DNA of 64,000 nt from Gemmatirosa kalamazoonensis. Its GTDB lineage: Bacteria > Gemmatimonadota > Gemmatimonadetes > Gemmatimonadales > Gemmatimonadaceae. The notes beneath the pieces were generated by a model. That model had not been told where the DNA came from, did not search any database, and saw nothing but the letters and a program-made list of their open reading frames with translations. Location: assembly GCF_000522985.1 (NCBI RefSeq), contig NZ_CP007128.1, forward strand, positions 186,001-250,000. Direction: 5' to 3'. The translations under genes were made by a program, and so were the position numbers. This document shows positions 1 to 64,000 of this stretch, in pieces; position 1 is the stretch's first letter, and each line of letters begins with the position of its first letter.

Positions 1-1654
1 GCTGCTCCTCGTCGCGCTGCGGCTGCTGAAGCGATTCAGCCCCACGCTCGGCGGCGCGCGGAACCGCCTCCCGATGGAGGTGGTGCAGCGGCTGCCGCTC
101 GGCCCGAAGCAGTCGATCGTCGTCGTGCGCGTCGGCGAGAAGGTGCTGACGATGGCGGTGAGCGACGGCGGCATCCGGCAGCTCGTGGAGCTGGACGGCG
201 ACGACCGCGCCGCGGTGCTCGCGTCGTCGTCGACGCCGGTGCCGTTCGAGAGCTCGCGCTCGGCGTCGTCGGGCGTGGTCGCGGCGCTCACGGCGCATCC
301 GGAGCTGCTCGGCCTCCCCGGCGCGGCATGGCTGCGCACGACGCTGGCCCGCCGTGCCGCGGCCGCGCGGTCGGCGCCTGACGCGTCGGCCGACGGCGTC
401 GGCGAGGCGTCGGGGGCCGGGTCGGCCACCGGGTCGGCCGGCGCAGCCGACGACGCGGCGCCGTCGTGGCTCGCGGCGATCTCGACGCCCCCGGGGGGCG
501 TGTCGCGGATCATGCTCGACGTCTCGGCGCCCGCGGCTCCGGCGCGCGCCGCGTCTCCGGCCGGCGCCGACGCGTTCCGCTCGATGCTCGGCATGGCGCT
601 CTCCTCGGCCACGAAGCTCGCGCTCGTCGGCGCGGTGCTCGGCGCGCTCGCCTGGACGCCGTCGCGCGCCGCCGCGCAGGCGCGTCCCGACAGCGCTGCG
701 CCCAACACGCCTAACGCGCCTAACGTCACCGCCGCACCCGCTCCCGCCGCACCCGCTTCCGCCGCTACGGCTCTTCCAGTCCTTCCCGCCGCGACCCGGG
801 CGGCCCTGTACCAGAACGCGCTGCGCCAGGCCGCTCCCGCGCGGCTCGGTCGCGGACGCGACACGCAGGCGCCGGCGGGGCCCGGCGGCCAGCGCACCGG
901 CCCCGCGCCGATGGCGCCGGGTGCGTCGGCGCCCCGTGGCGCGCCGGCGAGCGCGGACACGATGATCGCCCGCCTCGCCCCACAGCTCGATCTGCGCGTC
1001 GCCGGCGGCAAGGGCGACGGCCTGCGGCTGAGCGGCACGGTCGGCATCGTCGTCATGATGGGCGTGCTCACGCTGCTGCCGACGCTCGTGCTCATGATGA
1101 CGGGCTTCACGCGCATCCTCATCGTGCTGCACTTCCTGAAGCAGGCCCTCGGCACGCAGAACGCGCCGCCGAATCACCTCGTCGCCGCGCTCGCGCTGCT
1201 GCTCACGGGGTTCGTCATGGGCCCCACGCTCTCCACGGTGAACCAGACCGCGCTGCAGCCGTGGCTCGCCGGGAAGATCGAGCAGGCCGAGATGATGCAG
1301 GTCGGCGTGCGGCCGTTCCGCGAGTTCATGCTGCGGCAGACGCGCGAGCGCGACCTGCAGACGTTCGTCGAGATGAGCCACGTGGAGCAGGCGCCGAAGA
1401 CGGTCGAGGAGGTGCCGCTCGTCGTCGTCATGTCGGCGTTCGTCACGAGCGAGCTGCGCACCGCGTTCCAGCTCGGCTTCGCGCTCTTCCTGCCGTTCAT
1501 CATCATCGACCTCGTCGTGAGCTCGGTGCTCATGAGCATGGGCATGATGATGCTGCCGCCGGCGATGATCGCCCTGCCGTGCAAGCTGCTGCTGTTCGTG
1601 CTCGTCGACGGCTGGACGCTCGTCATCCAGAGCGTGGTGCAGTCGTTCAAGTGA
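1..1654 (+). CDS. fliP: FliO-FliP fusion, flagellar export gate (5' partial)
   Basis: Inner-membrane subunits of the flagellar type III export gate, joined in one frame. The frame is open to the window edge, so the true start lies outside. Upstream of the first Met (base 74) it encodes a hydrophobic run ending LLKRFSP, followed by the short FliO cytoplasmic domain (residues 1-55 from that Met, MEVVQRLPLG). An Ala/Pro-rich linker (about 56-310) contains a signal-peptide-like stretch near 175-200 (KLALVGAVLGALAW, then AAAQA). FliP normally has such a cleaved signal, and Met codons at 584 and 593 could serve as a separate fliP start. Residues about 312-526 are FliP, with MTGFTRILIVLHFL and the usual membrane segments. 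No stop separates the parts. Sure about both domains; whether a separate FliP is also made is unknown. Confidence 0.9.
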   Translation, partial: LLLVALRLLKRFSPTLGGARNRLPMEVVQRLPLGPKQSIVVVRVGEKVLTMAVSDGGIRQLVELDGDDRAAVLASSSTPVPFESSRSASSGVVAALTAHPELLGLPGAAWLRTTLARRAAAARSAPDASADGVGEASGAGSATGSAGAADDAAPSWLAAISTPPGGVSRIMLDVSAPAAPARAASPAGADAFRSMLGMALSSATKLALVGAVLGALAWTPSRAAAQARPDSAAPNTPNAPNVTAAPAPAAPASAATALPVLPAATRAALYQNALRQAAPARLGRGRDTQAPAGPGGQRTGPAPMAPGASAPRGAPASADTMIARLAPQLDLRVAGGKGDGLRLSGTVGIVVMMGVLTLLPTLVLMMTGFTRILIVLHFLKQALGTQNAPPNHLVAALALLLTGFVMGPTLSTVNQTALQPWLAGKIEQAEMMQVGVRPFREFMLRQTRERDLQTFVEMSHVEQAPKTVEEVPLVVVMSAFVTSELRTAFQLGFALFLPFIIIDLVVSSVLMSMGMMMLPPAMIALPCKLLLFVLVDGWTLVIQSVVQSFK

Positions 1655-1667
1655 CGGCGACCTGACG

Positions 1668-1692
1668 ACGGCGACCCTCGCACGGTCGCCGT
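1668..1692. terminator. hairpin between convergent genes
   Basis: ACGGCGACC (1668-1676) pairs perfectly with GGTCGCCGT (1684-1692) around a 7-nt loop. It lies between the fliOP stop and the stop of the opposite-strand HAD gene, so it probably serves as a two-way terminator. No U-tract is visible. A near-identical ACGGCGAC stem occurs at 43372-43400. Confidence 0.6.
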
Positions 1693-2498
1693 CAGAGCCC
1701 AGCCGCCAGCTCCAGCGCCTCGACGAGCCCCAGCTCGTCCACGTGCCTGACGACGGTGCGCGCGACGGCCAGCGCCTCGGGCTCGGCGTTCCCCATCGCG
1801 ACGGGAAAGCCGACGGCCTGCATCGCGGCCGCGTCGTTCGCCCCGTCGCCGACCATCATCGTGCGCGCGACGGGCACGCCGTACGCCGCCGCCACGAGCC
1901 GCACGGCGTGCGCCTTGTCGACGCCCTCGGCGGTGATGTTCACGAACATGGTGTCGGGCATCACCGGCGACACCGACGGCGAGTAGTGCAGCCCCGCGTG
2001 CGGCTCCGCGACGACGGCGTCGGCCTCCTCGCGCGACACGAGCCACTGCGCGCGCACGGCGGGCGCGCGGAGCGATGCGAACGGGCGCGGGACGAACGGG
2101 ATGCCCAGCAACCCCGCGTGACGCCGCGCGCGGTCGGCGTCGCGCTCCACGGCGACCTCCTCGTCGGTGTAGAGCTCGAGCACGCGTCCGGTCTCGTCGG
2201 CGCGGCGCACGAGCCACGCGACGAGCTCCGGCGAGAGGCCGTGCGAGCGCGACTCGCCGGGGTGGCCGTTCGACGCGAAGCGCATCACGCTCGCGCCGTT
2301 CTGGAACACGTGCCAGCCGTCGGGATCGAGCCGCTCGGCGAACCCGCGCGTCTTGCCGAACCCGGGGCGGCCGGAGCAGAGCGCGAGGCGGATGCCTGAC
2401 GCGCGCGCCCGCTCGACGGCGGTCCACACGGCGGGGAGCACGTCGCCGGAGGTGCCGACGAGCGTGCCGTCGACGTCGACGAAGACGAGAGGGATCAC
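1692..2498 (-). CDS. HAD-superfamily phosphatase, Cof/IIB type
   Basis: Cytoplasmic hydrolase that uses an aspartyl-phosphate intermediate; likely substrates are sugar or nucleotide phosphates, not resolvable here. Motif I is DVDGT at residues 8-12 (D8 nucleophile, D10 acid/base). The late Mg-binding motif is GDGANDAAAM near residue 215, and the alpha/beta cap between them is typical of IIB members. At 268 aa the length is normal. It begins 4 bases after the stop of the TonB-like gene upstream on the same strand, so the two form a pair. The pair sits between fliOP and fliQ on the opposite strand, which breaks the usual fliOPQR order. No obvious link to motility. Confidence 0.85.
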   Translation of the reverse strand: MIPLVFVDVDGTLVGTSGDVLPAVWTAVERARASGIRLALCSGRPGFGKTRGFAERLDPDGWHVFQNGASVMRFASNGHPGESRSHGLSPELVAWLVRRADETGRVLELYTDEEVAVERDADRARRHAGLLGIPFVPRPFASLRAPAVRAQWLVSREEADAVVAEPHAGLHYSPSVSPVMPDTMFVNITAEGVDKAHAVRLVAAAYGVPVARTMMVGDGANDAAAMQAVGFPVAMGNAEPEALAVARTVVRHVDELGLVEALELAAGL

Positions 2499-2502
2499 GG
2501 CG

Positions 2503-3357
2503 TCACGGCCGGAGCTCGAACGTGAACGGCTGCCGCACGAGCTGCTTCACCGGGCAGCCGCCGACGGTCGCCGGCAGGAACTCCATGTGCTGCAACGCGT
2601 CGTACACCGAGCGCACGAACGGCTCGCTCGTGTAGCGCAGCACGCGCAGCGTCGAGGGCACGAGCCGTCCGTGCTCGTCGATGACGAACTCGAGATGCAC
2701 GGCCCCCTGGACGCCGGCCGCCTTCTCCGCCAGCGGGTAGCGCGGGCCCTGGTTGCCCGGCCGCGGCAGCACCCACGTCGCGTCCCGGAACAGCGGCAGC
2801 GTGAGCAGGGCGACGTCGCGCGTCGCGCGGTCGATCGGCGGCTTCGTGGTGTCGGGCGGCTCGCGCGTGGTGAGCGACACGAAGACGGTCGCCCGCTCCG
2901 GCACCTCCGCCGGCGTCGGTACCAGCGCGTCCGCGGAGTCGGCAGCGTGCACCGCGGCGAGCAGCGCCGCGTCGGCGGCGTCGGCGAGCGACCGCGTCAC
3001 GAGATCGACGTCGGTGACGTGTCCGTCGCGGCGCATCGTGACGCGCACCTCGTCGCGCAGCACGGGGCGCGTGAACGACTCCCGCTCCCCCATCACCGTG
3101 CCCGCGCCGTCGAACACCGGCATGTCCAGCGGCTGCGCGATGCGTAGCCGAGTCGCGACCGCATCGAGCACGAAGTCGATCCACGGGTGCGGCAGCACGG
3201 CCAGCCCGTTCCCCCCGCGCGCGACCAGCCGCAGCGTGTCCACGACCGTCGCCACGGGGGTGCGGAGCGCGGCCGAGTCGCACGCGGCCGGCGGCGCGGC
3301 GAGCGTCGTGAGGAGCGCGAGCGAGACGAGAGGGAGAGGCGGCATCGACAGGTTCAA
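2503..3357 (-). CDS. TonB C-terminal-domain protein
   Basis: Exported protein of 284 aa. Residues 1-26 form a signal peptide (PLVSLALLTTLAA, then PPAAC); Cys26 could be a weak lipoprotein site, but the position -3 Pro is poor for that. The C-terminal 100 residues resemble the TonB energy-transducer domain: GAVHLEFVIDEHGRLVPSTLRVLR, shown here as GAVHLEFVIDEHGRL, then a conserved MEFLPATVGGCPV and QPFTFEL ending. It lacks the N-terminal membrane anchor plus Pro-rich spanner of true TonB, so it is better called TonB-like. First gene of a two-gene unit with the HAD phosphatase. Its 5' end faces the fliQ promoter region. Confidence 0.7.
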   Translation of the reverse strand: MNLSMPPLPLVSLALLTTLAAPPAACDSAALRTPVATVVDTLRLVARGGNGLAVLPHPWIDFVLDAVATRLRIAQPLDMPVFDGAGTVMGERESFTRPVLRDEVRVTMRRDGHVTDVDLVTRSLADAADAALLAAVHAADSADALVPTPAEVPERATVFVSLTTREPPDTTKPPIDRATRDVALLTLPLFRDATWVLPRPGNQGPRYPLAEKAAGVQGAVHLEFVIDEHGRLVPSTLRVLRYTSEPFVRSVYDALQHMEFLPATVGGCPVKQLVRQPFTFELRP

Positions 3358-3438
3358 CGGCGGCGAACGGGCAACCTAGCCGCCCCACGCGGACGCCGGC
3401 ACCGCCCCGGAAGGCGGAAGATTGCGCCGCCAGCCACC

Positions 3439-3469
3439 CGGCAAGAACTGCCGTCCGGCACGATCGCCG
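3439..3469. promoter_or_regulatory. paired CGGCA-N5-TGCCG palindromes upstream of fliQ
   Basis: CGGCAAGAACTGCCG (3439-3453) is a perfect inverted repeat. A second, imperfect copy, CGGCACGATCGCCG, starts at 3456. The pair lies about 97 bases before the -24 element of a sigma-54-like promoter, a usual distance for an enhancer-binding protein. From memory it resembles the ftr sites of Caulobacter FlbD. A similar pair precedes flgF at 17475-17507. Confidence 0.5.
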
Positions 3470-3548
3470 TCCCCCGACCCCGCGTGACGCGAATCACGAA
3501 GTCTCGCTCCGCCAACGACTTGGCCGCCAGCATCGGCCGAGCGCGCCA

Positions 3549-3564
3549 TGGCACCGGGCCTGCC
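3549..3564 (+). promoter_or_regulatory. sigma-54-like promoter for fliQ operon
   Basis: TGGCACCGGGCCTGCC has the invariant GG (3550-3551) and GC (3562-3563) separated by exactly 10 bases, and the -24 half (TGGCAC) matches the consensus. The -12 half is CTGC rather than TTGC. It lies 55 bases upstream of the fliQ GTG. Confidence 0.45.
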
Positions 3565-3618
3565 TTCTCCCGGTGCGTCGGACCCCCTCCGCACGTCCCC
3601 CCGCGTTTCCCCCCCGCC

Positions 3619-3888
3619 GTGTCGCATCAGCTCATCGTCGATCTCGCGCGCAACGCGATCATGCTCGCCCTGATGGTCGCGGGGCCGATGCTGATCGTGG
3701 CGCTCGGCGTCGGGTTGCTGGTGAGCGTGATCCAGGCGGTGACGCAGATCCAGGAGCAGACGCTGTCGTTCGTGCCGAAGCTCGTGGCGGTCGGCGCGAC
3801 GTTCCTCATCGCGCTCCCCTGGATCCTCCAGATCCTCATCAAGTACACGACGGAGCTGTTCCGCAGCCTCCCGTCGTTCGTGTCGTAG
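3619..3888 (+). CDS. fliQ: flagellar biosynthesis protein FliQ
   Basis: Small export-gate protein of 89 aa with two membrane segments (about 15-38 and 52-75). The hallmark ATQIQEQTLSF stretch is preserved as AVTQIQEQTLSFVPK at about 41-55. The GTG at 3619 was chosen because it gives exactly the family length; the open frame runs further upstream but has no FliQ homology there. There is no Shine-Dalgarno sequence in the C-rich leader. Its stop (TAG) abuts the fliR ATG with no gap. First gene of the operon fliQ-fliR-flhB-flhA-flhF-flhG-fliA. Confidence 0.92.
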   Translation: MSHQLIVDLARNAIMLALMVAGPMLIVALGVGLLVSVIQAVTQIQEQTLSFVPKLVAVGATFLIALPWILQILIKYTTELFRSLPSFVS

Positions 3889-4680
3889 ATGCCCGGCTTC
3901 GATCTCTTCGCGCCGGGCTACGCCCCGACCCTCGTGCTCCTCGCCTGCCGCGTGGGGGGGCTCGTGCTCATCGCGCCGGTGTTCTCGGCGAAGCCGATCC
4001 CGATGCAGCTGCGCACCGGCGTGCTGCTGCTGCTCACGGTGCTGCTCGCGCCGAGCGCGCACGCCGCGGCGCTGCACGCGTCGCGCACCGGGCCGCAGAT
4101 CACGCCGGCCGCGTTCCTCACCGAGTCGCTCGTCGGCTTCGCGATCGGCTTCGGCGCCGCGGTGCTCGTCGGCGCGATGGAGACGGCGGGCGACCTCACG
4201 TCGACGGCGATCGGCGTCTCCGGCGCCTCGCTGCTCGATCCACTGAACGGCGCGTCGTCGAGCGTGCTCGCCCAGTTCGGGCAGATGTTCGCGGTGACGG
4301 TGCTGCTCGCCGTGAACGGCCACCTCGTGATGCTCGACGCGCTCGCCGAGTCGACGCGCGCGCTGCCGGTGGGCACCGCGCTGAACGTGAGCGAGGGGCT
4401 GCGTGCGCTGCTGTCGCAGGGCGCGACGCTGTTCGTGCTCGGCCTCCGCTTCGCCGCGCCGGTGATCGCCGCGTCGATGATCGGCAACGTCGCGCTCGCG
4501 GTGCTGTCGCGTGTCGCGCCGCAGCTCAACGCGCTCACGATCGCGTTCCCGATCCAGATCGCGCTGGGCCTCGTCGCGCTCTGCGCGTCGCTCGCGTTCG
4601 TCGCGACGTGGATGACCGGATGGGGCACCGCGCTCGCCGGGCAGCTCGAGCTCGTGTTCCACGCCTTCGCCGCTCGCTGA
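3889..4680 (+). CDS. fliR: flagellar biosynthesis protein FliR
   Basis: Export-gate membrane protein of 263 aa, normal for the family. It begins FDLFAPGYAPTLVLLACRVGGL and contains AKPIPMQLRTGVLLLLTVLLA-type FliR signatures (AKPIPMQLRTGVLLL near 32-46), followed by hydrophobic helices to the C terminus (MTGWGTALAGQLELVF). In assembled gates one FliR joins a FliP5-FliQ4 ring. The start codon directly follows the fliQ stop, so translation is probably coupled. flhB starts 7 bases after its stop. Confidence 0.92.
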   Translation: MPGFDLFAPGYAPTLVLLACRVGGLVLIAPVFSAKPIPMQLRTGVLLLLTVLLAPSAHAAALHASRTGPQITPAAFLTESLVGFAIGFGAAVLVGAMETAGDLTSTAIGVSGASLLDPLNGASSSVLAQFGQMFAVTVLLAVNGHLVMLDALAESTRALPVGTALNVSEGLRALLSQGATLFVLGLRFAAPVIAASMIGNVALAVLSRVAPQLNALTIAFPIQIALGLVALCASLAFVATWMTGWGTALAGQLELVFHAFAAR

Positions 4681-4687
4681 CGCTCCG

Positions 4688-5755
4688 ATGGCCGATACCG
4701 AGCAGGAGAAGACAGAAGCCCCGACCCAGCGCAAGCGCGACGACGCGGCGAAGGACGGGCGCGTTCCGCGAAGCCAGGAGCTGAACGCGGCCGTGCTGCT
4801 GCTCACCTCCGCGCTCGCGCTGAACGCGACGGGCCCGGGTCTCGCGCGCGCGATGCGCGACCTGATGGGCTCGGGGCTCGGGTACGCGAGCGTCGGCGTG
4901 GTCGACGGGCCGGGCATCGTCTCGCTCATCCGGCTGTTCGGCTGGAAGACGCTGGGCGCGCTCGCCGCGTTCCTCGCCACGATGGCCGGCGCGTCGCTCG
5001 CCATCGGCGCGCTGCAGGCGCGCGGCACGATGAGCGCGAAGCCGATCACGCCCGACTTCAACCGGCTGAACCCCGCGCAGAACGCGAAGCGCGTGATCGG
5101 CACGCAGGGCTTCGTGGAGCTGTTCAAGGCGCTCCTCAAGCTGCTCATCGTCGGGTGGGCCGTGTGGCACGTGCTCGCGCCGGCGTGGCCGGCGATCACC
5201 GCGCTGGGCCAGCAGCCGCCGCGCGCGCTGCTCGAGATCGTGCGCGAGTACGGCGTGGGCATGCTGCGCACCGCGGGGCTCGCGTATCTCGCGCTCGCCG
5301 GCGCCGACTACGCGTGGCAGCTGTGGCAGCACGAGAAGGGGCTCCGCATGACGAAGGAAGAGGTCAAGCAGGAGCACAAGAATCAGGAGGGCGACCCGAT
5401 GGTGAAGTCGCGCATGCGCGCGCTCGCCCGGCAGCGGGTCCGCCAGCAGATGTTCAAGGACGTCAAGAAGGCCGACGTCGTGCTCGTGAACCCGGTGCAC
5501 ATCGCGGTCGCGCTGAAGTACGACCCGAGCGTCGCGCCCGCCCCGTACGTCGTCGCGTTAGGCCGCCGCAAGGTGGCCGAGCGCATCAAGGCGCTCGCCT
5601 ACGAGGCCGGCGTCCCCGTGGTCGAGAACGTCCCCCTCGCTCGTGCCCTCATCGCCGCCGTGAAGCTGGGGCAGATGATCCCGACCGAGCTCTATCTCGC
5701 CGTCGCCGAAGTCCTCGCCTTCGTCATGCGCAAGCGCACCAACACGGCCGCCTGA
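4688..5755 (+). CDS. flhB: flagellar export switch protein FlhB
   Basis: Membrane protein that controls substrate specificity of the export apparatus; 355 aa. The N terminus is the typical charged stretch (EQEKTEAPTQRKRDDAAKDG, residues 5-24), followed by four membrane helices and the cytoplasmic FlhBc domain. The autocleavage site reads NPVH at residues 268-271, where most family members have NPTH. Cleavage after Asn is expected to be retained because Asn and Pro are present, but the Thr to Val change is unusual. The stop overlaps the flhA start (TGATG). Confidence 0.93.
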   Translation: MADTEQEKTEAPTQRKRDDAAKDGRVPRSQELNAAVLLLTSALALNATGPGLARAMRDLMGSGLGYASVGVVDGPGIVSLIRLFGWKTLGALAAFLATMAGASLAIGALQARGTMSAKPITPDFNRLNPAQNAKRVIGTQGFVELFKALLKLLIVGWAVWHVLAPAWPAITALGQQPPRALLEIVREYGVGMLRTAGLAYLALAGADYAWQLWQHEKGLRMTKEEVKQEHKNQEGDPMVKSRMRALARQRVRQQMFKDVKKADVVLVNPVHIAVALKYDPSVAPAPYVVALGRRKVAERIKALAYEAGVPVVENVPLARALIAAVKLGQMIPTELYLAVAEVLAFVMRKRTNTAA

Positions 5756-7842
5756 TGGCTACCGCCGCGATTCCCGTCCCCGCGAACGCGGGCAACCGCT
5801 CGCGTGCCGAGATCGGCATGGCGGTCGCCGTCGTGCTCGTCGTCGCGCTGCTCGTCGTGCCGCTCCCGCCGGTGCTGCTCGACCTGAGCCTCGCGACGTC
5901 GATCGGCATGTCGCTCGTCGTGCTGCTCGTGTCGCTGCAGACGACCGACCCGCTCGAGTTCAGCTCGTTCCCCGCGCTGCTGCTCGTGATGACGCTGTTC
6001 CGCCTCGCGCTGAACGTGTCGAGCACGCGGCTCATCCTCAGCCGCGGCGAGGCGGGCAAGGTCATCGAGGCGTTCGGCACGTTCGTCATCGGCGGCAACT
6101 ACGCCGTCGGCATCGTGATCTTCCTGATCCTCATCGGGATCAACTTCATCGTCATCACGAAGGGCGCCGGGCGCGTCGCCGAGGTCGCGGCGCGGTTCAC
6201 GCTCGACGCGATGCCCGGCAAGCAGATGGCCATCGACGCCGACCTCGGCGCGGGGCTCATCGACGAGAAGGAGGCGAAGCGCCGCCGCGAGGAGATCGCG
6301 AAGCAGGCCGACTTCTTCGGCGCCATGGACGGCTCGTCGAAGTTCGTGAAGGGCGACGCGATCGCCGCGCTGCTCATCACCGCGATCAACATCGTCGGCG
6401 GCATCTTCATCGGCGTCGTGCAGCGCGGGCTGCCGATCGGCAAGGCGGCCGCGACGTACACGATCCTCACCGTCGGCGACGGGCTCGTGTCGCAGGTGCC
6501 GGCGCTCATCACGAGCACCGCGGCGGGCCTCATGGTCACCGCCGCCGGCCAGGACGCGCGCATCGGCAACGTCGTGACGAGCCAGCTCGGCGCGCACCCG
6601 AAGGCGCTGTTCATGGCGTCCGGCGTGCTCGCGGTGTTCGCGCTCGTCCCCGGCCTGCCGATGTTCCCGTTCCTCGCGCTCGCCGGCGGGACCGCGGCGT
6701 TAGGCAGGCTCTCGCAGAGCGCGCAGCGGTCGCGCCTCGCCGCGGCCGAGCAGGTGGAGGTCCAGACGCCGGAGCCGGTGCAGGCGCCGGACCCGATGAA
6801 GGACCTGCTCCAGATCGACCCGATCGAGCTCGAGGTGGGCTACGCGCTCATCCCGCTCATCGACGAGCGCCAGGGCGGCGACCTGCTGGAGCGCATCTCG
6901 ATGCTGCGCAAGCAGAGCGCGCTGGAGCTGGGCATCCTCATCCCGCCCATCCGCATCCGCGACGACATCCGCCTGCCGAGCAACGAGTACCTCGTGAAGC
7001 TCCGCGGCAGCGAGATCGCGCGCGCCGAGGTGATGCCGCGCTTCCTCATGGCTCTGAATACCGGGGGAGTCATGCAGGAGATAGATGGCATGGACACGGT
7101 CGATCCGAGCTTCGGCATGCCGGCGAAATGGATCGCGAGCACGCGCCGCGGCGAGGCCGAGACGTACGGCTACGTCGTCGTCGAGCCGACCACCGTCGTC
7201 GCCACGCACCTCATCGAGGTGCTGAAGGCGAACGCCGCCGAGCTGCTGGGCCGCCAGGACGTGCAGGAGATGGTGGAGACGCTGAAGAAGACGCACCCCG
7301 CGCTCGTCGAGGAAGTCGTCCCGAACAAGATGTCGCTCGGCACCCTGCACCGCGTGCTGCAGCGCCTCCTCCGCGAGCGCGTGCCGATCCGCGACCTCGT
7401 CACGATCCTCGAGGCGCTCGGCGACGCGGCGGACGCGACGAAGGATCCGGAGCTGCTGTGCGAGCACGCGCGCCGCGCGCTCTCCAACGTCATCGCGCGG
7501 CTCTACGCGGACGCCACCGGCGTCGTGCAGGGGATCACGATCGGGCCGCGGCTCGAGCAGGCGCTGACGGGACTCTTCGGCCCGCGGCAGAACGCGCAGG
7601 CCATGGGGCTGCTCACGCCCGACGGTCTCGCCGGGCTGCTGCGCGACCTGAACGGGCTGTCGACCGGCGCGTCGATGGACGGCCGTCCGCTGCCGCTCAT
7701 CACGCCGCCGAGCCTCCGCGTCGGCGTGCGGCGCCTCATCGAGCCGGTGCTCCCCGCCCTGCCGGTGGTGTCGCTCGCCGAGCTGCCGCCTAACGTGACG
7801 CTGCAGAGCGCGGGCACGTGGGAGATGCTGCATGCGGCGTGA
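5755..7842 (+). CDS. flhA: flagellar export platform protein FlhA
   Basis: Inner-membrane ring protein of the flagellar export machine; 695 aa from the ATG that overlaps the flhB stop. Hydrophobic helices occupy about 20-310, with the FHIPEP signature region around FRLALNVSSTRLILSRGEAG (residues 82-101) and the conserved GDAIAALLITAINIVGG segment. Residues about 345-695 form the cytoplasmic chaperone/substrate docking domain (LELEVGYALIPLI, adapted here as IELEVGYALIPLIDE). The open frame extends upstream inside flhB, but that part is antisense-free shadow. The 3' end overlaps flhF by 11 bases. Confidence 0.95.
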   Translation: MATAAIPVPANAGNRSRAEIGMAVAVVLVVALLVVPLPPVLLDLSLATSIGMSLVVLLVSLQTTDPLEFSSFPALLLVMTLFRLALNVSSTRLILSRGEAGKVIEAFGTFVIGGNYAVGIVIFLILIGINFIVITKGAGRVAEVAARFTLDAMPGKQMAIDADLGAGLIDEKEAKRRREEIAKQADFFGAMDGSSKFVKGDAIAALLITAINIVGGIFIGVVQRGLPIGKAAATYTILTVGDGLVSQVPALITSTAAGLMVTAAGQDARIGNVVTSQLGAHPKALFMASGVLAVFALVPGLPMFPFLALAGGTAALGRLSQSAQRSRLAAAEQVEVQTPEPVQAPDPMKDLLQIDPIELEVGYALIPLIDERQGGDLLERISMLRKQSALELGILIPPIRIRDDIRLPSNEYLVKLRGSEIARAEVMPRFLMALNTGGVMQEIDGMDTVDPSFGMPAKWIASTRRGEAETYGYVVVEPTTVVATHLIEVLKANAAELLGRQDVQEMVETLKKTHPALVEEVVPNKMSLGTLHRVLQRLLRERVPIRDLVTILEALGDAADATKDPELLCEHARRALSNVIARLYADATGVVQGITIGPRLEQALTGLFGPRQNAQAMGLLTPDGLAGLLRDLNGLSTGASMDGRPLPLITPPSLRVGVRRLIEPVLPALPVVSLAELPPNVTLQSAGTWEMLHAA

Positions 7843-8620
7843 CGTGACACGTCGGATCTTCCGCGGCCGCGACCTCGTTGCGGTGTCGGCGCAGGCGCGC
7901 GCCGCGTTCGGCGACGACGCCGTGGTGCTGCGGACGTCGTCGCTGCAGGTCGGCGCCGCGTCGGCGATCGAGATCGTCGCCGCGCCGCACCGCGACGTGG
8001 AGCGGTTCCGCGCGCGCATGACGCCGAAGCCCGAGCGGCCGTCCGTCATCGCGTTCGTCGGCCCCACCGGCGCCGGCAAGACGACGACCGCGGTGAAGGC
8101 CGCGCTGCACCCCGACGCGTTCGGCGACCGCCGCGTCGGCTTCGTGACGCTCGACACGTACCGCGCGGGCGCGGTGGCGCAGCTCGAGACGTACGCGCAG
8201 GTGGCCGGCGTGCCGCTCGAGGTGGCGTACGAGCCGGCCGACGTCGCGCCGGCGCTCGCGCGGCTCGCCGACCGTGACGTGGTCATCGTCGACACGCCCG
8301 GGCGCGGCCCGAAGGCGGGCGACGCCGCGGAGTGGCGCGCGTTGCTCGACGCGATCGCGCCCGACGAGGTGCATCTGGTGGTGCCGGCGACCGTGCGGCG
8401 CGACGTCGCCGAGGCGGTGCGCGACGCGATGGAGCACGCGACGCACGCCGTGCTCACGAAGCTCGACGAGGTGCCCGAGGAGTCCGGCGTCGCCGACCTC
8501 GCCGCGGCGCTCGATCTCCCGGTGCGCTGGGTGACCGACGGCCAGTCGATCCCCACCGACCTCGCCGCCGGCGTGCCGCGCCTCGTGCGCGCGCTCGGCG
8601 TTCGCGGAGGGATCGAGTGA
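7832..8620 (+). CDS. flhF: SRP-family GTPase FlhF
   Basis: GTPase that places the flagellum, usually at a pole, and helps start basal-body assembly; 262 aa. It has a short N-terminal B domain (about 1-65) and an NG-type GTPase domain: P-loop GPTGAGKT at 77-84, DTYRAGAVAQLETYA, DTPGRGPK and TKLDE. At 262 aa it is shorter than many FlhF proteins (350-450 aa) because the B domain is reduced. It overlaps flhA by 11 bases and flhG by 4 (GTGA). The FlhF-FlhG pair suggests controlled number and placement of flagella. Confidence 0.92.
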   Translation: MRRDVTRRIFRGRDLVAVSAQARAAFGDDAVVLRTSSLQVGAASAIEIVAAPHRDVERFRARMTPKPERPSVIAFVGPTGAGKTTTAVKAALHPDAFGDRRVGFVTLDTYRAGAVAQLETYAQVAGVPLEVAYEPADVAPALARLADRDVVIVDTPGRGPKAGDAAEWRALLDAIAPDEVHLVVPATVRRDVAEAVRDAMEHATHAVLTKLDEVPEESGVADLAAALDLPVRWVTDGQSIPTDLAAGVPRLVRALGVRGGIE

Positions 8621-9555
8621 GCGCGCAGCTCGACGCGCTGCGCTCGTTCGTCGCGCGCCGCCCCGCCGCGGCCGCGGTGCCCGACGACGGCGGCGCGCAG
8701 GTGCTCGTCGTCGGCAGCGGCAAGGGCGGCGCGGGCACGTCGGTCGTCGCGGCGCTCGTCGCGCTCGCCGCCGCATCGCTCGGCCGCCGCGTGCTGCTCG
8801 TCGACGCGGACCCGCACGTCGGGCCGCAGCGGTATCTGTTAGGCATCGCGCCGGAGCGCACGCTCGCCGACCTGCGCGCGGGCGTCGACGTCGCGTCGCT
8901 CGCCGTGCCGGTGAGCGCGACGCTGTCGCTCGTGCCGGGCGGTCCGGGAAGCGCGGGGTCCCCCGCCCTCGACCCCGCGGAGCAGCGCGCGCTGCTGCGG
9001 CGCGTGGCGGCGCTTTACCCGGCGCACGACTTGATCGTCCTCGACGGTGGATCGCGGCTCGACGCGGTGTGCGCGTGCTGCGACGCCGGCGGGGGCAGCG
9101 CCCCACCGGCGCGGCTGCTCGTCGTCGCGGACACCGACCCCATCGCACTCGCCGCGAGCTACGCGCTCGTGAAGGCGGCGCGCGAGCGGACGTCGGCGCT
9201 CCCCGGCGGCGCGGTCGCCTGCGACGTGATCGTCAATCGGCGCGACGACGATGCGGCGCGGCTCGGCTTCGCGCAGATCGCGGCGGCGTGCACCGAGTTC
9301 CTCGGGGCGCCGGTGCGGCACGCCGGCACCCTGCCCGACGACGGCTCGCTGGCGCTCGCGCTGCGCGCGGGGATGCCGTTGCAGGACGCCGCGGCCGGCT
9401 CGCCGGCGGCGGTGGCGGCACACGCGCTCGTCGAGCGGCTGCTCGCCGATCTCGCGAGTGATCGCGCGGCGGAACGCGCGCCGCGCCGATCGATTCCTAC
9501 CTCGTACGCCCCTTCCTTCCGTTCCTCGGCAGTTCCCTCCGGAGCGACTCGATGA
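8617..9555 (+). CDS. flhG: MinD-like ATPase FlhG (altered P-loop)
   Basis: Partner of FlhF that limits flagellar number; 312 aa from the GTG overlapping the flhF stop. The ParA/MinD fold is clear (VLVVGSGKGGAGTS, LLVDADPHVG, LIVLDGGS). The deviant Walker A should read KGGxGK(T/S); here residues 36-42 are KGGAGTS, so the signature Lys36 is kept but the phosphate-binding Lys at 41 is Thr. The usual DTPAG motif is DGGS. These changes suggest weak or lost ATP hydrolysis. A long Ala-rich C terminus replaces a clear membrane-targeting helix. fliA starts 4 bases before its stop. Confidence 0.85.
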   Translation: MSAQLDALRSFVARRPAAAAVPDDGGAQVLVVGSGKGGAGTSVVAALVALAAASLGRRVLLVDADPHVGPQRYLLGIAPERTLADLRAGVDVASLAVPVSATLSLVPGGPGSAGSPALDPAEQRALLRRVAALYPAHDLIVLDGGSRLDAVCACCDAGGGSAPPARLLVVADTDPIALAASYALVKAARERTSALPGGAVACDVIVNRRDDDAARLGFAQIAAACTEFLGAPVRHAGTLPDDGSLALALRAGMPLQDAAAGSPAAVAAHALVERLLADLASDRAAERAPRRSIPTSYAPSFRSSAVPSGATR

Positions 9556-10385
9556 CTTCCCCCTCCGCCACGCGCCGCTCGACGCCGCAGGGCACGCCGC
9601 GCGCGACGCCGCCTAACGGATCCGCTGCCCCGGCCACCGACCCGACGTGGAGGCGCCTCGCCGCCGGCGACACGGCGGCGCGCGAGCAGCTGCTCACCGA
9701 GCACCTCGGCCTCGTGCACCACGTGGCGCGGCAGATGTCGCGCACGCTCGCGGTGCGCGCCGACTTCGACGAGCTGGTGAGCGCCGGCACGATGGGGCTC
9801 ATGAACGCGCTCGAGTCGTTCGACGCGTCGCGCGGCCTCGCGTTCAGCACGTACGCGGCGCCCCGCATCCGCGGCGCGATCCTCGACGAGCTGCGGCGCC
9901 AGGACCACGTGCCGCGCTCGATCCGGCGCAAGGCGCGCGAGATCGCCGCCGCGCGCGAGTCGCTCATGCGCGTGCTCGGCCGCGCTCCGGAGGACAAGGA
10001 GGTCGCCGACCACCTGAACGTGGATCTCGACACGCTGTGGAAGTGGCAGGGCGACATCGAGGGCGCGCACCACGTGCCGATCGACCGCGCGCCCGGCGAT
10101 CGCGACTCGCAGAACCCGACGCCGCTCGACCTGCTGCCGTCCGACGACGACGGCGCCGAGGACAAGCTGAACCACGAGCAGGAGGTCGCGATCCTGCGCG
10201 AGGCGATCCTCAAGCTGAAGGAGCAGGAGCGCGTGGTGCTGTCGCTGTACTACTTCGAGGAGCTGAAGCTGCACGAGATCGCGACGGTGCTCGACCTCAC
10301 GGAGTCGCGCGTGTCGCAGATCCGCTCCAAGGCGCTCGGCAAGCTGCGCGGCGAGCTGGCGCCCCTGCGGGCGCGCGTCGCGTGA
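9552..10385 (+). CDS. fliA: RNA polymerase sigma factor FliA (sigma-28)
   Basis: Sigma factor for late flagellar genes; 277 aa. After a Pro/Thr-rich leader (1-32) it has region 2 (GLVHHVARQMSRT, DFDELVSAGTMGLMNALESF, AFSTYAAPRIRGAILDELRR), region 3 (VPRSIRRKAREI) and region 4 (LKEQERVVLSLYYFEEL, TESRVSQIRSKALGKLR). It starts 4 bases inside flhG and is the last clearly flagellar gene of the operon. A matching sigma-28 promoter lies upstream of motA at 25098-25125. An anti-sigma FlgM is not visible in the window. Confidence 0.93.
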   Translation: MTSPSATRRSTPQGTPRATPPNGSAAPATDPTWRRLAAGDTAAREQLLTEHLGLVHHVARQMSRTLAVRADFDELVSAGTMGLMNALESFDASRGLAFSTYAAPRIRGAILDELRRQDHVPRSIRRKAREIAAARESLMRVLGRAPEDKEVADHLNVDLDTLWKWQGDIEGAHHVPIDRAPGDRDSQNPTPLDLLPSDDDGAEDKLNHEQEVAILREAILKLKEQERVVLSLYYFEELKLHEIATVLDLTESRVSQIRSKALGKLRGELAPLRARVA

Positions 10386-10876
10386 GGCGGCCCGACATGC
10401 AGCTGCCTAACGTGAAGCTGCCGCGCTCGGCGACGGGGCGCGCGCTCCTCGGCGCGTCGACGGCGATGGCGGCGGGGCTCGCGTTCGGCGGCGCGGCGCG
10501 CGCCATCGCGCGCAGCGCGAGCATGCGCGGCGCGATCGTCCACCGCGCGGCCGCGACGGCCGCCGATCTCGCTGCGCGGTGGCGCGGGACCGACGTGCGC
10601 TACGCGGCGCGCGGCTACGCTCACGATCTGCTGTCGACGCACGACATCGGCACGCTCGTCGCGCGGGTCGCGCTCGGGCTGCTCGTCGCCGCCGCGCTCG
10701 CCGCCGGGCTGCGCGCGCTCGTGCTGTGGCGCCGCACGCGGCCGTCCACGCGCCGCCCCGCCCCGCCGGTCATCGCGCTCGCCGCGGCCGGCGCGCCGAG
10801 CGCGGAGATCGCGCGGCGCACCGGGCTGTCGCGCGACGCGATCGCGCTCGCGCTGAACGTGAGTCGGCAGCGTTGA
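10382..10876 (+). CDS. small membrane protein with C-terminal HTH-like motif
   Basis: Unassigned protein that follows fliA, 159 aa from the ATG at 10397, or 164 aa from a GTG at 10382 that overlaps the fliA stop by 4 bases as other genes here do. Two hydrophobic stretches are visible (LLGASTAMAAGLAFGG and VALGLLVAAALAAGLRALVL). The C terminus (SAEIARRTGLSRDAIALALN) looks like a helix-turn-helix segment of the kind found in small proteins encoded near flagellar genes (DUF6115-like, from memory). Linkage suggests a motility role, but nothing firmer can be said. Confidence 0.6.
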   Translation: MRRPDMQLPNVKLPRSATGRALLGASTAMAAGLAFGGAARAIARSASMRGAIVHRAAATAADLAARWRGTDVRYAARGYAHDLLSTHDIGTLVARVALGLLVAAALAAGLRALVLWRRTRPSTRRPAPPVIALAAAGAPSAEIARRTGLSRDAIALALNVSRQR

Positions 10877-10887
10877 CGCCGCTGAAT

Positions 10888-11090
10888 TGAACCGCAGAGG
10901 ACGCAGAGGGCCGCAGAGGCGGCTCTCTTTGAATTGAACCACGAGGACTCGACGTTCCGTTCGGCCGGTTCGAGGTGCTGGGCGAGTACGCTGGGGATCC
11001 AAGGGCGATGAAGAGGATCTCGAGATCTTTTCGATCGCACTTGGATCCCCGGAGTACTCGCCTGGCACCTCGCCCTGTCCTCTGCGGTTC
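10888..11090. repeat. nested inverted-repeat element with GAACCGCAGAGG ends
   Basis: The ends GAACCGCAGAGG (10888) and CCTCTGCGGTTC (11090) are inverted copies. Inside, a second inverted repeat is almost perfect: GAGGTGC, GGCGAGTAC and GGGGATCCAAG on the left (10972-11002) return in reverse as CTTGGATCCCC, AGTACTCGCC and GCACCTC on the right (11040-11071). The centre holds GATCTCGAGATC. The left part adds CAGAGG-type short repeats. No ORF of note. A relative with the same ends lies at 59619-59791. Could be a small non-autonomous mobile element or a large cruciform. Confidence 0.6.
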
Positions 11091-11131
11091 ATTCACACAA
11101 CGAAGGTCGGAGCGGCGTGACGATACCGTCA

Positions 11132-11159
11132 TTGACACGTCCCACCGGCGCCCTATTAT
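11132..11159 (+). promoter_or_regulatory. sigma-70-type promoter for the small gene at 11191
   Basis: TTGACA (11132-11137) and TATTAT (11154-11159) are separated by 16 bases, a near-consensus housekeeping promoter that stands out in this GC-rich sequence. The predicted start of transcription is about 25 bases before the ATG at 11191, which is preceded by AGAGAGG. Confidence 0.65.
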
Positions 11160-11190
11160 GCCTCTCGAATCTCACCTGGCAGAGAGGTCT

Positions 11191-11406
11191 ATGGCCGCCG
11201 GAGAACACGCGCCGGACGACGCCCAGTCCGCCGACCGACCGCCCGACGCATCGGCCGCCGACGACCAATCGATGACCACCGACGAGCGCGCGGCGTTCGC
11301 GACGCGGTTGATCGACCTGCCGCCGCACCGCCGCCACGAGGCGCTCGAGACGCTGCGCGACGACGGCCGTGAGGAGCCGCCCGCGCCGGAAGAGCGCGAC
11401 GGCTGA
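11191..11406 (+). CDS. small acidic hypothetical protein
   Basis: 71-aa protein, acidic and hydrophilic, with no membrane segment. The start at 11191 was chosen for the Shine-Dalgarno AGAGAGG five bases upstream and the promoter just before it. The first half is low-complexity (Asp/Ala/Pro); the second half (DERAAFATRLIDLPPHRRHE) may form a helix. It converges with the ATPase gene 4 bases downstream. I do not recognise a family. The strong promoter and RBS argue that it is expressed. Confidence 0.6.
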   Translation: MAAGEHAPDDAQSADRPPDASAADDQSMTTDERAAFATRLIDLPPHRRHEALETLRDDGREEPPAPEERDG

Positions 11407-11410
11407 GCCG

Positions 11411-13066
11411 TCAGACCGTCCCGAGCGCCGAACGCAGCGCGGGGTGGACGATCCACTCGGCCTGCATGCTGAACCCCGCGACGACGCGCGGATCGTGCGC
11501 GTCGGGGTCGCAGCCGTACACCGGCGGGTCGCCCGGCGCGCGGCACACGCCCAACGCGCCGATCTGGTAGAGCACCGGCAGCACGGCGCACCACACGAGC
11601 GTGTGGTCGTGACTCCGCTCGTAGACGTCGGCGGCGAGCGCGCACAGCGACGTCGCCGAGCCGAGCCCCCGCGCGAGCGCGGCCTTCCCTTCGTGCACGA
11701 GCGCGGCGCTCTTCGCGCGCGCCAGCGACGCCGTCGTGAAGCGGTGCGGGCCGCCGCGCAGCACCTCGAGCACGGCGCGCAGGTCGATGTAGTTCGCGCG
11801 CCACTCGTCCTCGAGCGCCTGCAGGAAGTGCTTGGAGTGCTCGCGCTCCGCGAGCTCGATGATCTCCCACGAGAGCAGCCCCTTGCCGTGGCGCAGCTCG
11901 GACGCGGCCTTCTTGAGGATGTCGTTCGTGAAGCTGATCAGGTCGCGCGGGCGGTTGAGCGTGCGCGCGACGAGGTAGTCAAGCGCGGTGACGCCGTCGA
12001 CGCGCGGCGGCGGCAGGATCGTCGCGAGGTGGATGGTCCCATCGTGCTCCGTCGTGACCGACGCGCGCACGCGCCGCTCCAGCATGTCCTCGAGCTGCGG
12101 CTTCGACCACGCGAGCGGCAGCAGCAGGTCGCGCTGCTTCTCGCGCTGCTGCCACCCGCGCGGCCGGTCGGCATGCAGCCACACGAGGACGTTCTCGCGC
12201 AGCGCGGCGACGACCTTGATGTTCGCCAGCCGCACGAAGTCGCCGAGCACCTGCAGCAGCGCGTCGATCAGCTCGTACGCCGTCTCGCTGTCGATCCAGT
12301 CCTGGTCGAGATCGTCGACGACGACGAAGTACGGCTGCACGCAGTTGGGCAGCACGTCGCGTTCGAGGATCTCCATGCCGCGCTGGATGTACTGGAGCGA
12401 CGTGGCGTCGATCACCTGCTGCACGCGCGGCACGATCTCCTCACGCACCGTGTCCTCGAGCCGGCTCTCGCCGGTGAGCGCGGCGAAGCGGTCCGCGCCG
12501 AGCTTCGCCTGGATGTCGTCGGTGAGCTTCTGCGTGATCTCGCGCAGCCTGACGTCGGTGTCGGCCCAGAACGACGGGCTCCACTGACGGAAGTACTCCA
12601 GCGCCTCGCGCTTCCGTCGATCGAACAGGCGGAGCAGCCGCGTCCACCGTCCGGGCGCGTCGAACGGACCGCCGCCGTGCAGGCGGAAGTAGTGGCGCAG
12701 CACCTCGGACGTGAGCACGTGGCGCCAGAGGAGCTGATAGAACGGCCCGAGGTCGACGTCGAGCGCCCGGAGCCGCGGCAGGATCGTCGACCCCACGAGG
12801 TACTTCATCGAGAGCTGGTCGGGGCGGATGCGCAGCACCCGGTCGGAGCTCCGCTCGAGCTGCAGCAGCAGCGCGGTCTTGCCGACACCGGTGCGGCCGA
12901 CGACGACGCACTTCGGGTCGCGCGTGTCGCGGAGGAGATCGAGCACGCCCGTGTCGACGAACGCGCGCTCGAGGAGATCCCTGTCCTCGTACTCCGCCGC
13001 GTTGGATCCGACCGACCAGTTCTGCTTGAACTTCAGCACCCGCTGCGTCGTGCGTCGCTTGCCCAT
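11411..13066 (-). CDS. P-loop ATPase, Sll1717/KAP-like
   Basis: Predicted cytoplasmic NTPase of 551 aa. The start at 13066 (MGKRRTTQRV) was preferred over an upstream in-frame ATG at 13132 because GGGAG stands at a good distance before it and the preceding residues are low-complexity. Walker A is GRTGVGKT at 57-64; Walker B is YFVVVDDLDQDW near residue 255. The rest is long and helical. The layout recalls the 'P-loop ATPase, Sll1717 family' and KAP-type NTPases, some of which occur in defence loci; that link is inference. It stands alone, flanked by a small convergent gene and a palindromic repeat array. Substrate unknown. Confidence 0.7.
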   Translation of the reverse strand: MGKRRTTQRVLKFKQNWSVGSNAAEYEDRDLLERAFVDTGVLDLLRDTRDPKCVVVGRTGVGKTALLLQLERSSDRVLRIRPDQLSMKYLVGSTILPRLRALDVDLGPFYQLLWRHVLTSEVLRHYFRLHGGGPFDAPGRWTRLLRLFDRRKREALEYFRQWSPSFWADTDVRLREITQKLTDDIQAKLGADRFAALTGESRLEDTVREEIVPRVQQVIDATSLQYIQRGMEILERDVLPNCVQPYFVVVDDLDQDWIDSETAYELIDALLQVLGDFVRLANIKVVAALRENVLVWLHADRPRGWQQREKQRDLLLPLAWSKPQLEDMLERRVRASVTTEHDGTIHLATILPPPRVDGVTALDYLVARTLNRPRDLISFTNDILKKAASELRHGKGLLSWEIIELAEREHSKHFLQALEDEWRANYIDLRAVLEVLRGGPHRFTTASLARAKSAALVHEGKAALARGLGSATSLCALAADVYERSHDHTLVWCAVLPVLYQIGALGVCRAPGDPPVYGCDPDAHDPRVVAGFSMQAEWIVHPALRSALGTV

Positions 13067-13196
13067 GTCGCAGCACTCCCGACAGCCACCTGCTGCATCC
13101 CGGCCACGGCGGCATCGTCGTCGACACGGCACGGGTGGCCGGGACGCGTCTCCATAGTGGCGCCCGGTACGGACGGGGGCAACGCGGACTAACGCG

Positions 13197-13500
13197 GTGT
13201 CCTAACGGCGGGACGCCTAACGAGCGAGGGACGGCGGGACGATCCACTGCGGGACGAATTGCTGCGGGACGGCGAACGGCGGGACGTCTACGGCGGGATC
13301 GGGATACGGTCAGAGGATCCGATTGGCGTTCGATTGGTACGGCGGTGCTTCGAGCGCATAGCACCTTGGGCGAAGGGGGGGGAGCCCCCCTAGTAACTAG
13401 GTACCGCGCCGGTGGTTCTCCCGCGGTTGACCGTCCCGCCGTGGATCGTCCCGCCGTGGATCGTCCCGCCGTGGATCGTCCCGCAGTAAGTCGACCCCTC
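13197..13500. repeat. palindromic 15-bp repeat array A with G-rich core
   Basis: The left arm carries imperfect ACGGCGGGAC units (13205-13305), the right arm the inverted unit GTGGATCGTCCCGCC repeated in tandem (about 13431-13490). Between them is a core, GGGCGAAGGGGGGGGAGC (13368 on), whose G8 run faces a C6 run, followed by TAGTAACTA. Array B at 36827-37182 has the same plan and core. The left arm contains CCTAACGGCGGGA, which merges with the dispersed CGTTAGGC octamer. Together with flanks, the gap 13067-13665 holds no convincing gene. Confidence 0.75.
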
Positions 13501-13665
13501 TGTCGCGCAACGCGACACACCGTCCCACGAGCGGACAGCCCGCGCCGCGCTCGCGCGCGCAAGTGACGCAGTGACACCGACTTCGCCGCGCGGCTGACGG
13601 GCACGCTCCTTCCCTTGCCGGACCGTCGGTCGACGTTCGTTCCGCCCCTGCACCCGGACCGCTCC

Positions 13666-16164
13666 ATGCGCTCGTTGCTGCGTGACCTCCGCACCGCGCT
13701 GCGCACCCTCGCGCACACCCGCGGCTTCACCACGGCCGCCCTGTGCACGCTCGCCCTCGGCATCGGCGCCACGGCCGCGGTGTTCAGCGTCGCCGACGCG
13801 GTGCTGCTGCGCCCCCTGCCCTACGTCGACGCCGACCGGCTCGTGCTCGTGTGGGGCGACAACCCGCGCTCGGGCTACGCCGACCTCCCGCTCTCGCTCC
13901 CGAACTTCCTCGACGTCGAGCGCGCCGCGCGGTCGTTCGACGGCATGGCCGCGTGGACCACGGATGCGCGCAGTCGGTTCGATCTCACCGGCGGCGCGGA
14001 GCCGGAAGAGGTGCAGTACGCCGTCGCGTCGGCGCGGCTGTTCACGCTCCTCGGCGTGCGCCCGCTGCACGGCCGGCTGTTCACCCCCGACGACGACCGG
14101 CGCGAGACCGCGCGCGGCGTCGTCGTGAGCGCGCGGCTGTGGGCGCGTCGCTTCGGGGCGTCGCACGACGTCGCCGACAAGCAGCTCGTGCTGAACGGCG
14201 TGTCGTACGCCGTCGTCGGCGTGCTGCCGCCCGACTTCGCGTTCGTGCGCGCGCCCGAGCCGCCGGACGTGTGGCTGCCGTTAGGCCTCGACCCGTTCGC
14301 GCAGCGCGTCTACGCGCGCGGGGCGAACGCGATGGGCGTCGTCGCTCGGCTGCGGCCGGGCGTGCGCATCGAGCAGGCGCAGGGAGAGCTGACGCGCGTC
14401 GCCGGCGAGCTCGCCCGCGCGGAGCCGTACTTCAACCAGGGATGGACGCTGCGCGCCGTCCCGCTCCGCGAGCAGTACGCGCGCGCCGTGCGCCCCGCGC
14501 TCGGCATGATGCTCGGCACCGCGGCGGCGCTGCTGCTCATCGGCTGCTTCAACGTGACGAACCTGCTGCTCGCGCGCTCGGCCACGCGCTCCCGCGAGAT
14601 CGCGCTCCGCGCGGCGCTCGGCGCGAGTCGGTCGCGGCTCGTCGCGCAGCTGCTGGCGGAGAGCGCGGCGCTCGCGCTCCTCGGCGGCGCCGCGGCGATG
14701 CTCGTCGCGAGCTGGATCGTCCGGCTCCCGGCCGCCGCGGCGCTCGTCGCGCCGACGCCGTTCACGCCGTTCGCGGTGGGACGCGAGGACGTGGCGCTCG
14801 ACGGACGCGTGTTCGCGTTCGCCGCCGTCCTCACGTTAGGCACCGGCCTGCTCGTCGGCCTCCTGCCGGCGATTCGCCTCTCCGCGCTCGCGCCGCACGC
14901 CGCGCTCGCCGGCGGCGCGCGCGCGACCGGCGGGCCGGTGAGCCGGCGGGCGCGGCACGGCCTCGTCGTGGGCCAGATCGCGCTCTCGCTCGCGCTGCTC
15001 GTCGGCGCGGGGCTGCTGCTGCGCAGCTACCTGCGGCTGTCGCGCGTCGACCCCGGCTTCCGCGCCGAGGACGTGCTCGTCGTGGACCTCAACCTCGCGC
15101 TGCCGACGTACCGCGACCCGGCGCGCACCGCGCAGCTCGTCGACCAGCTGCTGCCGCGCGTCGCCGCGCTGCCGGGCGTGCGCGCGGTCGGCGCCGCGGA
15201 GACGCTGCCGTTAGGCGGGCCGCCGCCGAGCTCGGACTTCCGCGTCCTCGGCCGCGACGAGCCCGCGCCGAACGACGAGCCGGAGGCGATCTTCGGCGCG
15301 GTGACGCCGACGTACTTCGCGACCATGGGCATCGAGGTCGTGCGCGGGCGCGCGCTCGCCGCCACCGACGACGAGCACGCGCCGCCCGTCGCGGTCATCA
15401 ACGAGGCGCTCGCCCGCAAGTACTTTCCCGACGAGGATCCGATCGGCAAGCGCCTCGCGATCAGCATCGAGGCGCTGCGCTTCGATCGCCCGAACGCGCC
15501 GCCGCGGCTCGACTTCCCGAGCGCGGAGCGGCACATCGTCGGCGTCGTCCGCGACGTGCGCCACGACGGGCTCACCGACGTCGCGCGCCCCGAGATCTTC
15601 CTCCCGTTCCGCCAGCGCCCGGCGCGCTCGCTCGGCGTCGTCGCGCGCACGACCGGCGACCCGCTGGCGCTCGCCGCCGCCGTCGGCCGCGAGCTGCGCA
15701 CCGTCGACCCGAACCAGCCCGTCGCCCGCACGTCGACGATGCAGCTGCGCGTCGCGGAGTCGTTAGGCGCGCCCCGCGCGCGCACGGGGCTCGTCGCGAT
15801 GTTCGCGCTCGTCGCCGTGGCGCTCGCCGGCGTCGGCGTCTACGGCGTCGTCGCGTACGGCGTGGCGCAGCGCACCCGCGAGCTCGGCGTGCGCCTGGCG
15901 CTCGGCGCGCGGCAGACCGACCTCGCGCGGCTCGTGATGCGCCAGGGCGCGCCGCTCATCGCCGCCGGGCTCACGTTAGGCATCGGCGGCGCGTGGGTCG
16001 GCTCGCACGCGCTCGGCGCGCTGCTCTACGGTGTGGACGCGGCGGACGCGCTGACGTTCGTCGTCGTGCCGGCGCTCGTGGGCGCGGTGGCGCTGCTCGC
16101 GACGTGGGTGCCGGCGCGGCGCGCGGGGCGCGTCGATCCGGCGATCACACTCCGAGCGGACTGA
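13666..16164 (+). CDS. ADOP-type FtsX-like ABC permease
   Basis: Large inner-membrane permease (832 aa) of the 'acidobacterial duplicated orphan permease' type: two tandem copies of a MacB-like periplasmic domain plus FtsX domain. The order is an N-terminal helix (about 25-50), periplasmic domain (55-255), three helices (about 285-410), second periplasmic domain (440-670) and three helices (700-825). The start at 13666 (MRSLLRDLRTALRTL) fits the family; a TTG further up adds only low-complexity sequence. No ATPase partner is adjacent and, unlike the second ADOP here, no PadR gene. Contains five CGTTAGGC octamers, mostly as Leu-Gly codons. Substrate unknown. Confidence 0.85.
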   Translation: MRSLLRDLRTALRTLAHTRGFTTAALCTLALGIGATAAVFSVADAVLLRPLPYVDADRLVLVWGDNPRSGYADLPLSLPNFLDVERAARSFDGMAAWTTDARSRFDLTGGAEPEEVQYAVASARLFTLLGVRPLHGRLFTPDDDRRETARGVVVSARLWARRFGASHDVADKQLVLNGVSYAVVGVLPPDFAFVRAPEPPDVWLPLGLDPFAQRVYARGANAMGVVARLRPGVRIEQAQGELTRVAGELARAEPYFNQGWTLRAVPLREQYARAVRPALGMMLGTAAALLLIGCFNVTNLLLARSATRSREIALRAALGASRSRLVAQLLAESAALALLGGAAAMLVASWIVRLPAAAALVAPTPFTPFAVGREDVALDGRVFAFAAVLTLGTGLLVGLLPAIRLSALAPHAALAGGARATGGPVSRRARHGLVVGQIALSLALLVGAGLLLRSYLRLSRVDPGFRAEDVLVVDLNLALPTYRDPARTAQLVDQLLPRVAALPGVRAVGAAETLPLGGPPPSSDFRVLGRDEPAPNDEPEAIFGAVTPTYFATMGIEVVRGRALAATDDEHAPPVAVINEALARKYFPDEDPIGKRLAISIEALRFDRPNAPPRLDFPSAERHIVGVVRDVRHDGLTDVARPEIFLPFRQRPARSLGVVARTTGDPLALAAAVGRELRTVDPNQPVARTSTMQLRVAESLGAPRARTGLVAMFALVAVALAGVGVYGVVAYGVAQRTRELGVRLALGARQTDLARLVMRQGAPLIAAGLTLGIGGAWVGSHALGALLYGVDAADALTFVVVPALVGAVALLATWVPARRAGRVDPAITLRAD

Positions 16165-16204
16165 GGATCGACGACGCGCCGTCCCCGGCGCAGTCGGATC
16201 GAAC

Positions 16205-17389
16205 TCATAGCACCCGCTGCAGAAAGCGCAGCACGACGCCCAACACCGCTGTCCCCTCCGGCCCCCCGTCCGCCAGGTCGAACCCGTGCTCCGCCCACGG
16301 CACCTCGACGTACACGACCGGCACCCCCGCGCGCCGTAGCGCCGCCGCGGCGGCGCGGCCGAACGCCGGCTTCACGAGGTGGTCGTGTCCGGCGTACACG
16401 AGGAGCGCCGGCGGCAGCCCCGCCCGCACCCACGTCTTCGGCGACGCGTCGCGGTAGCGGTCGGGCACCGCGTCGGGCGCGCCGCCGAGGAAGTCGCGCA
16501 GCACGGCGCGCACGCCGATCGGGTCGGGCGACGGCGGGTCGACGTAGCCGCGCGCGAGGTCGAACGGCGCGTAGAAGCTGACGGTGCCGCGGATCGTCAG
16601 CGGCGGCGCGACCGGGCCCCATGCCGTGCGCGTCGCGAGGTGCCCGCCCGACGAGCGGCCAAGCAGCGCGACGCGCGCCGTGTCCACACCCCACGCGGCG
16701 GCCGAATCGCGCACGAGCGCCAGGCCGCGGCGGACGTCGTCGAGCGCCGCCGGGTACGGGTGGGCGGGGGCGTGCCGGTAGTCGAGCGCGACGACCGTGT
16801 AGCCGTTTGCCGCGATCCACCGCTGGATCGGCGCCCCCTGCGCGGCGTCGCCGTTGCGCCACGCGCCGCCGTAGAGCACGACGACCGTCGGCCGTGGAGC
16901 GCCGCCAGCCGCGCGGTACAGACGGAGCGCGAGCGGCGAGCCGTCGACCGCGGCGTAGTGGACCACCCGCTCCGTGACACCCGTCGGTGCCGGTAGCCCG
17001 CGGACCGCGCCCAGCAGGAGCCGTCGCGGCGGGAGCACCGGATGGACCGCCGAGCCGTCCGCCGGGCGCGGGCGTCGCAGCTCCAGCCCGTCCACGGCCG
17101 CCATCCCCGCTGCCCCGGCGCGGAACGCTGTCGCCGCCGGCACGAGCCCGAGGACGGCTGCCGCCAGTACGGGGACAGTCAGGAGCCACCGGTGGCGTGC
17201 GTCCCGGAGCAGCGCGATCGCCACGCCGCCGAGCATCAGCGCCAGCAGCGACAGCAGCGGGCCCACCTCGGCCGTCGCGATCCGCAGGACCACGAGGCCG
17301 AACCGCCATGGAGGCAGCACGAGCGGGACGAGCGTCGCCGCGAGCGGGAGGGCGACGAGCAGGATCGCGATCGATCGGCGGAGGCGCAC
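16205..17389 (-). CDS. membrane-anchored alpha/beta hydrolase (esterase)
   Basis: 394 aa from a GTG start. Three or four hydrophobic stretches cover residues 5-95, then an alpha/beta-hydrolase domain of the acetyl-esterase/HSL kind: VVLYGGAWRNG (oxyanion YGG at 173-175), GRSSGG at 244-249 with S246 as nucleophile, AGHDHLV with D336, and AEHGF with H368. It is probably held in the inner membrane with the catalytic domain outside the cytoplasm, but topology is inferred. Its 3' end converges with the ADOP gene; its 5' end faces the flgF promoter region. Confidence 0.8.
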   Translation of the reverse strand: MRLRRSIAILLVALPLAATLVPLVLPPWRFGLVVLRIATAEVGPLLSLLALMLGGVAIALLRDARHRWLLTVPVLAAAVLGLVPAATAFRAGAAGMAAVDGLELRRPRPADGSAVHPVLPPRRLLLGAVRGLPAPTGVTERVVHYAAVDGSPLALRLYRAAGGAPRPTVVVLYGGAWRNGDAAQGAPIQRWIAANGYTVVALDYRHAPAHPYPAALDDVRRGLALVRDSAAAWGVDTARVALLGRSSGGHLATRTAWGPVAPPLTIRGTVSFYAPFDLARGYVDPPSPDPIGVRAVLRDFLGGAPDAVPDRYRDASPKTWVRAGLPPALLVYAGHDHLVKPAFGRAAAAALRRAGVPVVYVEVPWAEHGFDLADGGPEGTAVLGVVLRFLQRVL

Positions 17390-17474
17390 CTGGCGGAAGC
17401 ATTCGGGGAAGGACGGCGGTCGGCGCGAGCATGCGCTCTACGCGGCGGCCGCGGGGCCGGATGCGTCGAGCGAC

Positions 17475-17507
17475 CGGCAGAATTTGCCGCAGCGGCCAGA
17501 TCTGCCG
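17475..17507. promoter_or_regulatory. paired CGGCA-N5-TGCCG palindromes upstream of flgF
   Basis: CGGCAGAATTTGCCG (17475-17489) is a perfect inverted repeat, and CGGCCAGATCTGCCG (17493-17507) is one mismatch away. The pair is 108 bases before the GG of a sigma-54-like promoter, matching the arrangement upstream of fliQ. Probably bound by a flagellar enhancer-binding protein that is not encoded in this window. A further hairpin, GCAAGTCG/CGACTTGC, lies at 17544-17570. Confidence 0.5.
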
Positions 17508-17595
17508 GCGGGCCGCGCCCGCGCGCGATCCGCGGCCTATCGCGCAAGTCGTTTCCTTGCAGCGACTTGCCGGAGAGCACGGGGTCGGCCGACGA

Positions 17596-17611
17596 CGGTC
17601 CGGCGGTTGCT
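17596..17611 (+). promoter_or_regulatory. sigma-54-like promoter for flgF operon
   Basis: CGGTCCGGCGGTTGCT has GG (17597-17598) and GC (17609-17610) separated by 10 bases and a consensus -12 half (TTGCT); the -24 half (CGGTCC) is weak. It lies 65 bases before the flgF ATG. Confidence 0.45.
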
Positions 17612-17676
17612 TTGCCCCTGTGGCGCGCGGAACCACGTCGCGCCCCCTCTCGCACGCCCCCTCCCTCCCGCCGCAC

Positions 17677-18366
17677 ATGCCGAACGGTCTCTCCAGCGCC
17701 GCCAGCGCGCTCCGCTACTGGGAGCGCCGGCAGGAGATCGCCTCGAACAACCTCGCGAACGCGTCGACCGACGGCTTCAAGGCCGAGCGCGTGTTCGGGA
17801 AGATGTTCGGCGATGCCCTGACCGTGGCCCAGACGGCGACCGACACGCGCGCCGGCTCGTTCCGCCAGACCGGCAACCCGCTCGACGTCGCGATCAAGGG
17901 CGACGCGTTCCTCGTCGTCGACACCCCGAACGGCGAGCGGTTCAGCCGCGGCGGATCGCTCGCCCTCGACCCCGCCCGCCGCCTCGTGGACGGCAGCGGC
18001 CACCCGGTGCTCGGCGAGCAGGGGCCGATCGTCGTGCCCGACGGCACGGTGACGATCGACGGCACGGGCACGGTACGCGTGAACGGCGCGGCGATCGACC
18101 GGCTGCGCCTCGAGCGCGCCGGCGCCCCGGCCACGCTCGCGCACGAGGGGGGCACCCTCCTCGTCCCCGACGGCGCCCGCGCCCGGGTGCCCGACGCCGA
18201 GCGCTCCGTGACGCAGGGCTTCGTCGAGGAGAGCAACGTCAACACCGTCTCGTCGATGGTGGACATGATCGCGGTGCAGCGCGCGTACGCGTCGGTGCAG
18301 AAGGCGATCAGCACGATGGACGCCGTGCGCGGCACCGCGGCCAACGAGTTGGGCAAGCCCGTCTGA
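17677..18366 (+). CDS. flgF: flagellar rod protein FlgF
   Basis: Proximal-rod protein of 229 aa, secreted through the flagellar export gate into the periplasm. It has the N-terminal rod signature (ALRYWERRQEIASNNLANAS, residues 9-28), the central GNPLDVAIKGDAFLVVDT stretch, and the C-terminal coiled segment (GFVEESNVNTVSSMVDMIAV). No Sec signal, as expected. The start ATG at 17677 lacks a clear Shine-Dalgarno. First gene of flgF-flgG-flgA-flgH-flgI-flgJ-flgN-flgK-csrA. The gap to flgG is almost filled by a 7-bp tandem array. Confidence 0.92.
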   Translation: MPNGLSSAASALRYWERRQEIASNNLANASTDGFKAERVFGKMFGDALTVAQTATDTRAGSFRQTGNPLDVAIKGDAFLVVDTPNGERFSRGGSLALDPARRLVDGSGHPVLGEQGPIVVPDGTVTIDGTGTVRVNGAAIDRLRLERAGAPATLAHEGGTLLVPDGARARVPDAERSVTQGFVEESNVNTVSSMVDMIAVQRAYASVQKAISTMDAVRGTAANELGKPV

Positions 18367-18374
18367 CCACGAAC

Positions 18375-18430
18375 GAGTCACGAGTTCCGAGTCCCGAGTC
18401 CCGAGTCCCGAGTCCCGAGTCCCGAGTCCC
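18375..18430 (+). repeat. GAGTCCC heptamer array in flgF-flgG gap
   Basis: Eight consecutive 7-bp units: GAGTCAC, GAGTTCC, then six GAGTCCC. The array ends 3 bases before the flgG ATG, so it takes the place where a Shine-Dalgarno would lie. The same heptamer, as facing arrays, lies inside flgJ at 21822-21905. Confidence 0.85.
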
Positions 18431-18433
18431 GAT

Positions 18434-19222
18434 ATGGATCCCGCCCTCCGCGCCGCCGCCAGCGGCATGATGGCCCAGCAGCTCCGCACCGAGGTCATCG
18501 CGAACAACCTCGCGAACGTCAACACGACGGGCTTCAAGCGCAGCCGCGCGAACTTCGAGGACCTGCTCTATCAGACCGTGCAGGGCGCCGCCGTGCTCGG
18601 ACAGCCCGAGAGCCAGACGCAGCCCGCCGTGCAGATCGGGCGCGGCACGCGGCTCGTCGGCGTGCAGCGGCTGCACACGCAGGGCGCGCTCGAGACGACG
18701 AACCGACCGCTCGACGTCGCGATCGAGGGCGAGGGCTTCTTCCAGGTGCAGGCGCCCGGCGGCCAGACCGAGTACACGCGCGACGGCACGTTCCAGATCT
18801 CCGACCAGGGTGTGCTCGTCACCGGCTCCGGCTACACGCTGGTGCCGAACATCAAGATCCCGAGCGACGCGACGGGCCTCACCATCTCGGCCAGCGGCAT
18901 CGTGAGCGCGACGCGCGGCCAGTCGACGCAGCCCGAGGAGCTCGGGCGCATCGAGGTGGCGCGGTTCGCGAACCCCGCCGGGCTGCAGGCCCAGGGCGAG
19001 AACCTCTACGCCGCGACGGCCGCGAGCGGCGAGCCGGTCACCGGCTTCCCGCAGGAGGACGGCTTCGGCCGCTGCGTCCAGGGCGCGGTCGAGTCGAGCA
19101 ACGTCGAGATCGTGCAGGAGATGGTGGACATGATCTCCGCCATGCGCGCGTACGAGATCAACTCGAAGGCGATCAAGAACAGCGAGGACATGCTGGAGAT
19201 CGCGAACAACCTGGTGAAATGA
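18434..19222 (+). CDS. flgG: flagellar distal rod protein FlgG
   Basis: Distal-rod protein, 262 aa, the normal length. The N-terminal signature is AAASGMMAQQLRTEVIANNL at 6-25 followed by ANVNTTGFKRSR; the middle has RPLDVAIEGEGFFQVQ; the C terminus ends SMNVEIVQEMVDMI-like (SSNVEIVQEMVDMISAMRAY). The start is fixed by homology, but no Shine-Dalgarno precedes it because the GAGTCCC array fills the leader. Translation may depend on coupling with flgF or on the repeat. The stop overlaps the flgA start (ATGA). Confidence 0.95.
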   Translation: MDPALRAAASGMMAQQLRTEVIANNLANVNTTGFKRSRANFEDLLYQTVQGAAVLGQPESQTQPAVQIGRGTRLVGVQRLHTQGALETTNRPLDVAIEGEGFFQVQAPGGQTEYTRDGTFQISDQGVLVTGSGYTLVPNIKIPSDATGLTISASGIVSATRGQSTQPEELGRIEVARFANPAGLQAQGENLYAATAASGEPVTGFPQEDGFGRCVQGAVESSNVEIVQEMVDMISAMRAYEINSKAIKNSEDMLEIANNLVK

Positions 19223-19683
19223 GAGCGTCGAGCGTGGAGCCTGGAGCGTGGAGCGTGCTGCTCGCGCTTCTCCTGCTCGTCGCACTCGGCACGCCGCTCG
19301 CCGCGCAGCCGAAGGCGTCGTGCACGCCCGTGGCCGCGCGCGCGCTCGTCCGCGGGCAGACGTTGACGGCGGACGACATCAGCATGGTGGACGCGAAGGG
19401 CGGCTCTGCGCTCTGCGCGCTGCGCTCTGCGCTCGTCGGTTCGCAGACGCGCCGGATGATCGCCGCCGGCGAGCCGCTGCGCGAGCCGGCCGTCGCGCCG
19501 CCTAACGTCGTCGCCGCGAACACGCCGGTCGCCGTGGTCTACCGCGACACGGGGATCGAGGTGCGCCTCAAGGGCGTCGCCCAGAACGCCGCGCCGCTCG
19601 GCGGACGCGTGACCGTGCACGTCGACGTCCGCCGCCGCCTCGACGGCATCGTCGTCGCGCCGGGCGTCGTGGAAGTGAAGTGA
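19219..19683 (+). CDS. flgA: P-ring assembly chaperone FlgA
   Basis: Periplasmic chaperone for assembly of the FlgI P-ring; 154 aa. It has a signal peptide (LLALLLLVALGTPLAAQ), then a SAF-like domain (ALVRGQTLTADDI) and a C-terminal beta domain (VAVVYRDTGIEVRLKGVAQN, VVAPGVVEVK). The first 13 codons are written by a GAGCGTG heptamer array (19223-19257), so the n-region of the signal peptide (RASSVEPGAWS) is repeat-derived. An in-frame GTG at 19255 could start a shorter signal peptide. It overlaps flgG and flgH by 4 bases each. Confidence 0.85.
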   Translation: MRASSVEPGAWSVLLALLLLVALGTPLAAQPKASCTPVAARALVRGQTLTADDISMVDAKGGSALCALRSALVGSQTRRMIAAGEPLREPAVAPPNVVAANTPVAVVYRDTGIEVRLKGVAQNAAPLGGRVTVHVDVRRRLDGIVVAPGVVEVK

Positions 19684-20369
19684 CCAACGTGCCTAACACC
19701 CGCATGCGTCTCACGCTCGCCGCCGCGCTGCTGCTCGCGCCCGCCGCCGTTCTCGCGCAGCCGGCCGCCGCACCCGCCGCCGCACCCGCCGCCGCACCCG
19801 CCGCCGCACCCGCATCCGCGGTTTCCGCTCCCGCGGCACCGGCTCCCGCCCGTCCCGGCCTGCACAGCTGGCTGTCCGACCGCCGCGAGTTCGTCGTCGG
19901 CGACATCATCACCGTGCTCGTCGACGACTACACGATCTCGAGCGCGATCAAGGACGACCTCGCGACGCAGCGGCGCAACCGCGACCTCGGGCTCGGCGTC
20001 GACGTCAACACCGGCGGCCCGAAGGCCACGGCGATCGACGCGCGCATCAACAGCCGCAACAACGCCGACGCCCAGAACCGCGGCGAGGCGCGCCGCGAGA
20101 ACCGCTTCCAGAGCGAGATGAGCGTGCGCGTCGTATCCGTCGGCGAGCACGGGCTGCTGCAGGTGAAGGGCACGCGTCTGGTCGACGTCGACAAGGGGAA
20201 GCAGAACATCTCCCTCGCCGGCTGGCTCCGCGCGCAGGACGTCTCCACCGCGAACGTCGTCGAGTCGTCGCGCATCGCCGACGCACAGCTGACCTACCTC
20301 TCCCCCGGCCCGTTAGGCAAGCCGAAGCAGGGCCTCGTCTCCCGCGTGGTCAGCATCGTCTGGCCGTGA
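19680..20369 (+). CDS. flgH: L-ring protein FlgH (no lipobox)
   Basis: Outer-membrane ring subunit, 229 aa, from a GTG overlapping the flgA stop; an ATG at 19704 (MRLTLAAALLLAPAAVLAQ) is an alternative. The FlgH body is clear: VGDIITVLVDDYTISS, NRFQSEMSVRVVSVG, LLQVKGTRLV and TYLSPGPLG. FlgH is usually a lipoprotein, but here the signal ends AVLAQ and the whole protein has no Cys. Right after the signal come four AAAP units encoded by 12-bp tandem repeats. So anchoring must rely on other contacts. Overlaps flgI by 4 bases. Confidence 0.9.
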   Translation: MTNVPNTRMRLTLAAALLLAPAAVLAQPAAAPAAAPAAAPAAAPASAVSAPAAPAPARPGLHSWLSDRREFVVGDIITVLVDDYTISSAIKDDLATQRRNRDLGLGVDVNTGGPKATAIDARINSRNNADAQNRGEARRENRFQSEMSVRVVSVGEHGLLQVKGTRLVDVDKGKQNISLAGWLRAQDVSTANVVESSRIADAQLTYLSPGPLGKPKQGLVSRVVSIVWP

Positions 20370-21805
20370 GCATGCGCCGTTACCCGTTCTCCCTCCTCCG
20401 CGCCGCGCTGCGCAACGCCGTCGTGGCACCGCCCAAGCAGACCGCCACGGACTACGCCGCGCTCGGCCGCCTGCTGGCCGAGTACGACGCGCGCGCGCTC
20501 GAGACGCGCCGCGCCGCCGACGCGCGCCGCCGCCGCCTCGCGCTCGCCATGGGCACCGTGGTCGTCGACGAGCCGACACCGTCGGCCGACGCCGAGCACC
20601 CGCCGCGCCTCGAGCACCTCCGCCTCACGCCGTTCCAGGCGTTCGCCGCCGTCGCCGTGCCCGCGAAGCGCGGCCTCGAGCGCGCCGTCGCCCTCGTCGT
20701 CGCGGAGCTCGCCGATTCGGTGCGTGACACCGTCCGCCGTCCGACGCGTTCGGCCGTCGGCGCGGTGCTGCTCGCGTTGGGCGCCCTCGCGCCCGCCGCG
20801 CTGCGCGCCCAGGACGTCCGCATCAAGGACCTCACGATCGCCGAGGGCGCCGCGCCGATCCGGCTCGTCGGCTACGGCCTCGCGGTGGGCCTCGACGGCA
20901 CCGGCGACCGCGCGAACGGCGTCCGCGGCTCGGGCATGACGGTGCAGAGCGTCGTGAACCTGCTCCGCCGCTTCGACGTCGAGGTGCCGGCGGAGCTGCT
21001 CCGCACGCGCAACGTCGCCGCGGTGCTCGTCACCGCGGAGGTCTCGCCGTATCTCCGCTCCGGCGGCCGCTTCGACGTGCACGTCGCGTCGATGGGCGAC
21101 GCGCGCTCGCTGCGCGGCGGCGTGCTGTGGATGACGCCACTCGTCGCCGAGGCGGGCGGCAAGCCGTACGCGCTCGCGCAGGGCGCGCTCATGGTGAGCG
21201 AGTCCGCCGACCCGCGCGACCGCTACGCCGCGCCGACGGTCGAGACGACGGTGCGTCTGCCGAACGGCGGACAGCTCGAGGTCGACCTGCCGCGTCCGAG
21301 CTTCGCCGGCGCGTCGCGGCTGCTGCTGAAGGAGCCCGACGTCGGCACGGCCTCGAAGATCGCCGCCGCGATCAACGGCGCGTTAGGCGCGAAGACCGCG
21401 ACGGTCGAGGATCCGGGCGCCGTCGCGCTCGCGCTCCCCGACACCGGCGACCGCGCGCTCATGCTGAGCAAGGTCCGCGACCTCGCGGTGCGCCCCGACC
21501 GCATCGCGCGTCTCGTCATCGACGGACGCGACGGCACGGTGGTCGCGGGCGGCGACATGACCGTCGGCGAGGCGGTCGTGAGCCACGGCGCGGTGACGCT
21601 CACCATCGGCGCCCAGACCGGCCCCGCGCCGGCGCCCGGCGACACGTCGGTCGCGCCGGGCGACGTGCGCGTCACGCCCGGCACGACGGTGCAGAAGGTG
21701 GCCGCCGCGCTGCACGCGGTGCAGACGCCGGCGCCCGAGATCGCGGCGATCTTCCTCGCGCTCCGCGAGGTCGGCGCGCTCGCCGCCGAGGTGGTCGTCC
21801 GATGA
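20366..21805 (+). CDS. flgI: P-ring protein FlgI with long N-terminal extension
   Basis: Periplasmic P-ring subunit. The frame gives 479 aa, about 110 more than the family norm. The classic FlgI sequence starts at about residue 149 (VRIKDLTIAEG, IRLVGYGLAVGLDGTGD) after an internal signal-like stretch (AVGAVLLALGALAPAALRAQ, 127-148). Residues 1-118 are Arg/Ala-rich and unlike FlgI. A GTG at 20720 (MRDTVRRPTRS) would make a normal signal peptide, so either two products share one frame or FlgI is made as a fusion. The start at 20366 is favoured by the 4-base overlap with flgH. Confidence 0.88.
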   Translation: MSMRRYPFSLLRAALRNAVVAPPKQTATDYAALGRLLAEYDARALETRRAADARRRRLALAMGTVVVDEPTPSADAEHPPRLEHLRLTPFQAFAAVAVPAKRGLERAVALVVAELADSVRDTVRRPTRSAVGAVLLALGALAPAALRAQDVRIKDLTIAEGAAPIRLVGYGLAVGLDGTGDRANGVRGSGMTVQSVVNLLRRFDVEVPAELLRTRNVAAVLVTAEVSPYLRSGGRFDVHVASMGDARSLRGGVLWMTPLVAEAGGKPYALAQGALMVSESADPRDRYAAPTVETTVRLPNGGQLEVDLPRPSFAGASRLLLKEPDVGTASKIAAAINGALGAKTATVEDPGAVALALPDTGDRALMLSKVRDLAVRPDRIARLVIDGRDGTVVAGGDMTVGEAVVSHGAVTLTIGAQTGPAPAPGDTSVAPGDVRVTPGTTVQKVAAALHAVQTPAPEIAAIFLALREVGALAAEVVVR

Positions 21806-22239
21806 GTGGACCCATTGGACCCGGGACTCGGGACTCGGGACTCGGGACTCGGGACTCGTGGGGGAGCAGTTCCCGAGTCCCGAGTCCCGAGTCCCGAGTC
21901 CCGACCCCCGATGAAGTCAAACTGAAGAAGACCGCGCAGCAGCTCGAGTCGCTGTTCGTCGAGCAGCTGTTCAAGGCCATGCGCGAGACCGTCCCGCAGG
22001 GCGAGGGCGCGATCGGCGCGGCCACCGGCGAGGACATGTTCACGGGGCTCATGGACCAGCACTTGGCGGCCGATACTCCCACGCAGTGGGCGCACGGCCT
22101 GGCCGATGCCGCGTACCGGCAGCTCCGCGCCGCGCTCCCTGGATCGAAGACCGAACAGACCACCGAGCACACTGCGCCGTCCACGAAGTTGACGCAGCTC
22201 CGCGCGCCGACGCCCGTGATCCCGCTCCCCTCGCGATAA
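21802..22239 (+). CDS. flgJ: FlgJ-type rod-binding protein
   Basis: Rod-cap/rod-binding protein of 145 aa with only the N-terminal FlgJ domain (KTAQQLESLFVEQLFKAMRE, residues 43-62) and no muramidase domain, as in many non-enteric bacteria. The ATG overlaps the flgI stop. Residues 7-36 are encoded by two facing 7-bp arrays and read as GTRDSGL- and SRVPSPE-type repeats. There is no in-frame start after the arrays, so the repeat peptide is probably translated. The C-terminal 30 residues are Thr/Pro-rich and unassigned. flgN follows with no gap. Confidence 0.8.
   Translation: MSGPIGPGTRDSGLGTRDSWGSSSRVPSPESRVPTPDEVKLKKTAQQLESLFVEQLFKAMRETVPQGEGAIGAATGEDMFTGLMDQHLAADTPTQWAHGLADAAYRQLRAALPGSKTEQTTEHTAPSTKLTQLRAPTPVIPLPSR
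21822..21905. repeat. facing GGGACTC / GAGTCCC heptamer arrays inside flgJ
   Basis: Five CGGGACT units (21822-21856), a spacer of about 13 bases, then about five inverted GAGTCCC units to 21903. This makes a long hairpin inside the 5' part of flgJ. Seven bases is not a multiple of three, so three units (21 bp) encode one 7-residue period. Confidence 0.85.
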
Positions 22240-22854
22240 ATGGCGCTTCCCACGCCTCACGCCAGCACCATCGCCGTGCCGTCGTACGCCCCGCCCCGCA
22301 GCATGGCGCACGCGCCGGCCCTCGCGCTCGCGCTCGAGGGCGCCGCGCGGCCGTCCGCGAAGCCGCGCCCGATGACGCCGGCGGCGCGCGACGCGCTGCT
22401 CGACGCGCTGCGCTCCGAGCGCAAGCTGCTCGACGAGCTCGTGGCGACGCTGCGCCGTCAGCGCTCGGCCGTCGGCACCGACGACCTGCAGGCGGTCGAC
22501 GACTCGGTGTTCGCGACGCACCGCATCCTCGCCACGCTGGGCCAGGCGCGCGTGCGCCGGCGTCAGATCAACCGCCTCATCGTCGGCGTCGAGGAGCTGC
22601 CGGCGCGCGATCTGGAGACGGTGCTCGGCGAGGGCATGGACGACGTGCTGCGCGGCGCGCGCGACGAGCTGCAGGCCAGCGCCGCCGTGCTCGCGCGCGA
22701 GGTCGACGTGAACCGCCGCGTGCTCCGCGACGCGCTCTCCAGCGGCGACGCGCAGGCGCGCGCGCTCGCCGGCATCCCGGCCGCCGCGCCTAACGGTGTC
22801 GTCGGCGCGAACGTCGGCGGCAACGCCGGCGCCTTGCTCGACCGCACCGGCTGA
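22240..22854 (+). CDS. flgN: FlgN-like flagellar chaperone
   Basis: Probable cytoplasmic export chaperone for the hook-filament junction protein FlgK; 204 aa. Helical region 45-160 has the FlgN pattern (ALRSERKLLDELVATLRRQR, LQAVDDSVFATHRILATLGQ, ARVRRRQINRL). The N-terminal 40 and C-terminal 35 residues are low-complexity additions. It starts right after the flgJ stop and ends 12 bases before flgK, its expected client, which supports the call. Sequence similarity of FlgN proteins is weak, so the name rests partly on position. Confidence 0.7.
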   Translation: MALPTPHASTIAVPSYAPPRSMAHAPALALALEGAARPSAKPRPMTPAARDALLDALRSERKLLDELVATLRRQRSAVGTDDLQAVDDSVFATHRILATLGQARVRRRQINRLIVGVEELPARDLETVLGEGMDDVLRGARDELQASAAVLAREVDVNRRVLRDALSSGDAQARALAGIPAAAPNGVVGANVGGNAGALLDRTG

Positions 22855-22866
22855 CCGGAGCCCGCC

Positions 22867-24282
22867 ATGTCACTCGGTTCCGTTCTCGGCATCGCGCGCA
22901 GCGGGATGAGCGCGCAGCAGCTCATCATCGACACCGCGGGCCACAACATCGCGAACGTCGACACCGAGGGCTACTCGCGCCAGCGCGTCGAGCTCTCGGC
23001 CGAGTTCATGAAGCAGCCGATGCTCGGGCAGATGGGCAACGGCGTGCGCGTCGCCGACGTCGCGCAGCTGCGCGACTCCGCGCTCGACACCGCCTACCGC
23101 AACGAGGCGTCCGGGTCCGCGTCGTCGCAGCTCCGCAAGGATCTGCTGGGCGGCATCGAGTCGCTGCTCGGCGAGCCGTCGGACACCGGGCTCGCTGCGG
23201 CGATGGACGCGTTCTGGTCGTCGTGGTCCGATCTCGCGTCGCAGCCGGCCAGCTCCGCCGCGCGCTCGGTCGTGCAGCAGAACGGCCAGCACGTCGCGGA
23301 GATGCTGAACGGGTTCGACCGGCAGCTCGTCGGGATGCGCGCGCAGGTCGCGACCCAGCTCGATGCGACGGTCACGCGCATCAACCAGCTCTCCGACCAG
23401 ATCGCGGGCTACAACGAGCGCATCATGGGCGCGGAGGTCGGCGGCACGACCGCGGCCGACCTGCGCGACAAGCGCAACCTCGCGATCGACGAGCTGGCGA
23501 AGCTCGGCGACACGCACGTCATCGAGTACCCGAACGGATCGGTGCAGGTGTCGCTCGGCACGAACGCGGTCGTCGACGGCACCACCGGCCGCCACGCGCG
23601 CACGATCGTCTCGGCCACCGGCGTCGTCGGAATCCACCTCGACCCGGGCAACGAGCCGGCGCTGCCGTTCGGCGGCACGTCGCAGGCGATGGTCGACTTC
23701 ATGAACCGCGACCTCCCCGACGTCCGCGGGCAGCTCGACGCGCTCGCGAACGGGCTCGTCACCGCGGTGAACGCGATCCACGCGACGGGCGAGCTGTACC
23801 CGGCGAACGGCGCCCCGGTCGCGGCGGGGAACTTCTTCGATCCGACGCACGTGACGGCGGGCGACATCTCGCTCAGCGCCGCGGTCGCCGCGAGCGCGGC
23901 GAACATCGCGGCCGGCGCCGCGGCGGCCGCCATCCCGGGGCCGGGCAACAACGACGTGGCGCTCGCGCTCGCGGGGCTGCGCTCCGCCGCCGGCCAGGTC
24001 ACGTACGTCGACGCGACGGGGCAGACGCAGAGCGGCTCGTTCACGAGCTTCTACGGCGACGTCGCGAGCCGGCTCGGCGCTCGCGTCTCCGCCGCGGGCA
24101 CCGACGCGGACGTGCACGCGACGCTCGCCGACCAGGCGGACACGCGGCGCAAGTCGGTGAGCGGCGTCAACCTCGACGAGGAGCTCACGACGCTCATGCG
24201 CGCGCAGCAGGCGTACGCCGCGGCGGCGAAGGTGATCTCCACGGCGAGCGACATGATGAAGACGCTCGTCGACATGATCTGA
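22867..24282 (+). CDS. flgK: hook-filament junction protein FlgK
   Basis: Hook-associated protein 1, 471 aa, exported by the flagellar system. The N terminus has the rod/hook signature (ARSGMSAQQLIIDTAGHNIA, residues 10-29, then NVDTEGYSRQRVEL). The C terminus is the D0 coiled coil (VSGVNLDEELTTLMRAQQAY, ISTASDMMKTLVDMI). Start ATG follows CCGGAGCCCGCC, a weak ribosome site. No flgL or flagellin gene follows; csrA comes next. Confidence 0.93.
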   Translation: MSLGSVLGIARSGMSAQQLIIDTAGHNIANVDTEGYSRQRVELSAEFMKQPMLGQMGNGVRVADVAQLRDSALDTAYRNEASGSASSQLRKDLLGGIESLLGEPSDTGLAAAMDAFWSSWSDLASQPASSAARSVVQQNGQHVAEMLNGFDRQLVGMRAQVATQLDATVTRINQLSDQIAGYNERIMGAEVGGTTAADLRDKRNLAIDELAKLGDTHVIEYPNGSVQVSLGTNAVVDGTTGRHARTIVSATGVVGIHLDPGNEPALPFGGTSQAMVDFMNRDLPDVRGQLDALANGLVTAVNAIHATGELYPANGAPVAAGNFFDPTHVTAGDISLSAAVAASAANIAAGAAAAAIPGPGNNDVALALAGLRSAAGQVTYVDATGQTQSGSFTSFYGDVASRLGARVSAAGTDADVHATLADQADTRRKSVSGVNLDEELTTLMRAQQAYAAAAKVISTASDMMKTLVDMI

Positions 24283-24295
24283 CCGAGGATTTCCC

Positions 24296-24523
24296 GTGCT
24301 CATTCTCGCCCGCCGCCCCGGCGAATCCATCGTCATCGACGGCGGCATTCGCATCGTCGTCCTCGCGTCCGACCGCGGGGGCGTTAGGCTCGGCATCGAG
24401 GCGCCGGCGAACGTCGCCATCCTGCGCGGCGAGATCGCCGCGGCGGTCGCCGACTCGAACCGGAGCGCGACCGCGGCGCACGCCGGCGAGTGGGTCGCGC
24501 GACTCAAGACGCGTGATGCGTGA
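24296..24523 (+). CDS. csrA: carbon storage regulator CsrA
   Basis: RNA-binding translational regulator, 75 aa from a GTG start. Matches the family from the first residue (MLILARRPGESIVID, VRLGIEAPANVAILRGEI). The RNA-contacting residues of the first strand and the VAILR(G)EI region are kept. CsrA genes often follow flgK/flgL and, with FliW, control flagellin synthesis; FliW is not seen here. The C-terminal 25 residues are longer than in Escherichia coli CsrA (61 aa). Last gene of the flg operon, ending at a convergent gene. Confidence 0.93.
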   Translation: MLILARRPGESIVIDGGIRIVVLASDRGGVRLGIEAPANVAILRGEIAAAVADSNRSATAAHAGEWVARLKTRDA

Positions 24524-24531
24524 CGCGCAGG

Positions 24532-25113
24532 TCAGACGCGCGGCAGGCGCATGACGTAGCCCGCCGCGGTCGCCTCCACCGGCACGCCGGCCAGCCATCG
24601 CGCCGCCGCGGCCGACGCTTCGTCGCCCGCCGCGCCGCTCACCGTGAGCGCGACGTCGTCGCCGTCGAGCGTCCATGCGATGCTCGCCGCCGCGCCGCGC
24701 TTGGCGGTGCCGAGGAGCAGCAGCAGCGCGCGCGCCAGGCCCACGTGCCGCGCGCGCACCGGCGGCGCGAGCGGGTCGGGCGTCACCGTCACCGGCACGT
24801 CGCGCAGCTGTGGGTGATGGGCGTGCAGCTCCACGATCGGCGTGACGAGATCCGGCAGGTGGAGCGGCTCCGCGACGTCGACGTCCGACGCCGAGCCGGC
24901 GAGCAGCCGCACGAGGACGAGCACCCCTTCCAGCCGCTCCGTCTCGTCGCGCAGCACGCCGACGATCGACGCCGGCGCGACCGCGCCCGGCTCCAGCAGC
25001 CCGGTGGCGGCGACGAGCGTGCCGACGCGGTTGCTCAACGCGTGGGCCAGGCCGCGCAGCAGCGCGTCCTGTTCGGTGAGCCAGCGCACGGCGACAGCAA
25101 AGTTTTCGGTCAT
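24532..25113 (-). CDS. histidine kinase-like protein, ChpT-like
   Basis: 193 aa with no membrane segment. Residues 15-75 look like a dimerisation and phosphotransfer helix pair (LLRGLAHALSNRVGTLVAAT, H24 as candidate phospho-site). Residues 100-193 resemble a kinase ATPase fold but lack the N, G1 and G2 boxes. This DHp-plus-degenerate-ATPase plan recalls histidine phosphotransferases such as ChpT; similarity is structural reasoning, not a database result. It is divergent from motA, and the sigma-28 site overlaps its start codon. It may relay phosphate to a motility regulator, but that is inference. Confidence 0.5.
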   Translation of the reverse strand: MTENFAVAVRWLTEQDALLRGLAHALSNRVGTLVAATGLLEPGAVAPASIVGVLRDETERLEGVLVLVRLLAGSASDVDVAEPLHLPDLVTPIVELHAHHPQLRDVPVTVTPDPLAPPVRARHVGLARALLLLLGTAKRGAAASIAWTLDGDDVALTVSGAAGDEASAAAARWLAGVPVEATAAGYVMRLPRV

Positions 25114-25125
25114 CCGGGCCGATAC
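25098..25125 (+). promoter_or_regulatory. sigma-28 (FliA) promoter for motA
   Basis: CAAAGTTT (25098-25105) and GCCGATAC (25118-25125) are separated by 12 bases; the enterobacterial consensus is TAAAGTTT-N11-GCCGATAA. It lies about 70 bases before the motA start and overlaps the first codons of the divergent histidine-kinase-like gene. FliA is encoded in this window. Confidence 0.7.
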
Positions 25126-25193
25126 TGAGGAGAGACCCCGGTCGAACGACCGGTCATCTGCCCTGCCCTCTCCTCTCCCCTGCCTTCGTCGCC

Positions 25194-26051
25194 GTGTTCG
25201 TCGTCATCGGACTCCTGATCCTGTTCGGAAGCGTGATCGGTGGCTACGTGATGCACCACGGTCACGTGGCGACGCTCATTCAGGTGAACGAGTTCCTGAT
25301 CATCGGCGGCAGCGCGTTCGGCGCGATGGTGATCGCGAACCCGATGGGGGTCATCAAGGGGACGTTCACCGGCATCCTCGGGCTGCTGAAGCCCAACCCG
25401 TTCGCGCACGAGACGTACAGCGAGCTGCTGCAGGTACTCTACGAGGTCTTTCAGCGCGCCCGCAAGGACGGTCTCGTGGGGCTCGAGGCGCACATCGAGG
25501 AGCCGGAGAAGAGCGACATCTTCACGAAGTTCTCGCACTTCAGCTCGCACAAGGCCGGCGTCGCGCTGCTCAGCGACACGCTGAAGGTGCTCCTCACCGG
25601 CGCGGTCGAGGACCACAACCTGAGCGAGATCCTCGACATCGACCTCGACCAGCAGTACGAGGCGAACATGCACGTGCCGCACGCGCTCGCGACGGTGAGC
25701 GACGCGATGCCCGGCTTCGGCATCGTCGCCGCGGTGCTCGGCGTCATCATCACGATGGGCTCCATCGGCGGCGCGGCGAGCGAGATCGGCGAGAAGGTCG
25801 CCGCGGCGCTCGTCGGCACGTTCCTCGGCATCCTGCTCTCGTACGGCGTGCTCGGTCCCATGGCGAAGGCGATCGAGGGGCGCGTGAAGGCGGAGCACGC
25901 GTACATGTGCTGCATCCGCACCGCGCTGCTCTCGTTCGCCCGCGGCGACGCGCCGATGACGGCGGTGGAGTTCGCGCGCCGCAACATCGATCCGCACGAC
26001 CGGCCGAGCTTCGCCGAGCTCGAGGCGCTCACGCGCAAGAAGGCCGCGTAA
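25194..26051 (+). CDS. motA: flagellar motor stator protein MotA
   Basis: Proton-channel stator subunit in the inner membrane, 285 aa from a GTG start (MFVVIGLLILFGSVIGGYVM). Four membrane helices are visible at about 1-22, 33-53, 168-190 and 200-222, with the large cytoplasmic loop between the second and third. The conserved PGFGIVAAVLGVIITM and the last-helix motif are present. It lies downstream of a sigma-28 promoter. A diguanylate cyclase gene separates it from motB. Confidence 0.93.
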   Translation: MFVVIGLLILFGSVIGGYVMHHGHVATLIQVNEFLIIGGSAFGAMVIANPMGVIKGTFTGILGLLKPNPFAHETYSELLQVLYEVFQRARKDGLVGLEAHIEEPEKSDIFTKFSHFSSHKAGVALLSDTLKVLLTGAVEDHNLSEILDIDLDQQYEANMHVPHALATVSDAMPGFGIVAAVLGVIITMGSIGGAASEIGEKVAAALVGTFLGILLSYGVLGPMAKAIEGRVKAEHAYMCCIRTALLSFARGDAPMTAVEFARRNIDPHDRPSFAELEALTRKKAA

Positions 26052-26057
26052 GCGCCC

Positions 26058-27293
26058 ATGACGGACCCGCGCTTCGCGCGCGAGAAGCGGCTCACCGTTC
26101 TCGCGCGACACCGCCAGTCGGTCCACCGGCGGTGGGCGTTCGGACTCCTCGGCCTCGCGCTCGGGCTGTGCGACGCGGCGCTCGACTTCTTCCCCGCCCC
26201 GTGGTGGGCGGTCGCGCTGCCGTCGGCCGTGCTGCTGCTCGGCAACGCATGGTGCGCGTGGCGCATCCGCGCGGACCACATCCGCGTTAGGCACTTCTGG
26301 GCGATGCTGTGCGCCGACGCCGTCGCCACGGCGGCGACGTGCGCGATGACCGGCGACCACGGCGAGCTCGCGGTCGCGTTCTACGTCGTCGTCGCCGCGG
26401 CGTACGGGCTGGGGCTCCCCCGCGCCGCGCGCGTGCACGTCGCCGTCACGGCGGTCGTGTACCCCATCGCGCGCCTCGTGAGCGGTACGCCGCGGACCAC
26501 CGTCGCGCTCGAGACCGCGGTGCTCGTCGCGCTGAGCTGGCTCGCGATCGCGTCGCCGATGCGCTTCACGTATCGCCTGCGCCGCGCCCGCCGCGCGCTC
26601 GACTCGCTCGAGCGCGGCGACTTCTCCGTACGCCTTCCCACGCGCGCGCTCGACGACCTCGGCTTCCTCGCCGTCAGCTTCAACTCCACCGCGGAGGCGC
26701 TCGGCACCGCGGTCGAGGAGCTGCGCCGCTCGCGCGAGGCGCTCGCCCACCAGGCCTACCACGACCCGCTCACCGGCCTCGCGAACCGCGCGCGCTTCCA
26801 GGAGCGGCTCGTGCGCGCGCTCGCCGGCGAGCACGCGCCGCAGGTCGCGGTGCTCATGGTGGACCTCGACGACTTCAAGTGCGTGAACGACCGGCTCGGC
26901 CACGCCGCCGGCGACCGGCTGCTCGTCATGGTCGGCGAGCGGCTGCTGAACGCGACGCGCGGCGGCGACACCGTGGCGCGCCTCGGCGGCGACGAGTTCG
27001 CGGTGCTCGTCGAGAAGGTCGCGCAGTCGTCGGACGTCGAGATCATCGCGCGGCGCATCCTGCACGCGCTCGCCGCGCCGTTCGTCATCGACGGCGTCGA
27101 TCTGCACGTCGGCGCGAGCATCGGCGTCGCGCGCCACGGCGGCCCGCCGGGCGACGCGGAGGCCGGCGACGCGCTGCTGCACCGCGCGGACATCGCGATG
27201 TACGACGTGAAGACCCGCGGCAAGAACGCGTTCGCGGTCGACGGCGTGCAGGCGCCGCCGGTGCGCCGACGCGCGCTCGCGCTGGTCCAGTAG
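26058..27293 (+). CDS. membrane GGDEF diguanylate cyclase
   Basis: 411 aa; makes cyclic di-GMP from GTP. About five membrane helices occupy residues 25-175, then a HAMP-like linker (RRARRALDSLERGDFSVRLP) and coiled segment, then a full GGDEF domain: active-site GGDEF at 310-314 (LGGDEFAVL) and an intact inhibitory RxxD site, RGGD at 301-304. It starts 6 bases after motA and is followed by motB, so it is in the stator operon. Product cyclic di-GMP commonly brakes motors, so local synthesis or sensing at the stator is a reasonable inference. Confidence 0.9.
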   Translation: MTDPRFAREKRLTVLARHRQSVHRRWAFGLLGLALGLCDAALDFFPAPWWAVALPSAVLLLGNAWCAWRIRADHIRVRHFWAMLCADAVATAATCAMTGDHGELAVAFYVVVAAAYGLGLPRAARVHVAVTAVVYPIARLVSGTPRTTVALETAVLVALSWLAIASPMRFTYRLRRARRALDSLERGDFSVRLPTRALDDLGFLAVSFNSTAEALGTAVEELRRSREALAHQAYHDPLTGLANRARFQERLVRALAGEHAPQVAVLMVDLDDFKCVNDRLGHAAGDRLLVMVGERLLNATRGGDTVARLGGDEFAVLVEKVAQSSDVEIIARRILHALAAPFVIDGVDLHVGASIGVARHGGPPGDAEAGDALLHRADIAMYDVKTRGKNAFAVDGVQAPPVRRRALALVQ

Positions 27294-27305
27294 CGGCGCC
27301 GAGCT

Positions 27306-27313
27306 GCCGATAC
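27306..27313 (+). promoter_or_regulatory. possible sigma-28 -10 element before motB
   Basis: GCCGATAC repeats the -10 of the motA promoter (both continue with T), 53 bases before the motB ATG. The -35 region (CCAGTAGC) is a poor match, so this may be a weak second promoter or chance. Confidence 0.3.
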
Positions 27314-27365
27314 TCCAGGGGGTGGGGCGCCGTTCCCCACGTCACCTCGTCCCCCTCCCCCGTCG

Positions 27366-28292
27366 ATGTCCAAGGACGCGAAGAAGATCGTCATCGTCCG
27401 GAAGAAGAAGGTCGCGGGCGGCGCCCACCACGGAGGCTCGTGGAAGGTCGCCTACGCGGACTTCGTCACGGCCATGATGGCGTTCTTCATGGTGATGTGG
27501 ATCCTCGGCATGGACGACAAGCTGAAGCAGGCCATCGAGGGCTACTTCTCGAACCCGATCGGCTACAAGAAGGGCTACTCCGCCGGCGCCAGCCCCATCT
27601 CCTCCGGCGCGTCGCCGAGCAAGGTGCAGACGAGCCAGCTGCGCATGATCGTGCGCAACCAGGAGTCGCAGAAGTTCAACGTGCTCGCGCAGCAGCTCCG
27701 CGAGATGCTCGCGAAGAACGGCGAGCTGCAGCGACTCGGCGCGAAGGTCGAGGTCGGGGTGACGAAGGAAGGGCTGCGCATCGAGCTGATCGAGACGGGA
27801 CGCGGCGACGTGTTCTTCGCGCTCGGCAGCGCGCAGATGAAGCCCGCCGCGGTCATCGTGCTGCACGCGATCGCGCCCGAGCTGGAGCCGCTGCCGAACC
27901 CGATCGTGCTCGAGGGCCACACCGACGCCGCGAGCTTCGGCAGCAACGCGGGGTTCACGAACTGGGAGCTGTCCGCCGAGCGCGCGAACGCCGCGCGACG
28001 CGTGCTCACCGCGTCGGGACTCTCCCCCGAGCGCGTGGCGGAGGTGCGTGGCCTCGCCGACCGGCACCTGCGCGTGCCCGAGAACCCGCTCGATCCGTCG
28101 AACCGCCGCATCTCGGTGCTGCTGCGCTACCGCGACCTCGGCGCCGACGAGGCCGCGATCGGCGACTCGGTGCCCGGCGTGGTCGCCATGCCGCACGCCG
28201 CATCGGTCGACGGCGCCCCGCGCGTCGCGCCGCCGCGCCGCGCGCCGGCCGCCGCGTCTCCGGCGGCGAGCGCCGTTCCCGGCCAGAGCTGA
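27366..28292 (+). CDS. motB: flagellar motor stator protein MotB
   Basis: Stator subunit that anchors the motor to peptidoglycan; 308 aa. A basic N terminus precedes one membrane helix (YADFVTAMMAFFMVMWILGM), with the proton-carrying Asp at residue 32. The plug region follows, then an OmpA-like domain (about 150-265) with GHTDAASFGSNAGFTNWELS and ERANAARRVL. The C-terminal tail is Pro/Ala-rich. It follows the GGDEF gene by 72 bases and precedes an 11-bp repeat tract. Confidence 0.93.
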   Translation: MSKDAKKIVIVRKKKVAGGAHHGGSWKVAYADFVTAMMAFFMVMWILGMDDKLKQAIEGYFSNPIGYKKGYSAGASPISSGASPSKVQTSQLRMIVRNQESQKFNVLAQQLREMLAKNGELQRLGAKVEVGVTKEGLRIELIETGRGDVFFALGSAQMKPAAVIVLHAIAPELEPLPNPIVLEGHTDAASFGSNAGFTNWELSAERANAARRVLTASGLSPERVAEVRGLADRHLRVPENPLDPSNRRISVLLRYRDLGADEAAIGDSVPGVVAMPHAASVDGAPRVAPPRRAPAAASPAASAVPGQS

Positions 28293-28307
28293 TCATCGGC
28301 TGGGCCG

Positions 28308-28400
28308 CGCGCGCTGGCCGCGCGCGCTGGGCGCGCGCTGGGCGCGCGCTGGGCGCGCGCTGGGCGCGCGCTGGGCGCGCGCTGGGGGCGCGCGCTGGCG
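28308..28400. repeat. GGGCGCGCGCT 11-bp tandem tract
   Basis: About seven copies of GGGCGCGCGCT with slight variation, filling most of the 156-base gap between motB and the kinase gene. It has no inverted arm and encodes nothing convincing. The alternating GC content could adopt Z-DNA; that is inference. Confidence 0.8.
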
Positions 28401-28448
28401 GGGGGATGAACGGGTTCATATGTTCGCGCCTCCGAACCCCGGTCGCGC

Positions 28449-31400
28449 GTGACTGTCCCGCCCCGCATCGACACGCCTCCCGCCCCTACCCTGATCGGCC
28501 GACGCTACGCCGTCGAGCGCGAGCTCGGACGCGGCGCGAGCGCGTTCGTCTACCTCGCGCGTGACGCGGCGCAGGACCGGCGGGTCGCGGTGAAGGTGCT
28601 GCGGCCGGAGCTGGCGCAGTCGCTCGACGCCGCGCGCTTCCTGCGCGAGATCCGCACGACGGCGAAGCTGCAGCACCCGCGCATCGTGAGCGTGCTGGAT
28701 CAGGGCGCGGAAGGCGATCAGTTCTACTGGGTCGCGCCGTACCTCGACGGCGGCAGCCTGCGCGACCGGCTGACGCGCGAGCGGCAGCTTCCGATCCGGA
28801 CGGCGGTCGCGATCGCGCACGCCATCGCGGTCGCACTGGACTTCGCGCACACGCACGGGGTCATCCACCGCGACGTGAAGCCGGAGAACATCCTGTTCGT
28901 CGGCGACGAGGCGTGCCTCGGCGACTTCGGCATCGCGCGCGCGCGCTGGACGACGCGCCGGGGTGGACGACGACGACGGGACTGGTGCGCGGCACGCCGG
29001 CGTACATGAGCCCCGAGCAGGCGTCGGGCGAGCGGGAGCTCGACGGGCGCAGCGACGTGTACGCGTTAGGCTGCGTGCTGTACGAGATGCTGGCCGGCGT
29101 GCCGCCGTTCAGCGCCGCGACCGCGCAGGCGACGATCGCGCAGCGGTTCACGCACCCACCGGAGTCGCTCACGCGCCACCGCGCGACGGTGAGCCCGGAG
29201 CTGGAGGAGATCGTGCGGCTGGCGCTCGCGACGGCGCCGGCCGACCGGTTCGGGACGGCACGGGCGTTCGCGGAGGCGCTGGCGGGTACGGGGCTGCTGC
29301 ACGCGACGGGGACCGGCGAGGTGCCGCCATCGCCGCGGCGCCCGCGGCCGGATCGCCGCGAGCGCGCGCGGCGCGTCGCGTTGGGCGTCGCGGGCGTCGC
29401 GGGCGTCGCGGCGGCCGCGGCGGTCGCCGCGCTCGGCTGGTGGGCGTTAGGCGCGCGCGACGACGCGGCACCGCCAGGGACGCTGCTCGTGCGCGTGGCG
29501 TCGGCGACGGACGGGCCGCGCGACGCGGCGCTGACCGAGCGCGTGGCGCGGGCGCTGCGCGCGGAGCTCGAGGGGTGGTCGGAGGTGCGCGTGAGCGATC
29601 GGGCGCGACGACCGGCGCTGGTGCTCACGGCGTCGGCGGTGCGGCTGGGGGACTCGGCGCGGGTGATCGTCGATGCGGTGGACGGGAGTGCGGGCACGTC
29701 GCGACGGCTCGTCGAGATCGCATCAGCGACGGCGGTGGACGCCGCACCGACGGTGACGCGACTCGTCCGACGGGCCCTCGCTGGACCCGACGTGGTGGAC
29801 GCGCCAGATGCCGAGACCATGCCGGGTCGATCGTTAGGCGCCCTGCGGTCGTACGTTCGAGGCTGGGAGCAATTGCGTTCCGGCCAGCTCGACTCGGCGG
29901 CCGAGTCGTTCATGGCGAGCGCACGCGCGAATCCGCGCTTCGCCCTCGCGTCGCTGTGGGCGGCGCAGGCCGGCGCGTGGCGCGACCCGCGAGATCCACG
30001 CCCCTGGCTGCCGTTCACGGCGACGGCGCGCGCTGGTTCCCTAACGGGGCGAGATTCCACCCTCGCCGTGGCGTTAGGCGCCATGGCAGCGAAGGACTAT
30101 CCGAGCGCGTGCGCCGCGTTCCGGGCGACGACGGTGCGAGATCCGTCGTCGTTCGCCGGATGGTTCGGCCTCGGCGAGTGCGCGCGGCTCGACACCACCG
30201 TGCTGCGGACACCCGAGGGCGCGCGCTTCCGCTCTAGCACGTGGGCATCGCTCGCGGCCTTCCGGGAAGCGGTCGAGCGCGCGCCGTCGTCCGCGCTGCT
30301 TGGCGCGCTGTTCGAGCGCATCCTTCGGAGCACGTCCGCCGCTGGCAACGTTCCGCGACGCGGCTGGCTCGCGGGCGACGGCGGCGGACCGTATGTGGCG
30401 CTGCCGTCGCTCGATGCGGACACGCTCGCTTTCTTCCCTGTGTCGCTCGACGAGTCCTTGCGTGCGGGCGCCCGCGCCGTGCCGCGCACCTACACGGCCG
30501 CAACGCGGCGCGGCCGCGAGGTGCTGCTCGACCTGACCGAGCGGTGGACGCAGCGCGCACCGGAGTCGAGCCAGGCGTGGTTCCGACGCGCCCTCGCGCT
30601 GGAGCTCGCTGGTCAGATCGGCGACGGCGCCGCGGAGCAGTCGGCCCCCGCCGCGCTCGAGAAAGCGGCGGCCGGCGCACGATCCGAGGAGGAGCGCGCG
30701 CGCATCGCCGTCGCGCGCACGCGCCTCGCGTTGCGACGCGGCGACTTCGCGGGCGCCGCACGGATCGCCCGCACCGCATTGGCGGACGGCCCATCGCAGC
30801 CCGGCGAGGCGCGCGACACGCTGCTGCCGCTCGCCGCCCTCGTCGGCGACGTCGCGCGCGCGGAGCGTTGGTCGGTACCGGCAGCACCCGACCCCGCGCT
30901 GCCGCAGCCGGTCGCCGACTCGCTGCAGCTCTTCCAGGTGCGCGCCGTCCTCGGCGCCTGCGATGGGATGGACGAGAGTCGCCGGCGGCTCGAGCGCGCG
31001 GTCTCGATCTCGTTCGCGCCGGCGGAGGTGGCGCGACAGCGTGCACGCGTTCTGCAGCCGGCCTACCGCGACGCGGTGCCGTGCCTCGGCCCGGGCATCC
31101 TCACCGAGTTCACACCGACCGCTCCGGTCGATGCGGCCTACCTGGCGCTCGCTCGCCACGATCCCTCCGCCGCGCGCCATGTGCTCGCGGCGGCGCGCGA
31201 GCGTCGCGCGGGGGCCGACATCACGTCGATCACGTGGGACTTCCTGTTCGCGGAGTCATGGGCACTCGTGCAGGCTGGCGATACCACGGACGCGCGCCAG
31301 CAACTGCTCGACGCGATGAACAGCCTCGCGAGCATGAATGCCTACACGCTCAGCAGGCTGTCGCAGGCAGCCGGGCTCCGGCGGTCGTTGGACTTGCTGC

Positions 31401-31486
31401 AATCGATCACGGCTCGCGACGCGGCGGGTCGCCTCTGGCAGGAACGTCGGAGGGCGCTCTCCACCACACAATCTCCGAGCAGATGA
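28449..31486 (+). CDS. Ser/Thr protein kinase with TPR-like region, frameshifted
   Basis: Membrane kinase split over two frames (28449-29009 and the frame ending 31486). The first part has the Gly loop [11 protein letters not shown], catalytic [14 protein letters not shown] and GDFGIAR. The second resumes at [20 protein letters not shown] and MSPEQA. The frames meet in a 13-nt GC tract (28934-28946); removing one GC unit restores [11 protein letters not shown], so the intact protein would be about 1,010 aa. A membrane helix ([20 protein letters not shown]) follows the kinase domain, then a large outer region of helical repeats. It may be inactive, phase-variable or a sequence error. The last gene part is less GC-rich. 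It overlaps the next gene by 4 bases. Confidence 0.8.
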
Positions 31487-32526
31487 CACACCCGTCGCAG
31501 CGTCGCACCAGGAGTTGGATCGTCGATACGATGCTGTTGGTCGCCTGGCTGCTCGCAGGGCCGGCAGCCGGCGCGCAGTCATCGCGGCCTTCGACGGGCG
31601 TCGCGGGCCGCGCGGCGTTCGGCGCGAAGGAGGACGACTACGAGCCCAAGGGTTTGGATGCCTGCGTGTTCGACGACGCTGCCACGAAAGCGCCGTATCG
31701 ATGCGTCGGATGGGCACGCTCGACGTGGAACCCGGACTGGAAGAAGCCCCAGTCGCGCGCCGTCGCAGCCTGGATCCGTGATACGGTTCCGTACTTCAAC
31801 TACTCGCAACGCGTCGCTCGTGAACCGAAGACGGGAACCGGGCCGGGACCGCAGTTTCGAATCGCGATGACCTGGGACGCGGAGTTCGTCCCGCTGTCGA
31901 AGCTGAAGCAACGGGCCCTCGTCGTCGCACGGATCGAAGCCGATGGCGATCCCAACGCGCCCGAGGACAAGCTCTTCGGCATCAACCGGCGCGGGACACG
32001 ACTCGAGCGCGAGTTCTACCTCGTCATCGAGCCGTTTCGCTTCGACGGGACGGGCCAGCCGCCGGCGAATCCGGTGCAGCACAAGGTCTCCCAGTGGCAC
32101 GTGTATGGTGTGGATGCGCAGACCCGTGAGCTCGTCCCGGTCGGCAACTCGCGGTCGTTCTATCGATGCGATCACGCGCACGACGGTGACGAGAAGATGA
32201 CCGGCGCGGCGTTCATGACCTGCGACGGTATGCGAATGCTCGCGTTGAAGGCGAACTCCGCACTCCTCCGCGAACCGCTCGACCGGTACCGCGCGACATT
32301 GCCTGTCCAGCGGTCTCGGACCGATGCGCTGTTGCAGTGGGTGAACGGCGTCGGCCTCGACGCGACCACATTGCCACAGCGGCTCGCCGAATTCACCGGC
32401 GTGCGCGACAAGTCGTCCCCCGCCATCCGGCGCGACGCGGCGGACCTGGCTCGGCTGCTGCGCAACCAGCCGAGCGATCCCGGGTGGATGACGTGCGGGC
32501 TCGGGTGCTGCGTGGCGGCGTTCTGA
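31483..32526 (+). CDS. secreted hypothetical protein
   Basis: 347 aa, not recognised. Residues 12-33 form a signal peptide ([19 protein letters not shown]). The mature part is mixed alpha/beta with scattered Cys pairs (DACVFD, YRCVG, FYRCDH, FMTCDG) and ends [10 protein letters not shown], suggesting disulphides in the periplasm. Its ATG overlaps the stop of the frameshifted kinase (ATGA), so the two probably work together, for example as a kinase-linked envelope protein. Codon usage is visibly less GC-extreme than in the flagellar genes. Confidence 0.65.
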
Positions 32527-32545
32527 CCAACGCGCCTGCCTCCTA

Positions 32546-32582
32546 TTGACATTCTATACGAGCGCACTACCTTCTCGTATAG
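32546..32582 (+). promoter_or_regulatory. padR promoter with 9-bp inverted-repeat operator
   Basis: TTGACA (32546-32551) serves as -35, with TACCTT (32568-32573) as likely -10 at 16 bases. A perfect inverted repeat, CTATACGAG (32554-32562) and CTCGTATAG (32574-32582) with 11 bases between, overlaps the -10 and spacer. Centres are two helical turns apart, fitting a dimeric winged-helix repressor such as the PadR protein encoded just downstream. AGGAGAAGG before the GTG is the ribosome site. Confidence 0.7.
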
Positions 32583-32603
32583 CCATTCGATAGGAGAAGG
32601 CGC

Positions 32604-32936
32604 GTGCCGCCGAAGAACCAGGCCCTCCTCCAGGGCACCCTCGACCTCCTGATCCTCAAGGCCCTCGCGCTCGAGGATCTCCACGGCCTCGGCGTCGCGC
32701 GCCGCGTCGAGCAGCTCACCGGCGGCACGTTCCAGGTCAAGCCGGGATCGCTCTTCCCCGCCCTCCACCGCATGGAGGAAGCCGGCTGGCTCGCGTCCGT
32801 GTGGGGCGAGTCCGAGAACAACCGCCGCGCGAAGTTCTATCGCCTGACGCCGGCCGGACGGAAGCAGCTCGCGCGCGAGACCGCGCAGTGGAACGCCATC
32901 GCCGTCGCCATCGCGTCGGCCCTCGAGGCCACCTGA
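32604..32936 (+). CDS. PadR-family transcriptional regulator
   Basis: Winged-helix DNA-binding protein of 110 aa from a GTG with a strong AGGAGAAGG upstream. It has the typical PadR start (LLQGTLDLLILKALALEDLH), the wing (FYRLTPAGRKQL) and recognition helix region (VKPGSLFPALHRMEEAGWL). Short PadR proteins of this kind regularly precede ADOP permeases, as here (13 bases to the next gene). It probably represses its own operon through the inverted repeat at 32554-32582. Confidence 0.92.
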   Translation: MPPKNQALLQGTLDLLILKALALEDLHGLGVARRVEQLTGGTFQVKPGSLFPALHRMEEAGWLASVWGESENNRRAKFYRLTPAGRKQLARETAQWNAIAVAIASALEAT

Positions 32937-32949
32937 GCGACGCGCCGCT

Positions 32950-35660
32950 ATGCGCCCCCTCGCTCGCCTCCGCAGCCTCTGGCGCGACCTCGCCGACCGC
33001 GACCTCGTCGAGCACGAGCTCGACGCGGAGCTCGAGGCCTACGTCGAGCTGCTCGCCGCGGAGAAGGCGCGCGCCGGGCTCGCCCCGGATGCCGCGCGGC
33101 GCGCCGCGCGCGAGGAGCTCGGCGGCGCCGAGCGCGTGAAGGAGCGCGTCCGCGCGGCGCGCGTGGACCGCTGGATATACACCGCGCTCCCCGACGCGCG
33201 GTGGGCGCTGCGCACGATGCGGCGCGCGCCGCTGTTCACCGCCGTCGCCGTCGTCACGCTCGCCATCGGCATCGGCGGCACGGCCGGCGTGTTCGCCGTC
33301 GCCGATGCGGCGCTGCTGCGCCCGCCGGCCGGCGTGCGCGACCCGGCGCGACTCGTCACGCTGGAGCGCGTGCAGTTCGGCGACACGTACCTCAGCCTCG
33401 CCTATCCCGACTTCGCCGACGTGCGCGACGCCGCGCGCGCGATCGACGGCCTCGCCGCGCACACGTACGCGCCGCTCGCGTTCCGCGGCCCGGATGCGCG
33501 CCGCGCCGCCGAGCGCATCGCAGGCGACGTCGTCACCGCCGACTACTTCCGCGTGCTCGGCGCACGCGCCGCGTTAGGCCGTCTGCTCGGCCCCGCCGAC
33601 GATGCACCCGACGCGGCGCCGGCCGTGGTGCTCGCGCACGGCTTCTGGCGCCGCACGCTCGGTGCCGACCCGCGCGTCGTCGGCGCCGCGGTCACGGTGA
33701 ACGGGCGGCCGTTCACCGTCGTCGGCGTCGCGGCGCCGGGATTCGTCGGCGTCGCGCCCGACACGCCGTTGGACGCGTGGCTCCCCATGAGCGCGCTCCG
33801 CATCGCCGCGCCGCGCTTCTCGAGCGACATCCTGCAGGACCGTTCGGCGGGGTGGCTCGGCGTGTTCGGCCGGCTGCGCGACGGCGCCGCGCCGGCGCGC
33901 GTGGACGCGGAGCTCGGCGCCATCGCCGCGCGCGTCGCGGCCGAGCATCCGACGACGAACGCCGGACGGACGCTGCGCGCGCTGCGCGGCGTGGGACTGT
34001 CGCCCGACGATCGGGCCGAGGTCGCGAGCGTGCTCGCGCTGCTCGGCGGTGCGGTCGGGCTGCTGCTGCTCGCCACGTGCGTGAACGTCGCGGGGCTCGT
34101 GCTCGCGCGCTCGGCGGCGCGCCGCCGCGAGGTCGCCATGCGGCTCGCGTTAGGCGCCACGCGCGTGCGGCTGCTCCGGCAGATCCTCACCGAGGGCGTG
34201 ATGCTCGCGCTGCTCGCCGCCGGGCCCGCGGTGCTCGTCGCGTGGCTCGTGGCGCGCGTCGCGACTCGGCTGCAGCCCGAGGTCTCCACGCTCCGCGCGC
34301 TCGACGTCGCGCCCGACTGGCGCGTGCTGCTGTTCGCGCTCGGCACCGCCGCGCTCTCCGGGCTGCTGCTCGCGCTCGTGCCCGCGCTTCGCGTGTCGCG
34401 CACCGCGCCGGCCGGCGTGCTCGCCGACGCGTCGCCGCGCGCCGGCGGACGTCGCACGCAGCTGCAGCGCGGGCTCGTCGCCGCGCAGGTCGCGGTGTCG
34501 GTCGTGCTGCTCGTCGCCACCGGTGTGACGTTGGGCGCCGTGCGCGACACGCTCGCCGCGGGCCCGGGGTTCGATCCCGACGCGCTCGCCGTCGCGTCGG
34601 TGGACCTCGGCATGCGCGGCTACGACCGCGCGCGCGGCGAGCAGGTGTACCGCGCGCTGCTCGACCGGCTCGCCGCGCTTCCGGGAGCGCGCGGCGCCAC
34701 GCTGGCGAAGACGATGCCGCCGCGCGACTGGAGCGACGGCGTGTCGCTGTTCCTGCCCGGACAGGAGCCGCCGCGCGACGTGCTGCGCGCGCGCGCGAGC
34801 GCGAGCTCGGGCTCCGCGTGCGCATGAACCGCGTGGGCCCGGGCTTCTTCGGCACGTTAGGCATCCCGCTGCTCCGCGGGCGCGACTTCACCGCGCGCGA
34901 CGACTCCAGCGGCGCGCTCGTCGCCGTCGTGAGCGCGCGCCTCGCCCGCGCGCTGTGGCCCGGCGCCGATCCGCTCGGGCGCCGCATCGTGTGGCCCGAC
35001 CCATGGGGCGAGCCGCGCCCCGCGATGACGGTCGTCGGCGTCGCGGCCGACATCCGCTATCTCTCGCTCACCGACGAGCCGCCGCTGCTGCTCTACGTGC
35101 CGATGCTGCAGGCGTACGATGCCCGCGCCACGGTCGCCGTGCGCAGCGCCGGCGACGGCCGGGCCGCGGTGGCCGCCGTCGCGCGCGTCGTGCACGAGCT
35201 GGATCCCGATCTGCCGGTCGTCGCCGCGCACACCATGCGCGAGCAGATGGCCGGTACGCTCTGGCGGCAGCGCACCGCCGCCGTGTGGGTGAGCGCGTTC
35301 GGCGTGCTCGCCGTGCTGCTTGCCGCGCTCGGTCTGTACGGCGTCGCGGCGCAAGGCGTGGAGCAGCGGCGCCGCGAGCACAGCGTGCGCCTCGCGCTCG
35401 GCGCGTCCCCGCGGCGCATCACCGGCAACGTCGTCGCCGAAGGGCTCGCGCTCGCCGGGGCGGGACTCATCGTCGGCATTCCGGCCGCGGTCACCGCGGC
35501 GGCGGTCGTGCGCGCCACCGTCGCCGGCGCGACGGGCGCCGGCGCCGCGCTGCCGTTAGGCGCCGCGCTGCTGCTGCTCGCCGTCACGCTCGTCGCGTGC
35601 GCGCTCCCGGCGCGCCGCGCCTCGCGCGCGAATCCCGCGGACGCTCTGCGCGCGGAGTGA
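32950..35660 (+). CDS. ADOP-type FtsX-like permease, frameshifted
   Basis: Second ADOP permease, broken over two frames (32950-34827 and the frame ending 35660). The N-terminal helical ADOP leader (DRDLVEHELDAELEAYVELL) is followed by membrane helix, MacB-like domain and FtsX helices, then the second domain pair. The frames join at a 13-nt GC tract (34785-34797); dropping one GC unit gives LRARERELGLRVRMNRVGPG, continuing to NPADALRAE at the end, about 902 aa in all. Same kind of lesion as in both kinases. Operon with padR upstream. Four CGTTAGGC octamers lie within it. Confidence 0.82.
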
Positions 35661-35692
35661 CGCGCTGGCTTCATCGACCGGAGGGCCGTGCC

Positions 35693-36817
35693 ATGTCCAT
35701 CGTTCGCACGCTCACGCTCGCCGCCGCTACCCTGCTCGCGACCGCGGCCCACGATGCCACCTCGCCCGGCAGCGTGCGCGCGCTCGGCCGCATGCGCATC
35801 GCGCGCGCGAGCCACACCGCCACCGCACTCCCCGACGGCCGCGTGCTCGTGACCGGCGGCTTCGGCGGGAGCGGCGCCGAGGGCATCGCGTTCGCGAGCA
35901 CAGAGATCTTCGACCCCGCTACCGGCGCGTTCGTCGACGGACCCGCGCTCGGCGTCGCGCGCTCGGGGCACTCCGCCACGGCGCTCCGCGACGGACGCGT
36001 GCTCGTCGTGGGTGGCTGGAGCGGACGGTATCGCGTGACCTCGGCGGCGGAGATCTTCGACCCGCGCACGGGCCGCTTCGCGCCCGCCGGCGCGCTCGTC
36101 GTCGGGCGCGCCGACCACGCGGCGACGCTGCTCGCCGACGGCCGCGTGCTCGTCACCGGCGGCTACGACGCCGACATGCGCCCGATCGCATCGGCGGAGA
36201 TCTACGATCCGGCGACGAACCGCTTCGCGCCGACGCACGACATGGCGTTCGCGCGCGGCGCGCACTCCGCCACGCTGCTCGAGGACGGCCGCGTGCTCGT
36301 CGTGGGCGGCGGCGGCGCGGGCCGCTACCCGAACCGCGTGATGCAGGGCGAGGCCGAGCTGTTCGACCCCGCGCACGGCACGTTCGCGTCCACGGGGCAC
36401 CTGCTCGCGCCGCGCTACAAGCACGCCGCCGTGCGCCTCGTCGACGGCACCGTGCTCGTCGTCGGCGGATCGGACGGCCGCGACTGGCGCGGCATGATCG
36501 CCGAGGCGGAGCGCTACGAGCCCACGTCGGGCCGCTTCGTCGCCGCGGGTCGCACGACGCTGGAGCGGTTCAAGCTCCCCGACGCCGTCGCGCGTCTCGC
36601 CGACGGCCGCGTGCTGATCGCCGGCGGCGGCGACCGCGCCGAGGTCTACGACCCCGCGACCCGCACGTTCGCGCTCGCCGCCGGATCGTTAGGCGCCGCC
36701 CGCTTCTTCGCCACCGCCACGCCGCTGCGCGACGGCCGCGTGCTGGTGGCGGGCGGCTACGCGGAGGAACGGGGTGGGCTGCCCGCTACGGCGCAGACGT
36801 TCGTGTTTCAGCCCTGA
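35693..36817 (+). CDS. secreted kelch-repeat beta-propeller protein
   Basis: 374 aa. Start chosen at 35693 with GGAGG upstream; residues 1-20 are a signal peptide (TLTLAAATLLATAAH). The rest is made of about six kelch-type blades, each with DGRVLV(T/V)GG and a following EIFDP or similar: ALPDGRVLVTGGFGG, ALRDGRVLVVGGWSG, LLADGRVLVTGGYD and so on. Likely a periplasmic or outer-membrane propeller with an unknown ligand. It follows the ADOP gene by 32 bases, perhaps in the same unit. Confidence 0.8.
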   Translation: MSIVRTLTLAAATLLATAAHDATSPGSVRALGRMRIARASHTATALPDGRVLVTGGFGGSGAEGIAFASTEIFDPATGAFVDGPALGVARSGHSATALRDGRVLVVGGWSGRYRVTSAAEIFDPRTGRFAPAGALVVGRADHAATLLADGRVLVTGGYDADMRPIASAEIYDPATNRFAPTHDMAFARGAHSATLLEDGRVLVVGGGGAGRYPNRVMQGEAELFDPAHGTFASTGHLLAPRYKHAAVRLVDGTVLVVGGSDGRDWRGMIAEAERYEPTSGRFVAAGRTTLERFKLPDAVARLADGRVLIAGGGDRAEVYDPATRTFALAAGSLGAARFFATATPLRDGRVLVAGGYAEERGGLPATAQTFVFQP

Positions 36818-36826
36818 TACGGCGGG

Positions 36827-37182
36827 ACGAGTGACGGACACCTGACTGCGGGACGACTGACGGCGGGACGACGAACGGCGGGACGACGAACGGCGGGACG
36901 ACGAACGGCGGGATGCCTAACGGCGGGATCGGGATGCGGTGGCCGGGATCCGGCCCGCGTCGGATCGGTACCGCGCTGCGACCGCCGGCGCGGAACTATG
37001 GGCGAAGGGGGGGGAGCCCCCCCTGGTAACTACGATCCCGCGCGCGCGCGATCCCGCCGTGGGCCGTCCCGCCGTGGATCGTCCCGCCGTAGATCGTCCC
37101 GCCGTAGATCGTCCCGCCGTAGATCGTCCCGCCGTAGATCGTCCCGCCGTTCGTCGTCCCGCCGTCGGGCGTCCCGCAGTTA
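36827..37182. repeat. palindromic 15-bp repeat array B with G-rich core
   Basis: The left arm has about seven GACGAACGGCGGGAC-type units (36829-36930), the right arm about seven inverted GTAGATCGTCCCGCC units (37066-37175). The core GGGCGAAGGGGGGGGAGC (37000 on), followed by a C7 run and GGTAACTA, repeats that of array A almost base for base. Two CGTTAGGC-like sites close the right end, one supplying the TAA stop of the next gene. This fills the 373-base gap between a kelch gene and the convergent EAL-HDOD gene; no gene is supported in it. Confidence 0.8.
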
Positions 37183-37190
37183 GGCGCCAG

Positions 37191-38498
37191 TTAGGCCGCC
37201 CCGATCCGCTCGCCCGCCCACGCCAGCGCTTCCGTGTAGGCCTTCGACACGTCGCCCGCGCCGATCCCCACGGCGGCCGCCGCGTCCTGCACCGCCTGCC
37301 AGTCGCCGCGCTCCTGCGCTTCCACCAGCGCGAGCGTCGGCGCGTACGGCCCGGAGCGCGACAGCAGCACCGCGCGCACCTCCGGCGCGATCGCCATGCG
37401 CGACAGGATCCCCTCCATCGGCATGCGCAGCAGCACGTCGAGCAGCGAGAACAGCCCGACGAGGAACATCGGCCCCATCGCCTGCGCGCGCTCGGTGCGC
37501 TGCGCGATCAGCTCGCACAGCCGCGCGCGCACGAGCGCCGCGAGCACCAGCTCCCCGGCGATCCCGCTCGACGACGCCACCGACGAGATGAGCAGCAGCG
37601 ACAGCCAGCGGTGCAGGACCTTCCGGCCCACCATGCGAAGCGCGAAGCCGATCGACTGCACGTCGCGGCCGCCGAACGCCGCGGAGTTCGCGATGCGCAG
37701 CAGCTTGTACGACAGCGACGGGTCGGAGCGGAAGCCGTCCTCGATCTCGGTGTCCGTCGCCGTCGGGTTGTCGAGCATCGACAGCAGCCGCAGCATCGTC
37801 GTGTGCTCCACCGACAGCTCGCGGTGCGACACGATCTGCGGGCGGCTGTAGTAGTAGCCCTGGAACAGCGTGAAGCCGAGCCGCCGGCACATGTCGCGCA
37901 CCTCGGCCGACTCCACGCGCTCGGCCAGCAGCCGCACGCCGTGCGGCAGTAGCTCGCGCGCGACCTGCTTCAGCTCCTCCTCCGGGCGATTCAGCACGTC
38001 GATCTTCACGATCTTCGCCATGCGGAGCAGCGGCTCGTAGCCCGGCGCGTTCACGAAGTCGTCGAGCGCGAGCGGATAGCCCGAGCGCACGATCCGGCGG
38101 CACGCCTCCACCACCTCGTCGTCCGGCTCCACCGTCTCGAGCAGCTCGACCACGATCGTCGTCGGGTCGAACAGCTCGTACAGGTTCCGCATCAGGAAGT
38201 CGCGGGTCATGTTCACGAACGCGAGCGTGCCGTTCGTGAGCGGGTTCAGCCCGATGCTGAGGACCGCGTGCAGCACCGTGTCGGTGCACATCTGGTCCGC
38301 GCTGACGCCGTTCGCGAAGTTCTGCTGCGTGCCGCTCCGGTAGAGCAGCTCGTACGCGAACAGGCGATCGTGCTCGTCGAAGATCGGCTGCCGCGCGACG
38401 AACACGTCGCGGATCGCCGTGGCGTCCACGGCCTCGGCGGCCGGCGACGGAGATGGGGCGGCCGACTCGCGGCGACGGAGGAGGGGCATGATGCCCAT
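37191..38498 (-). CDS. EAL-HDOD domain signalling protein
   Basis: 435 aa from the ATG at 38498 (MGIMPLLRRRES); the longer frame adds low-complexity residues. Residues about 28-215 are an EAL-like domain that has lost key motifs (AYELLYR for EAL, LALDDFVNAPGYEPLL for the DDFG loop), so catalysis of cyclic di-GMP breakdown is unlikely. Residues 220-420 are an HDOD domain (LSYKLLRIANSAAFGG). Proteins of this plan (YuxH/CdgJ type) affect motility and c-di-GMP signalling. The stop codon lies in a CCTAAC sequence at the end of repeat array B. Confidence 0.85.
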   Translation of the reverse strand: MGIMPLLRRRESAAPSPSPAAEAVDATAIRDVFVARQPIFDEHDRLFAYELLYRSGTQQNFANGVSADQMCTDTVLHAVLSIGLNPLTNGTLAFVNMTRDFLMRNLYELFDPTTIVVELLETVEPDDEVVEACRRIVRSGYPLALDDFVNAPGYEPLLRMAKIVKIDVLNRPEEELKQVARELLPHGVRLLAERVESAEVRDMCRRLGFTLFQGYYYSRPQIVSHRELSVEHTTMLRLLSMLDNPTATDTEIEDGFRSDPSLSYKLLRIANSAAFGGRDVQSIGFALRMVGRKVLHRWLSLLLISSVASSSGIAGELVLAALVRARLCELIAQRTERAQAMGPMFLVGLFSLLDVLLRMPMEGILSRMAIAPEVRAVLLSRSGPYAPTLALVEAQERGDWQAVQDAAAAVGIGAGDVSKAYTEALAWAGERIGAA

Positions 38499-38659
38499 TG
38501 GACGACCGAGTCGCCGCCCGGATACGTCCGCCGAACGGGCCGTCGGAACCGCGCGCGCGCCGGTGGGTACTGCCGCATCGGCGGGTCGCTGCAGTGCGCC
38601 CTGGCGGCGCACGCCGCCCCGTTGTAACGAGTGACTCGTCCCCCTTCGGGAGCCTGCCT

Positions 38660-39619
38660 TTGATCCCCCGCATACGCCCGCCGCTCGTCGGCGCGCTCGC
38701 CCTGCTGGCCGCCGCCGCGTGCGCCCGCCAGGACGCCGCGCCCGCCGACAGCGCGCTCTCGCGCGACCTCACGCTCGCCGCCGACGCCGGGCGCGCGACG
38801 CGCACGGATAGTCTCCCGCTGCCGAACGCGGACACCGCGGTCGCCCTGCGGCTGCCCGCCGCGCGCCCCGTCGCCGCGACCCCGTCGCCCGCGCCGACGC
38901 CGCCGACGCCGCAGGCCGCGCCCACGCCGCGCCGCGTCGCTGCGGAGCCCACGTCCCGGCCGGCCGCACCGCCGCCGAGCCCGGAGCCCGTCGCCACCGC
39001 TCCCGCCGCCGTCGCCGCGTCGCACGACTCGGCGCCCGTGCCGGCTCCGATGCCCACCCCGATGCACGGCCCGGCGCCCGCCGCCGTCGGCCACACGTTC
39101 GCCGCCGGCACGGCGATGGTGCTCTCGACGACGCAGCCGATCTGCAGCACGACGAACAAGGCCGGCGACAAGTTCGTCGCGACGCTGCGCGAGCCCGTCG
39201 CCGCCGCCGACGGCGGCACCCTCCCCGCCGGCACCGACGTCGTCCTCGAGCTCTCCTCCATCATCCGCGGCCCCTATGATCACGGCCGCGTGGAGCTCGC
39301 CGCGCGCAGCATCGCCATCGAGGGCTACCTCCGCCCGATCGTCGCCGAGGTCGCGTGGGTGGACGGGGTGCTCGAGAGGAAGCCCCTGAAGGGCCCCCCG
39401 GGGAGCCGCAGCGACGCGAGCAAGGTCGGCAAGGGCGCCATGACCGGCGCGATCCTCGGCCGCGTGTTCGGTGGCAAGGGCGCCAAGGGCACCGTCATCG
39501 GCGCCGCCGCAGGCGCCGCGGCCGGCGCGGCCGGCGCGCGCTCCGACACCCAGTACGAGGGGTGCCTGCCGAAGGGCGCGGAAGTGAAGATGCGGCTCAC
39601 GGGGCCGCTCGCCATCTGA
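38660..39619 (+). CDS. glycine-zipper lipoprotein
   Basis: 319 aa from a TTG at 38660, chosen because GGGAG lies 7 bases upstream and it gives a full lipoprotein signal (PLVGALALLAAAAC, Cys at about residue 21). A Pro/Ala/Thr-rich linker fills about 60-160. The C-terminal part has a small beta domain (GTAMVLSTTQPICSTTNKAG) and ends in a glycine zipper (GAMTGAILGRVFGGKGAKGT, then VIGAAAGAAAGAAG), typical of envelope proteins in the outer membrane. Divergent from the EAL-HDOD gene. Function unknown. Confidence 0.7.
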   Translation: MIPRIRPPLVGALALLAAAACARQDAAPADSALSRDLTLAADAGRATRTDSLPLPNADTAVALRLPAARPVAATPSPAPTPPTPQAAPTPRRVAAEPTSRPAAPPPSPEPVATAPAAVAASHDSAPVPAPMPTPMHGPAPAAVGHTFAAGTAMVLSTTQPICSTTNKAGDKFVATLREPVAAADGGTLPAGTDVVLELSSIIRGPYDHGRVELAARSIAIEGYLRPIVAEVAWVDGVLERKPLKGPPGSRSDASKVGKGAMTGAILGRVFGGKGAKGTVIGAAAGAAAGAAGARSDTQYEGCLPKGAEVKMRLTGPLAI

Positions 39620-39623
39620 CCGG

Positions 39624-39743
39624 AACGGCGGCGCTGCTACGGCGGCGCTGAAACCTCGGCGCTGGAAAGGCGGCGCTGATACCGCGCGTGTCCAGCGCCG
39701 CCGTATCAGCGCCGCCTTTTCAGCGCCGAGGTTTCAGCGCCGC
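39624..39743. repeat. 42-bp-arm inverted repeat upstream of ABC operon
   Basis: GGCGGCGCTG-based units on the left (39627-39682) return inverted on the right (39703-39743). The arms match at 41 of 42 positions by eye, around a 20-base loop. It lies between the lipoprotein stop and the ABC ATPase start (18 bases away). It may end the upstream transcript or shape the leader of the ABC mRNA. Confidence 0.75.
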
Positions 39744-39760
39744 CTCACCATATTTGGTGG

Positions 39761-40516
39761 ATGCTCAACGTCCACGAGCTCCGGAAGAGCTACGACGGCC
39801 TCGTCGCCGTGCGCGCGCTCACGTTCGCCGTGCCGCCGGGCGAGGTGCTCGGCCTCGTCGGACCGAACGGAGCCGGCAAGACGACGACGCTGCGCTGCCT
39901 CGCCGGCATCCTCCGCCCCTCCGCCGGACGCGTCGAGGTGGCGGGGATCGACCTCGCGGTGGACCCGGTCGCGGCCAAGCGGCGGCTCGCGTTCGTGCCC
40001 GACGAGCCGCACCTGTTCGACTACCTCACCGTCGAGGAGCACCTCCGCTTCGTCGCGCGGCTCTACCACGTCGCCGACGCGGAGCAGAAGGCGGCGCCGC
40101 TGCTCGAGGAGCTGGAGCTCACCGCGAAGCGGCGCGCGCTCCCCGACGAGCTGTCGCGCGGCATGAAGCAGAAGCTCGCCATCGCCTGCGCGCTGCTGCA
40201 CGACCCGCAGGTCCTCCTGCTCGACGAGCCGCTCACCGGGCTCGATCCGGTCGGCATCCGCCGCATGAAGGCGACGATCGCCGCCCGCGCGCGCGCCGGC
40301 GCCGCCGTCGTGCTCAGCTCCCACCTGCTGCACCTCGTCGAGCAGCTGTGCACCCGGCTCCTCGTCGTCCGGCAGGGGCGCATGGTGGCGTACGGCACGA
40401 TCGACGAGATCGTGGCCGAGCGTCCGGCGCTCGCCGGGCTCCCCATCGAGGAGCTGTTCGTCGCGCTCACCGAGGGCGAGGCCCCGCCGCCGCCCCCGCT
40501 CGGAGCCCCGGTCTGA
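39761..40516 (+). CDS. ABC transporter ATP-binding protein
   Basis: 251 aa. Walker A GPNGAGKT (residues 33-40), Q-loop replaced by FVPDEPHLF, signature LSRGMKQKLAIA, Walker B VLLLDEPLTGLD and H-loop SSHLLH. It belongs to the CcmA/NatA-like group of exporter ATPases. The signature LSRGM is a usual variant. It drives the permease encoded 4 bases earlier than its stop. Upstream is the long hairpin, with no strong Shine-Dalgarno (TGGTGG). Substrate cannot be told from sequence. Confidence 0.92.
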   Translation: MLNVHELRKSYDGLVAVRALTFAVPPGEVLGLVGPNGAGKTTTLRCLAGILRPSAGRVEVAGIDLAVDPVAAKRRLAFVPDEPHLFDYLTVEEHLRFVARLYHVADAEQKAAPLLEELELTAKRRALPDELSRGMKQKLAIACALLHDPQVLLLDEPLTGLDPVGIRRMKATIAARARAGAAVVLSSHLLHLVEQLCTRLLVVRQGRMVAYGTIDEIVAERPALAGLPIEELFVALTEGEAPPPPPLGAPV

Positions 40517-42267
40517 CGCGACCCGCCGGGCCGCTCGCCGCCCTCGTCTACCTCGCCGGCGCGTCGTTCCGCAACCGGCTGCGACGCCAGCTCCGGCGCC
40601 TGCGCTCGCCGCGCCACGCCATCGCACTCGTCGCCGGCGGCGTCTACATGTGGTGGTTCCTCGTGCGCCCCGCGCACCAGGGCGGCGCCGCCGCGGTGCT
40701 CGGCGAGGCCACCGTCGTGCGCGTGGCGGCGTTCGGCCTCGCGTTCCTCGTCGCGAAGTGGTGGGTCGCCGGCGCGAACGAGCGCGCGCTCGCGTTCACG
40801 CCGGCCGAGATCCACGTCCTGTTCGCGGCCCCGCTCACCCGCCGCGCGCTCGTCGGCGCGAAGCTGCTCCGCGCGCAGCTCATCGTGCTCGTGAACACCA
40901 TCGTCTGGTCGGTGATCCTGCGCGGCGAGGGGATGCACCTCGCGGCGTGGCGGCGCGCGCTCGGCCTGTGGGTGCTGTTCTCCGTGCTCTACCTCCACCG
41001 CCTCGGCGCGGCGCTCAGCACGGCCAGCGTGGTGAAGCACGGCGCCGCGGGACGGCGGCGGCAGGCCGTGCCGATCGTCGTCGTCGCGCTCGGGGCCGCG
41101 GCGCTCGGCTGGACGCTGCTGCGCGCCGCGCCGATGCTCGATCGCGCCTGGTCGTCGGGCCCGACCGCGCTGCTCGGCGCGCTCATGCGCGAGCTCGAGG
41201 CCGAGCCCGCGCGCACGGTGCTCTCCCCGTTCCGCGCGCTGCTGACGCCCGCCCTCGCCGTGAGCGCCGGGGAGTGGCTCCGGGCGATCGGCCCCGCGCT
41301 CGTCCTGCTCGCGCTGCACGCGCTGTGGGTGCTGCGCACCGACGTCGCGTTCGAGGACGCCGCGGTCGAAGCGTCGGAGCGGGTCGCCGCGCGCCGGGCG
41401 TCGCGCGCCCGCGGCACGCCGGGCATCGATCACGACCGGCCGGGCGACGACTTCACCACCGACGCCGGCACCGGGATCCTGCGGCGACGCTCCATCCCGC
41501 TCGCCCCGACCGGGGCACCCGCGGTCGCGATCCTCTGGAAGAACGCCGTCGCCGCCCTCCGCGCCGGCTTCCTCCTTCGCCAGCTCGGCCTGCTCGGCGC
41601 GTTGGCCGCCGCCGCGCTCCTCCTCGCCATGCGCGACGAGCGGATCGCCGAGGTAGCGCTCGTCGTGGCGGGCGTGTGGGGCGGCCTGCTCGTGATCGCC
41701 GGACCGATGTGGATCCGGTTCGACCTCCGTCAGGACCTGCCGAACCTCGCGGTGCTCCGCGCCTGGCCGCTGAGCGGCCGCGAGATCGTGGCCGCCCAGA
41801 TCGCGTCCTCGACGGCGGCACTGACCGTGTTCCAGCTCGCGCTGCTCGTCGGGCTGCTCGCGGTGAGCTTCCTCGGCCGCATCGTGCCGATGTCGGCGAG
41901 CGACCGTCTCGCGCTCGCCGCGGCGGCGGCGCTCGCGCTGCCGGGGGTGAACGCGGCCGGGCTCACGGTCCAGAACGGCGCCGCCCTGCTCTTCCCCGGC
42001 TGGGTGCGACTCGGCGCCGGCGCGCGCGGCGTGGAAGCGATGGGACAGAGCATCCTGTCCGTGGCCGCCTCGTTCGCGATCCTCTGCCTCCTGCTCGCCC
42101 TCCCCGCGGCGCTCGCCACCGGCGTCGTGTGGGCGCTCCGCGGCACGTGGAGCATCTGGACCTTCGCCCCGGCCGCCCTCCTCGGCACCGTCGCCGTCGC
42201 GGCCGAGCTGCTACCGCTGCTGTCGTGGCTGGGACGGGTGTTCGAGCGGACGGAGACGATCAACTGA
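40513..42267 (+). CDS. ABC transporter permease (possible CTG start)
   Basis: Inner-membrane permease of about 584 aa with roughly twelve hydrophobic helices in two groups, separated by a cytoplasmic stretch near 295-330 (RRASRARGTPGIDHDRPGD). The frame has no ATG, GTG or TTG near the ATPase end; CTG at 40513 overlaps the ATPase stop (CTGA) just like the ATGA/GTGA overlaps elsewhere here, so CTG is the likely start. Otherwise the first start would be the Met in GGVYMWWFL, which would cut the first helix. Together with the ATPase it forms a complete exporter. Substrate unknown. Confidence 0.8.
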   Translation: MTRPAGPLAALVYLAGASFRNRLRRQLRRLRSPRHAIALVAGGVYMWWFLVRPAHQGGAAAVLGEATVVRVAAFGLAFLVAKWWVAGANERALAFTPAEIHVLFAAPLTRRALVGAKLLRAQLIVLVNTIVWSVILRGEGMHLAAWRRALGLWVLFSVLYLHRLGAALSTASVVKHGAAGRRRQAVPIVVVALGAAALGWTLLRAAPMLDRAWSSGPTALLGALMRELEAEPARTVLSPFRALLTPALAVSAGEWLRAIGPALVLLALHALWVLRTDVAFEDAAVEASERVAARRASRARGTPGIDHDRPGDDFTTDAGTGILRRRSIPLAPTGAPAVAILWKNAVAALRAGFLLRQLGLLGALAAAALLLAMRDERIAEVALVVAGVWGGLLVIAGPMWIRFDLRQDLPNLAVLRAWPLSGREIVAAQIASSTAALTVFQLALLVGLLAVSFLGRIVPMSASDRLALAAAAALALPGVNAAGLTVQNGAALLFPGWVRLGAGARGVEAMGQSILSVAASFAILCLLLALPAALATGVVWALRGTWSIWTFAPAALLGTVAVAAELLPLLSWLGRVFERTETIN

Positions 42268-42274
42268 CGTGCTG

Positions 42275-42307
42275 CGTGGCTGCGTGAAGTCAGTTCACGC
42301 AGCCACG
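42275..42307. terminator. hairpin between permease and csbD-like gene
   Basis: CGTGGCTGCGTGAA (42275-42288) is followed by its inverted copy TTCACGCAGCCACG (42294-42307) with a 5-base loop. The right side continues with more GCCACGC units, so this too is a tandem-and-inverted repeat. It lies between convergent genes and fits a two-way terminator. Confidence 0.65.
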
Positions 42308-42325
42308 CCGCCACGCAGCCACGCC

Positions 42326-42538
42326 TTACTGGTCCAGCTTCCGCTCCACCTTGCCGAGCGTGTCCTTCGCCTTGCCCTTCAGCTGATCGGCCTTCCCTTC
42401 GGCCTGCAGCGAGCTGTCGCCGGTGAGCCCGCCGACGGCGTCCTTCAGGTGTCCCTTCATGTGGTCGGCCTTGCCCTCGACCGAGTTCTCGACGCCGCGC
42501 TCCTGAAGCGTGCGGTCGTCGCGGATGTCATCGCGCAT
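42326..42538 (-). CDS. CsbD-family stress protein
   Basis: 70-aa hydrophilic protein, charged and helical. The family pattern is clear: SVEGKADHMKGHLKDAVGGL at 19-38 and AEGKADQLKGKAKDTLGKVE at 46-65. The start at 42538 was chosen for GGAGG ten bases upstream; the longer frame is not supported. CsbD proteins accumulate under general stress, with unknown biochemical action. Divergent from the next gene. Confidence 0.85.
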   Translation of the reverse strand: MRDDIRDDRTLQERGVENSVEGKADHMKGHLKDAVGGLTGDSSLQAEGKADQLKGKAKDTLGKVERKLDQ

Positions 42539-42713
42539 GGGTGGTCCTCCAGTGGGTGTGTCGGGCGCTGGTCCCTCGCAGCGCCGTGTTTGTGCACAGC
42601 GTGTACTAGGCAAGCCGAGGGCCCGTTCGGGGCTCCGCCGCCACGTGGTCGTGGGTATCTTTGCGCCAGGCACCCGCGACGAGCGGACCGACGTTTTCCG
42701 GAGGAACGACCAC

Positions 42714-43358
42714 ATGCGGGACGACGCGTACGATCCCTACGCGGACGATGACGGCGACGACGAGGCGTTCGGCGGGGGAGAGCACGAGGGCGAGGGGGAG
42801 GCCGAGGGCGAGGCGGAGGGAGAGCCGCGTCCCGCGGTGTTCGTCACCACGGCCCAGCCCGTCCCCGTGCGCGTCGACCGGCTCACCGACGAGCGCGCGC
42901 CGGAGGGGATGGCGCTCGGCGCCTTCATCGGCGATCGGCTGATCGCCCGCAGCGCGATGGACGCCGAGTCGATCGAGCGCCTGCTCTCGCTCGGCCTGTT
43001 CGACGAGCCCGTGCCGCTCGGGCTGTTCGCCTACGAGGAGGAGCCGGGGCTGCAGTGCCGCCTGTTCGCGCTCGTCCGCTCCGACGCCCTGCGCGAGGCG
43101 GCCGACGCCGACGAGCCGTGGAAGGCGAGCGTGCCGAGCTTCGAGGACCGGGAGGAGGAAGGCGACGGCGAGGCTGAGGGCGAGGGCCCGCCGATGGAGA
43201 CGATCCTGCTCGGCCACATCGTCCGTTTCGCCGGCGACCGCAAGCACCCCGACGATCTCGCCGCCGAGGCAGTGGACATCCTCCAGAAGATCCTCACCGG
43301 CGGCCCGCTCGCCGACGCGTCGCAGAAGGCGATCGACGATCTGCTCGATTCGCTCTGA
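42714..43358 (+). CDS. acidic hypothetical protein
   Basis: 214 aa, very acidic. Residues 18-38 are Glu/Gly repeats (EGEGEAEGEAEGEP), with another near 150. The middle (MALGAFIGDRLIARSAMDAE) and end (KHPDDLAAEAVDILQKILTG) look folded. Start at 42714 with CCGGAGGAA at a good distance. I do not recognise the family. It is divergent from csbD and ends at a hairpin facing the next gene. Confidence 0.7.
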   Translation: MRDDAYDPYADDDGDDEAFGGGEHEGEGEAEGEAEGEPRPAVFVTTAQPVPVRVDRLTDERAPEGMALGAFIGDRLIARSAMDAESIERLLSLGLFDEPVPLGLFAYEEEPGLQCRLFALVRSDALREAADADEPWKASVPSFEDREEEGDGEAEGEGPPMETILLGHIVRFAGDRKHPDDLAAEAVDILQKILTGGPLADASQKAIDDLLDSL

Positions 43359-43371
43359 GGGCGACGTGAAA

Positions 43372-43400
43372 ACGGCGACCTGTCAGTGACAAGTCGCCGT
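43372..43400. terminator. hairpin between convergent small genes
   Basis: ACGGCGAC (43372-43379) pairs with GTCGCCGT (43393-43400), and TGTCA/TGACA inside adds a second stem segment. It lies between convergent stops at 43358 and 43411 and shares the ACGGCGAC stem with 1668-1692. Confidence 0.65.
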
Positions 43401-43410
43401 CGAAAGGCAG

Positions 43411-43644
43411 TCAGGCCGCGAGCCTCGGGATGCGAGGGTGCCAGCCCGCATCCCCCACCGCGGGGATCACGAAGTCGTAGCGCGCGGGCGGGAATCCCGC
43501 GACGCCGATCTCCAGCGTCTCTCCCTCCGTCACGTCGGACTGCTCGGCGATCGCGCTGAGCGCTTCCTGGAAGGACTCGCAGAGCACTGCACCCGCCTCC
43601 CGCACGACACCGTTTCGTCCGACCGAGAACTGAAAGCGGGGCAT
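43411..43644 (-). CDS. small hypothetical protein
   Basis: 77 aa from the ATG at 43644, preceded by GGAGGAGGGAG. The sequence (MPRFQFSVGRNGVVREAGAV) begins like small DUF6894-type proteins, but the match is weak. No membrane segment or known motif. Upstream, 43645-43833 holds no other gene. The next gene on this strand (43834-46425) ends 189 bases before it, too far to show an operon. Confidence 0.6.
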   Translation of the reverse strand: MPRFQFSVGRNGVVREAGAVLCESFQEALSAIAEQSDVTEGETLEIGVAGFPPARYDFVIPAVGDAGWHPRIPRLAA

Positions 43645-43833
43645 GGTCTCCCTCCTCCCGAAGTCGTCAGCCGCTACTGCCCTGCCCGACCGTATTGCCA
43701 GGCGCGTGCCGGGCGATCCGGTCTTCGCGCTGATATACACCGAGCGGCGTCGAAAGAGCCGTGGCGCCCTCACACTTCCATACGCGAAAGCGCGGCGAAA
43801 TGGATTCGTTGGAGACGATGACGCGCCGCCGCA

Positions 43834-46425
43834 TCAGGGATTCAGCCAGTACGAGAGCTTCACGAGGAACGTGTTGTTCGGGTGGATGCTCCACAGATCG
43901 CCGTAGTCGCGGCCGAAGTCGAAGCGCGACGCCGTGTCGACGTAGCCCGAGCGCGCGTGCTGCCACACGACGAACATCGTCGAGCCGGGGCGGTACTCCC
44001 ACCGCAGCACCGCGTTCGCGTTCACCTGCTTGAAGTCGAAGCCCTCCGGGCCGCCCGGGTACGACGCGAAGCGATCGGCGTAGCGCGCGGCGCGCGGGTT
44101 CGTGAGCTGCTTGCGGTCGGAGTAGCTCCCCGTGCTCACGAACGGCGCGACGTACGACTGGAACGACAGCGTCGGCGAGACGGTGAAGTTCACGCGCGCC
44201 GACATGTTCACCGTCGTCTGATCGAGGCGCGCGAACGTGTAGTGCGTGGTGTCGGCGCCGATCGCGCCGAGGTTCGCGACCCACTGCGCGTCGTTGATCG
44301 AGCGGTCGACGTTCAGCGAGAACGAGGTCGAGAAGCGGCTCGCGAGGCGCAGATCCACGCCCGGGTTCATCCAGAAGTCGCTCGAACGCCCCTCGTCGCC
44401 GCGGAAGCCGCCCATCCAGAAGGTCGGCGTCACCACGCGGCGCGAGTCGCCGTTCCACCCCGACCAGAAGTTCACCGACGGCGACTTGCGCACCGCCGGA
44501 CCGCCGCGCGCCATGCGGTCGCTGTACGTCGCGGTGAAGTCGTTCCAGTTGCCGCCGATGTGGATCCAGTTCGTGTTCTTGAACTGGACGTGGTAGTTCG
44601 TGTTCACGCCGATCGACGTCGGCAGTCCGCCCGCGCTCCACTCGTTGTGGAGGTTGTAGTTCATCTGCACGCTGCGGTAGAACCACTTCGGCTTCTGGAA
44701 CGTGAGCGCGAACCAGTTGTGCATGAGCTGCCAGTCGGCGCGCGACTGGAACCCGAGGTCGTTCGACTCGAACCCGGCCGAGTAGCGCTGGTAGAGCGAC
44801 TGGAAGCGGGTGTGCCCGCCGCCGAACTTGGACAGCGTGAGGCGCTGCGCGTTGCCGCCTAACGACGTCCGCGTGGTGTCGTAGTCGAGCCCCGCGTCGG
44901 GGCGCTGGTAGCGGTGCACGCCGTCGCGCTGCAGCGCCGCGATCGACTGCTCCGAGCCGCGCACCGTGCTTCCCGCCGCCATCGCGTGCAGCTCGTAGTA
45001 CTTCTTGTAGAAGCGGTGGCGGAAGTCGACGCCGCCGACGTACGCGCTGCGCCGCAGGTACTGCGCGGCCGTCGGATCGAGCGCGCGGTCGACCGCGGTG
45101 ACCATGACGCCGATGCCGCTCTGTCCCTGCCGCAGATCCTGGAGCAGGCGCCCGACGAAGTAGTTCGTGCGCGGCTCGATGATGGCGCCGTCGGGTCCGT
45201 TCTCGCGCCCCGTCACCGCGTCGAGCACGCCGACCGAGAGCCCGCTCCCGAGCCGCCCGGTGAGCTTCGTCGCCGCGGCGATCGGCGTGAACGCGGGGCT
45301 CGCGGCGTCGCCGAACTGGCCGGCGAGCTGCGGCGCGCGCCCGATGCGCCGCGAGTAGAACAGCCCCGTGCAGCCGCTGTCGATGTCCTGACACGACGTG
45401 CGGAAGTTGAAGATGCCCGCGCCCTCGAGGAAGAACGGCCGCCGCTCGTCGTAGAACTGCTCGAACGCGGAGAGGTTGAGCACCGACGGGTCGGCCTCCA
45501 CCTGGCCGAAGTCGGGGTTCACCGTCGCGTCGAGCGTGAGGTTCGACGTGAGGCCGTACTTCACGTCGGCGCCCAACGTCGTCTGCTGCGGATGCGTGAA
45601 GCCGGCGGCGCCGCCCACACGCGCCTGCGTCACGTTCTTCGCCACGACGTACGGCGCGACCTCGAGCCGCCGCGGCGACGGGAGCGCGGTGAGGCCGTTC
45701 AGCTCCCCGGCCTGCGAGATGTAGCCCTGCCGATCGCGCCGGTAGAGCGGCCACGAGATGCGCGCACCGGTGCGCGCGACGTCGCGCACGATCATGAGGC
45801 CGAACGTGTGCTCCGGTACCTTCGGGAAGCGGAGCTGGCTGAACGGGATGCGGAACTCGGCCACCCAGCCCGTCGAGTCGACGCGCGCGACGCCGTCCCA
45901 CACGCCGTCCCACGTCACGTCCTCGTTGTTGTCGTTGTAGACGTAGAAGTCGCGCTTCACGCCGGCCGGGTTGAGGCAGAACTCGAAGCCGGTGCGCCGA
46001 TCGTGGTAGCTGTCGATCATCAGCTTGATCTGCTCGCTCGCCGTGCGCACGTCGCGCCGGCTCAGCAGCGACACGATGCTGTCGGGCGCGGGATCGAACA
46101 TGCGCACCACGACGTACAGCGCCTTGTCGTCGTACAGCACGCGCGCCTCGGTCTTGAAGCGCGTCTCGGCTCCGGGGTTGGGATCGTACTCGAGGAACTG
46201 GTCGATCACCTGCGCGTCGCGCCACGCGGCGTCGTCGTCCCGTCCATCGATCGTCGGAGCCTGTCGTGCGCGCGCCGCGGAGGCGATGGTGGCACTCGCG
46301 CGCGCCGCGACCGGCTCCCCGTTCGCGCTCGACGCGATGGGCGGTGTGCCGCGGTTCGACGCGACCTGCTGTGCGCCGAGCAGCGCGGGAAGCACCAGAG
46401 TGATGCACGTCAGACGACGCAGCAT
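43834..46425 (-). CDS. CBM9/DUF5916 outer-membrane protein
   Basis: 863 aa from the ATG at 46425. A signal peptide (TCITLVLPALLGAQ) is followed at about 45-250 by a carbohydrate-binding family 9-like domain (PTIDGRDDDAAWRDA, FLEYDPNPGAETRFKTEARV, ALYVVVRMFD). The rest (about 260-863) is the DUF5916 part, rich in beta strands, ending FLVKLSYWLNP, which fits an outer-membrane barrel. Such proteins are common in Gemmatimonadota and Bacteroidota and often occur beside peptidases or amidohydrolases; an amidohydrolase gene lies upstream on the same strand. Ligand unknown. Confidence 0.85.
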   Translation of the reverse strand: MLRRLTCITLVLPALLGAQQVASNRGTPPIASSANGEPVAARASATIASAARARQAPTIDGRDDDAAWRDAQVIDQFLEYDPNPGAETRFKTEARVLYDDKALYVVVRMFDPAPDSIVSLLSRRDVRTASEQIKLMIDSYHDRRTGFEFCLNPAGVKRDFYVYNDNNEDVTWDGVWDGVARVDSTGWVAEFRIPFSQLRFPKVPEHTFGLMIVRDVARTGARISWPLYRRDRQGYISQAGELNGLTALPSPRRLEVAPYVVAKNVTQARVGGAAGFTHPQQTTLGADVKYGLTSNLTLDATVNPDFGQVEADPSVLNLSAFEQFYDERRPFFLEGAGIFNFRTSCQDIDSGCTGLFYSRRIGRAPQLAGQFGDAASPAFTPIAAATKLTGRLGSGLSVGVLDAVTGRENGPDGAIIEPRTNYFVGRLLQDLRQGQSGIGVMVTAVDRALDPTAAQYLRRSAYVGGVDFRHRFYKKYYELHAMAAGSTVRGSEQSIAALQRDGVHRYQRPDAGLDYDTTRTSLGGNAQRLTLSKFGGGHTRFQSLYQRYSAGFESNDLGFQSRADWQLMHNWFALTFQKPKWFYRSVQMNYNLHNEWSAGGLPTSIGVNTNYHVQFKNTNWIHIGGNWNDFTATYSDRMARGGPAVRKSPSVNFWSGWNGDSRRVVTPTFWMGGFRGDEGRSSDFWMNPGVDLRLASRFSTSFSLNVDRSINDAQWVANLGAIGADTTHYTFARLDQTTVNMSARVNFTVSPTLSFQSYVAPFVSTGSYSDRKQLTNPRAARYADRFASYPGGPEGFDFKQVNANAVLRWEYRPGSTMFVVWQHARSGYVDTASRFDFGRDYGDLWSIHPNNTFLVKLSYWLNP

Positions 46426-46546
46426 GCGATCCACCGAAGGAAGGAGGTCGGGCGGGCGGTGAGCGGCCGCACCTACGGTCGCTCGTCGCGTCACCTTGGA
46501 CGGCCGCTCGAGCGAAATGGTTTCGTGGGATCTTTGACGTTTTCGT

Positions 46547-47914
46547 TCACGGCAGCACGCATCCCTGCTTCACGCGCATCGCGACGTCGCGCACCGCGTC
46601 GAGGTTCGCGAGCGGGTCGCGGCCGAGCGCGAGGAAGCTCGCCTCGTAGCCGTCGGCGAGCCGCCCGATGCGGCGGCCGGGGAAGATCGTGCGCGGCGTC
46701 TCCGTCCACGCACGCAGCAGCGACGGCGTGTCGAGCACACCGAGCCCGCGCAGCGCGTCGAGCTCCTCGCGCGCGGTGTGCCACACCTCGTCGCGCCCGA
46801 TCGCGATGCGCACGCCATGCTCGGCGAGGCGGCGCAGGTTCTCGCGCTGCACGGCCTGCACGCGCGCGAGATCGTCGGGGTCGGGCGTGACGTCGAGCGT
46901 GATCGCGACCGTGGGCACCACCACCACGCCGCGCTCGGCCGCCATGCGCGCGACGTCGTCGCCGATGCGGTACGCGGTCTCCTCGCCGGCGCGGAAGTCG
47001 GGGCCGAGCATGTGCGCGATCACGTCGACGCCGTCGCGCACCGCGACCTCGAAGTCGCGAGCCGTCTCGATGTGCGCCGCGACGCGTAGCCCCGCCGCAT
47101 GTGCGCGCGACACCACCGCGCGCACGACCGCCTCCGAGAGCCCGCGCATGAACCACATGCGCTCCGGCCACGACGGCCGCTGCCCCGACGCGTCGGGCGT
47201 GCCGATGATCGTGATCTTGATGAGGTCCGGCTTCGCGGCGAGGATGCGCGGCCACTTCGCCTCCACGTCCGCGACGTCGTCGAGCCGCCAGTACTGGTCG
47301 TCCTCGGCGAGACGGCTCCGCCGCACGGTGTCGGCGCGCGCGTCGTAGATCGCGGCCCACGGGTCGCGGTAGCCTAACGCGAGCGCCTCGGCCACCTCGA
47401 TCCCGTGGCCGTCGGTCGGCGTGAGGATGCCGTTCGCGGCGACGATGTCGATCGCGCACGGCGTGTTGTAGTGGTCGCGCACCGCGGCGAGCTTGCTCGC
47501 GCTGTTGCCGAGGATCTGCACGTAGAACGTGCCCTCGCGCACGTACGCGTCGCGCACCGAGTCCATGCGCGCGCGGGCGAAGTACAGATTGTGGCTGTGC
47601 GCGTCGCCGAACGGCGGAACGACCCAGCGCCCCGCGAGGTCGATCGTGCTGTCGACGCGCGCGGGTCGCGCCTCGCGCAGGATCCCCTCCACCGCGTAGA
47701 ACGTGCGCGGCACGAACCGCGCGCCGTCCCACCACCGCCCGTTGACGAGCGCGTACGTCGGTGCGCCGCGATTCACGCGCGCGTACGATGCGGGCGCGGC
47801 GAGCGGGCGCGCCTCCATCCGCAGCGGCGGGCGCGCCGACGTCTGCGCCGACGCGGCCGACGTGCACGCGATCGCGGTCGCGATCACCGGGAGCAGTCGG
47901 CGGAACCGAGTCAT
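46547..47914 (-). CDS. secreted amidohydrolase
   Basis: 455 aa with a signal peptide (LLPVIATAIACTSAASAQ). Amidohydrolase-superfamily fold: metal site DAHSHN (where HxH is normal), later AAHIETARDFE with a metal His and GVDVIAHM, and GRDEVWHT near the end in place of the usual catalytic Asp motif. It resembles periplasmic imidazolonepropionase/prolidase-like hydrolases of peptides or cyclic amides. Cleavage target not determinable. Preceded by AGGAGAA. It lies 121 bases upstream of the CBM9/DUF5916 gene on the same strand. Confidence 0.82.
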   Translation of the reverse strand: MTRFRRLLPVIATAIACTSAASAQTSARPPLRMEARPLAAPASYARVNRGAPTYALVNGRWWDGARFVPRTFYAVEGILREARPARVDSTIDLAGRWVVPPFGDAHSHNLYFARARMDSVRDAYVREGTFYVQILGNSASKLAAVRDHYNTPCAIDIVAANGILTPTDGHGIEVAEALALGYRDPWAAIYDARADTVRRSRLAEDDQYWRLDDVADVEAKWPRILAAKPDLIKITIIGTPDASGQRPSWPERMWFMRGLSEAVVRAVVSRAHAAGLRVAAHIETARDFEVAVRDGVDVIAHMLGPDFRAGEETAYRIGDDVARMAAERGVVVVPTVAITLDVTPDPDDLARVQAVQRENLRRLAEHGVRIAIGRDEVWHTAREELDALRGLGVLDTPSLLRAWTETPRTIFPGRRIGRLADGYEASFLALGRDPLANLDAVRDVAMRVKQGCVLP

Positions 47915-48004
47915 GGGAGGGTTCTCCTGGCCGGGACGGCCGTTCGCGGACGCGCCTCCGGCGAGACGCCGCGAGGCGCCGGGTGTGATCGGGATCGGCG
48001 CGGG

Positions 48005-48823
48005 CTACTTGATCTGCCCGAGCGCCCAGGCGGCGGCCTGCCGCACGAGCGGATCCGCGTCGTCGCGCAGCGCGGCGACGAGCGCGTCCACGGCGGCCGC
48101 GTCCTCCAGGCTGCCTAACGCGACCGCGACGGCGCGCCGCACCGCCGCGTCGCGGTCGCGCAGCGCCGCCACGAGCAGCGGCGTCGTACCGGGCACGCGG
48201 AGCTGCCCGAGCGCCCACGCCGACGCCGCGCGCACGCCCGCGTCGGCGTCGCGCAGCGCAGCGACGAGCGGGTCGCGCGCCGCCGCCGCGCGACGACGGC
48301 CGCCGTACGCGAGCCCGGTCGCCCCGGCGACCCGCGTCGGTGCCGACGCGTCGCGGAGCGCGGCGAGCAGCGCGTCCGTCGCCGCCTGGTCGTCGACGCG
48401 GCCGAGCAGCGGCGCGGCGACGCGCCGCACGCAGGCGTCGGCGTCGCCGAGCGCGGCGCGCAGCGACGGCACCGACGACGCGTCGGCGTTCATCGTGACG
48501 ACATCGTCGACGAGCGACCGCGCCGCGGTGTCGGCGCTCGTCGGATCGCCGCCGCGCCCGTTCCAGTTGCGGCCGGAGACGGTGCGCACCGCGAGCTCGC
48601 ACGCCACCGGCCCGGTGCCGCGCACCGCGGCGAGCAACGCGTCGACGCGGCGCGGGTCGAGGGCGCCGTTAGGCAGCGCGCCCTCCGCCGTGACGACCGC
48701 GGCGCGCGCGCGTGGCGTGCGCGCCAGCACGACGAGGAGCACCGACGCCAGCACCGCTGCGACGGCGAGCGCGCCGGGGGCGAGGCGGGCGCGCCTGCGC
48801 CCGCCGGATTGCGGCTCGGACAT
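48005..48823 (-). CDS. membrane-anchored HEAT-repeat protein
   Basis: 272 aa. One N-terminal membrane helix (LAVAAVLASVLLVVLA, about 18-34), then five or six HEAT-like repeats to the end, each with the form ALRDxDAxVRxAAAxALG (for example ALRDADAGVRAASAWALGQL). HEAT superhelices bind proteins; here it probably lies in the periplasm. It follows the BlaR1-HEAT gene by 60 bases on the same strand and its repeats are much like the tail of that protein, so they are likely partners. Confidence 0.8.
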   Translation of the reverse strand: MSEPQSGGRRRARLAPGALAVAAVLASVLLVVLARTPRARAAVVTAEGALPNGALDPRRVDALLAAVRGTGPVACELAVRTVSGRNWNGRGGDPTSADTAARSLVDDVVTMNADASSVPSLRAALGDADACVRRVAAPLLGRVDDQAATDALLAALRDASAPTRVAGATGLAYGGRRRAAAARDPLVAALRDADAGVRAASAWALGQLRVPGTTPLLVAALRDRDAAVRRAVAVALGSLEDAAAVDALVAALRDDADPLVRQAAAWALGQIK

Positions 48824-48883
48824 GTCGGCCTCGAGGAAGGAGTCCCGGAGTCGGCCGGTGTTAGGCAGTCCCTTCGGTCGGCG

Positions 48884-51448
48884 TCAGCGGCGGCCGAGGG
48901 CCGCCACCGCCGCGCGCCGAACTTCCGGATCGGGGTCCTTCAGGAGCGCGACGAGCGCCTCCACGGCGTTCGCCCCGCCGATGTGCGCGAGCGCCTGCAC
49001 CGCGACGCGCCGCATCTCCGGATCGGTGGAGCGCGCGAGCGTCGCGAGCCCCGTGCTGGCCGCGGGATCCTCGATCTGGCCGAGCGCCCACGCGGACGTC
49101 TTGCGGACGTCGCGGTCGTCGTCGGAGAGCGCGGCGACGAGCGCATTCACCGCCGTCGGCGACTCGATCTGCCCGAGCGCCCACGCCGCCTTGCGCCGCA
49201 CGGTCGCCGACTGGTCCTTCAGCGCCGCGCTGAGCGCGGGCACCGAGCGCGCGTCCTCGATCTGACCGAGCGCCCACGCGGCCATGTCGCGCACGCTCGG
49301 CTCCCCGTCCTTCAGCGCGGCGGCGAGCGGCTCGATCGCGTCCTTGCTCTCGATCTGCCCGAGCGCCCACGCGCTCTGCTTGCGCACCTCGGCGTCGGAG
49401 TTCGTGAGGCCCGGCGTGAGCAGCGGCACGGCGCGCGGGTCCTCGATCTGCCCGAGCGCCCACACCGCGGTGCGGCGGACGTCGACGCTCTGGTCGCGGA
49501 GCGCGGCGCCTAACGCGTCGACGGCGCCCTTGTCCTCGATCTGGCCGAGGGCCCACGCCGCCTGCTTGCGCACCGACGGCGACTGGTCGCCGCGCAGCGC
49601 CTCGACGAGCGCCGGCACCGCCTTCGCGTCCTCGAGCTGGCCGAGCGCCCACGCCGCGCTCTCGCGGACGTTCGCGTCGGTGTCGCGGCGGAGCGCCTGC
49701 ATGAGCGCCTCGACCGCGCGCGGATCCTCCAGCTCGCCGAGCGCGTGCACCGCGGCGCGGCGCACCTGCACGTCGCTGTCGCCGAGCGCGCCGATGAGCG
49801 GCACCACGGCGGCGCTCGATCCGGCGCGCGGCTGATTGCCGATGTACATGCGCGGCGGCCGCGGCGTCCGCACCCTCACCTCGTTGCGCAGCCGGAAGCG
49901 GCCGTTGCCGTCGTAGATGAACGGCGTCGGGGTCGGCGCGGGCATCGGCTGCGGCGCGACGTGCACGACCGGCGGCTGCGCCGACTGCACCGACTGCGAC
50001 AGACCGTTCAGGAAGCTCATCGCCGCGCGCGTCAGCGTGTTCGTGACATTGCTCGTGACGCTGCTCGTCTCGTTCGTGACGACGTTCGTGTTCGTGGCCG
50101 TGCTCGTGTTGACCGCCACGCTCGACTGCGGCTCGTCGCGCGTCTGGATCGACGCGCTCGTCGATGCGCCGCCCGTACTGGCCGACGCACTCGCCGATGC
50201 ACTCGCCGACGCGCTGCCCGACGCGCTGGCCGGCGCGCGCGGCGACGTCGAGGTGGACTCGTGCGTCGGCGCCGCGGGCGCATTCTCCTGCGCCGGGCGC
50301 GCGGTCGTCGGATCGGCGGGACGCATCGCGGCGAGCGGCGCGACCACGCCGAACGTGGCGGCGATCGTCGCGAGCTTCGCGAGCCGTCCCACGGTGCGGC
50401 GCTGCGTGCGCGCATCGAGGATGGCGAGCACGCGTCCCTCGAACTCGCTCGGGCGCGCCATGCCGAACGCGGCGAGCGCCGGCACGCGCGTCGGCCGTGC
50501 CGAACGCACGATCGCGAGCAGGTCGCTCACGTACGCCGACGGCTCGGTGCCGTGCTGCAGCACGCAATCGTCGCACGCGTGCTCCGCCTCGCTGCGCAGC
50601 GCGCGCACGCCGATCCACACGAGCGGATCGAACCAGCAGAGCGCGAGCACCACGTGCGCGGCGAGCTGCGAGAGCATGTCGAGCCGCCGCACGTGCGCCA
50701 GCTCGTGCAGCAGCACCGTGCGCCGACGCTCGAGCGTCCAGTCCTCCGCCTCCACCGGCAGCAGCACGACCGGCACGAGCACGCCCCACGTCACCGGCAC
50801 CGCGAGCCCGCGGCCGCGCAGCAGCACCACGGGACGGCGCAGCCCCATGTCGTTCGACAGCTGCGTCGCGAGCGTGAGCCACTCGCCGTCGGTCACGCGC
50901 TCGGCGCGCCGCGCGATGAGCGTCACGCCTAACGACCCGGCGACCAGCCAGAGCAGCACGAGGCCGGCGCCGACGCTCCAGACGCCTAACAGCAGAACTG
51001 CGGGACGACTGACGGCGGGACGATCGACGACGGGATGACTGACGGCGGGACGATCGGCGGCGGGAAGCTCCCCGACGTATTCGTCCCGCGGTGGACGTCC
51101 CGCAGTGTTTCGTCCCGCAGGAGTCCGTCCCGCCGTCAGGTCCGCCGGCAAGTCTGCGGGATCACCGACGAGCGGCACCGTGAGCTGCGTCGCACCGGCA
51201 TCCCGATGCAGGCCGACCGTGAGCGTCCACGCCGGCAGCGCGGGGCGCCAGGCGGGAAGCACGGCGCCCAACAGCGGCGTCGCGAGCTGGGCGAGCAGCG
51301 CGGCGAGCCACACCGAGTGCCGCACGGCGGCGGGCTGCCGGCGCAGGAGGCGCGTCGCGAGGAACGCGACGGCGAGGATGACGGCGCCCTTGAACGCGAT
51401 CGACGTCGCGAGGTCGCCCCACAGCTTCGTCCCGAGGAGTGCCGTCAT
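48884..51448 (-). CDS. BlaR1-type M56 peptidase fused to HEAT repeats
   Basis: 854 aa membrane sensor-protease. Helices at about 15-35, 45-65, 152-178 and 315-335 surround a zinc-protease domain with HELAH at 248-252 and the conserved SEAEHACDDCVLQHG. A Ser/Ala/Thr-rich linker (about 370-480) leads to HEAT repeats (about 560-854, motif ALxDxxxxVRxxAAWALGQI). It replaces the penicillin-binding sensor of BlaR1 with HEAT repeats, so the input is probably a protein. Residues 104-150 are written by 15-bp repeat array C. With blaI it forms a regulatory pair (gap 1 base). The cleavage target is likely BlaI. Confidence 0.88.
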   Translation of the reverse strand: MTALLGTKLWGDLATSIAFKGAVILAVAFLATRLLRRQPAAVRHSVWLAALLAQLATPLLGAVLPAWRPALPAWTLTVGLHRDAGATQLTVPLVGDPADLPADLTAGRTPAGRNTAGRPPRDEYVGELPAADRPAVSHPVVDRPAVSRPAVLLLGVWSVGAGLVLLWLVAGSLGVTLIARRAERVTDGEWLTLATQLSNDMGLRRPVVLLRGRGLAVPVTWGVLVPVVLLPVEAEDWTLERRRTVLLHELAHVRRLDMLSQLAAHVVLALCWFDPLVWIGVRALRSEAEHACDDCVLQHGTEPSAYVSDLLAIVRSARPTRVPALAAFGMARPSEFEGRVLAILDARTQRRTVGRLAKLATIAATFGVVAPLAAMRPADPTTARPAQENAPAAPTHESTSTSPRAPASASGSASASASASASASTGGASTSASIQTRDEPQSSVAVNTSTATNTNVVTNETSSVTSNVTNTLTRAAMSFLNGLSQSVQSAQPPVVHVAPQPMPAPTPTPFIYDGNGRFRLRNEVRVRTPRPPRMYIGNQPRAGSSAAVVPLIGALGDSDVQVRRAAVHALGELEDPRAVEALMQALRRDTDANVRESAAWALGQLEDAKAVPALVEALRGDQSPSVRKQAAWALGQIEDKGAVDALGAALRDQSVDVRRTAVWALGQIEDPRAVPLLTPGLTNSDAEVRKQSAWALGQIESKDAIEPLAAALKDGEPSVRDMAAWALGQIEDARSVPALSAALKDQSATVRRKAAWALGQIESPTAVNALVAALSDDDRDVRKTSAWALGQIEDPAASTGLATLARSTDPEMRRVAVQALAHIGGANAVEALVALLKDPDPEVRRAAVAALGRR
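50995..51142. repeat. 15-bp repeat array C inside the BlaR1 gene
   Basis: The left arm, CGGGACGACTGACGG-type 15-mers (four units), faces an inverted right arm of CGTCCCGC units. It is the same family as arrays A and B but lacks the G8 core, and it sits inside an open frame. Because 15 is a multiple of three it reads as 5-residue units (DRPAV, TAGRP) between two membrane helices. Confidence 0.75.
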
Positions 51449-51449
51449 C

Positions 51450-51842
51450 TCAGCGTCCCTCCTTCTTCGCCTGCTCGGCGAGTTTGGCGATCCGGTCGAG
51501 CTCCTCGTCGGAGAGCTGCGGGCCCTGCAGCTCGAGCAGCGCCGTCACGGCGGACCCGATCGAGCCGTGGAAGAACGTGCGCACCATCTGCTCGAGCGCC
51601 GAGTTGCGCGCGTCGTCGGCCGCTACGACCGGCGTGTAGACGTAGCGCGGGCCCTCCTGCGCGTGCTGCACGTATCCCTTCTCCTCCAGGATCTCGAGCA
51701 GCTTGCGGGCGGTGGAGTAGCTCGGCGCGTCGGGCAGCTCGGCGAGCACTTCGGCCGCCGTGGCCTGGCCGCGGCGGAAGAGGATCTCCATGATCTGCGA
51801 CTCCCGGCGGGTGAGCGCGGAGAGCGGCGGCGGGTTCGGCAT
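51450..51842 (-). CDS. blaI: BlaI/MecI-family repressor
   Basis: Winged-helix repressor of 130 aa from the ATG at 51842 (MPNPPPLSALTRRESQ); an ATG at 51914 is rejected because two operators overlap that segment. Helix-turn-helix LTRRESQIMEILFRRGQATA is followed by SYSTARKLLEILEEKGYVQH and a C-terminal dimerisation helix. In the known pathway the M56 protease inactivates BlaI to lift repression. The stop is 1 base from the BlaR1 gene. Promoter and operators lie at 51878-51930. Confidence 0.92.
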   Translation of the reverse strand: MPNPPPLSALTRRESQIMEILFRRGQATAAEVLAELPDAPSYSTARKLLEILEEKGYVQHAQEGPRYVYTPVVAADDARNSALEQMVRTFFHGSIGSAVTALLELQGPQLSDEELDRIAKLAEQAKKEGR

Positions 51843-51877
51843 GAGGGGACAGTCCGGTGCGTGGTGGCGTCCGGCAA

Positions 51878-51930
51878 GTGCGAAATCCTTCGCACAGTGC
51901 GAAAGTATTCGCACCTACGCGGCACGTCAA
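51878..51930 (-). promoter_or_regulatory. blaI promoter with two GTGCGAA-N4-TTCGCAC operators
   Basis: Reading the minus strand, TTGACG (51930-51925) and TACTTT (51907-51902) are separated by 17 bases. Two identical palindromes, GTGCGAA-N4-TTCGCAC at 51878-51895 and 51897-51914, overlap the -10 and the start of transcription. This is the expected layout for autorepression by BlaI. The half-site differs from the TACA/TGTA sites of staphylococcal BlaI/MecI. Confidence 0.75.
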
Positions 51931-52071
51931 GAGTGAGTTTCCACGCACCATGACCTCGTCGTGCGGAGGGACCCGAAGAACGAACTCGTGCATGGTCCGC
52001 CCCGTGCCGTATGTTGGACAACACTACGTGCCGTTCCGTCGCTGGTGCCGTCTCCGACCCCGGAGGTCCAC

Positions 52072-52521
52072 ATGCCGATGCGCCGATCGCTGCCCGCCGC
52101 GCTCTCGCTGCTCGCCGCCGCCCTCGTCGCGGCCCGCTCGGCCCACGCCCAGATCGCCGAGGCGGTCGCCGGCCAGCCGAGCGCCGAGCCGCCGAGCCTC
52201 GCGATCGTCCTCGAGGCGGGCGCCGACCGGCCGGAGTTCGCGGCGCAACGCGCGGAGACGCGGCTGCAGAACGTGGCGGAGGTCGTCCGTCAGCTCGGCA
52301 CGCAGGTCACGCGCAGCGACACGACCGCGTTCGGCGTCACGCGCACGTCCGACGTCGAGGGCCTCGGCACGTATCCCCGCCCCGCCTACGTCGCGCGCTA
52401 CGTGGTGCGCGTGCGGCTGCCGGCCGCCGCGACGCCGACCGACGTGATGTCGGTGTCGGCGGCGCTGTCGCGCGCGGGCGCGGCGTCGGTCTACCTCACG
52501 AACCCGCGCCCGGCGCGCTGA
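52072..52521 (+). CDS. secreted SIMPL-like protein
   Basis: 149 aa, divergent from blaI. Signal peptide 1-25 (LPAALSLLAAALVAARSAHA). The mature part resembles a SIMPL (DUF541) domain: LAIVLEAGADRPEFAAQRAE, RLQNVAEVVRQLG, and YVARYVVRVRL. Such periplasmic proteins have no settled function. CCGGAGGTCCAC before the ATG at 52072 is a good ribosome site. Similarity is judged by eye. Confidence 0.6.
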   Translation: MPMRRSLPAALSLLAAALVAARSAHAQIAEAVAGQPSAEPPSLAIVLEAGADRPEFAAQRAETRLQNVAEVVRQLGTQVTRSDTTAFGVTRTSDVEGLGTYPRPAYVARYVVRVRLPAAATPTDVMSVSAALSRAGAASVYLTNPRPAR

Positions 52522-52687
52522 CGCAGGGATGACTCGCGCCGGCGCGCCGGGGTCTCTTCTGGCGCCGGGTCGCCGGTGACGAGTCGCAGGACCCGGTGAC
52601 GAACGACCGTCGTCCAACGGGCGAAACCGGGGGACGAATGCTATCGTCTAACGAGTACGGGCGGCCGTCGGCGCCGCCCGCCATCCG

Positions 52688-53446
52688 ATGGCACCCACCG
52701 CCATGCGTCCGCTGCAGTTCGCCCCCATCTCGGGCCGACATAGCTCCGCTGCGCGACTGACCTGGTGGATCGCGCCGAGCCTGGGCCTGCACGCGCTGCT
52801 CGCCATCGCCTCCGGCGTCAGCCTCCTTCCGCGCGACAAGGCGGACGACCGCCCGGCGCACGAGGTGATCTTCCTCGCTCCGCTGCTGCCGCGGAACGAT
52901 CCCCCGTCCGACGCGGTGCGCGGCGACGGGCTGCCCGGCGGCGTGCTCGCCTGGCATGGGATCGACCCGGCGCTCCAGCGCGGCGTGGCGGACGCGGTGG
53001 GCACGTCGCTCGGCGCCGCGGACGGCGCCGGCCACGCGCTGGCCCGCGCGGTCCGCGACCTCGAGGCGCCTCCCGCCCCCGACTCCACCACGCTCGTCGG
53101 CGACGACCACATCTTCCAGGCGGTGGACGTCGACCGCGAGGTGGAGCGCCAGGCCGACGCCGTCGCGCCGCTCTACCCCGAGGCGCTCCGCGTCGCCGGC
53201 ATCACCGGCGGCGTGACGGTGGAGTTCGTGGTCGACACCGCGGGGCGCATCGAGAACGGGTCGCTCCACGTCATCGGCACGACGCACCCGCTGTTCGCGG
53301 CCGCGGTGCGCGAGGCCATCCCGGGGATGCACTTCCGCCCCGCCGTGCGCAGCGGCCGCGTCGTCCGCCAGCAGGTGATCCAGAGCTTCCAGTTCGTGCT
53401 CCAGCCGCCGAAGACGGACAAGGACACGCTGCCCGAGCCGATCTGA
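52688..53446 (+). CDS. TonB-family energy transducer
   Basis: 252 aa. An N-terminal membrane helix (WWIAPSLGLHALLAIASGVS, about 26-45) anchors the protein, followed by a periplasmic stretch and a TonB C-terminal domain at about 160-245 (LYPEALRVAGITGGVTVEFV, MHFRPAVRSGRVVRQQV). The Pro-rich spanner is short. TonB proteins pass energy from the inner membrane to outer-membrane transporters. No exbB or exbD is seen nearby. It converges with the next gene. Confidence 0.8.
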   Translation: MAPTAMRPLQFAPISGRHSSAARLTWWIAPSLGLHALLAIASGVSLLPRDKADDRPAHEVIFLAPLLPRNDPPSDAVRGDGLPGGVLAWHGIDPALQRGVADAVGTSLGAADGAGHALARAVRDLEAPPAPDSTTLVGDDHIFQAVDVDREVERQADAVAPLYPEALRVAGITGGVTVEFVVDTAGRIENGSLHVIGTTHPLFAAAVREAIPGMHFRPAVRSGRVVRQQVIQSFQFVLQPPKTDKDTLPEPI

Positions 53447-53458
53447 CGGCAACGCTGC

Positions 53459-54562
53459 CTAACGGCGGCGCGGTTGGGAGACCCGGTAGTCCGCCACCAC
53501 GTGCACGAGCTGCCTGACCGGCCGACCGTGGTCCCGCGCGGGCACGAACCGCAGGCGCGACGCGGCCCGCAGCGCGGGGTCGGCGAGATCGGTCGACGCG
53601 GCGGCGACGATGCCGACGGTGCCGCGCTCCACGGCGCCGGTGCTGTCGACGACGAGCTCCACGAGCACGCGGCCGCCGATCCCCTCGGCGCGCGACGCCG
53701 CCGGATAGCCCGGCGCGAACGTGCTGCCGTCGGCGAGCCGCGCCGGCGTGTCGACCTCCGACGCGAGCCGCACGCTCGACGGCTCGGCGACCGTCGCGGG
53801 CTCCGGTAGATCGTCGAAGCCGTCGCGCTGGGTCCACAACGCGACGACGCCGCACGACGTCCCCTCGTACGACTGGTACTCGATCGGCAGCCCGGTGGGG
53901 AACGGGTAGATCTCGATGCCGGCGAGCGACGACGGCGCGATCGCGTCGACGTCGAAGCGGCCGCCGCCGACGTTCACGCCGTCGAGCCACAGCGACGCGA
54001 AGCAGCGACTGCCGCGCAGCCGCACGTACGACGCGCCGTTCGCCGTCTCCACCATCACGCCGGGAAGCGTGCGCAGCGCGGACGACACGCGCGACGGCTT
54101 CAGGCGCGCGAGCTCGCCGCGCGTCAGGAAGTCGCCGCGCCGCGCGACCAGCCGCCGGTAGAACGGCGCCGCGTTCCCCGTGAACGCGCCGGTGTCGGGC
54201 ACCACCGCGGTGACGAGCGGCGGCGCGGCCGGGGCGAGCGTCACTGCGGGCAGCTCGACGCCGCGCCTGGTGCGGGCCACGGTGCCTAACGGCGCGCGCG
54301 CGTCGCGCAGGCCGCGCCGGCGCACCACGATCTCGCTCGACGCGGTGTACGGGAGCGCGAACTGGAACGCGCCGGTCGCGTCCGTCGTCGCGGCGATGGC
54401 GGAGTCGTCCGGTGCGCGCGCGCCGACGAGCCACACGGTCGCGCCCAGCACCCCCGCACCGTCGGCGGTGCGCACGGTACCGCGCACGGTGGGCTGGGCG
54501 CCCGCGGTCGCAGACGCGGACGCGGACGCGGCGACGAGGGTCGCGAGGAGAACGAGGCGCAT
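53459..54562 (-). CDS. CarboxypepD-reg / plug / TonB-like fusion protein
   Basis: 367 aa with a signal peptide (LVLLATLVAASASASATAGAQ). Three parts are visible: a carboxypeptidase-regulatory-like beta domain at 25-110 (VRGTVRTADGAGVLGATVWL), a TonB-receptor-plug-like part at 130-240 (LRTLPGVMVETANGASYVRL, LWLDGVNVGGG) and a TonB C-terminal-type domain at 275-360 (GGRVLVELVVDSTGAVERGT). There is no beta barrel. It thus joins receptor and transducer pieces in one periplasmic protein. The TAG stop lies within a CGTTAGGC octamer. Confidence 0.75.
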   Translation of the reverse strand: MRLVLLATLVAASASASATAGAQPTVRGTVRTADGAGVLGATVWLVGARAPDDSAIAATTDATGAFQFALPYTASSEIVVRRRGLRDARAPLGTVARTRRGVELPAVTLAPAAPPLVTAVVPDTGAFTGNAAPFYRRLVARRGDFLTRGELARLKPSRVSSALRTLPGVMVETANGASYVRLRGSRCFASLWLDGVNVGGGRFDVDAIAPSSLAGIEIYPFPTGLPIEYQSYEGTSCGVVALWTQRDGFDDLPEPATVAEPSSVRLASEVDTPARLADGSTFAPGYPAASRAEGIGGRVLVELVVDSTGAVERGTVGIVAAASTDLADPALRAASRLRFVPARDHGRPVRQLVHVVADYRVSQPRRR

Positions 54563-54736
54563 GGGACGGGAGCGGGGCGTCGGAGGCGCGAGCGGCGACG
54601 GGCGGCCGGACGGGCCGCGCCGGAATGGTACCGCGCGGCGCGCCGATGGTGCCCTCTCGCTCGCCCCTAGCGGCGCCGTCGACCGGGTGGAATGCTAGCG
54701 CGTCATTCGTGCACCACGGCCCGTCCACCGGATCAC

Positions 54737-57700
54737 ATGCTCACACCCGGGATCCAGCTCGGCCCGTACGAGATCCAGGAGACGCTCGGCCAGGGCGGGA
54801 TGGGCGAGGTGTACCGGGCACGCGATCTCCGCCTCGGCCGCGAGCTCGCGCTCAAGCTGCTGCCGACGCGCGTCGCCGCCGACGAGACGGCGGTCGAGCG
54901 GTTCGTGCGCGAGGCCCGCGCCGCCTCGGCGCTGAACCACCCGAACGTCGTCACGATCTACGAGATCGGCGAGGCGGAGCCGGGGCGCTACATCGCGATG
55001 GAGCTGGTCGGCGGCACCACGCTGCGGCCGCTCACCGCGCGCCCGCAGCCCGTGGAGCAGGTCGCGCGCATCGGTGCGCAGATCGCGCGCGCGCTGGCCG
55101 TGGCCCACGCGGACGGCATCATCCACCGCGACATCAAGCCGGACAACGTGATGCTGCGGCCCGACGGCTACGTGAAGGTGCTCGACTTCGGCATCGCGCG
55201 GCTCGTCGCGGCGCAGGACGGACGCGCGACGGGCGCGGAGGCGGCGCCGACGCAGGCGGGCCGCGCCGTCGGCACGGTGCGCTACATGTCGCCGGAGCAG
55301 GCGTGCGCCGAGCCGCTCACCGGCGCGACCGACGTGTTCTCGCTCGGCGTGGTGCTGTACGAGCTGGCGACGGGCCGCCACCCGTTCGCGGCCATGCCTA
55401 ACGCGTCGGACGTGGCCGTGCTCAGCGCGATGCTCACCGGACCGGCGCCGACGGCGACGGCCGCGAACCCCGCGGTGCCGCGCGAGCTGGACGTGCTGCT
55501 CGCGCGGATGCTGGAGCGCGAGCCGCGGCAGCGCCCGTCCGCCGCGGAGGTGGAAGCGGCGCTCGCCGGCCTGACGCTCGGCGCCACGCCGGCCGCCGCG
55601 CGGCGCGACGCGCCATCGGAGCGGCACACCGTCGGACGCGATGGCGAACGCGCGGCGCTGCGCCAGGCGATGGCCGACGCGGAGCGCGGGCACGGCGCGC
55701 TGCTCAGCGTCGCCGGCGAGCCGGGGATCGGCAAGACGACGCTCGTCGAGGCGTTCCTCGCGGAAGTCGCGAGCGCCACGCGGCCGTGTCGCATCGCGCG
55801 CGGCCGCTGCTCGGAACGTCTCGCGGGCACCGAGGCGTATCTGCCGATCCTCGAGGCGCTCGACGCGATGCTGCGCGGCGCGGGCGCGTCGACGGTCGCG
55901 GCGCTCATGCGACGCCACGCGCCCACGTGGTACCTCCAGCTCGCGCCCGCCGCGGCCGAGGACTCGTCCGAGGGACGCGCGCTGATGAGCGTGCAGGCGA
56001 GCTCGCAGGAGCGTCTCAAGCGCGAGCTGGGGACGTTCCTCGACGAGCTGTCGCGCACCTCGCCGGTGGTGCTGTTCCTCGACGATCTGCACTGGGCCGA
56101 CGCGTCGACGGTCGACGTGCTGGCGTATCTCGCCGCGCGGCTCGACGCGATGCGCCTGCTCATCGTCGTCACGGTGCGGCCCGCGGAGCTGCTGTTGGGC
56201 AGGCACCCGTTCGCGCAGCTCAAGCTCGACCTGCAGGCGCGCGGGCTGTGCCACGAGCTCGCGCTGGAGTTCCTGACGGTGGGCGACGTCGAGCAGTACC
56301 TGCGCCTGGAGTTCCCGGGGCACGACTTCCCACCCGACTTCGCCGCGCTGATCCACGCGAAGACGGACGGCAGCCCGCTGTTCATGGCGGACCTGCTGCG
56401 CTACCTGCGCACGCGCGGCGTCGTCGCGAGCGCCGACGAGCGGTGGACGCTCGCGCGGCCGACGCCCGTCGTCGAGGTCGAGCTGCCGGAGTCGATTCGC
56501 GGCATGATCCAGCGGAAGATCGAGCAGCTCGGCGATGACGATCGGCGGCTGCTCACGGCGGCGGGCGTCCAGGGCTACGAGTTCGACTCGGCCATCGTCG
56601 CCGCGCTCACGGGCACCGACCCCGCGGACGTCGAGGAGCGGCTGGAGACGCTGGAGCACGTGTACGGGTTCGTGAAGCGCGCGCGCGCGAGCACGAGCTG
56701 CCTAACGGCGCGCTCAACGTGCGCTATCGCTTCGTGCACGTGCTCTACCAGAACGCGCTCTACGCGGCGCTCACGCCGTCGCGCCGCGTCTCGCTCAGCG
56801 AGCGCGCCGCGCGGGCGCTCGGCGACGCATACGGCGCGCGCAGCGGGGAGATCGCGAGCGATCTCGCCGCACTGTTCGAGGCGGCGCGGGACACGCGCCA
56901 CGCGGCGGAGCACATGCTCGTCGCCGCGCAGAACGCGGCGCGCGTCTTCGCGAGCCAGGAGGCCGTGGCGCTGTCGCGCCGCGCGCTGCAGCTCCTCGCG
57001 CAGCTTCCCGACACGCCGGAGCGCGCCGAGCGCGAGATGCTGCTCCAGAGCGTGCTCGCGACGTCGCTCGCCGCGCTCCAGGGGTCGGCGGCACCGGAAG
57101 TCGCCCGGGCCTACGGGCGGGCGCACGCGCTGTGGCAGCAGCTCGGCGAGCGGCCGGAGTTCTTCGGCGTGCTGGGCGGCGTCGTGACGTATAACATCGT
57201 CGCCGGAAAGCTCGACGTCGCGCTCTCGATCGGCGAGGAGGCGCTACGGCTCGCCGAGCGCGTCGGCGACCGCGCCATGATCGTCATCGCGCAGGAGGTG
57301 CTCGGCATCACGCTGCACCACCTCGGCCGACACCATGCGGCGCTCGCCTGCTTCGAGCGGGGACTCGCGGCCTACGGCATCGAGCTCGCCCCCGCGTTCG
57401 TCTCCATCCTCATCGAGCCGGGCGTCGGCATGCGCGCCGAGAAGGCGCGGACGCTGTGGGTGCTCGGCTACCCCGATCAGGCGCTGCGCGAGGTGAACGC
57501 GGCGCAGGCACTGGCCGATCGGGTCCCGCATCCGGAGGCCCGCGGCTTCGCGCCGCTGTTCGGCGCGTTCATCCACCAGTTCCGCAACGACGTGCCCAAC
57601 ACGTTCCGGTACGCGGAGACGGTGCTCGCCATCGCGCAGGAGCGGGACATCGTCACGACACGCGCGTGGGGCGCGGTGCTGCACGGGTGGGCCGTCGCGA

Positions 57701-58182
57701 TACGTGGAGACGTGGACGAGGGGATCGCCGAGATCCGCGGCAGCCTCGCGGGGCAGCTCGCCGCGGGCTCGCTCGTCGCGCGGCCGCAGTTCCTCGCCAT
57801 CCTCGCCGACGCGTGCCTGCATGCAGACCGCGTCGACGACGTGCTCGCCGCGACGGCGGAGGGGCTGGAGTGCTCCGCGAGCACGGCGGACCACTACTGG
57901 GACTCGGAGCTGGAGCGGCTGCGCGGCGAGGCGCTGCACGCGCTCGGCGGCGACGCGTCGGAGATCGACGCGTCCTTCGAGCGCGCGCTCGCCGACGCCC
58001 GCGCACGCGATGCGAGGTCGCTCGAGCTGCGCGCCGCGACGAGCGCCGCGCGCGTGTGGCTCGCGCGCGGCGACCGTGCGCGCGCGCACGAGCAGCTCGC
58101 GCCGGTCTACGCCTGGTTCACCGAGGGATTCGACACGCCCGATCTCGTCGCCGCGCGCCAGCTGCTCGACGCGCTCGGCTGA
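54737..58182 (+). CDS. Ser/Thr kinase with AAA ATPase and TPR region, frameshifted
   Basis: Large cytoplasmic signalling protein split over two frames (54737 onward and the frame ending 58182). The kinase has GQGGMGEVYRA, LALKLL, HRDIKPDN, DFGIAR and MSPEQA; the ATPase has P-loop GEPGIGKT and LFLDDLHWAD; the C-terminal part (from MRYRFVHVLYQNALYAAL) is TPR-like. The frames meet in a 13-nt GC tract (56677-56689); one GC unit less gives VKRAREHELPNGALNVRYRF and an intact protein of about 1,148 aa. So this is either a real frameshift, phase variation or a sequence error. Start ATG at 54737 preferred over 54692. Confidence 0.82.
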
Positions 58183-58200
58183 GCGCCTAACGTCAGGCGC
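58183..58200. terminator. GCGCCT/AGGCGC hairpin with octamer in the loop
   Basis: GCGCCT (58183-58188) pairs with AGGCGC (58195-58200). The left arm and loop contain GCCTAACG, the inverted form of the dispersed octamer. It lies between convergent stops. Confidence 0.45.
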
Positions 58201-59068
58201 CCTTCGGCACCGGCGACGCGACGTCGAGCACGAGCCGCCACCCCGCCGCGTCGCGCCGCCACACGCGCAGGTAGTTGCCCGCCTGGACCGCATCGCCCGC
58301 GACGCGCGTGTAGGTGCCGTACGTGTACGCGAGGTCGCCCGCGCGCGCGACCGTGCCGGTGATCGGCGTCGACCGATAGCTCGCGCCGGCGGCCTCCGCG
58401 ATCGAACGCGCCGCGTCACGCCCCATGCGCGCGCCGACGCCGTCGCGCAGCAGCGCCGCGTCGTCCGCGGTGCGCGCCACGAGCCCGTCCGGCGACGACG
58501 GATCGGCGAAGCGCGCGCCGAGCGCGCTGTCGACGCGCAGCACCTCGGCGAGACTCGCGTCGCTCGTCGCGCGCGACGGCTGGCCGGCGGCCGCGACGCG
58601 CACGCTACGCTCGGGGTCGACCGTGGGCACCGCCGTGCCGCCGACGCCGAGGTCGACGAGCACGCGCCACGGCTCGCCGGGACGCCGTCCCCACACGCTC
58701 GCGAACACGCCGCCGGCGCGCACCGTGTCGCGCCCGAGCCGCTCGAACCGGTACGGCCCGGTGGAGAACCCGAGGTCGCCCGAGGACGAGACGCCGACGT
58801 GCGCGGGGGTCCAGAACAGCGTGCCCTGCGGCGGCATCCCGTCGCGCGGCGGATGCGCGGCGTACCACGCCTGCGCGTCGGTCGCGCGGGGCTGGAAGAT
58901 GATCGAGCGGGCGTCGAGGTTCGTCCGGAACGCGAGCCACGTCCCCGAGTCGGCAGACAGGCGCGCGAAGCCACGCTCGGCGGCGATGAGCGACGCGGCG
59001 TCGTCGGAGGGTGCCTGCGCGGCGAGCGGCGCGGCGACCAGCAGGGCGGCGAGAATGGCGATGCGCAC
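58193..59068 (-). CDS. secreted DUF4440/SnoaL-like protein
   Basis: 291 aa with a signal peptide (AILAALLVAAPLAAQ). Two parts: residues 20-165 and a second NTF2-like fold at about 170-285 (SIAEAAGASYRSTPITGTVA, AYTYGTYTRV, GNYLRVWRRDAAGWRLVLDV). The ending is typical of DUF4440/SnoaL-like proteins, which bind small ligands or act as isomerases. No catalytic residues can be named. It stands between the kinase-ATPase gene and a DUF4342 gene. Confidence 0.75.
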   Translation of the reverse strand: MRIAILAALLVAAPLAAQAPSDDAASLIAAERGFARLSADSGTWLAFRTNLDARSIIFQPRATDAQAWYAAHPPRDGMPPQGTLFWTPAHVGVSSSGDLGFSTGPYRFERLGRDTVRAGGVFASVWGRRPGEPWRVLVDLGVGGTAVPTVDPERSVRVAAAGQPSRATSDASLAEVLRVDSALGARFADPSSPDGLVARTADDAALLRDGVGARMGRDAARSIAEAAGASYRSTPITGTVARAGDLAYTYGTYTRVAGDAVQAGNYLRVWRRDAAGWRLVLDVASPVPKGA

Positions 59069-59222
59069 GGAGCGGGCGTGTGGGGAACGAGGGCGGCACG
59101 GTGCTGCACGCCCGCGAATGTGCCCCGCCGATGCGCGTCGCCGGGAGGCACGCCGCCACTCGCCGTGACGGGGTGCCGCGCCCCGGTGACGGAAGGACGC
59201 GCGCCGGGACGACCGACGGCGG

Positions 59223-59507
59223 CTACTGGCGGCGCGCGTCGTTAGGCATCGGCGCCGGCGGGCCGACGACGTCGCGCACGACGAGGATCTTGAAGTCGGC
59301 GGCGAGCGCCGCGATGCCGCCGATCGCCGCCCAGAACGGCAGCAGCGCCGCGCCGACGATCCCCGCGGCGAGCGGCACGTCGAGCAGCGTACGGCCGCTC
59401 GAATTCTGGATCACGACACGGCGGACGTTCCCCTCGCGGAGGATGCTCTTGAGCGTCGACTTCAGCTTGCCGCCGGCGACGCTGATCTCTTCGGTGTACG
59501 TGGCCAT
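59223..59507 (-). CDS. DUF4342-domain protein
   Basis: 94 aa from the ATG at 59507. The stretch MATYTEEISVAGGKLKSTLK and VVIQNSSGRTLLDVPLAAGI matches DUF4342, a domain found in small proteins that may bind lipid or nucleic acid; function is unknown. A hydrophobic segment (GIVGAALLPFWAAIGGIAAL) follows and may insert in the membrane. Longer frames upstream run through repeats and are not supported. Confidence 0.8.
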   Translation of the reverse strand: MATYTEEISVAGGKLKSTLKSILREGNVRRVVIQNSSGRTLLDVPLAAGIVGAALLPFWAAIGGIAALAADFKILVVRDVVGPPAPMPNDARRQ

Positions 59508-59508
59508 G

Positions 59509-59548
59509 ACAGGGCAGGAGGGCAGGAGCGCAGGAGGGCGGGAGCTGG
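59509..59548. repeat. GGGCAGGA octamer array
   Basis: Four 8-bp units in a row: GGGCAGGA, GGGCAGGA, GCGCAGGA and GGGCGGGA, just upstream of the DUF4342 start. The next bases (GCTGGCCCTCCCTC) are partly their inverted complement. Confidence 0.6.
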
Positions 59549-59618
59549 CCCTCCCTCGAACATACGCGCCTCGCGGCGCCGGGTTGCAAGCCTTCTGCAC
59601 TGACGGGCTGCTCGGATC

Positions 59619-59791
59619 GAACCCCAGAGGGCCGCAGAGGACTGCCTCTTCGTATTGAACCACGGAGGACACGGAGGACACAGAGGAAACCCACGCTTTT
59701 GAAAGGGTTCTCCTCCGTGTCCTCCGTGTCCTCTGTGGTAAGAAAAAGCAGTTGCCGTTCTCCGCGGCCCGCTGCGGCCCTCTGCGGTTCA
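59619..59791. repeat. nested inverted-repeat element with CGGAGGACA units
   Basis: Outer ends GAACCCCAGAGGGCCGCAGAGG and its inverted copy GGCCCTCTGCGGTTC enclose an inner hairpin: GAACCACGGAGGACACGGAG (59658 on) faces CTCCGTGTCCTCCGTGTCCT (59712 on). It shares the CAGAGG/CCTCTGCGGTTC ends with 10888-11090. Units of this kind (ACCACGGAGGACACGGAGG) are widespread in bacteria. No gene is supported in 59508-59817. Confidence 0.7.
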
Positions 59792-59817
59792 ATGGTGTTC
59801 TCCGCGCCCTCCGCGCC

Positions 59818-60927
59818 TCACTCGCCCATGTCGAACAGGTCGCGGAACTGCCGCGGCTGGGAGCGCAGGTACTGATTCGGCGCACGGACGCGGGCGCCGA
59901 AGTGGGCGGCGGCGTGCCAGGGCCAGCGCGGGTCGTACAGGATGGCGCGCGCGATCGCGACGATGTCGGCGTCGCCGGTGCCGACGATCGCCTCGGCCTG
60001 CTCGAAGTCCGTGATGAGCCCGACCGCGACGACGGGCATCGACGTGGCCTGCTTCACGGCGCGGGCGAGCGGGACCTGATAGCTCGGCCCGACGGGGATG
60101 CGCTGGTGCGGCGTGAGGCCGCCGCTGGAGACGTGCACCGCGGCGCAGCCACGCGCCTCGAGCGCGCGCGCGAACGCGATCGTCTGCTCCACGTCCCATC
60201 CGCCGTCCGCCCAGTCGGTTCCGGAGACGCGCATGGTCACCGCGCGCTCCGCCGGGAACGCCGCGCGCACCGCGTCGAACACCTCGAGCGGAAAGCGCAT
60301 GCGGTTCTCGAGCGAGCCGCCGTACTCGTCGTCGCGCTGGTTGGCGAGCGGCGACAGGAACTGGTGCAGCAGGTAGCCGTGCGCGCCGTGGAGCTGCACG
60401 GCGTCGATGCCGAGCCGCGCGGCGCGGCGCGCCGCATCCACGAACCCGTCGCGCACGCGTGCGAGCCCCTCGGCGTCGAGCGCGGTCGGCGCGTACGAGC
60501 GCTCGTCGTACGGCACGGCCGACGCGGAGACCGTCTGCCAGCCGTTCGGGTGGTCGGGTGGGAAATGTGCGCCGCCCTTCCACGGCACCTCGCTCGACGC
60601 CTTGCGCCCGGCGTGCGCGAGCTGGATGGCGATCGGCATGCGCGACCAGCGGCGGACGCTCTCCAGCGTGCGCCCCATCGCCTCCTCGGTCTCGTCGGAC
60701 CAGAGGCCGACGTCGGCGTACGTGATGCGCCCCTCGGGGACCACCGCGGTCGCCTCGATCGTGAGCAGCGCCGCGCCGGAGAGCGCGAGGTGGCCGAGGT
60801 GGATGAGGTGCCAGTCGGTCATGCAGCCGTCGACCGCGGAGTACTGGCACATCGGCGCGATGACGATGCGGTTCGCGAGCCTGACGCCGCCGACCTCGAT
60901 CGGCGTGAACAGCGTGGCGGTGGCCAT
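59818..60927 (-). CDS. NADH:flavin oxidoreductase, YqjM-type Old Yellow Enzyme
   Basis: FMN-dependent ene-reductase, 369 aa from the ATG at 60927. Characteristic segments are VIAPMCQYSAVDGCMTDWHL (Cys in the YqjM-like position near residue 27), QLAHAGRKAS, IDAVQLHGAHGYLLHQFLSP, NQRDDEYGGSLENR and the phosphate-binding GLITDFEQAE with VAIARAIL. Reduces activated double bonds with NAD(P)H; natural substrate unknown. It starts 20 bases after the acetyltransferase gene on the same strand; that gap carries a GCCTAACG octamer. Confidence 0.92.
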   Translation of the reverse strand: MATATLFTPIEVGGVRLANRIVIAPMCQYSAVDGCMTDWHLIHLGHLALSGAALLTIEATAVVPEGRITYADVGLWSDETEEAMGRTLESVRRWSRMPIAIQLAHAGRKASSEVPWKGGAHFPPDHPNGWQTVSASAVPYDERSYAPTALDAEGLARVRDGFVDAARRAARLGIDAVQLHGAHGYLLHQFLSPLANQRDDEYGGSLENRMRFPLEVFDAVRAAFPAERAVTMRVSGTDWADGGWDVEQTIAFARALEARGCAAVHVSSGGLTPHQRIPVGPSYQVPLARAVKQATSMPVVAVGLITDFEQAEAIVGTGDADIVAIARAILYDPRWPWHAAAHFGARVRAPNQYLRSQPRQFRDLFDMGE

Positions 60928-60947
60928 GGTGCGCCGGTGCCTAACGC

Positions 60948-61229
60948 CTACTCGCCGCTCGCGACGACGTCGAGCTGCTCGGGGTGGTCGCCGAGCCATT
61001 CCTCGACGAACGGGCAGCTCGGCACGACGCGCAGCCCGTTCGCGCGCGCGTGCTCGAACGCCGCCTCGACGAGCGCGGTGCCGACGCCCTGCCCCTGCTC
61101 GGCCTCGGGGACGATGGTGTGCTGGAGATCGAGCGTGTCGCGGCCGAGCGGCTCGTACGCGAGATAGGCGGGCCCGTCGGGAAGGTCGACGACGAAGCGG
61201 CGCGCGTCGGGGTGATGAGTCACGTTCAT
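60948..61229 (-). CDS. GNAT-family N-acetyltransferase
   Basis: Short acetyltransferase of 93 aa from the ATG at 61229. The acetyl-CoA loop EQGQGVGTALVEAAFEHARA and the following VVPSCPFVEEWL fit the YjdJ/NATD1-like short GNAT group. The target amine is unknown. The upstream inverted heptamer array runs to within 4 bases of the ATG. First gene of a pair with the Old Yellow Enzyme. Confidence 0.88.
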   Translation of the reverse strand: MNVTHHPDARRFVVDLPDGPAYLAYEPLGRDTLDLQHTIVPEAEQGQGVGTALVEAAFEHARANGLRVVPSCPFVEEWLGDHPEQLDVVASGE

Positions 61230-61232
61230 GAT

Positions 61233-61310
61233 GAGCGTGGAGCGTGGAGCGTGGAGCGGAGAGGGCTTCCTCTCGCACAATGCGTGCTCCACGCTCCACG
61301 CTCCACGCTC
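61233..61310. repeat. facing GAGCGTG / CACGCTC heptamer arrays
   Basis: Four GAGCGTG-type units (61233-61260) face four inverted units (GCTCCAC register, about 61285-61310) around a 24-base loop, between the acetyltransferase start and the gamma-glutamyltransferase stop. The same heptamer is used inside the flgA signal peptide at 19223-19257. Confidence 0.8.
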
Positions 61311-61317
61311 TCTCTGC

Positions 61318-63222
61318 CTACCACGCGATCCCGTAGTCCTCGCCGTGGTTGCTGGAGCCGCCCCACATGGAGCGGTGCGCGCGGTCGAACAGGATGGCGT
61401 TGATCGGTCCCGAGGTGCGCGCCTCCACCTCGAGCGTGTAGCCCATCTGCACGAGCGCGTCGCGCACCGACTGCGGCGTCGAGCTCGCGACGAGGATGCG
61501 GCCGGGGCGCGACTCGTGCGCGCCGAACGAAGAGCGCATCTGGTAGCTGTTGATGTTCGGCGCCTCGACGGCCTGCTGCGGCGTCATCCCCCACTCGACG
61601 ACGTTCAGGAAGAACTGCAGGAGGTTCTGGTCCTGCGAGTCGCCGCCCTGCACGGCGAACGCGAGGTACGGCGCGCCGTCCTTCAGCGCGAGCGTCGGCG
61701 TGAGCGTGACGCGCGGATGCTTGCCGGGCGCGATGACGTTGAACGGCCCGTCGGTGGCGTCGGTGACGAAGCTCTGCGCGCGCTGGCTCAGCCCGACTCC
61801 GGTGCGCCCCGCGATCACCGCCGGCACCCATCCGCCGCTCGGCGTGACCGACACCACCCACCCCGCCGAGTCGGCCGCCTCGATCGACGTCGTGCCGGCG
61901 TAGAAGGAGTCGAAGAACGCCGAATCGTTAGGCACCGGCTTGTCCTGCTGGCCCGAGCGCTTCAGCGTGTCGGGCGCGGGCACGACCGTCCACCTCGCGA
62001 GCAGATCCGTGAACGGGTTCTGCCCTCCCTGGAACGGATACGGATCGCCGGGCTTCACGTTCGGGTCGTTGCGGTCCCAGGAGAGCTGCGCGAGGCGCGT
62101 CTTCGCGTACGCCTTCGACAGCAGCCCCTTCGCCGGCTCCTCGGGGGCGACGTACGGGTCGCCGTAGTAGAAGTCGCGGTCGGCGAACGCGAGGCTCAGC
62201 GTCTGATAGACGGTGTTGATGTAACGCGGCGAGTTGTAGCCCATGGACTTCAGGTCCACGCCTTCCAGGATGTTGAGCGCCTGCAGCATCGCGGGCCCCT
62301 GCTGCCAGAACGGGAGCTTGTAGACGGTGATGCCCTTGTAGGTGGTGCTCACCGGCTCCTCGATGCGGACCTTCCAGGTCGCGAGATCCTCCATCGTGAA
62401 CAGCCCGCCGTCGTCGCGCGTGCCGCGCACGATCTCGCGCGCGATGTCGCCCTTGTAGAAGCGGTCGTACGCGGCGTAGATCGCCTGCTTGCGCGTCTTC
62501 CCCGCGCGCAGCGCCTGCTGCTCGGCCTCGACGAGCTTGCGCCACGTCGCGGCGAGATCCTTCTGCACGAAGATCTCGCCGGGCTGCGGCGCCTCCCAGT
62601 TCTCGCCGCGGTGCGGGAGCATGATCGACGGCGCGACCTTCCACTGCTTGATCGTGTCCCGGTACTGCTCGATCGTCCGCGCGAGCTGCGCCTCGATCGG
62701 GTAGCCGTCGGCGAGCTGGATCGCGGGGCCGAGCACGTCCTTCAGCGACAGCGTGCCGTACTCGGCGAGCATCGTCATCAAGCCGCCGGGCGTGCCCGGC
62801 GTGACGGCGGCGAGCGGGCCGTACTCCGGCGGGTAGCGGTAGCCGCGCGAGCGGTAGTACTCGGGCGTGGCGCCGCTCGGCGCGACGCCTAACGCGTTGA
62901 TGCCGATCACCTTCTTCTGGCGCGGGTCGTAGATCAGCGCCTGCGTCTCGCCACCGCACGAGAGCGTGTCCCAGATGGTGCATCCGGCGGCGAGCATCGC
63001 GGCCGCCGCGTCGACGGCGTTGCCGCCCTTCTGGAACATCATCGCCCCCGCGGTCGCGCTCAGCGGCTTGCCGGTGATGGCGAGCCAGTGCTTCGCGTGG
63101 AGTGGCGGCTTCTGCGTCTTCAGCGGCGGCAGCGGCCATTCGGCCTGCGGTCGGGCCTGGGCGTGCCCGGCCGCGGGCAGGACCACGAAAGTCGCGACGA
63201 GTGCGAGGCGGAGGCGGAACAT
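61318..63222 (-). CDS. ggt: secreted gamma-glutamyltransferase
   Basis: Periplasmic Ntn-hydrolase of 634 aa, from the ATG at 63222, with signal peptide (LRLALVATFVVLPAAGHAQ). It transfers or hydrolyses gamma-glutamyl groups, for example of glutathione. Family marks include QKGGNAVDAAAAMLA, GGLMTMLAEYGTLSL, a TTS motif (AGTTSIEAADSAGW) supplying the autocatalytic Thr nucleophile, and GGDSQDQNLLQFFLN. At 634 aa it is a little longer than the E. coli enzyme (580 aa). It is divergent from the esterase gene that follows. Confidence 0.9.
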   Translation of the reverse strand: MFRLRLALVATFVVLPAAGHAQARPQAEWPLPPLKTQKPPLHAKHWLAITGKPLSATAGAMMFQKGGNAVDAAAAMLAAGCTIWDTLSCGGETQALIYDPRQKKVIGINALGVAPSGATPEYYRSRGYRYPPEYGPLAAVTPGTPGGLMTMLAEYGTLSLKDVLGPAIQLADGYPIEAQLARTIEQYRDTIKQWKVAPSIMLPHRGENWEAPQPGEIFVQKDLAATWRKLVEAEQQALRAGKTRKQAIYAAYDRFYKGDIAREIVRGTRDDGGLFTMEDLATWKVRIEEPVSTTYKGITVYKLPFWQQGPAMLQALNILEGVDLKSMGYNSPRYINTVYQTLSLAFADRDFYYGDPYVAPEEPAKGLLSKAYAKTRLAQLSWDRNDPNVKPGDPYPFQGGQNPFTDLLARWTVVPAPDTLKRSGQQDKPVPNDSAFFDSFYAGTTSIEAADSAGWVVSVTPSGGWVPAVIAGRTGVGLSQRAQSFVTDATDGPFNVIAPGKHPRVTLTPTLALKDGAPYLAFAVQGGDSQDQNLLQFFLNVVEWGMTPQQAVEAPNINSYQMRSSFGAHESRPGRILVASSTPQSVRDALVQMGYTLEVEARTSGPINAILFDRAHRSMWGGSSNHGEDYGIAW

Positions 63223-63279
63223 CGACGAATCCCCGGTGCGAGATGGCGAAGCGATCGTCCTCCGATCAAGATAATCGTC

Positions 63280-64000
63280 ATGCATCGCGCCCTCGCCTCC
63301 GTCGCCGCTCTCGCTCTGCTCGCCGGCGCCGCCGCCGCGCAGCCCGTCCAGAAGGACGTCGCTCCCGCCGACACGTTCGTGCCGCGCGACGCGCAGGTGA
63401 TCCCGCTGTGGCCCGCGGGCGCACCGGGCGCCGTCGGCGACTCGAGCGTCGACCGGCCCGGCCTAACGGTCTTCCCCGCCCCCGCCGACCGCGCGACCGG
63501 CGCCGCGGCGGTGATCTTCCCCGGCGGCGGCTACTCGCACCTCGCGACGGGCAAGGAGGGCGTCGCGGTGGCCCACTGGCTCAACACGCTCGGCGTCACC
63601 GCGTTCGTCGCGACGTACCGGCTCGGGCCGCGCTACCACTACCCGGCGATGATCGACGACGGGCTGCGCGCGGTGCGCATCGCGCGCGCCCGCGCCGCGG
63701 AGTGGAAGGTGGACCCGCACCGCATCGGCGTCGTCGGCTTCTCGGCGGGCGGGCATCTCGCGTCGTCGGTGGGGACGCACTACGCGGGCACGCAGGCGCG
63801 CGTCGGCGCGAGCGACACGGTGAGCGCGCGTCCCGACTTCATGGTGCTCGTCTATCCGGTGGTCACGATGTTCGACCCGCTCGTACATCGCGGCTCGCGC
63901 ACGAGCCTCCTCGGCACGTCGCCCGACTCGTCGATGCTGCGGCTGTTCTCGAACGAGACGCAGGTGACGCGCGAGACGCCGCCGGCGTTCATCGTGGCGA
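63280..64000 (+). CDS. secreted alpha/beta hydrolase, acetyl xylan esterase-like (3' partial)
   Basis: Open to the window end, so 3' incomplete (240 codons seen). Signal peptide ALASVAALALLAGAAAAQ, then an esterase domain: VIFPGGGYSHLATGKEG with the GGGY oxyanion stretch, VVGFSAGGHLAS with Ser in GFSAGG as nucleophile, and LVYPVVTM. The pattern matches secreted acetyl-esterases such as BD-FAE/AxeA1-like enzymes that deacetylate xylan. It is divergent from ggt; the 57-base gap contains AAGATAATC close to the start, which could serve as a -10 for a leaderless message. Confidence 0.85.
   Translation, partial: MHRALASVAALALLAGAAAAQPVQKDVAPADTFVPRDAQVIPLWPAGAPGAVGDSSVDRPGLTVFPAPADRATGAAAVIFPGGGYSHLATGKEGVAVAHWLNTLGVTAFVATYRLGPRYHYPAMIDDGLRAVRIARARAAEWKVDPHRIGVVGFSAGGHLASSVGTHYAGTQARVGASDTVSARPDFMVLVYPVVTMFDPLVHRGSRTSLLGTSPDSSMLRLFSNETQVTRETPPAFIVA

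Follow-up and report, generated by a model that had tools for sequence, protein, structure and literature searches.

How does a tandem repeat come to lie in frame within a gene for a BlaR1-like receptor, and what, if anything, does it do there? The question arises in the 64,000-nucleotide stretch of DNA analysed here (the window), which corresponds to C2:186001-250000 in the 7.48-Mb, four-replicon genome of Gemmatirosa kalamazoonensis KBS708, a single strain whose genome alone represents the genus in our sample. An earlier, sequence-only reading of this DNA had noticed a 15-bp repeat, array C, inside the blaR1 coding frame, and had taken it for a repeat invading or lengthening a sensor loop. 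The locus comprises the following features:

48884-51448, minus strand: open reading frame of a BlaR1-like receptor, 854 aa (PF05569, 4.4e-30; HEAT_2, 2.1e-75)
51450-51842, minus strand: BlaI/MecI-type repressor gene directly upstream of blaR1 (PF03965, 5.8e-27)
50995-51148, minus strand: array C, a two-armed inverted tandem array in frame at residues ~102-152 (repeat and frame analysis, BLAST)

That the repeat lies within a coding frame was borne out. The minus-strand frame 48884-51448 stays open across array C, and GC content by codon position is coding-like on both flanks (0.67/0.64/0.90 upstream and 0.74/0.55/0.95 downstream). Sequencing through long tandem repeats of high GC content is difficult, and an assembly or frame artefact could in principle hide a real gene that is broken at the array. 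However, the KBS708 genome is complete and was sequenced with PacBio technology at a coverage of ~118x (PMC3974934), and both coding signal and homology run in one frame on either side of array C. We regard such an artefact as extremely improbable.

The predicted protein has the hallmarks of the BlaR1/MecR1 (M56) group, namely an M56 peptidase with an HExxH motif, transmembrane helices on either side of it and a blaI neighbor. Its similarity to the nearest solved BlaR1 is weak (E 0.005). Its parts are ordered as TM1, TM2, the EL1 loop, TM3, the M56 zinc peptidase (HELAH), TM4 and C-terminal HEAT repeats. Array C encodes residues ~102-152, in the extracytoplasmic TM2-TM3 loop (EL1), and is bracketed by the predicted helices 40-63 (TM2) and 148-181 (TM3), which agrees with the earlier placement of the segment between membrane helices. 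In the AlphaFold model, pLDDT is ~47-59 over residues 71-140, compared with more than 90 in the helices.

Whether EL1 is a sensor loop here, as had been proposed, is a different matter. In Staphylococcus aureus BlaR1, EL1 is a signaling loop whose end plugs the penicillin-binding sensor (PMC9834060). The loop in Gemmatirosa shares its position between helices 2 and 3, its extracytoplasmic side and its poor resolution, and to that extent the proposal stands. By contrast, a domain search found no penicillin-binding sensor domain at the C terminus, which is occupied by HEAT repeats instead, and the end of the loop is derived from the repeat. With HEAT repeats as the predicted sensor, the β-lactam plug role of EL1 is therefore not transferable to this protein.

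Array C is not the single uniform 15-bp array that it had been taken for. It consists of two inverted arms around a short core:

51000-51065, plus strand: G-rich arm, units (T/G)GCGGGACG(ACTG/ATCG)AC, peptide DRPAVSHPVVDRPAVSRPAV (sequence)
51060-51077, no strand: short hairpin core GCGGGAAGCTCCCCGACG (genome pattern search)
51085-51148, plus strand: C-rich arm, CGTCCCGC units at spacings of 14, 15 and 15 bp, peptide LTAGRTPAGRNTAGRPPRDEY (sequence)

The 14-bp step in the C-rich arm (CGTCCCGCGGTGGA) shifts the register within the array. Accordingly, the 5-residue units DRPAV and TAGRP described earlier were recovered in part: the G-rich arm encodes DRPAV, whereas the C-rich arm encodes partly TAGR/PAGR and then PRDE. 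The associated argument, that a period divisible by three lets the repeat grow without breaking the frame, did not survive. Array C has its 14-bp unit, the same family forms arrays with a 14-bp period elsewhere (C2:875580), and the homologous loop of a genome from another genus (G041) carries a 7-bp array. Moreover, because the 15-bp period is found in intergenic copies as well, it is a property of the family and not a protection of the frame.

The claim that the repeat belongs to a shared 15-bp family held up well. Exact matches to the two-unit pattern GGCGGGACGNNNNACGGCGGGACG number 118+103 genome-wide, compared with 0 for the reversed control. BLAST aligned array C end to end with two intergenic copies that also have a short core, C2:875607 (81%) and C2:629479 (79%), with E values of 1.6e-30 and 3.4e-24. 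Like other members of the 15-bp GGCGGGACG family, array C has 15-bp GCGGGACG units and inverted arms around a core. Pattern and BLAST searches together yielded 50 array places of this family, a few of them doubtful (e.g., C2:181092 and C2:360147), and the samples hold 116/118 and 98/103 of the exact two-unit matches. The long core GGGCGAAGGGGGGGGAGCCCCCC is present in 40 of the 50 places, and 35 are two-armed, always with the G-rich arm on the left and the C-rich arm on the right. Two members with the long core lie in the window:

13200-13490, no strand: intergenic member of the 15-bp family with the long core GGGCGAAGGGGGGGGAGCCCCCC (core and pattern search)
36820-37195, no strand: intergenic long-core member, flanked by convergent gene 3' ends (core and pattern search)

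A core search across family members found no long GGGCGAAGG core in array C. Its short core GCGGGAAGCTCCCCGACG has one other mismatch-free match in the genome, inside the coreless intergenic element C2:875580. As a separate observation, the 23-bp core GGGCGAAGGGGGGGGAGCCCCCC is strongly conserved, with 63 places at no more than three mismatches, 48 of which are identical, and it occurs in both orientations between arms that themselves keep a single one. A chromosome-wide orientation bias of the family was considered and rejected, both strands being about equally represented in the sample.

These results bear on whether array C could have been born locally in blaR1, as an ordinary minisatellite grown by slippage or unequal crossing-over that resembles the dispersed family only superficially. 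Some repeats in homologous loops do look local and have periods divisible by three: one of 12 bp in the paralogue C2:1658872, its only place in the sample, and one of 21 bp in the genome G045. A local minisatellite would occupy one locus in a single orientation with such a period, and array C does not fit this description. Its two inverted arms and short core are all present, intergenic elements match it from one end to the other, and one of its steps measures 14 bp; a reverse-complement arm is not a product of slippage. Local birth is thus very unlikely, and arrival as a member of the dispersed family is the reading that we carry forward.

Convincing placement in a gene, with coding signal on either flank, was seen at just two places of the 15-bp family. 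One is array C. The other is C2:1640803, where the array forms a linker straight after a single TM helix and is read in another frame, giving the peptide IVPPS. An 803-aa second frame at C2:875606 that encodes the same peptide as array C was rejected as a shadow frame lacking coding signal.

We next compared the TM2-TM3 loop among 76 M56 homologues from the same bacterial family. Its median length is 75 aa (IQR 69-86), and the loops of the nearest homologues measure 69-102 aa, are unrelated in sequence and lack the array C repeat. Relative to these, the 89-aa loop of the Gemmatirosa protein is therefore not lengthened. The earlier proposal was right in one half, in that a dispersed repeat lies in frame where homologues have none, and wrong in the other. 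Without array C the loop would measure ~40 aa, near the lower limit, since 2 of the 76 homologous loops are that short; array C may thus have replaced native loop sequence or been inserted into it. Mean identity to the homologues falls from 0.45 in the protease and 0.36 in TM1-TM2 to 0.17 in the loop, and no conserved motif was found in the loop across the 76 proteins. An unrelated, conserved loop of equal length in homologues had been named as evidence against an invading repeat; the homologous loops are indeed unrelated and of similar length, but they are not conserved. Judged by sequence, EL1 in this bacterial family varies rather little in length, is free in sequence and accepts almost any. 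A further search of genome contigs for related loci returned distant Firmicutes M56 proteins only.

Repeats recur in this loop. A TRF score of at least 50 was obtained for 13/76 loops but only 2/76 of the longer protease parts (p 0.005, a guide only, since the sequences are related), and a score of at least 80 for six loops and no protease part. The loop repeat of G041 belongs to that genome's own dispersed 7-bp GTCCACG family (81 matches compared with 0 for the control), which has two-armed copies elsewhere in G041. For the 15-bp loop repeat of G042, CGCCGTATCGGATCT, other contigs of that draft genome yielded only a few weak copies, which is no more than suggestive. The recurrence across several genera, together with the signaling role of EL1 in S. 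aureus BlaR1 (PMC9834060), speaks for an adaptive reading of array C, in which a lengthened or re-tuned sensor loop was selected for signaling. Against this, the loop is of ordinary length and unconstrained sequence, similar arrays occupy unrelated linkers, and the sensor is predicted to be made of HEAT repeats rather than a penicillin-binding domain. We consider selection for signaling quite improbable. The fairly constrained length of EL1, its unconserved sequence and its predicted disorder argue instead that the repeat is tolerated as a linker.

Array C represents a wider class. Within C2:1-400000, we detected 33 two-armed inverted arrays of tandem units, with periods of 7-15 bp in nearly every case, and found no direct pairs. 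A sample of 1.38 Mb, selected around the 15-bp family, contained 178 two-armed arrays and nine direct pairs. Most arrays in the 400 kb lie a few tens of bases or less from stop codons. Convergent gene ends are favored (9/31 vs. 18/172) and divergent promoters avoided (1/31 vs. 42/172) in the same 400 kb, the gene finder behind these 3'-end statistics having been improvised. Four further two-armed arrays in the window, made of unrelated units, mostly adjoin gene 3' ends: 21817-21911 (7 bp), 39624-39744 (14 bp), 59661-59737 (9 bp) and 61233-61310 (7 bp).

This crowding of sister arrays at stop codons and their avoidance of divergent promoters raise the possibility that array C acts in the mRNA, as a stable hairpin that attenuates or pauses blaR1 expression. 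Its predicted RNA fold has an energy of -79 kcal/mol (z -3.7), and with so strong a hairpin an effect on expression is possible. On the other hand, the hairpin would be unfolded by translating ribosomes, and it is not followed by a T-run. A role in the mRNA, although compatible with a dispersed element serving as a linker, is in our estimation unlikely.

Entry into genes is not confined to the 15-bp family, as ~10-12 two-armed arrays, mostly of 7-bp families, lie in frame within genes. Three of them are:

C2:1840632-1840712: 7-bp two-armed array in an NRPS adenylation domain, adding ~28 residues in frame as a clean insertion when compared with solved homologues
C2:904550-904620: 9-bp two-armed array in a gamma-glutamyltranspeptidase gene, in frame, upstream of the catalytic Thr region
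C2:1386751-1386819: 7-bp two-armed array in a second gamma-glutamyltranspeptidase gene, in frame, upstream of the catalytic Thr region

In the first case, query residues 208-236 have no counterpart in the solved homologue 6mfy, whose chain passes from 559 to 561. In the last, the array stops a few residues before the catalytic Thr that opens the small subunit. Arrays are also embedded between the two domains of a homocysteine methyltransferase/MTHFR fusion, in two histidine kinases, one of them a hybrid with the array between HATPase and receiver, and in further genes besides those named. Five places with doubtful frames (C2:174473, 272441, 482562, 1666893 and 4610739) were excluded from the count. 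Since units with a length not divisible by three yield the same peptide cycle in every frame, and inverted arms make the cycle independent of orientation, these properties may ease the tolerance of array peptides in proteins. Of note on its own account, the 8-bp family (AGGGCAGG/CCTGCCCT and others) has 46 two-armed arrays, none convincingly embedded in a gene, compared with 8/38 for 7-bp units (p 0.001), even though stops are also absent from the most frequent 8-bp unit.

Taken together, these findings make it highly likely that array C is a copy, complete though somewhat decayed, of a dispersed two-armed 15-bp element, that it sits in frame in blaR1 as a passive EL1 linker, and that it exemplifies a process which has recurred in this genome. 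In this scheme, palindromic arrays of several unrelated units, which usually lie just past stop codons and would act there as 3'-end hairpins, also land in loops and linkers. Array C would have arrived in blaR1 as a whole element by insertion and would now fill EL1, tolerated as near-neutral linker protein and not as a new sensing module. Non-coding repeats here recurrently become protein loops and linkers. It is far more tentative, and on balance doubtful, that Gemmatimonadota at large harbor a class of palindromic tandem-array elements, still active and dispersed by no known transposase, that enter genes by way of frame- and orientation-neutral units (7 bp above all) and have diversified EL1-type signaling loops independently in several genera.

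Among known systems, REP/BIME elements with RAYT (Y1) are likewise short palindromic intergenic repeats near gene ends. A REP/RAYT origin was rejected, however, as no match to the Y1 transposase (Y1_Tnp, PF01797) was found in the Gemmatirosa genome by a search whose controls worked. The closest known kind are the Rickettsia palindromic elements (RPEs), reportedly described by Ogata in 2000 and 2002. RPEs and other protein-coding MITEs share with the Gemmatirosa arrays a dispersal of palindromes between genes and in frame in unrelated genes, where they add extra peptides at tolerated sites. They differ in that the arms of the Gemmatirosa arrays are themselves built of tandem units of 7, 9 or 15 bp that flank a short loop, and in that several unrelated families coexist in one free-living, high-GC Gemmatimonadota genome. 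A MITE would have terminal inverted repeats with a target-site duplication and a parent transposase; some of the array families have inverted flanks besides inverted arms. The likeness to RPEs is drawn from behavior: by analogy, the arrays appear to work like RPEs, which is a weaker claim than being RPEs. In-frame palindromic repeats of the RPE kind are known from Rickettsia (reviewed in PMC10969869), an intracellular organism with a genome under reduction, whereas the present host is a soil bacterium with a 7.5-Mb genome and several independent families.

Short repeats of G. kalamazoonensis have been reported in two classes of 90 and 150 bp, 471 in total (PMC11237797), so that the repeat density was already on record, and these are very probably in part the same elements. 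In the passages of that report considered here, the counts serve chromosome evolution, and tandem inverted arms, 3'-end placement and in-frame copies do not appear. In the literature searched, whose coverage is partial, neither two-armed tandem arrays of this type nor in-frame copies of them were described.

Our findings link one odd loop to a genome-wide process in which arrays behind genes become loops and linkers of conserved proteins. Many cases in Gemmatirosa can be put to the test, among them enzymes that have solved homologues and carry clean insertions, and the free sequence and steady length of EL1 bear on the reach of the S. aureus EL1-plug model.

Among the 59 genomes searched, the four-unit pattern was confined to the genome of the window and to G042 (genus g16). 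The 15-bp arrays of G042 are its own, with the unit GCGGGAGTCG, and are perhaps a diverged counterpart of the Gemmatirosa family. Finally, one gene ends in a C-terminal tail made of a 15-bp array with a single arm (C2:4973788-4973874), as would result from loss of its original stop codon.
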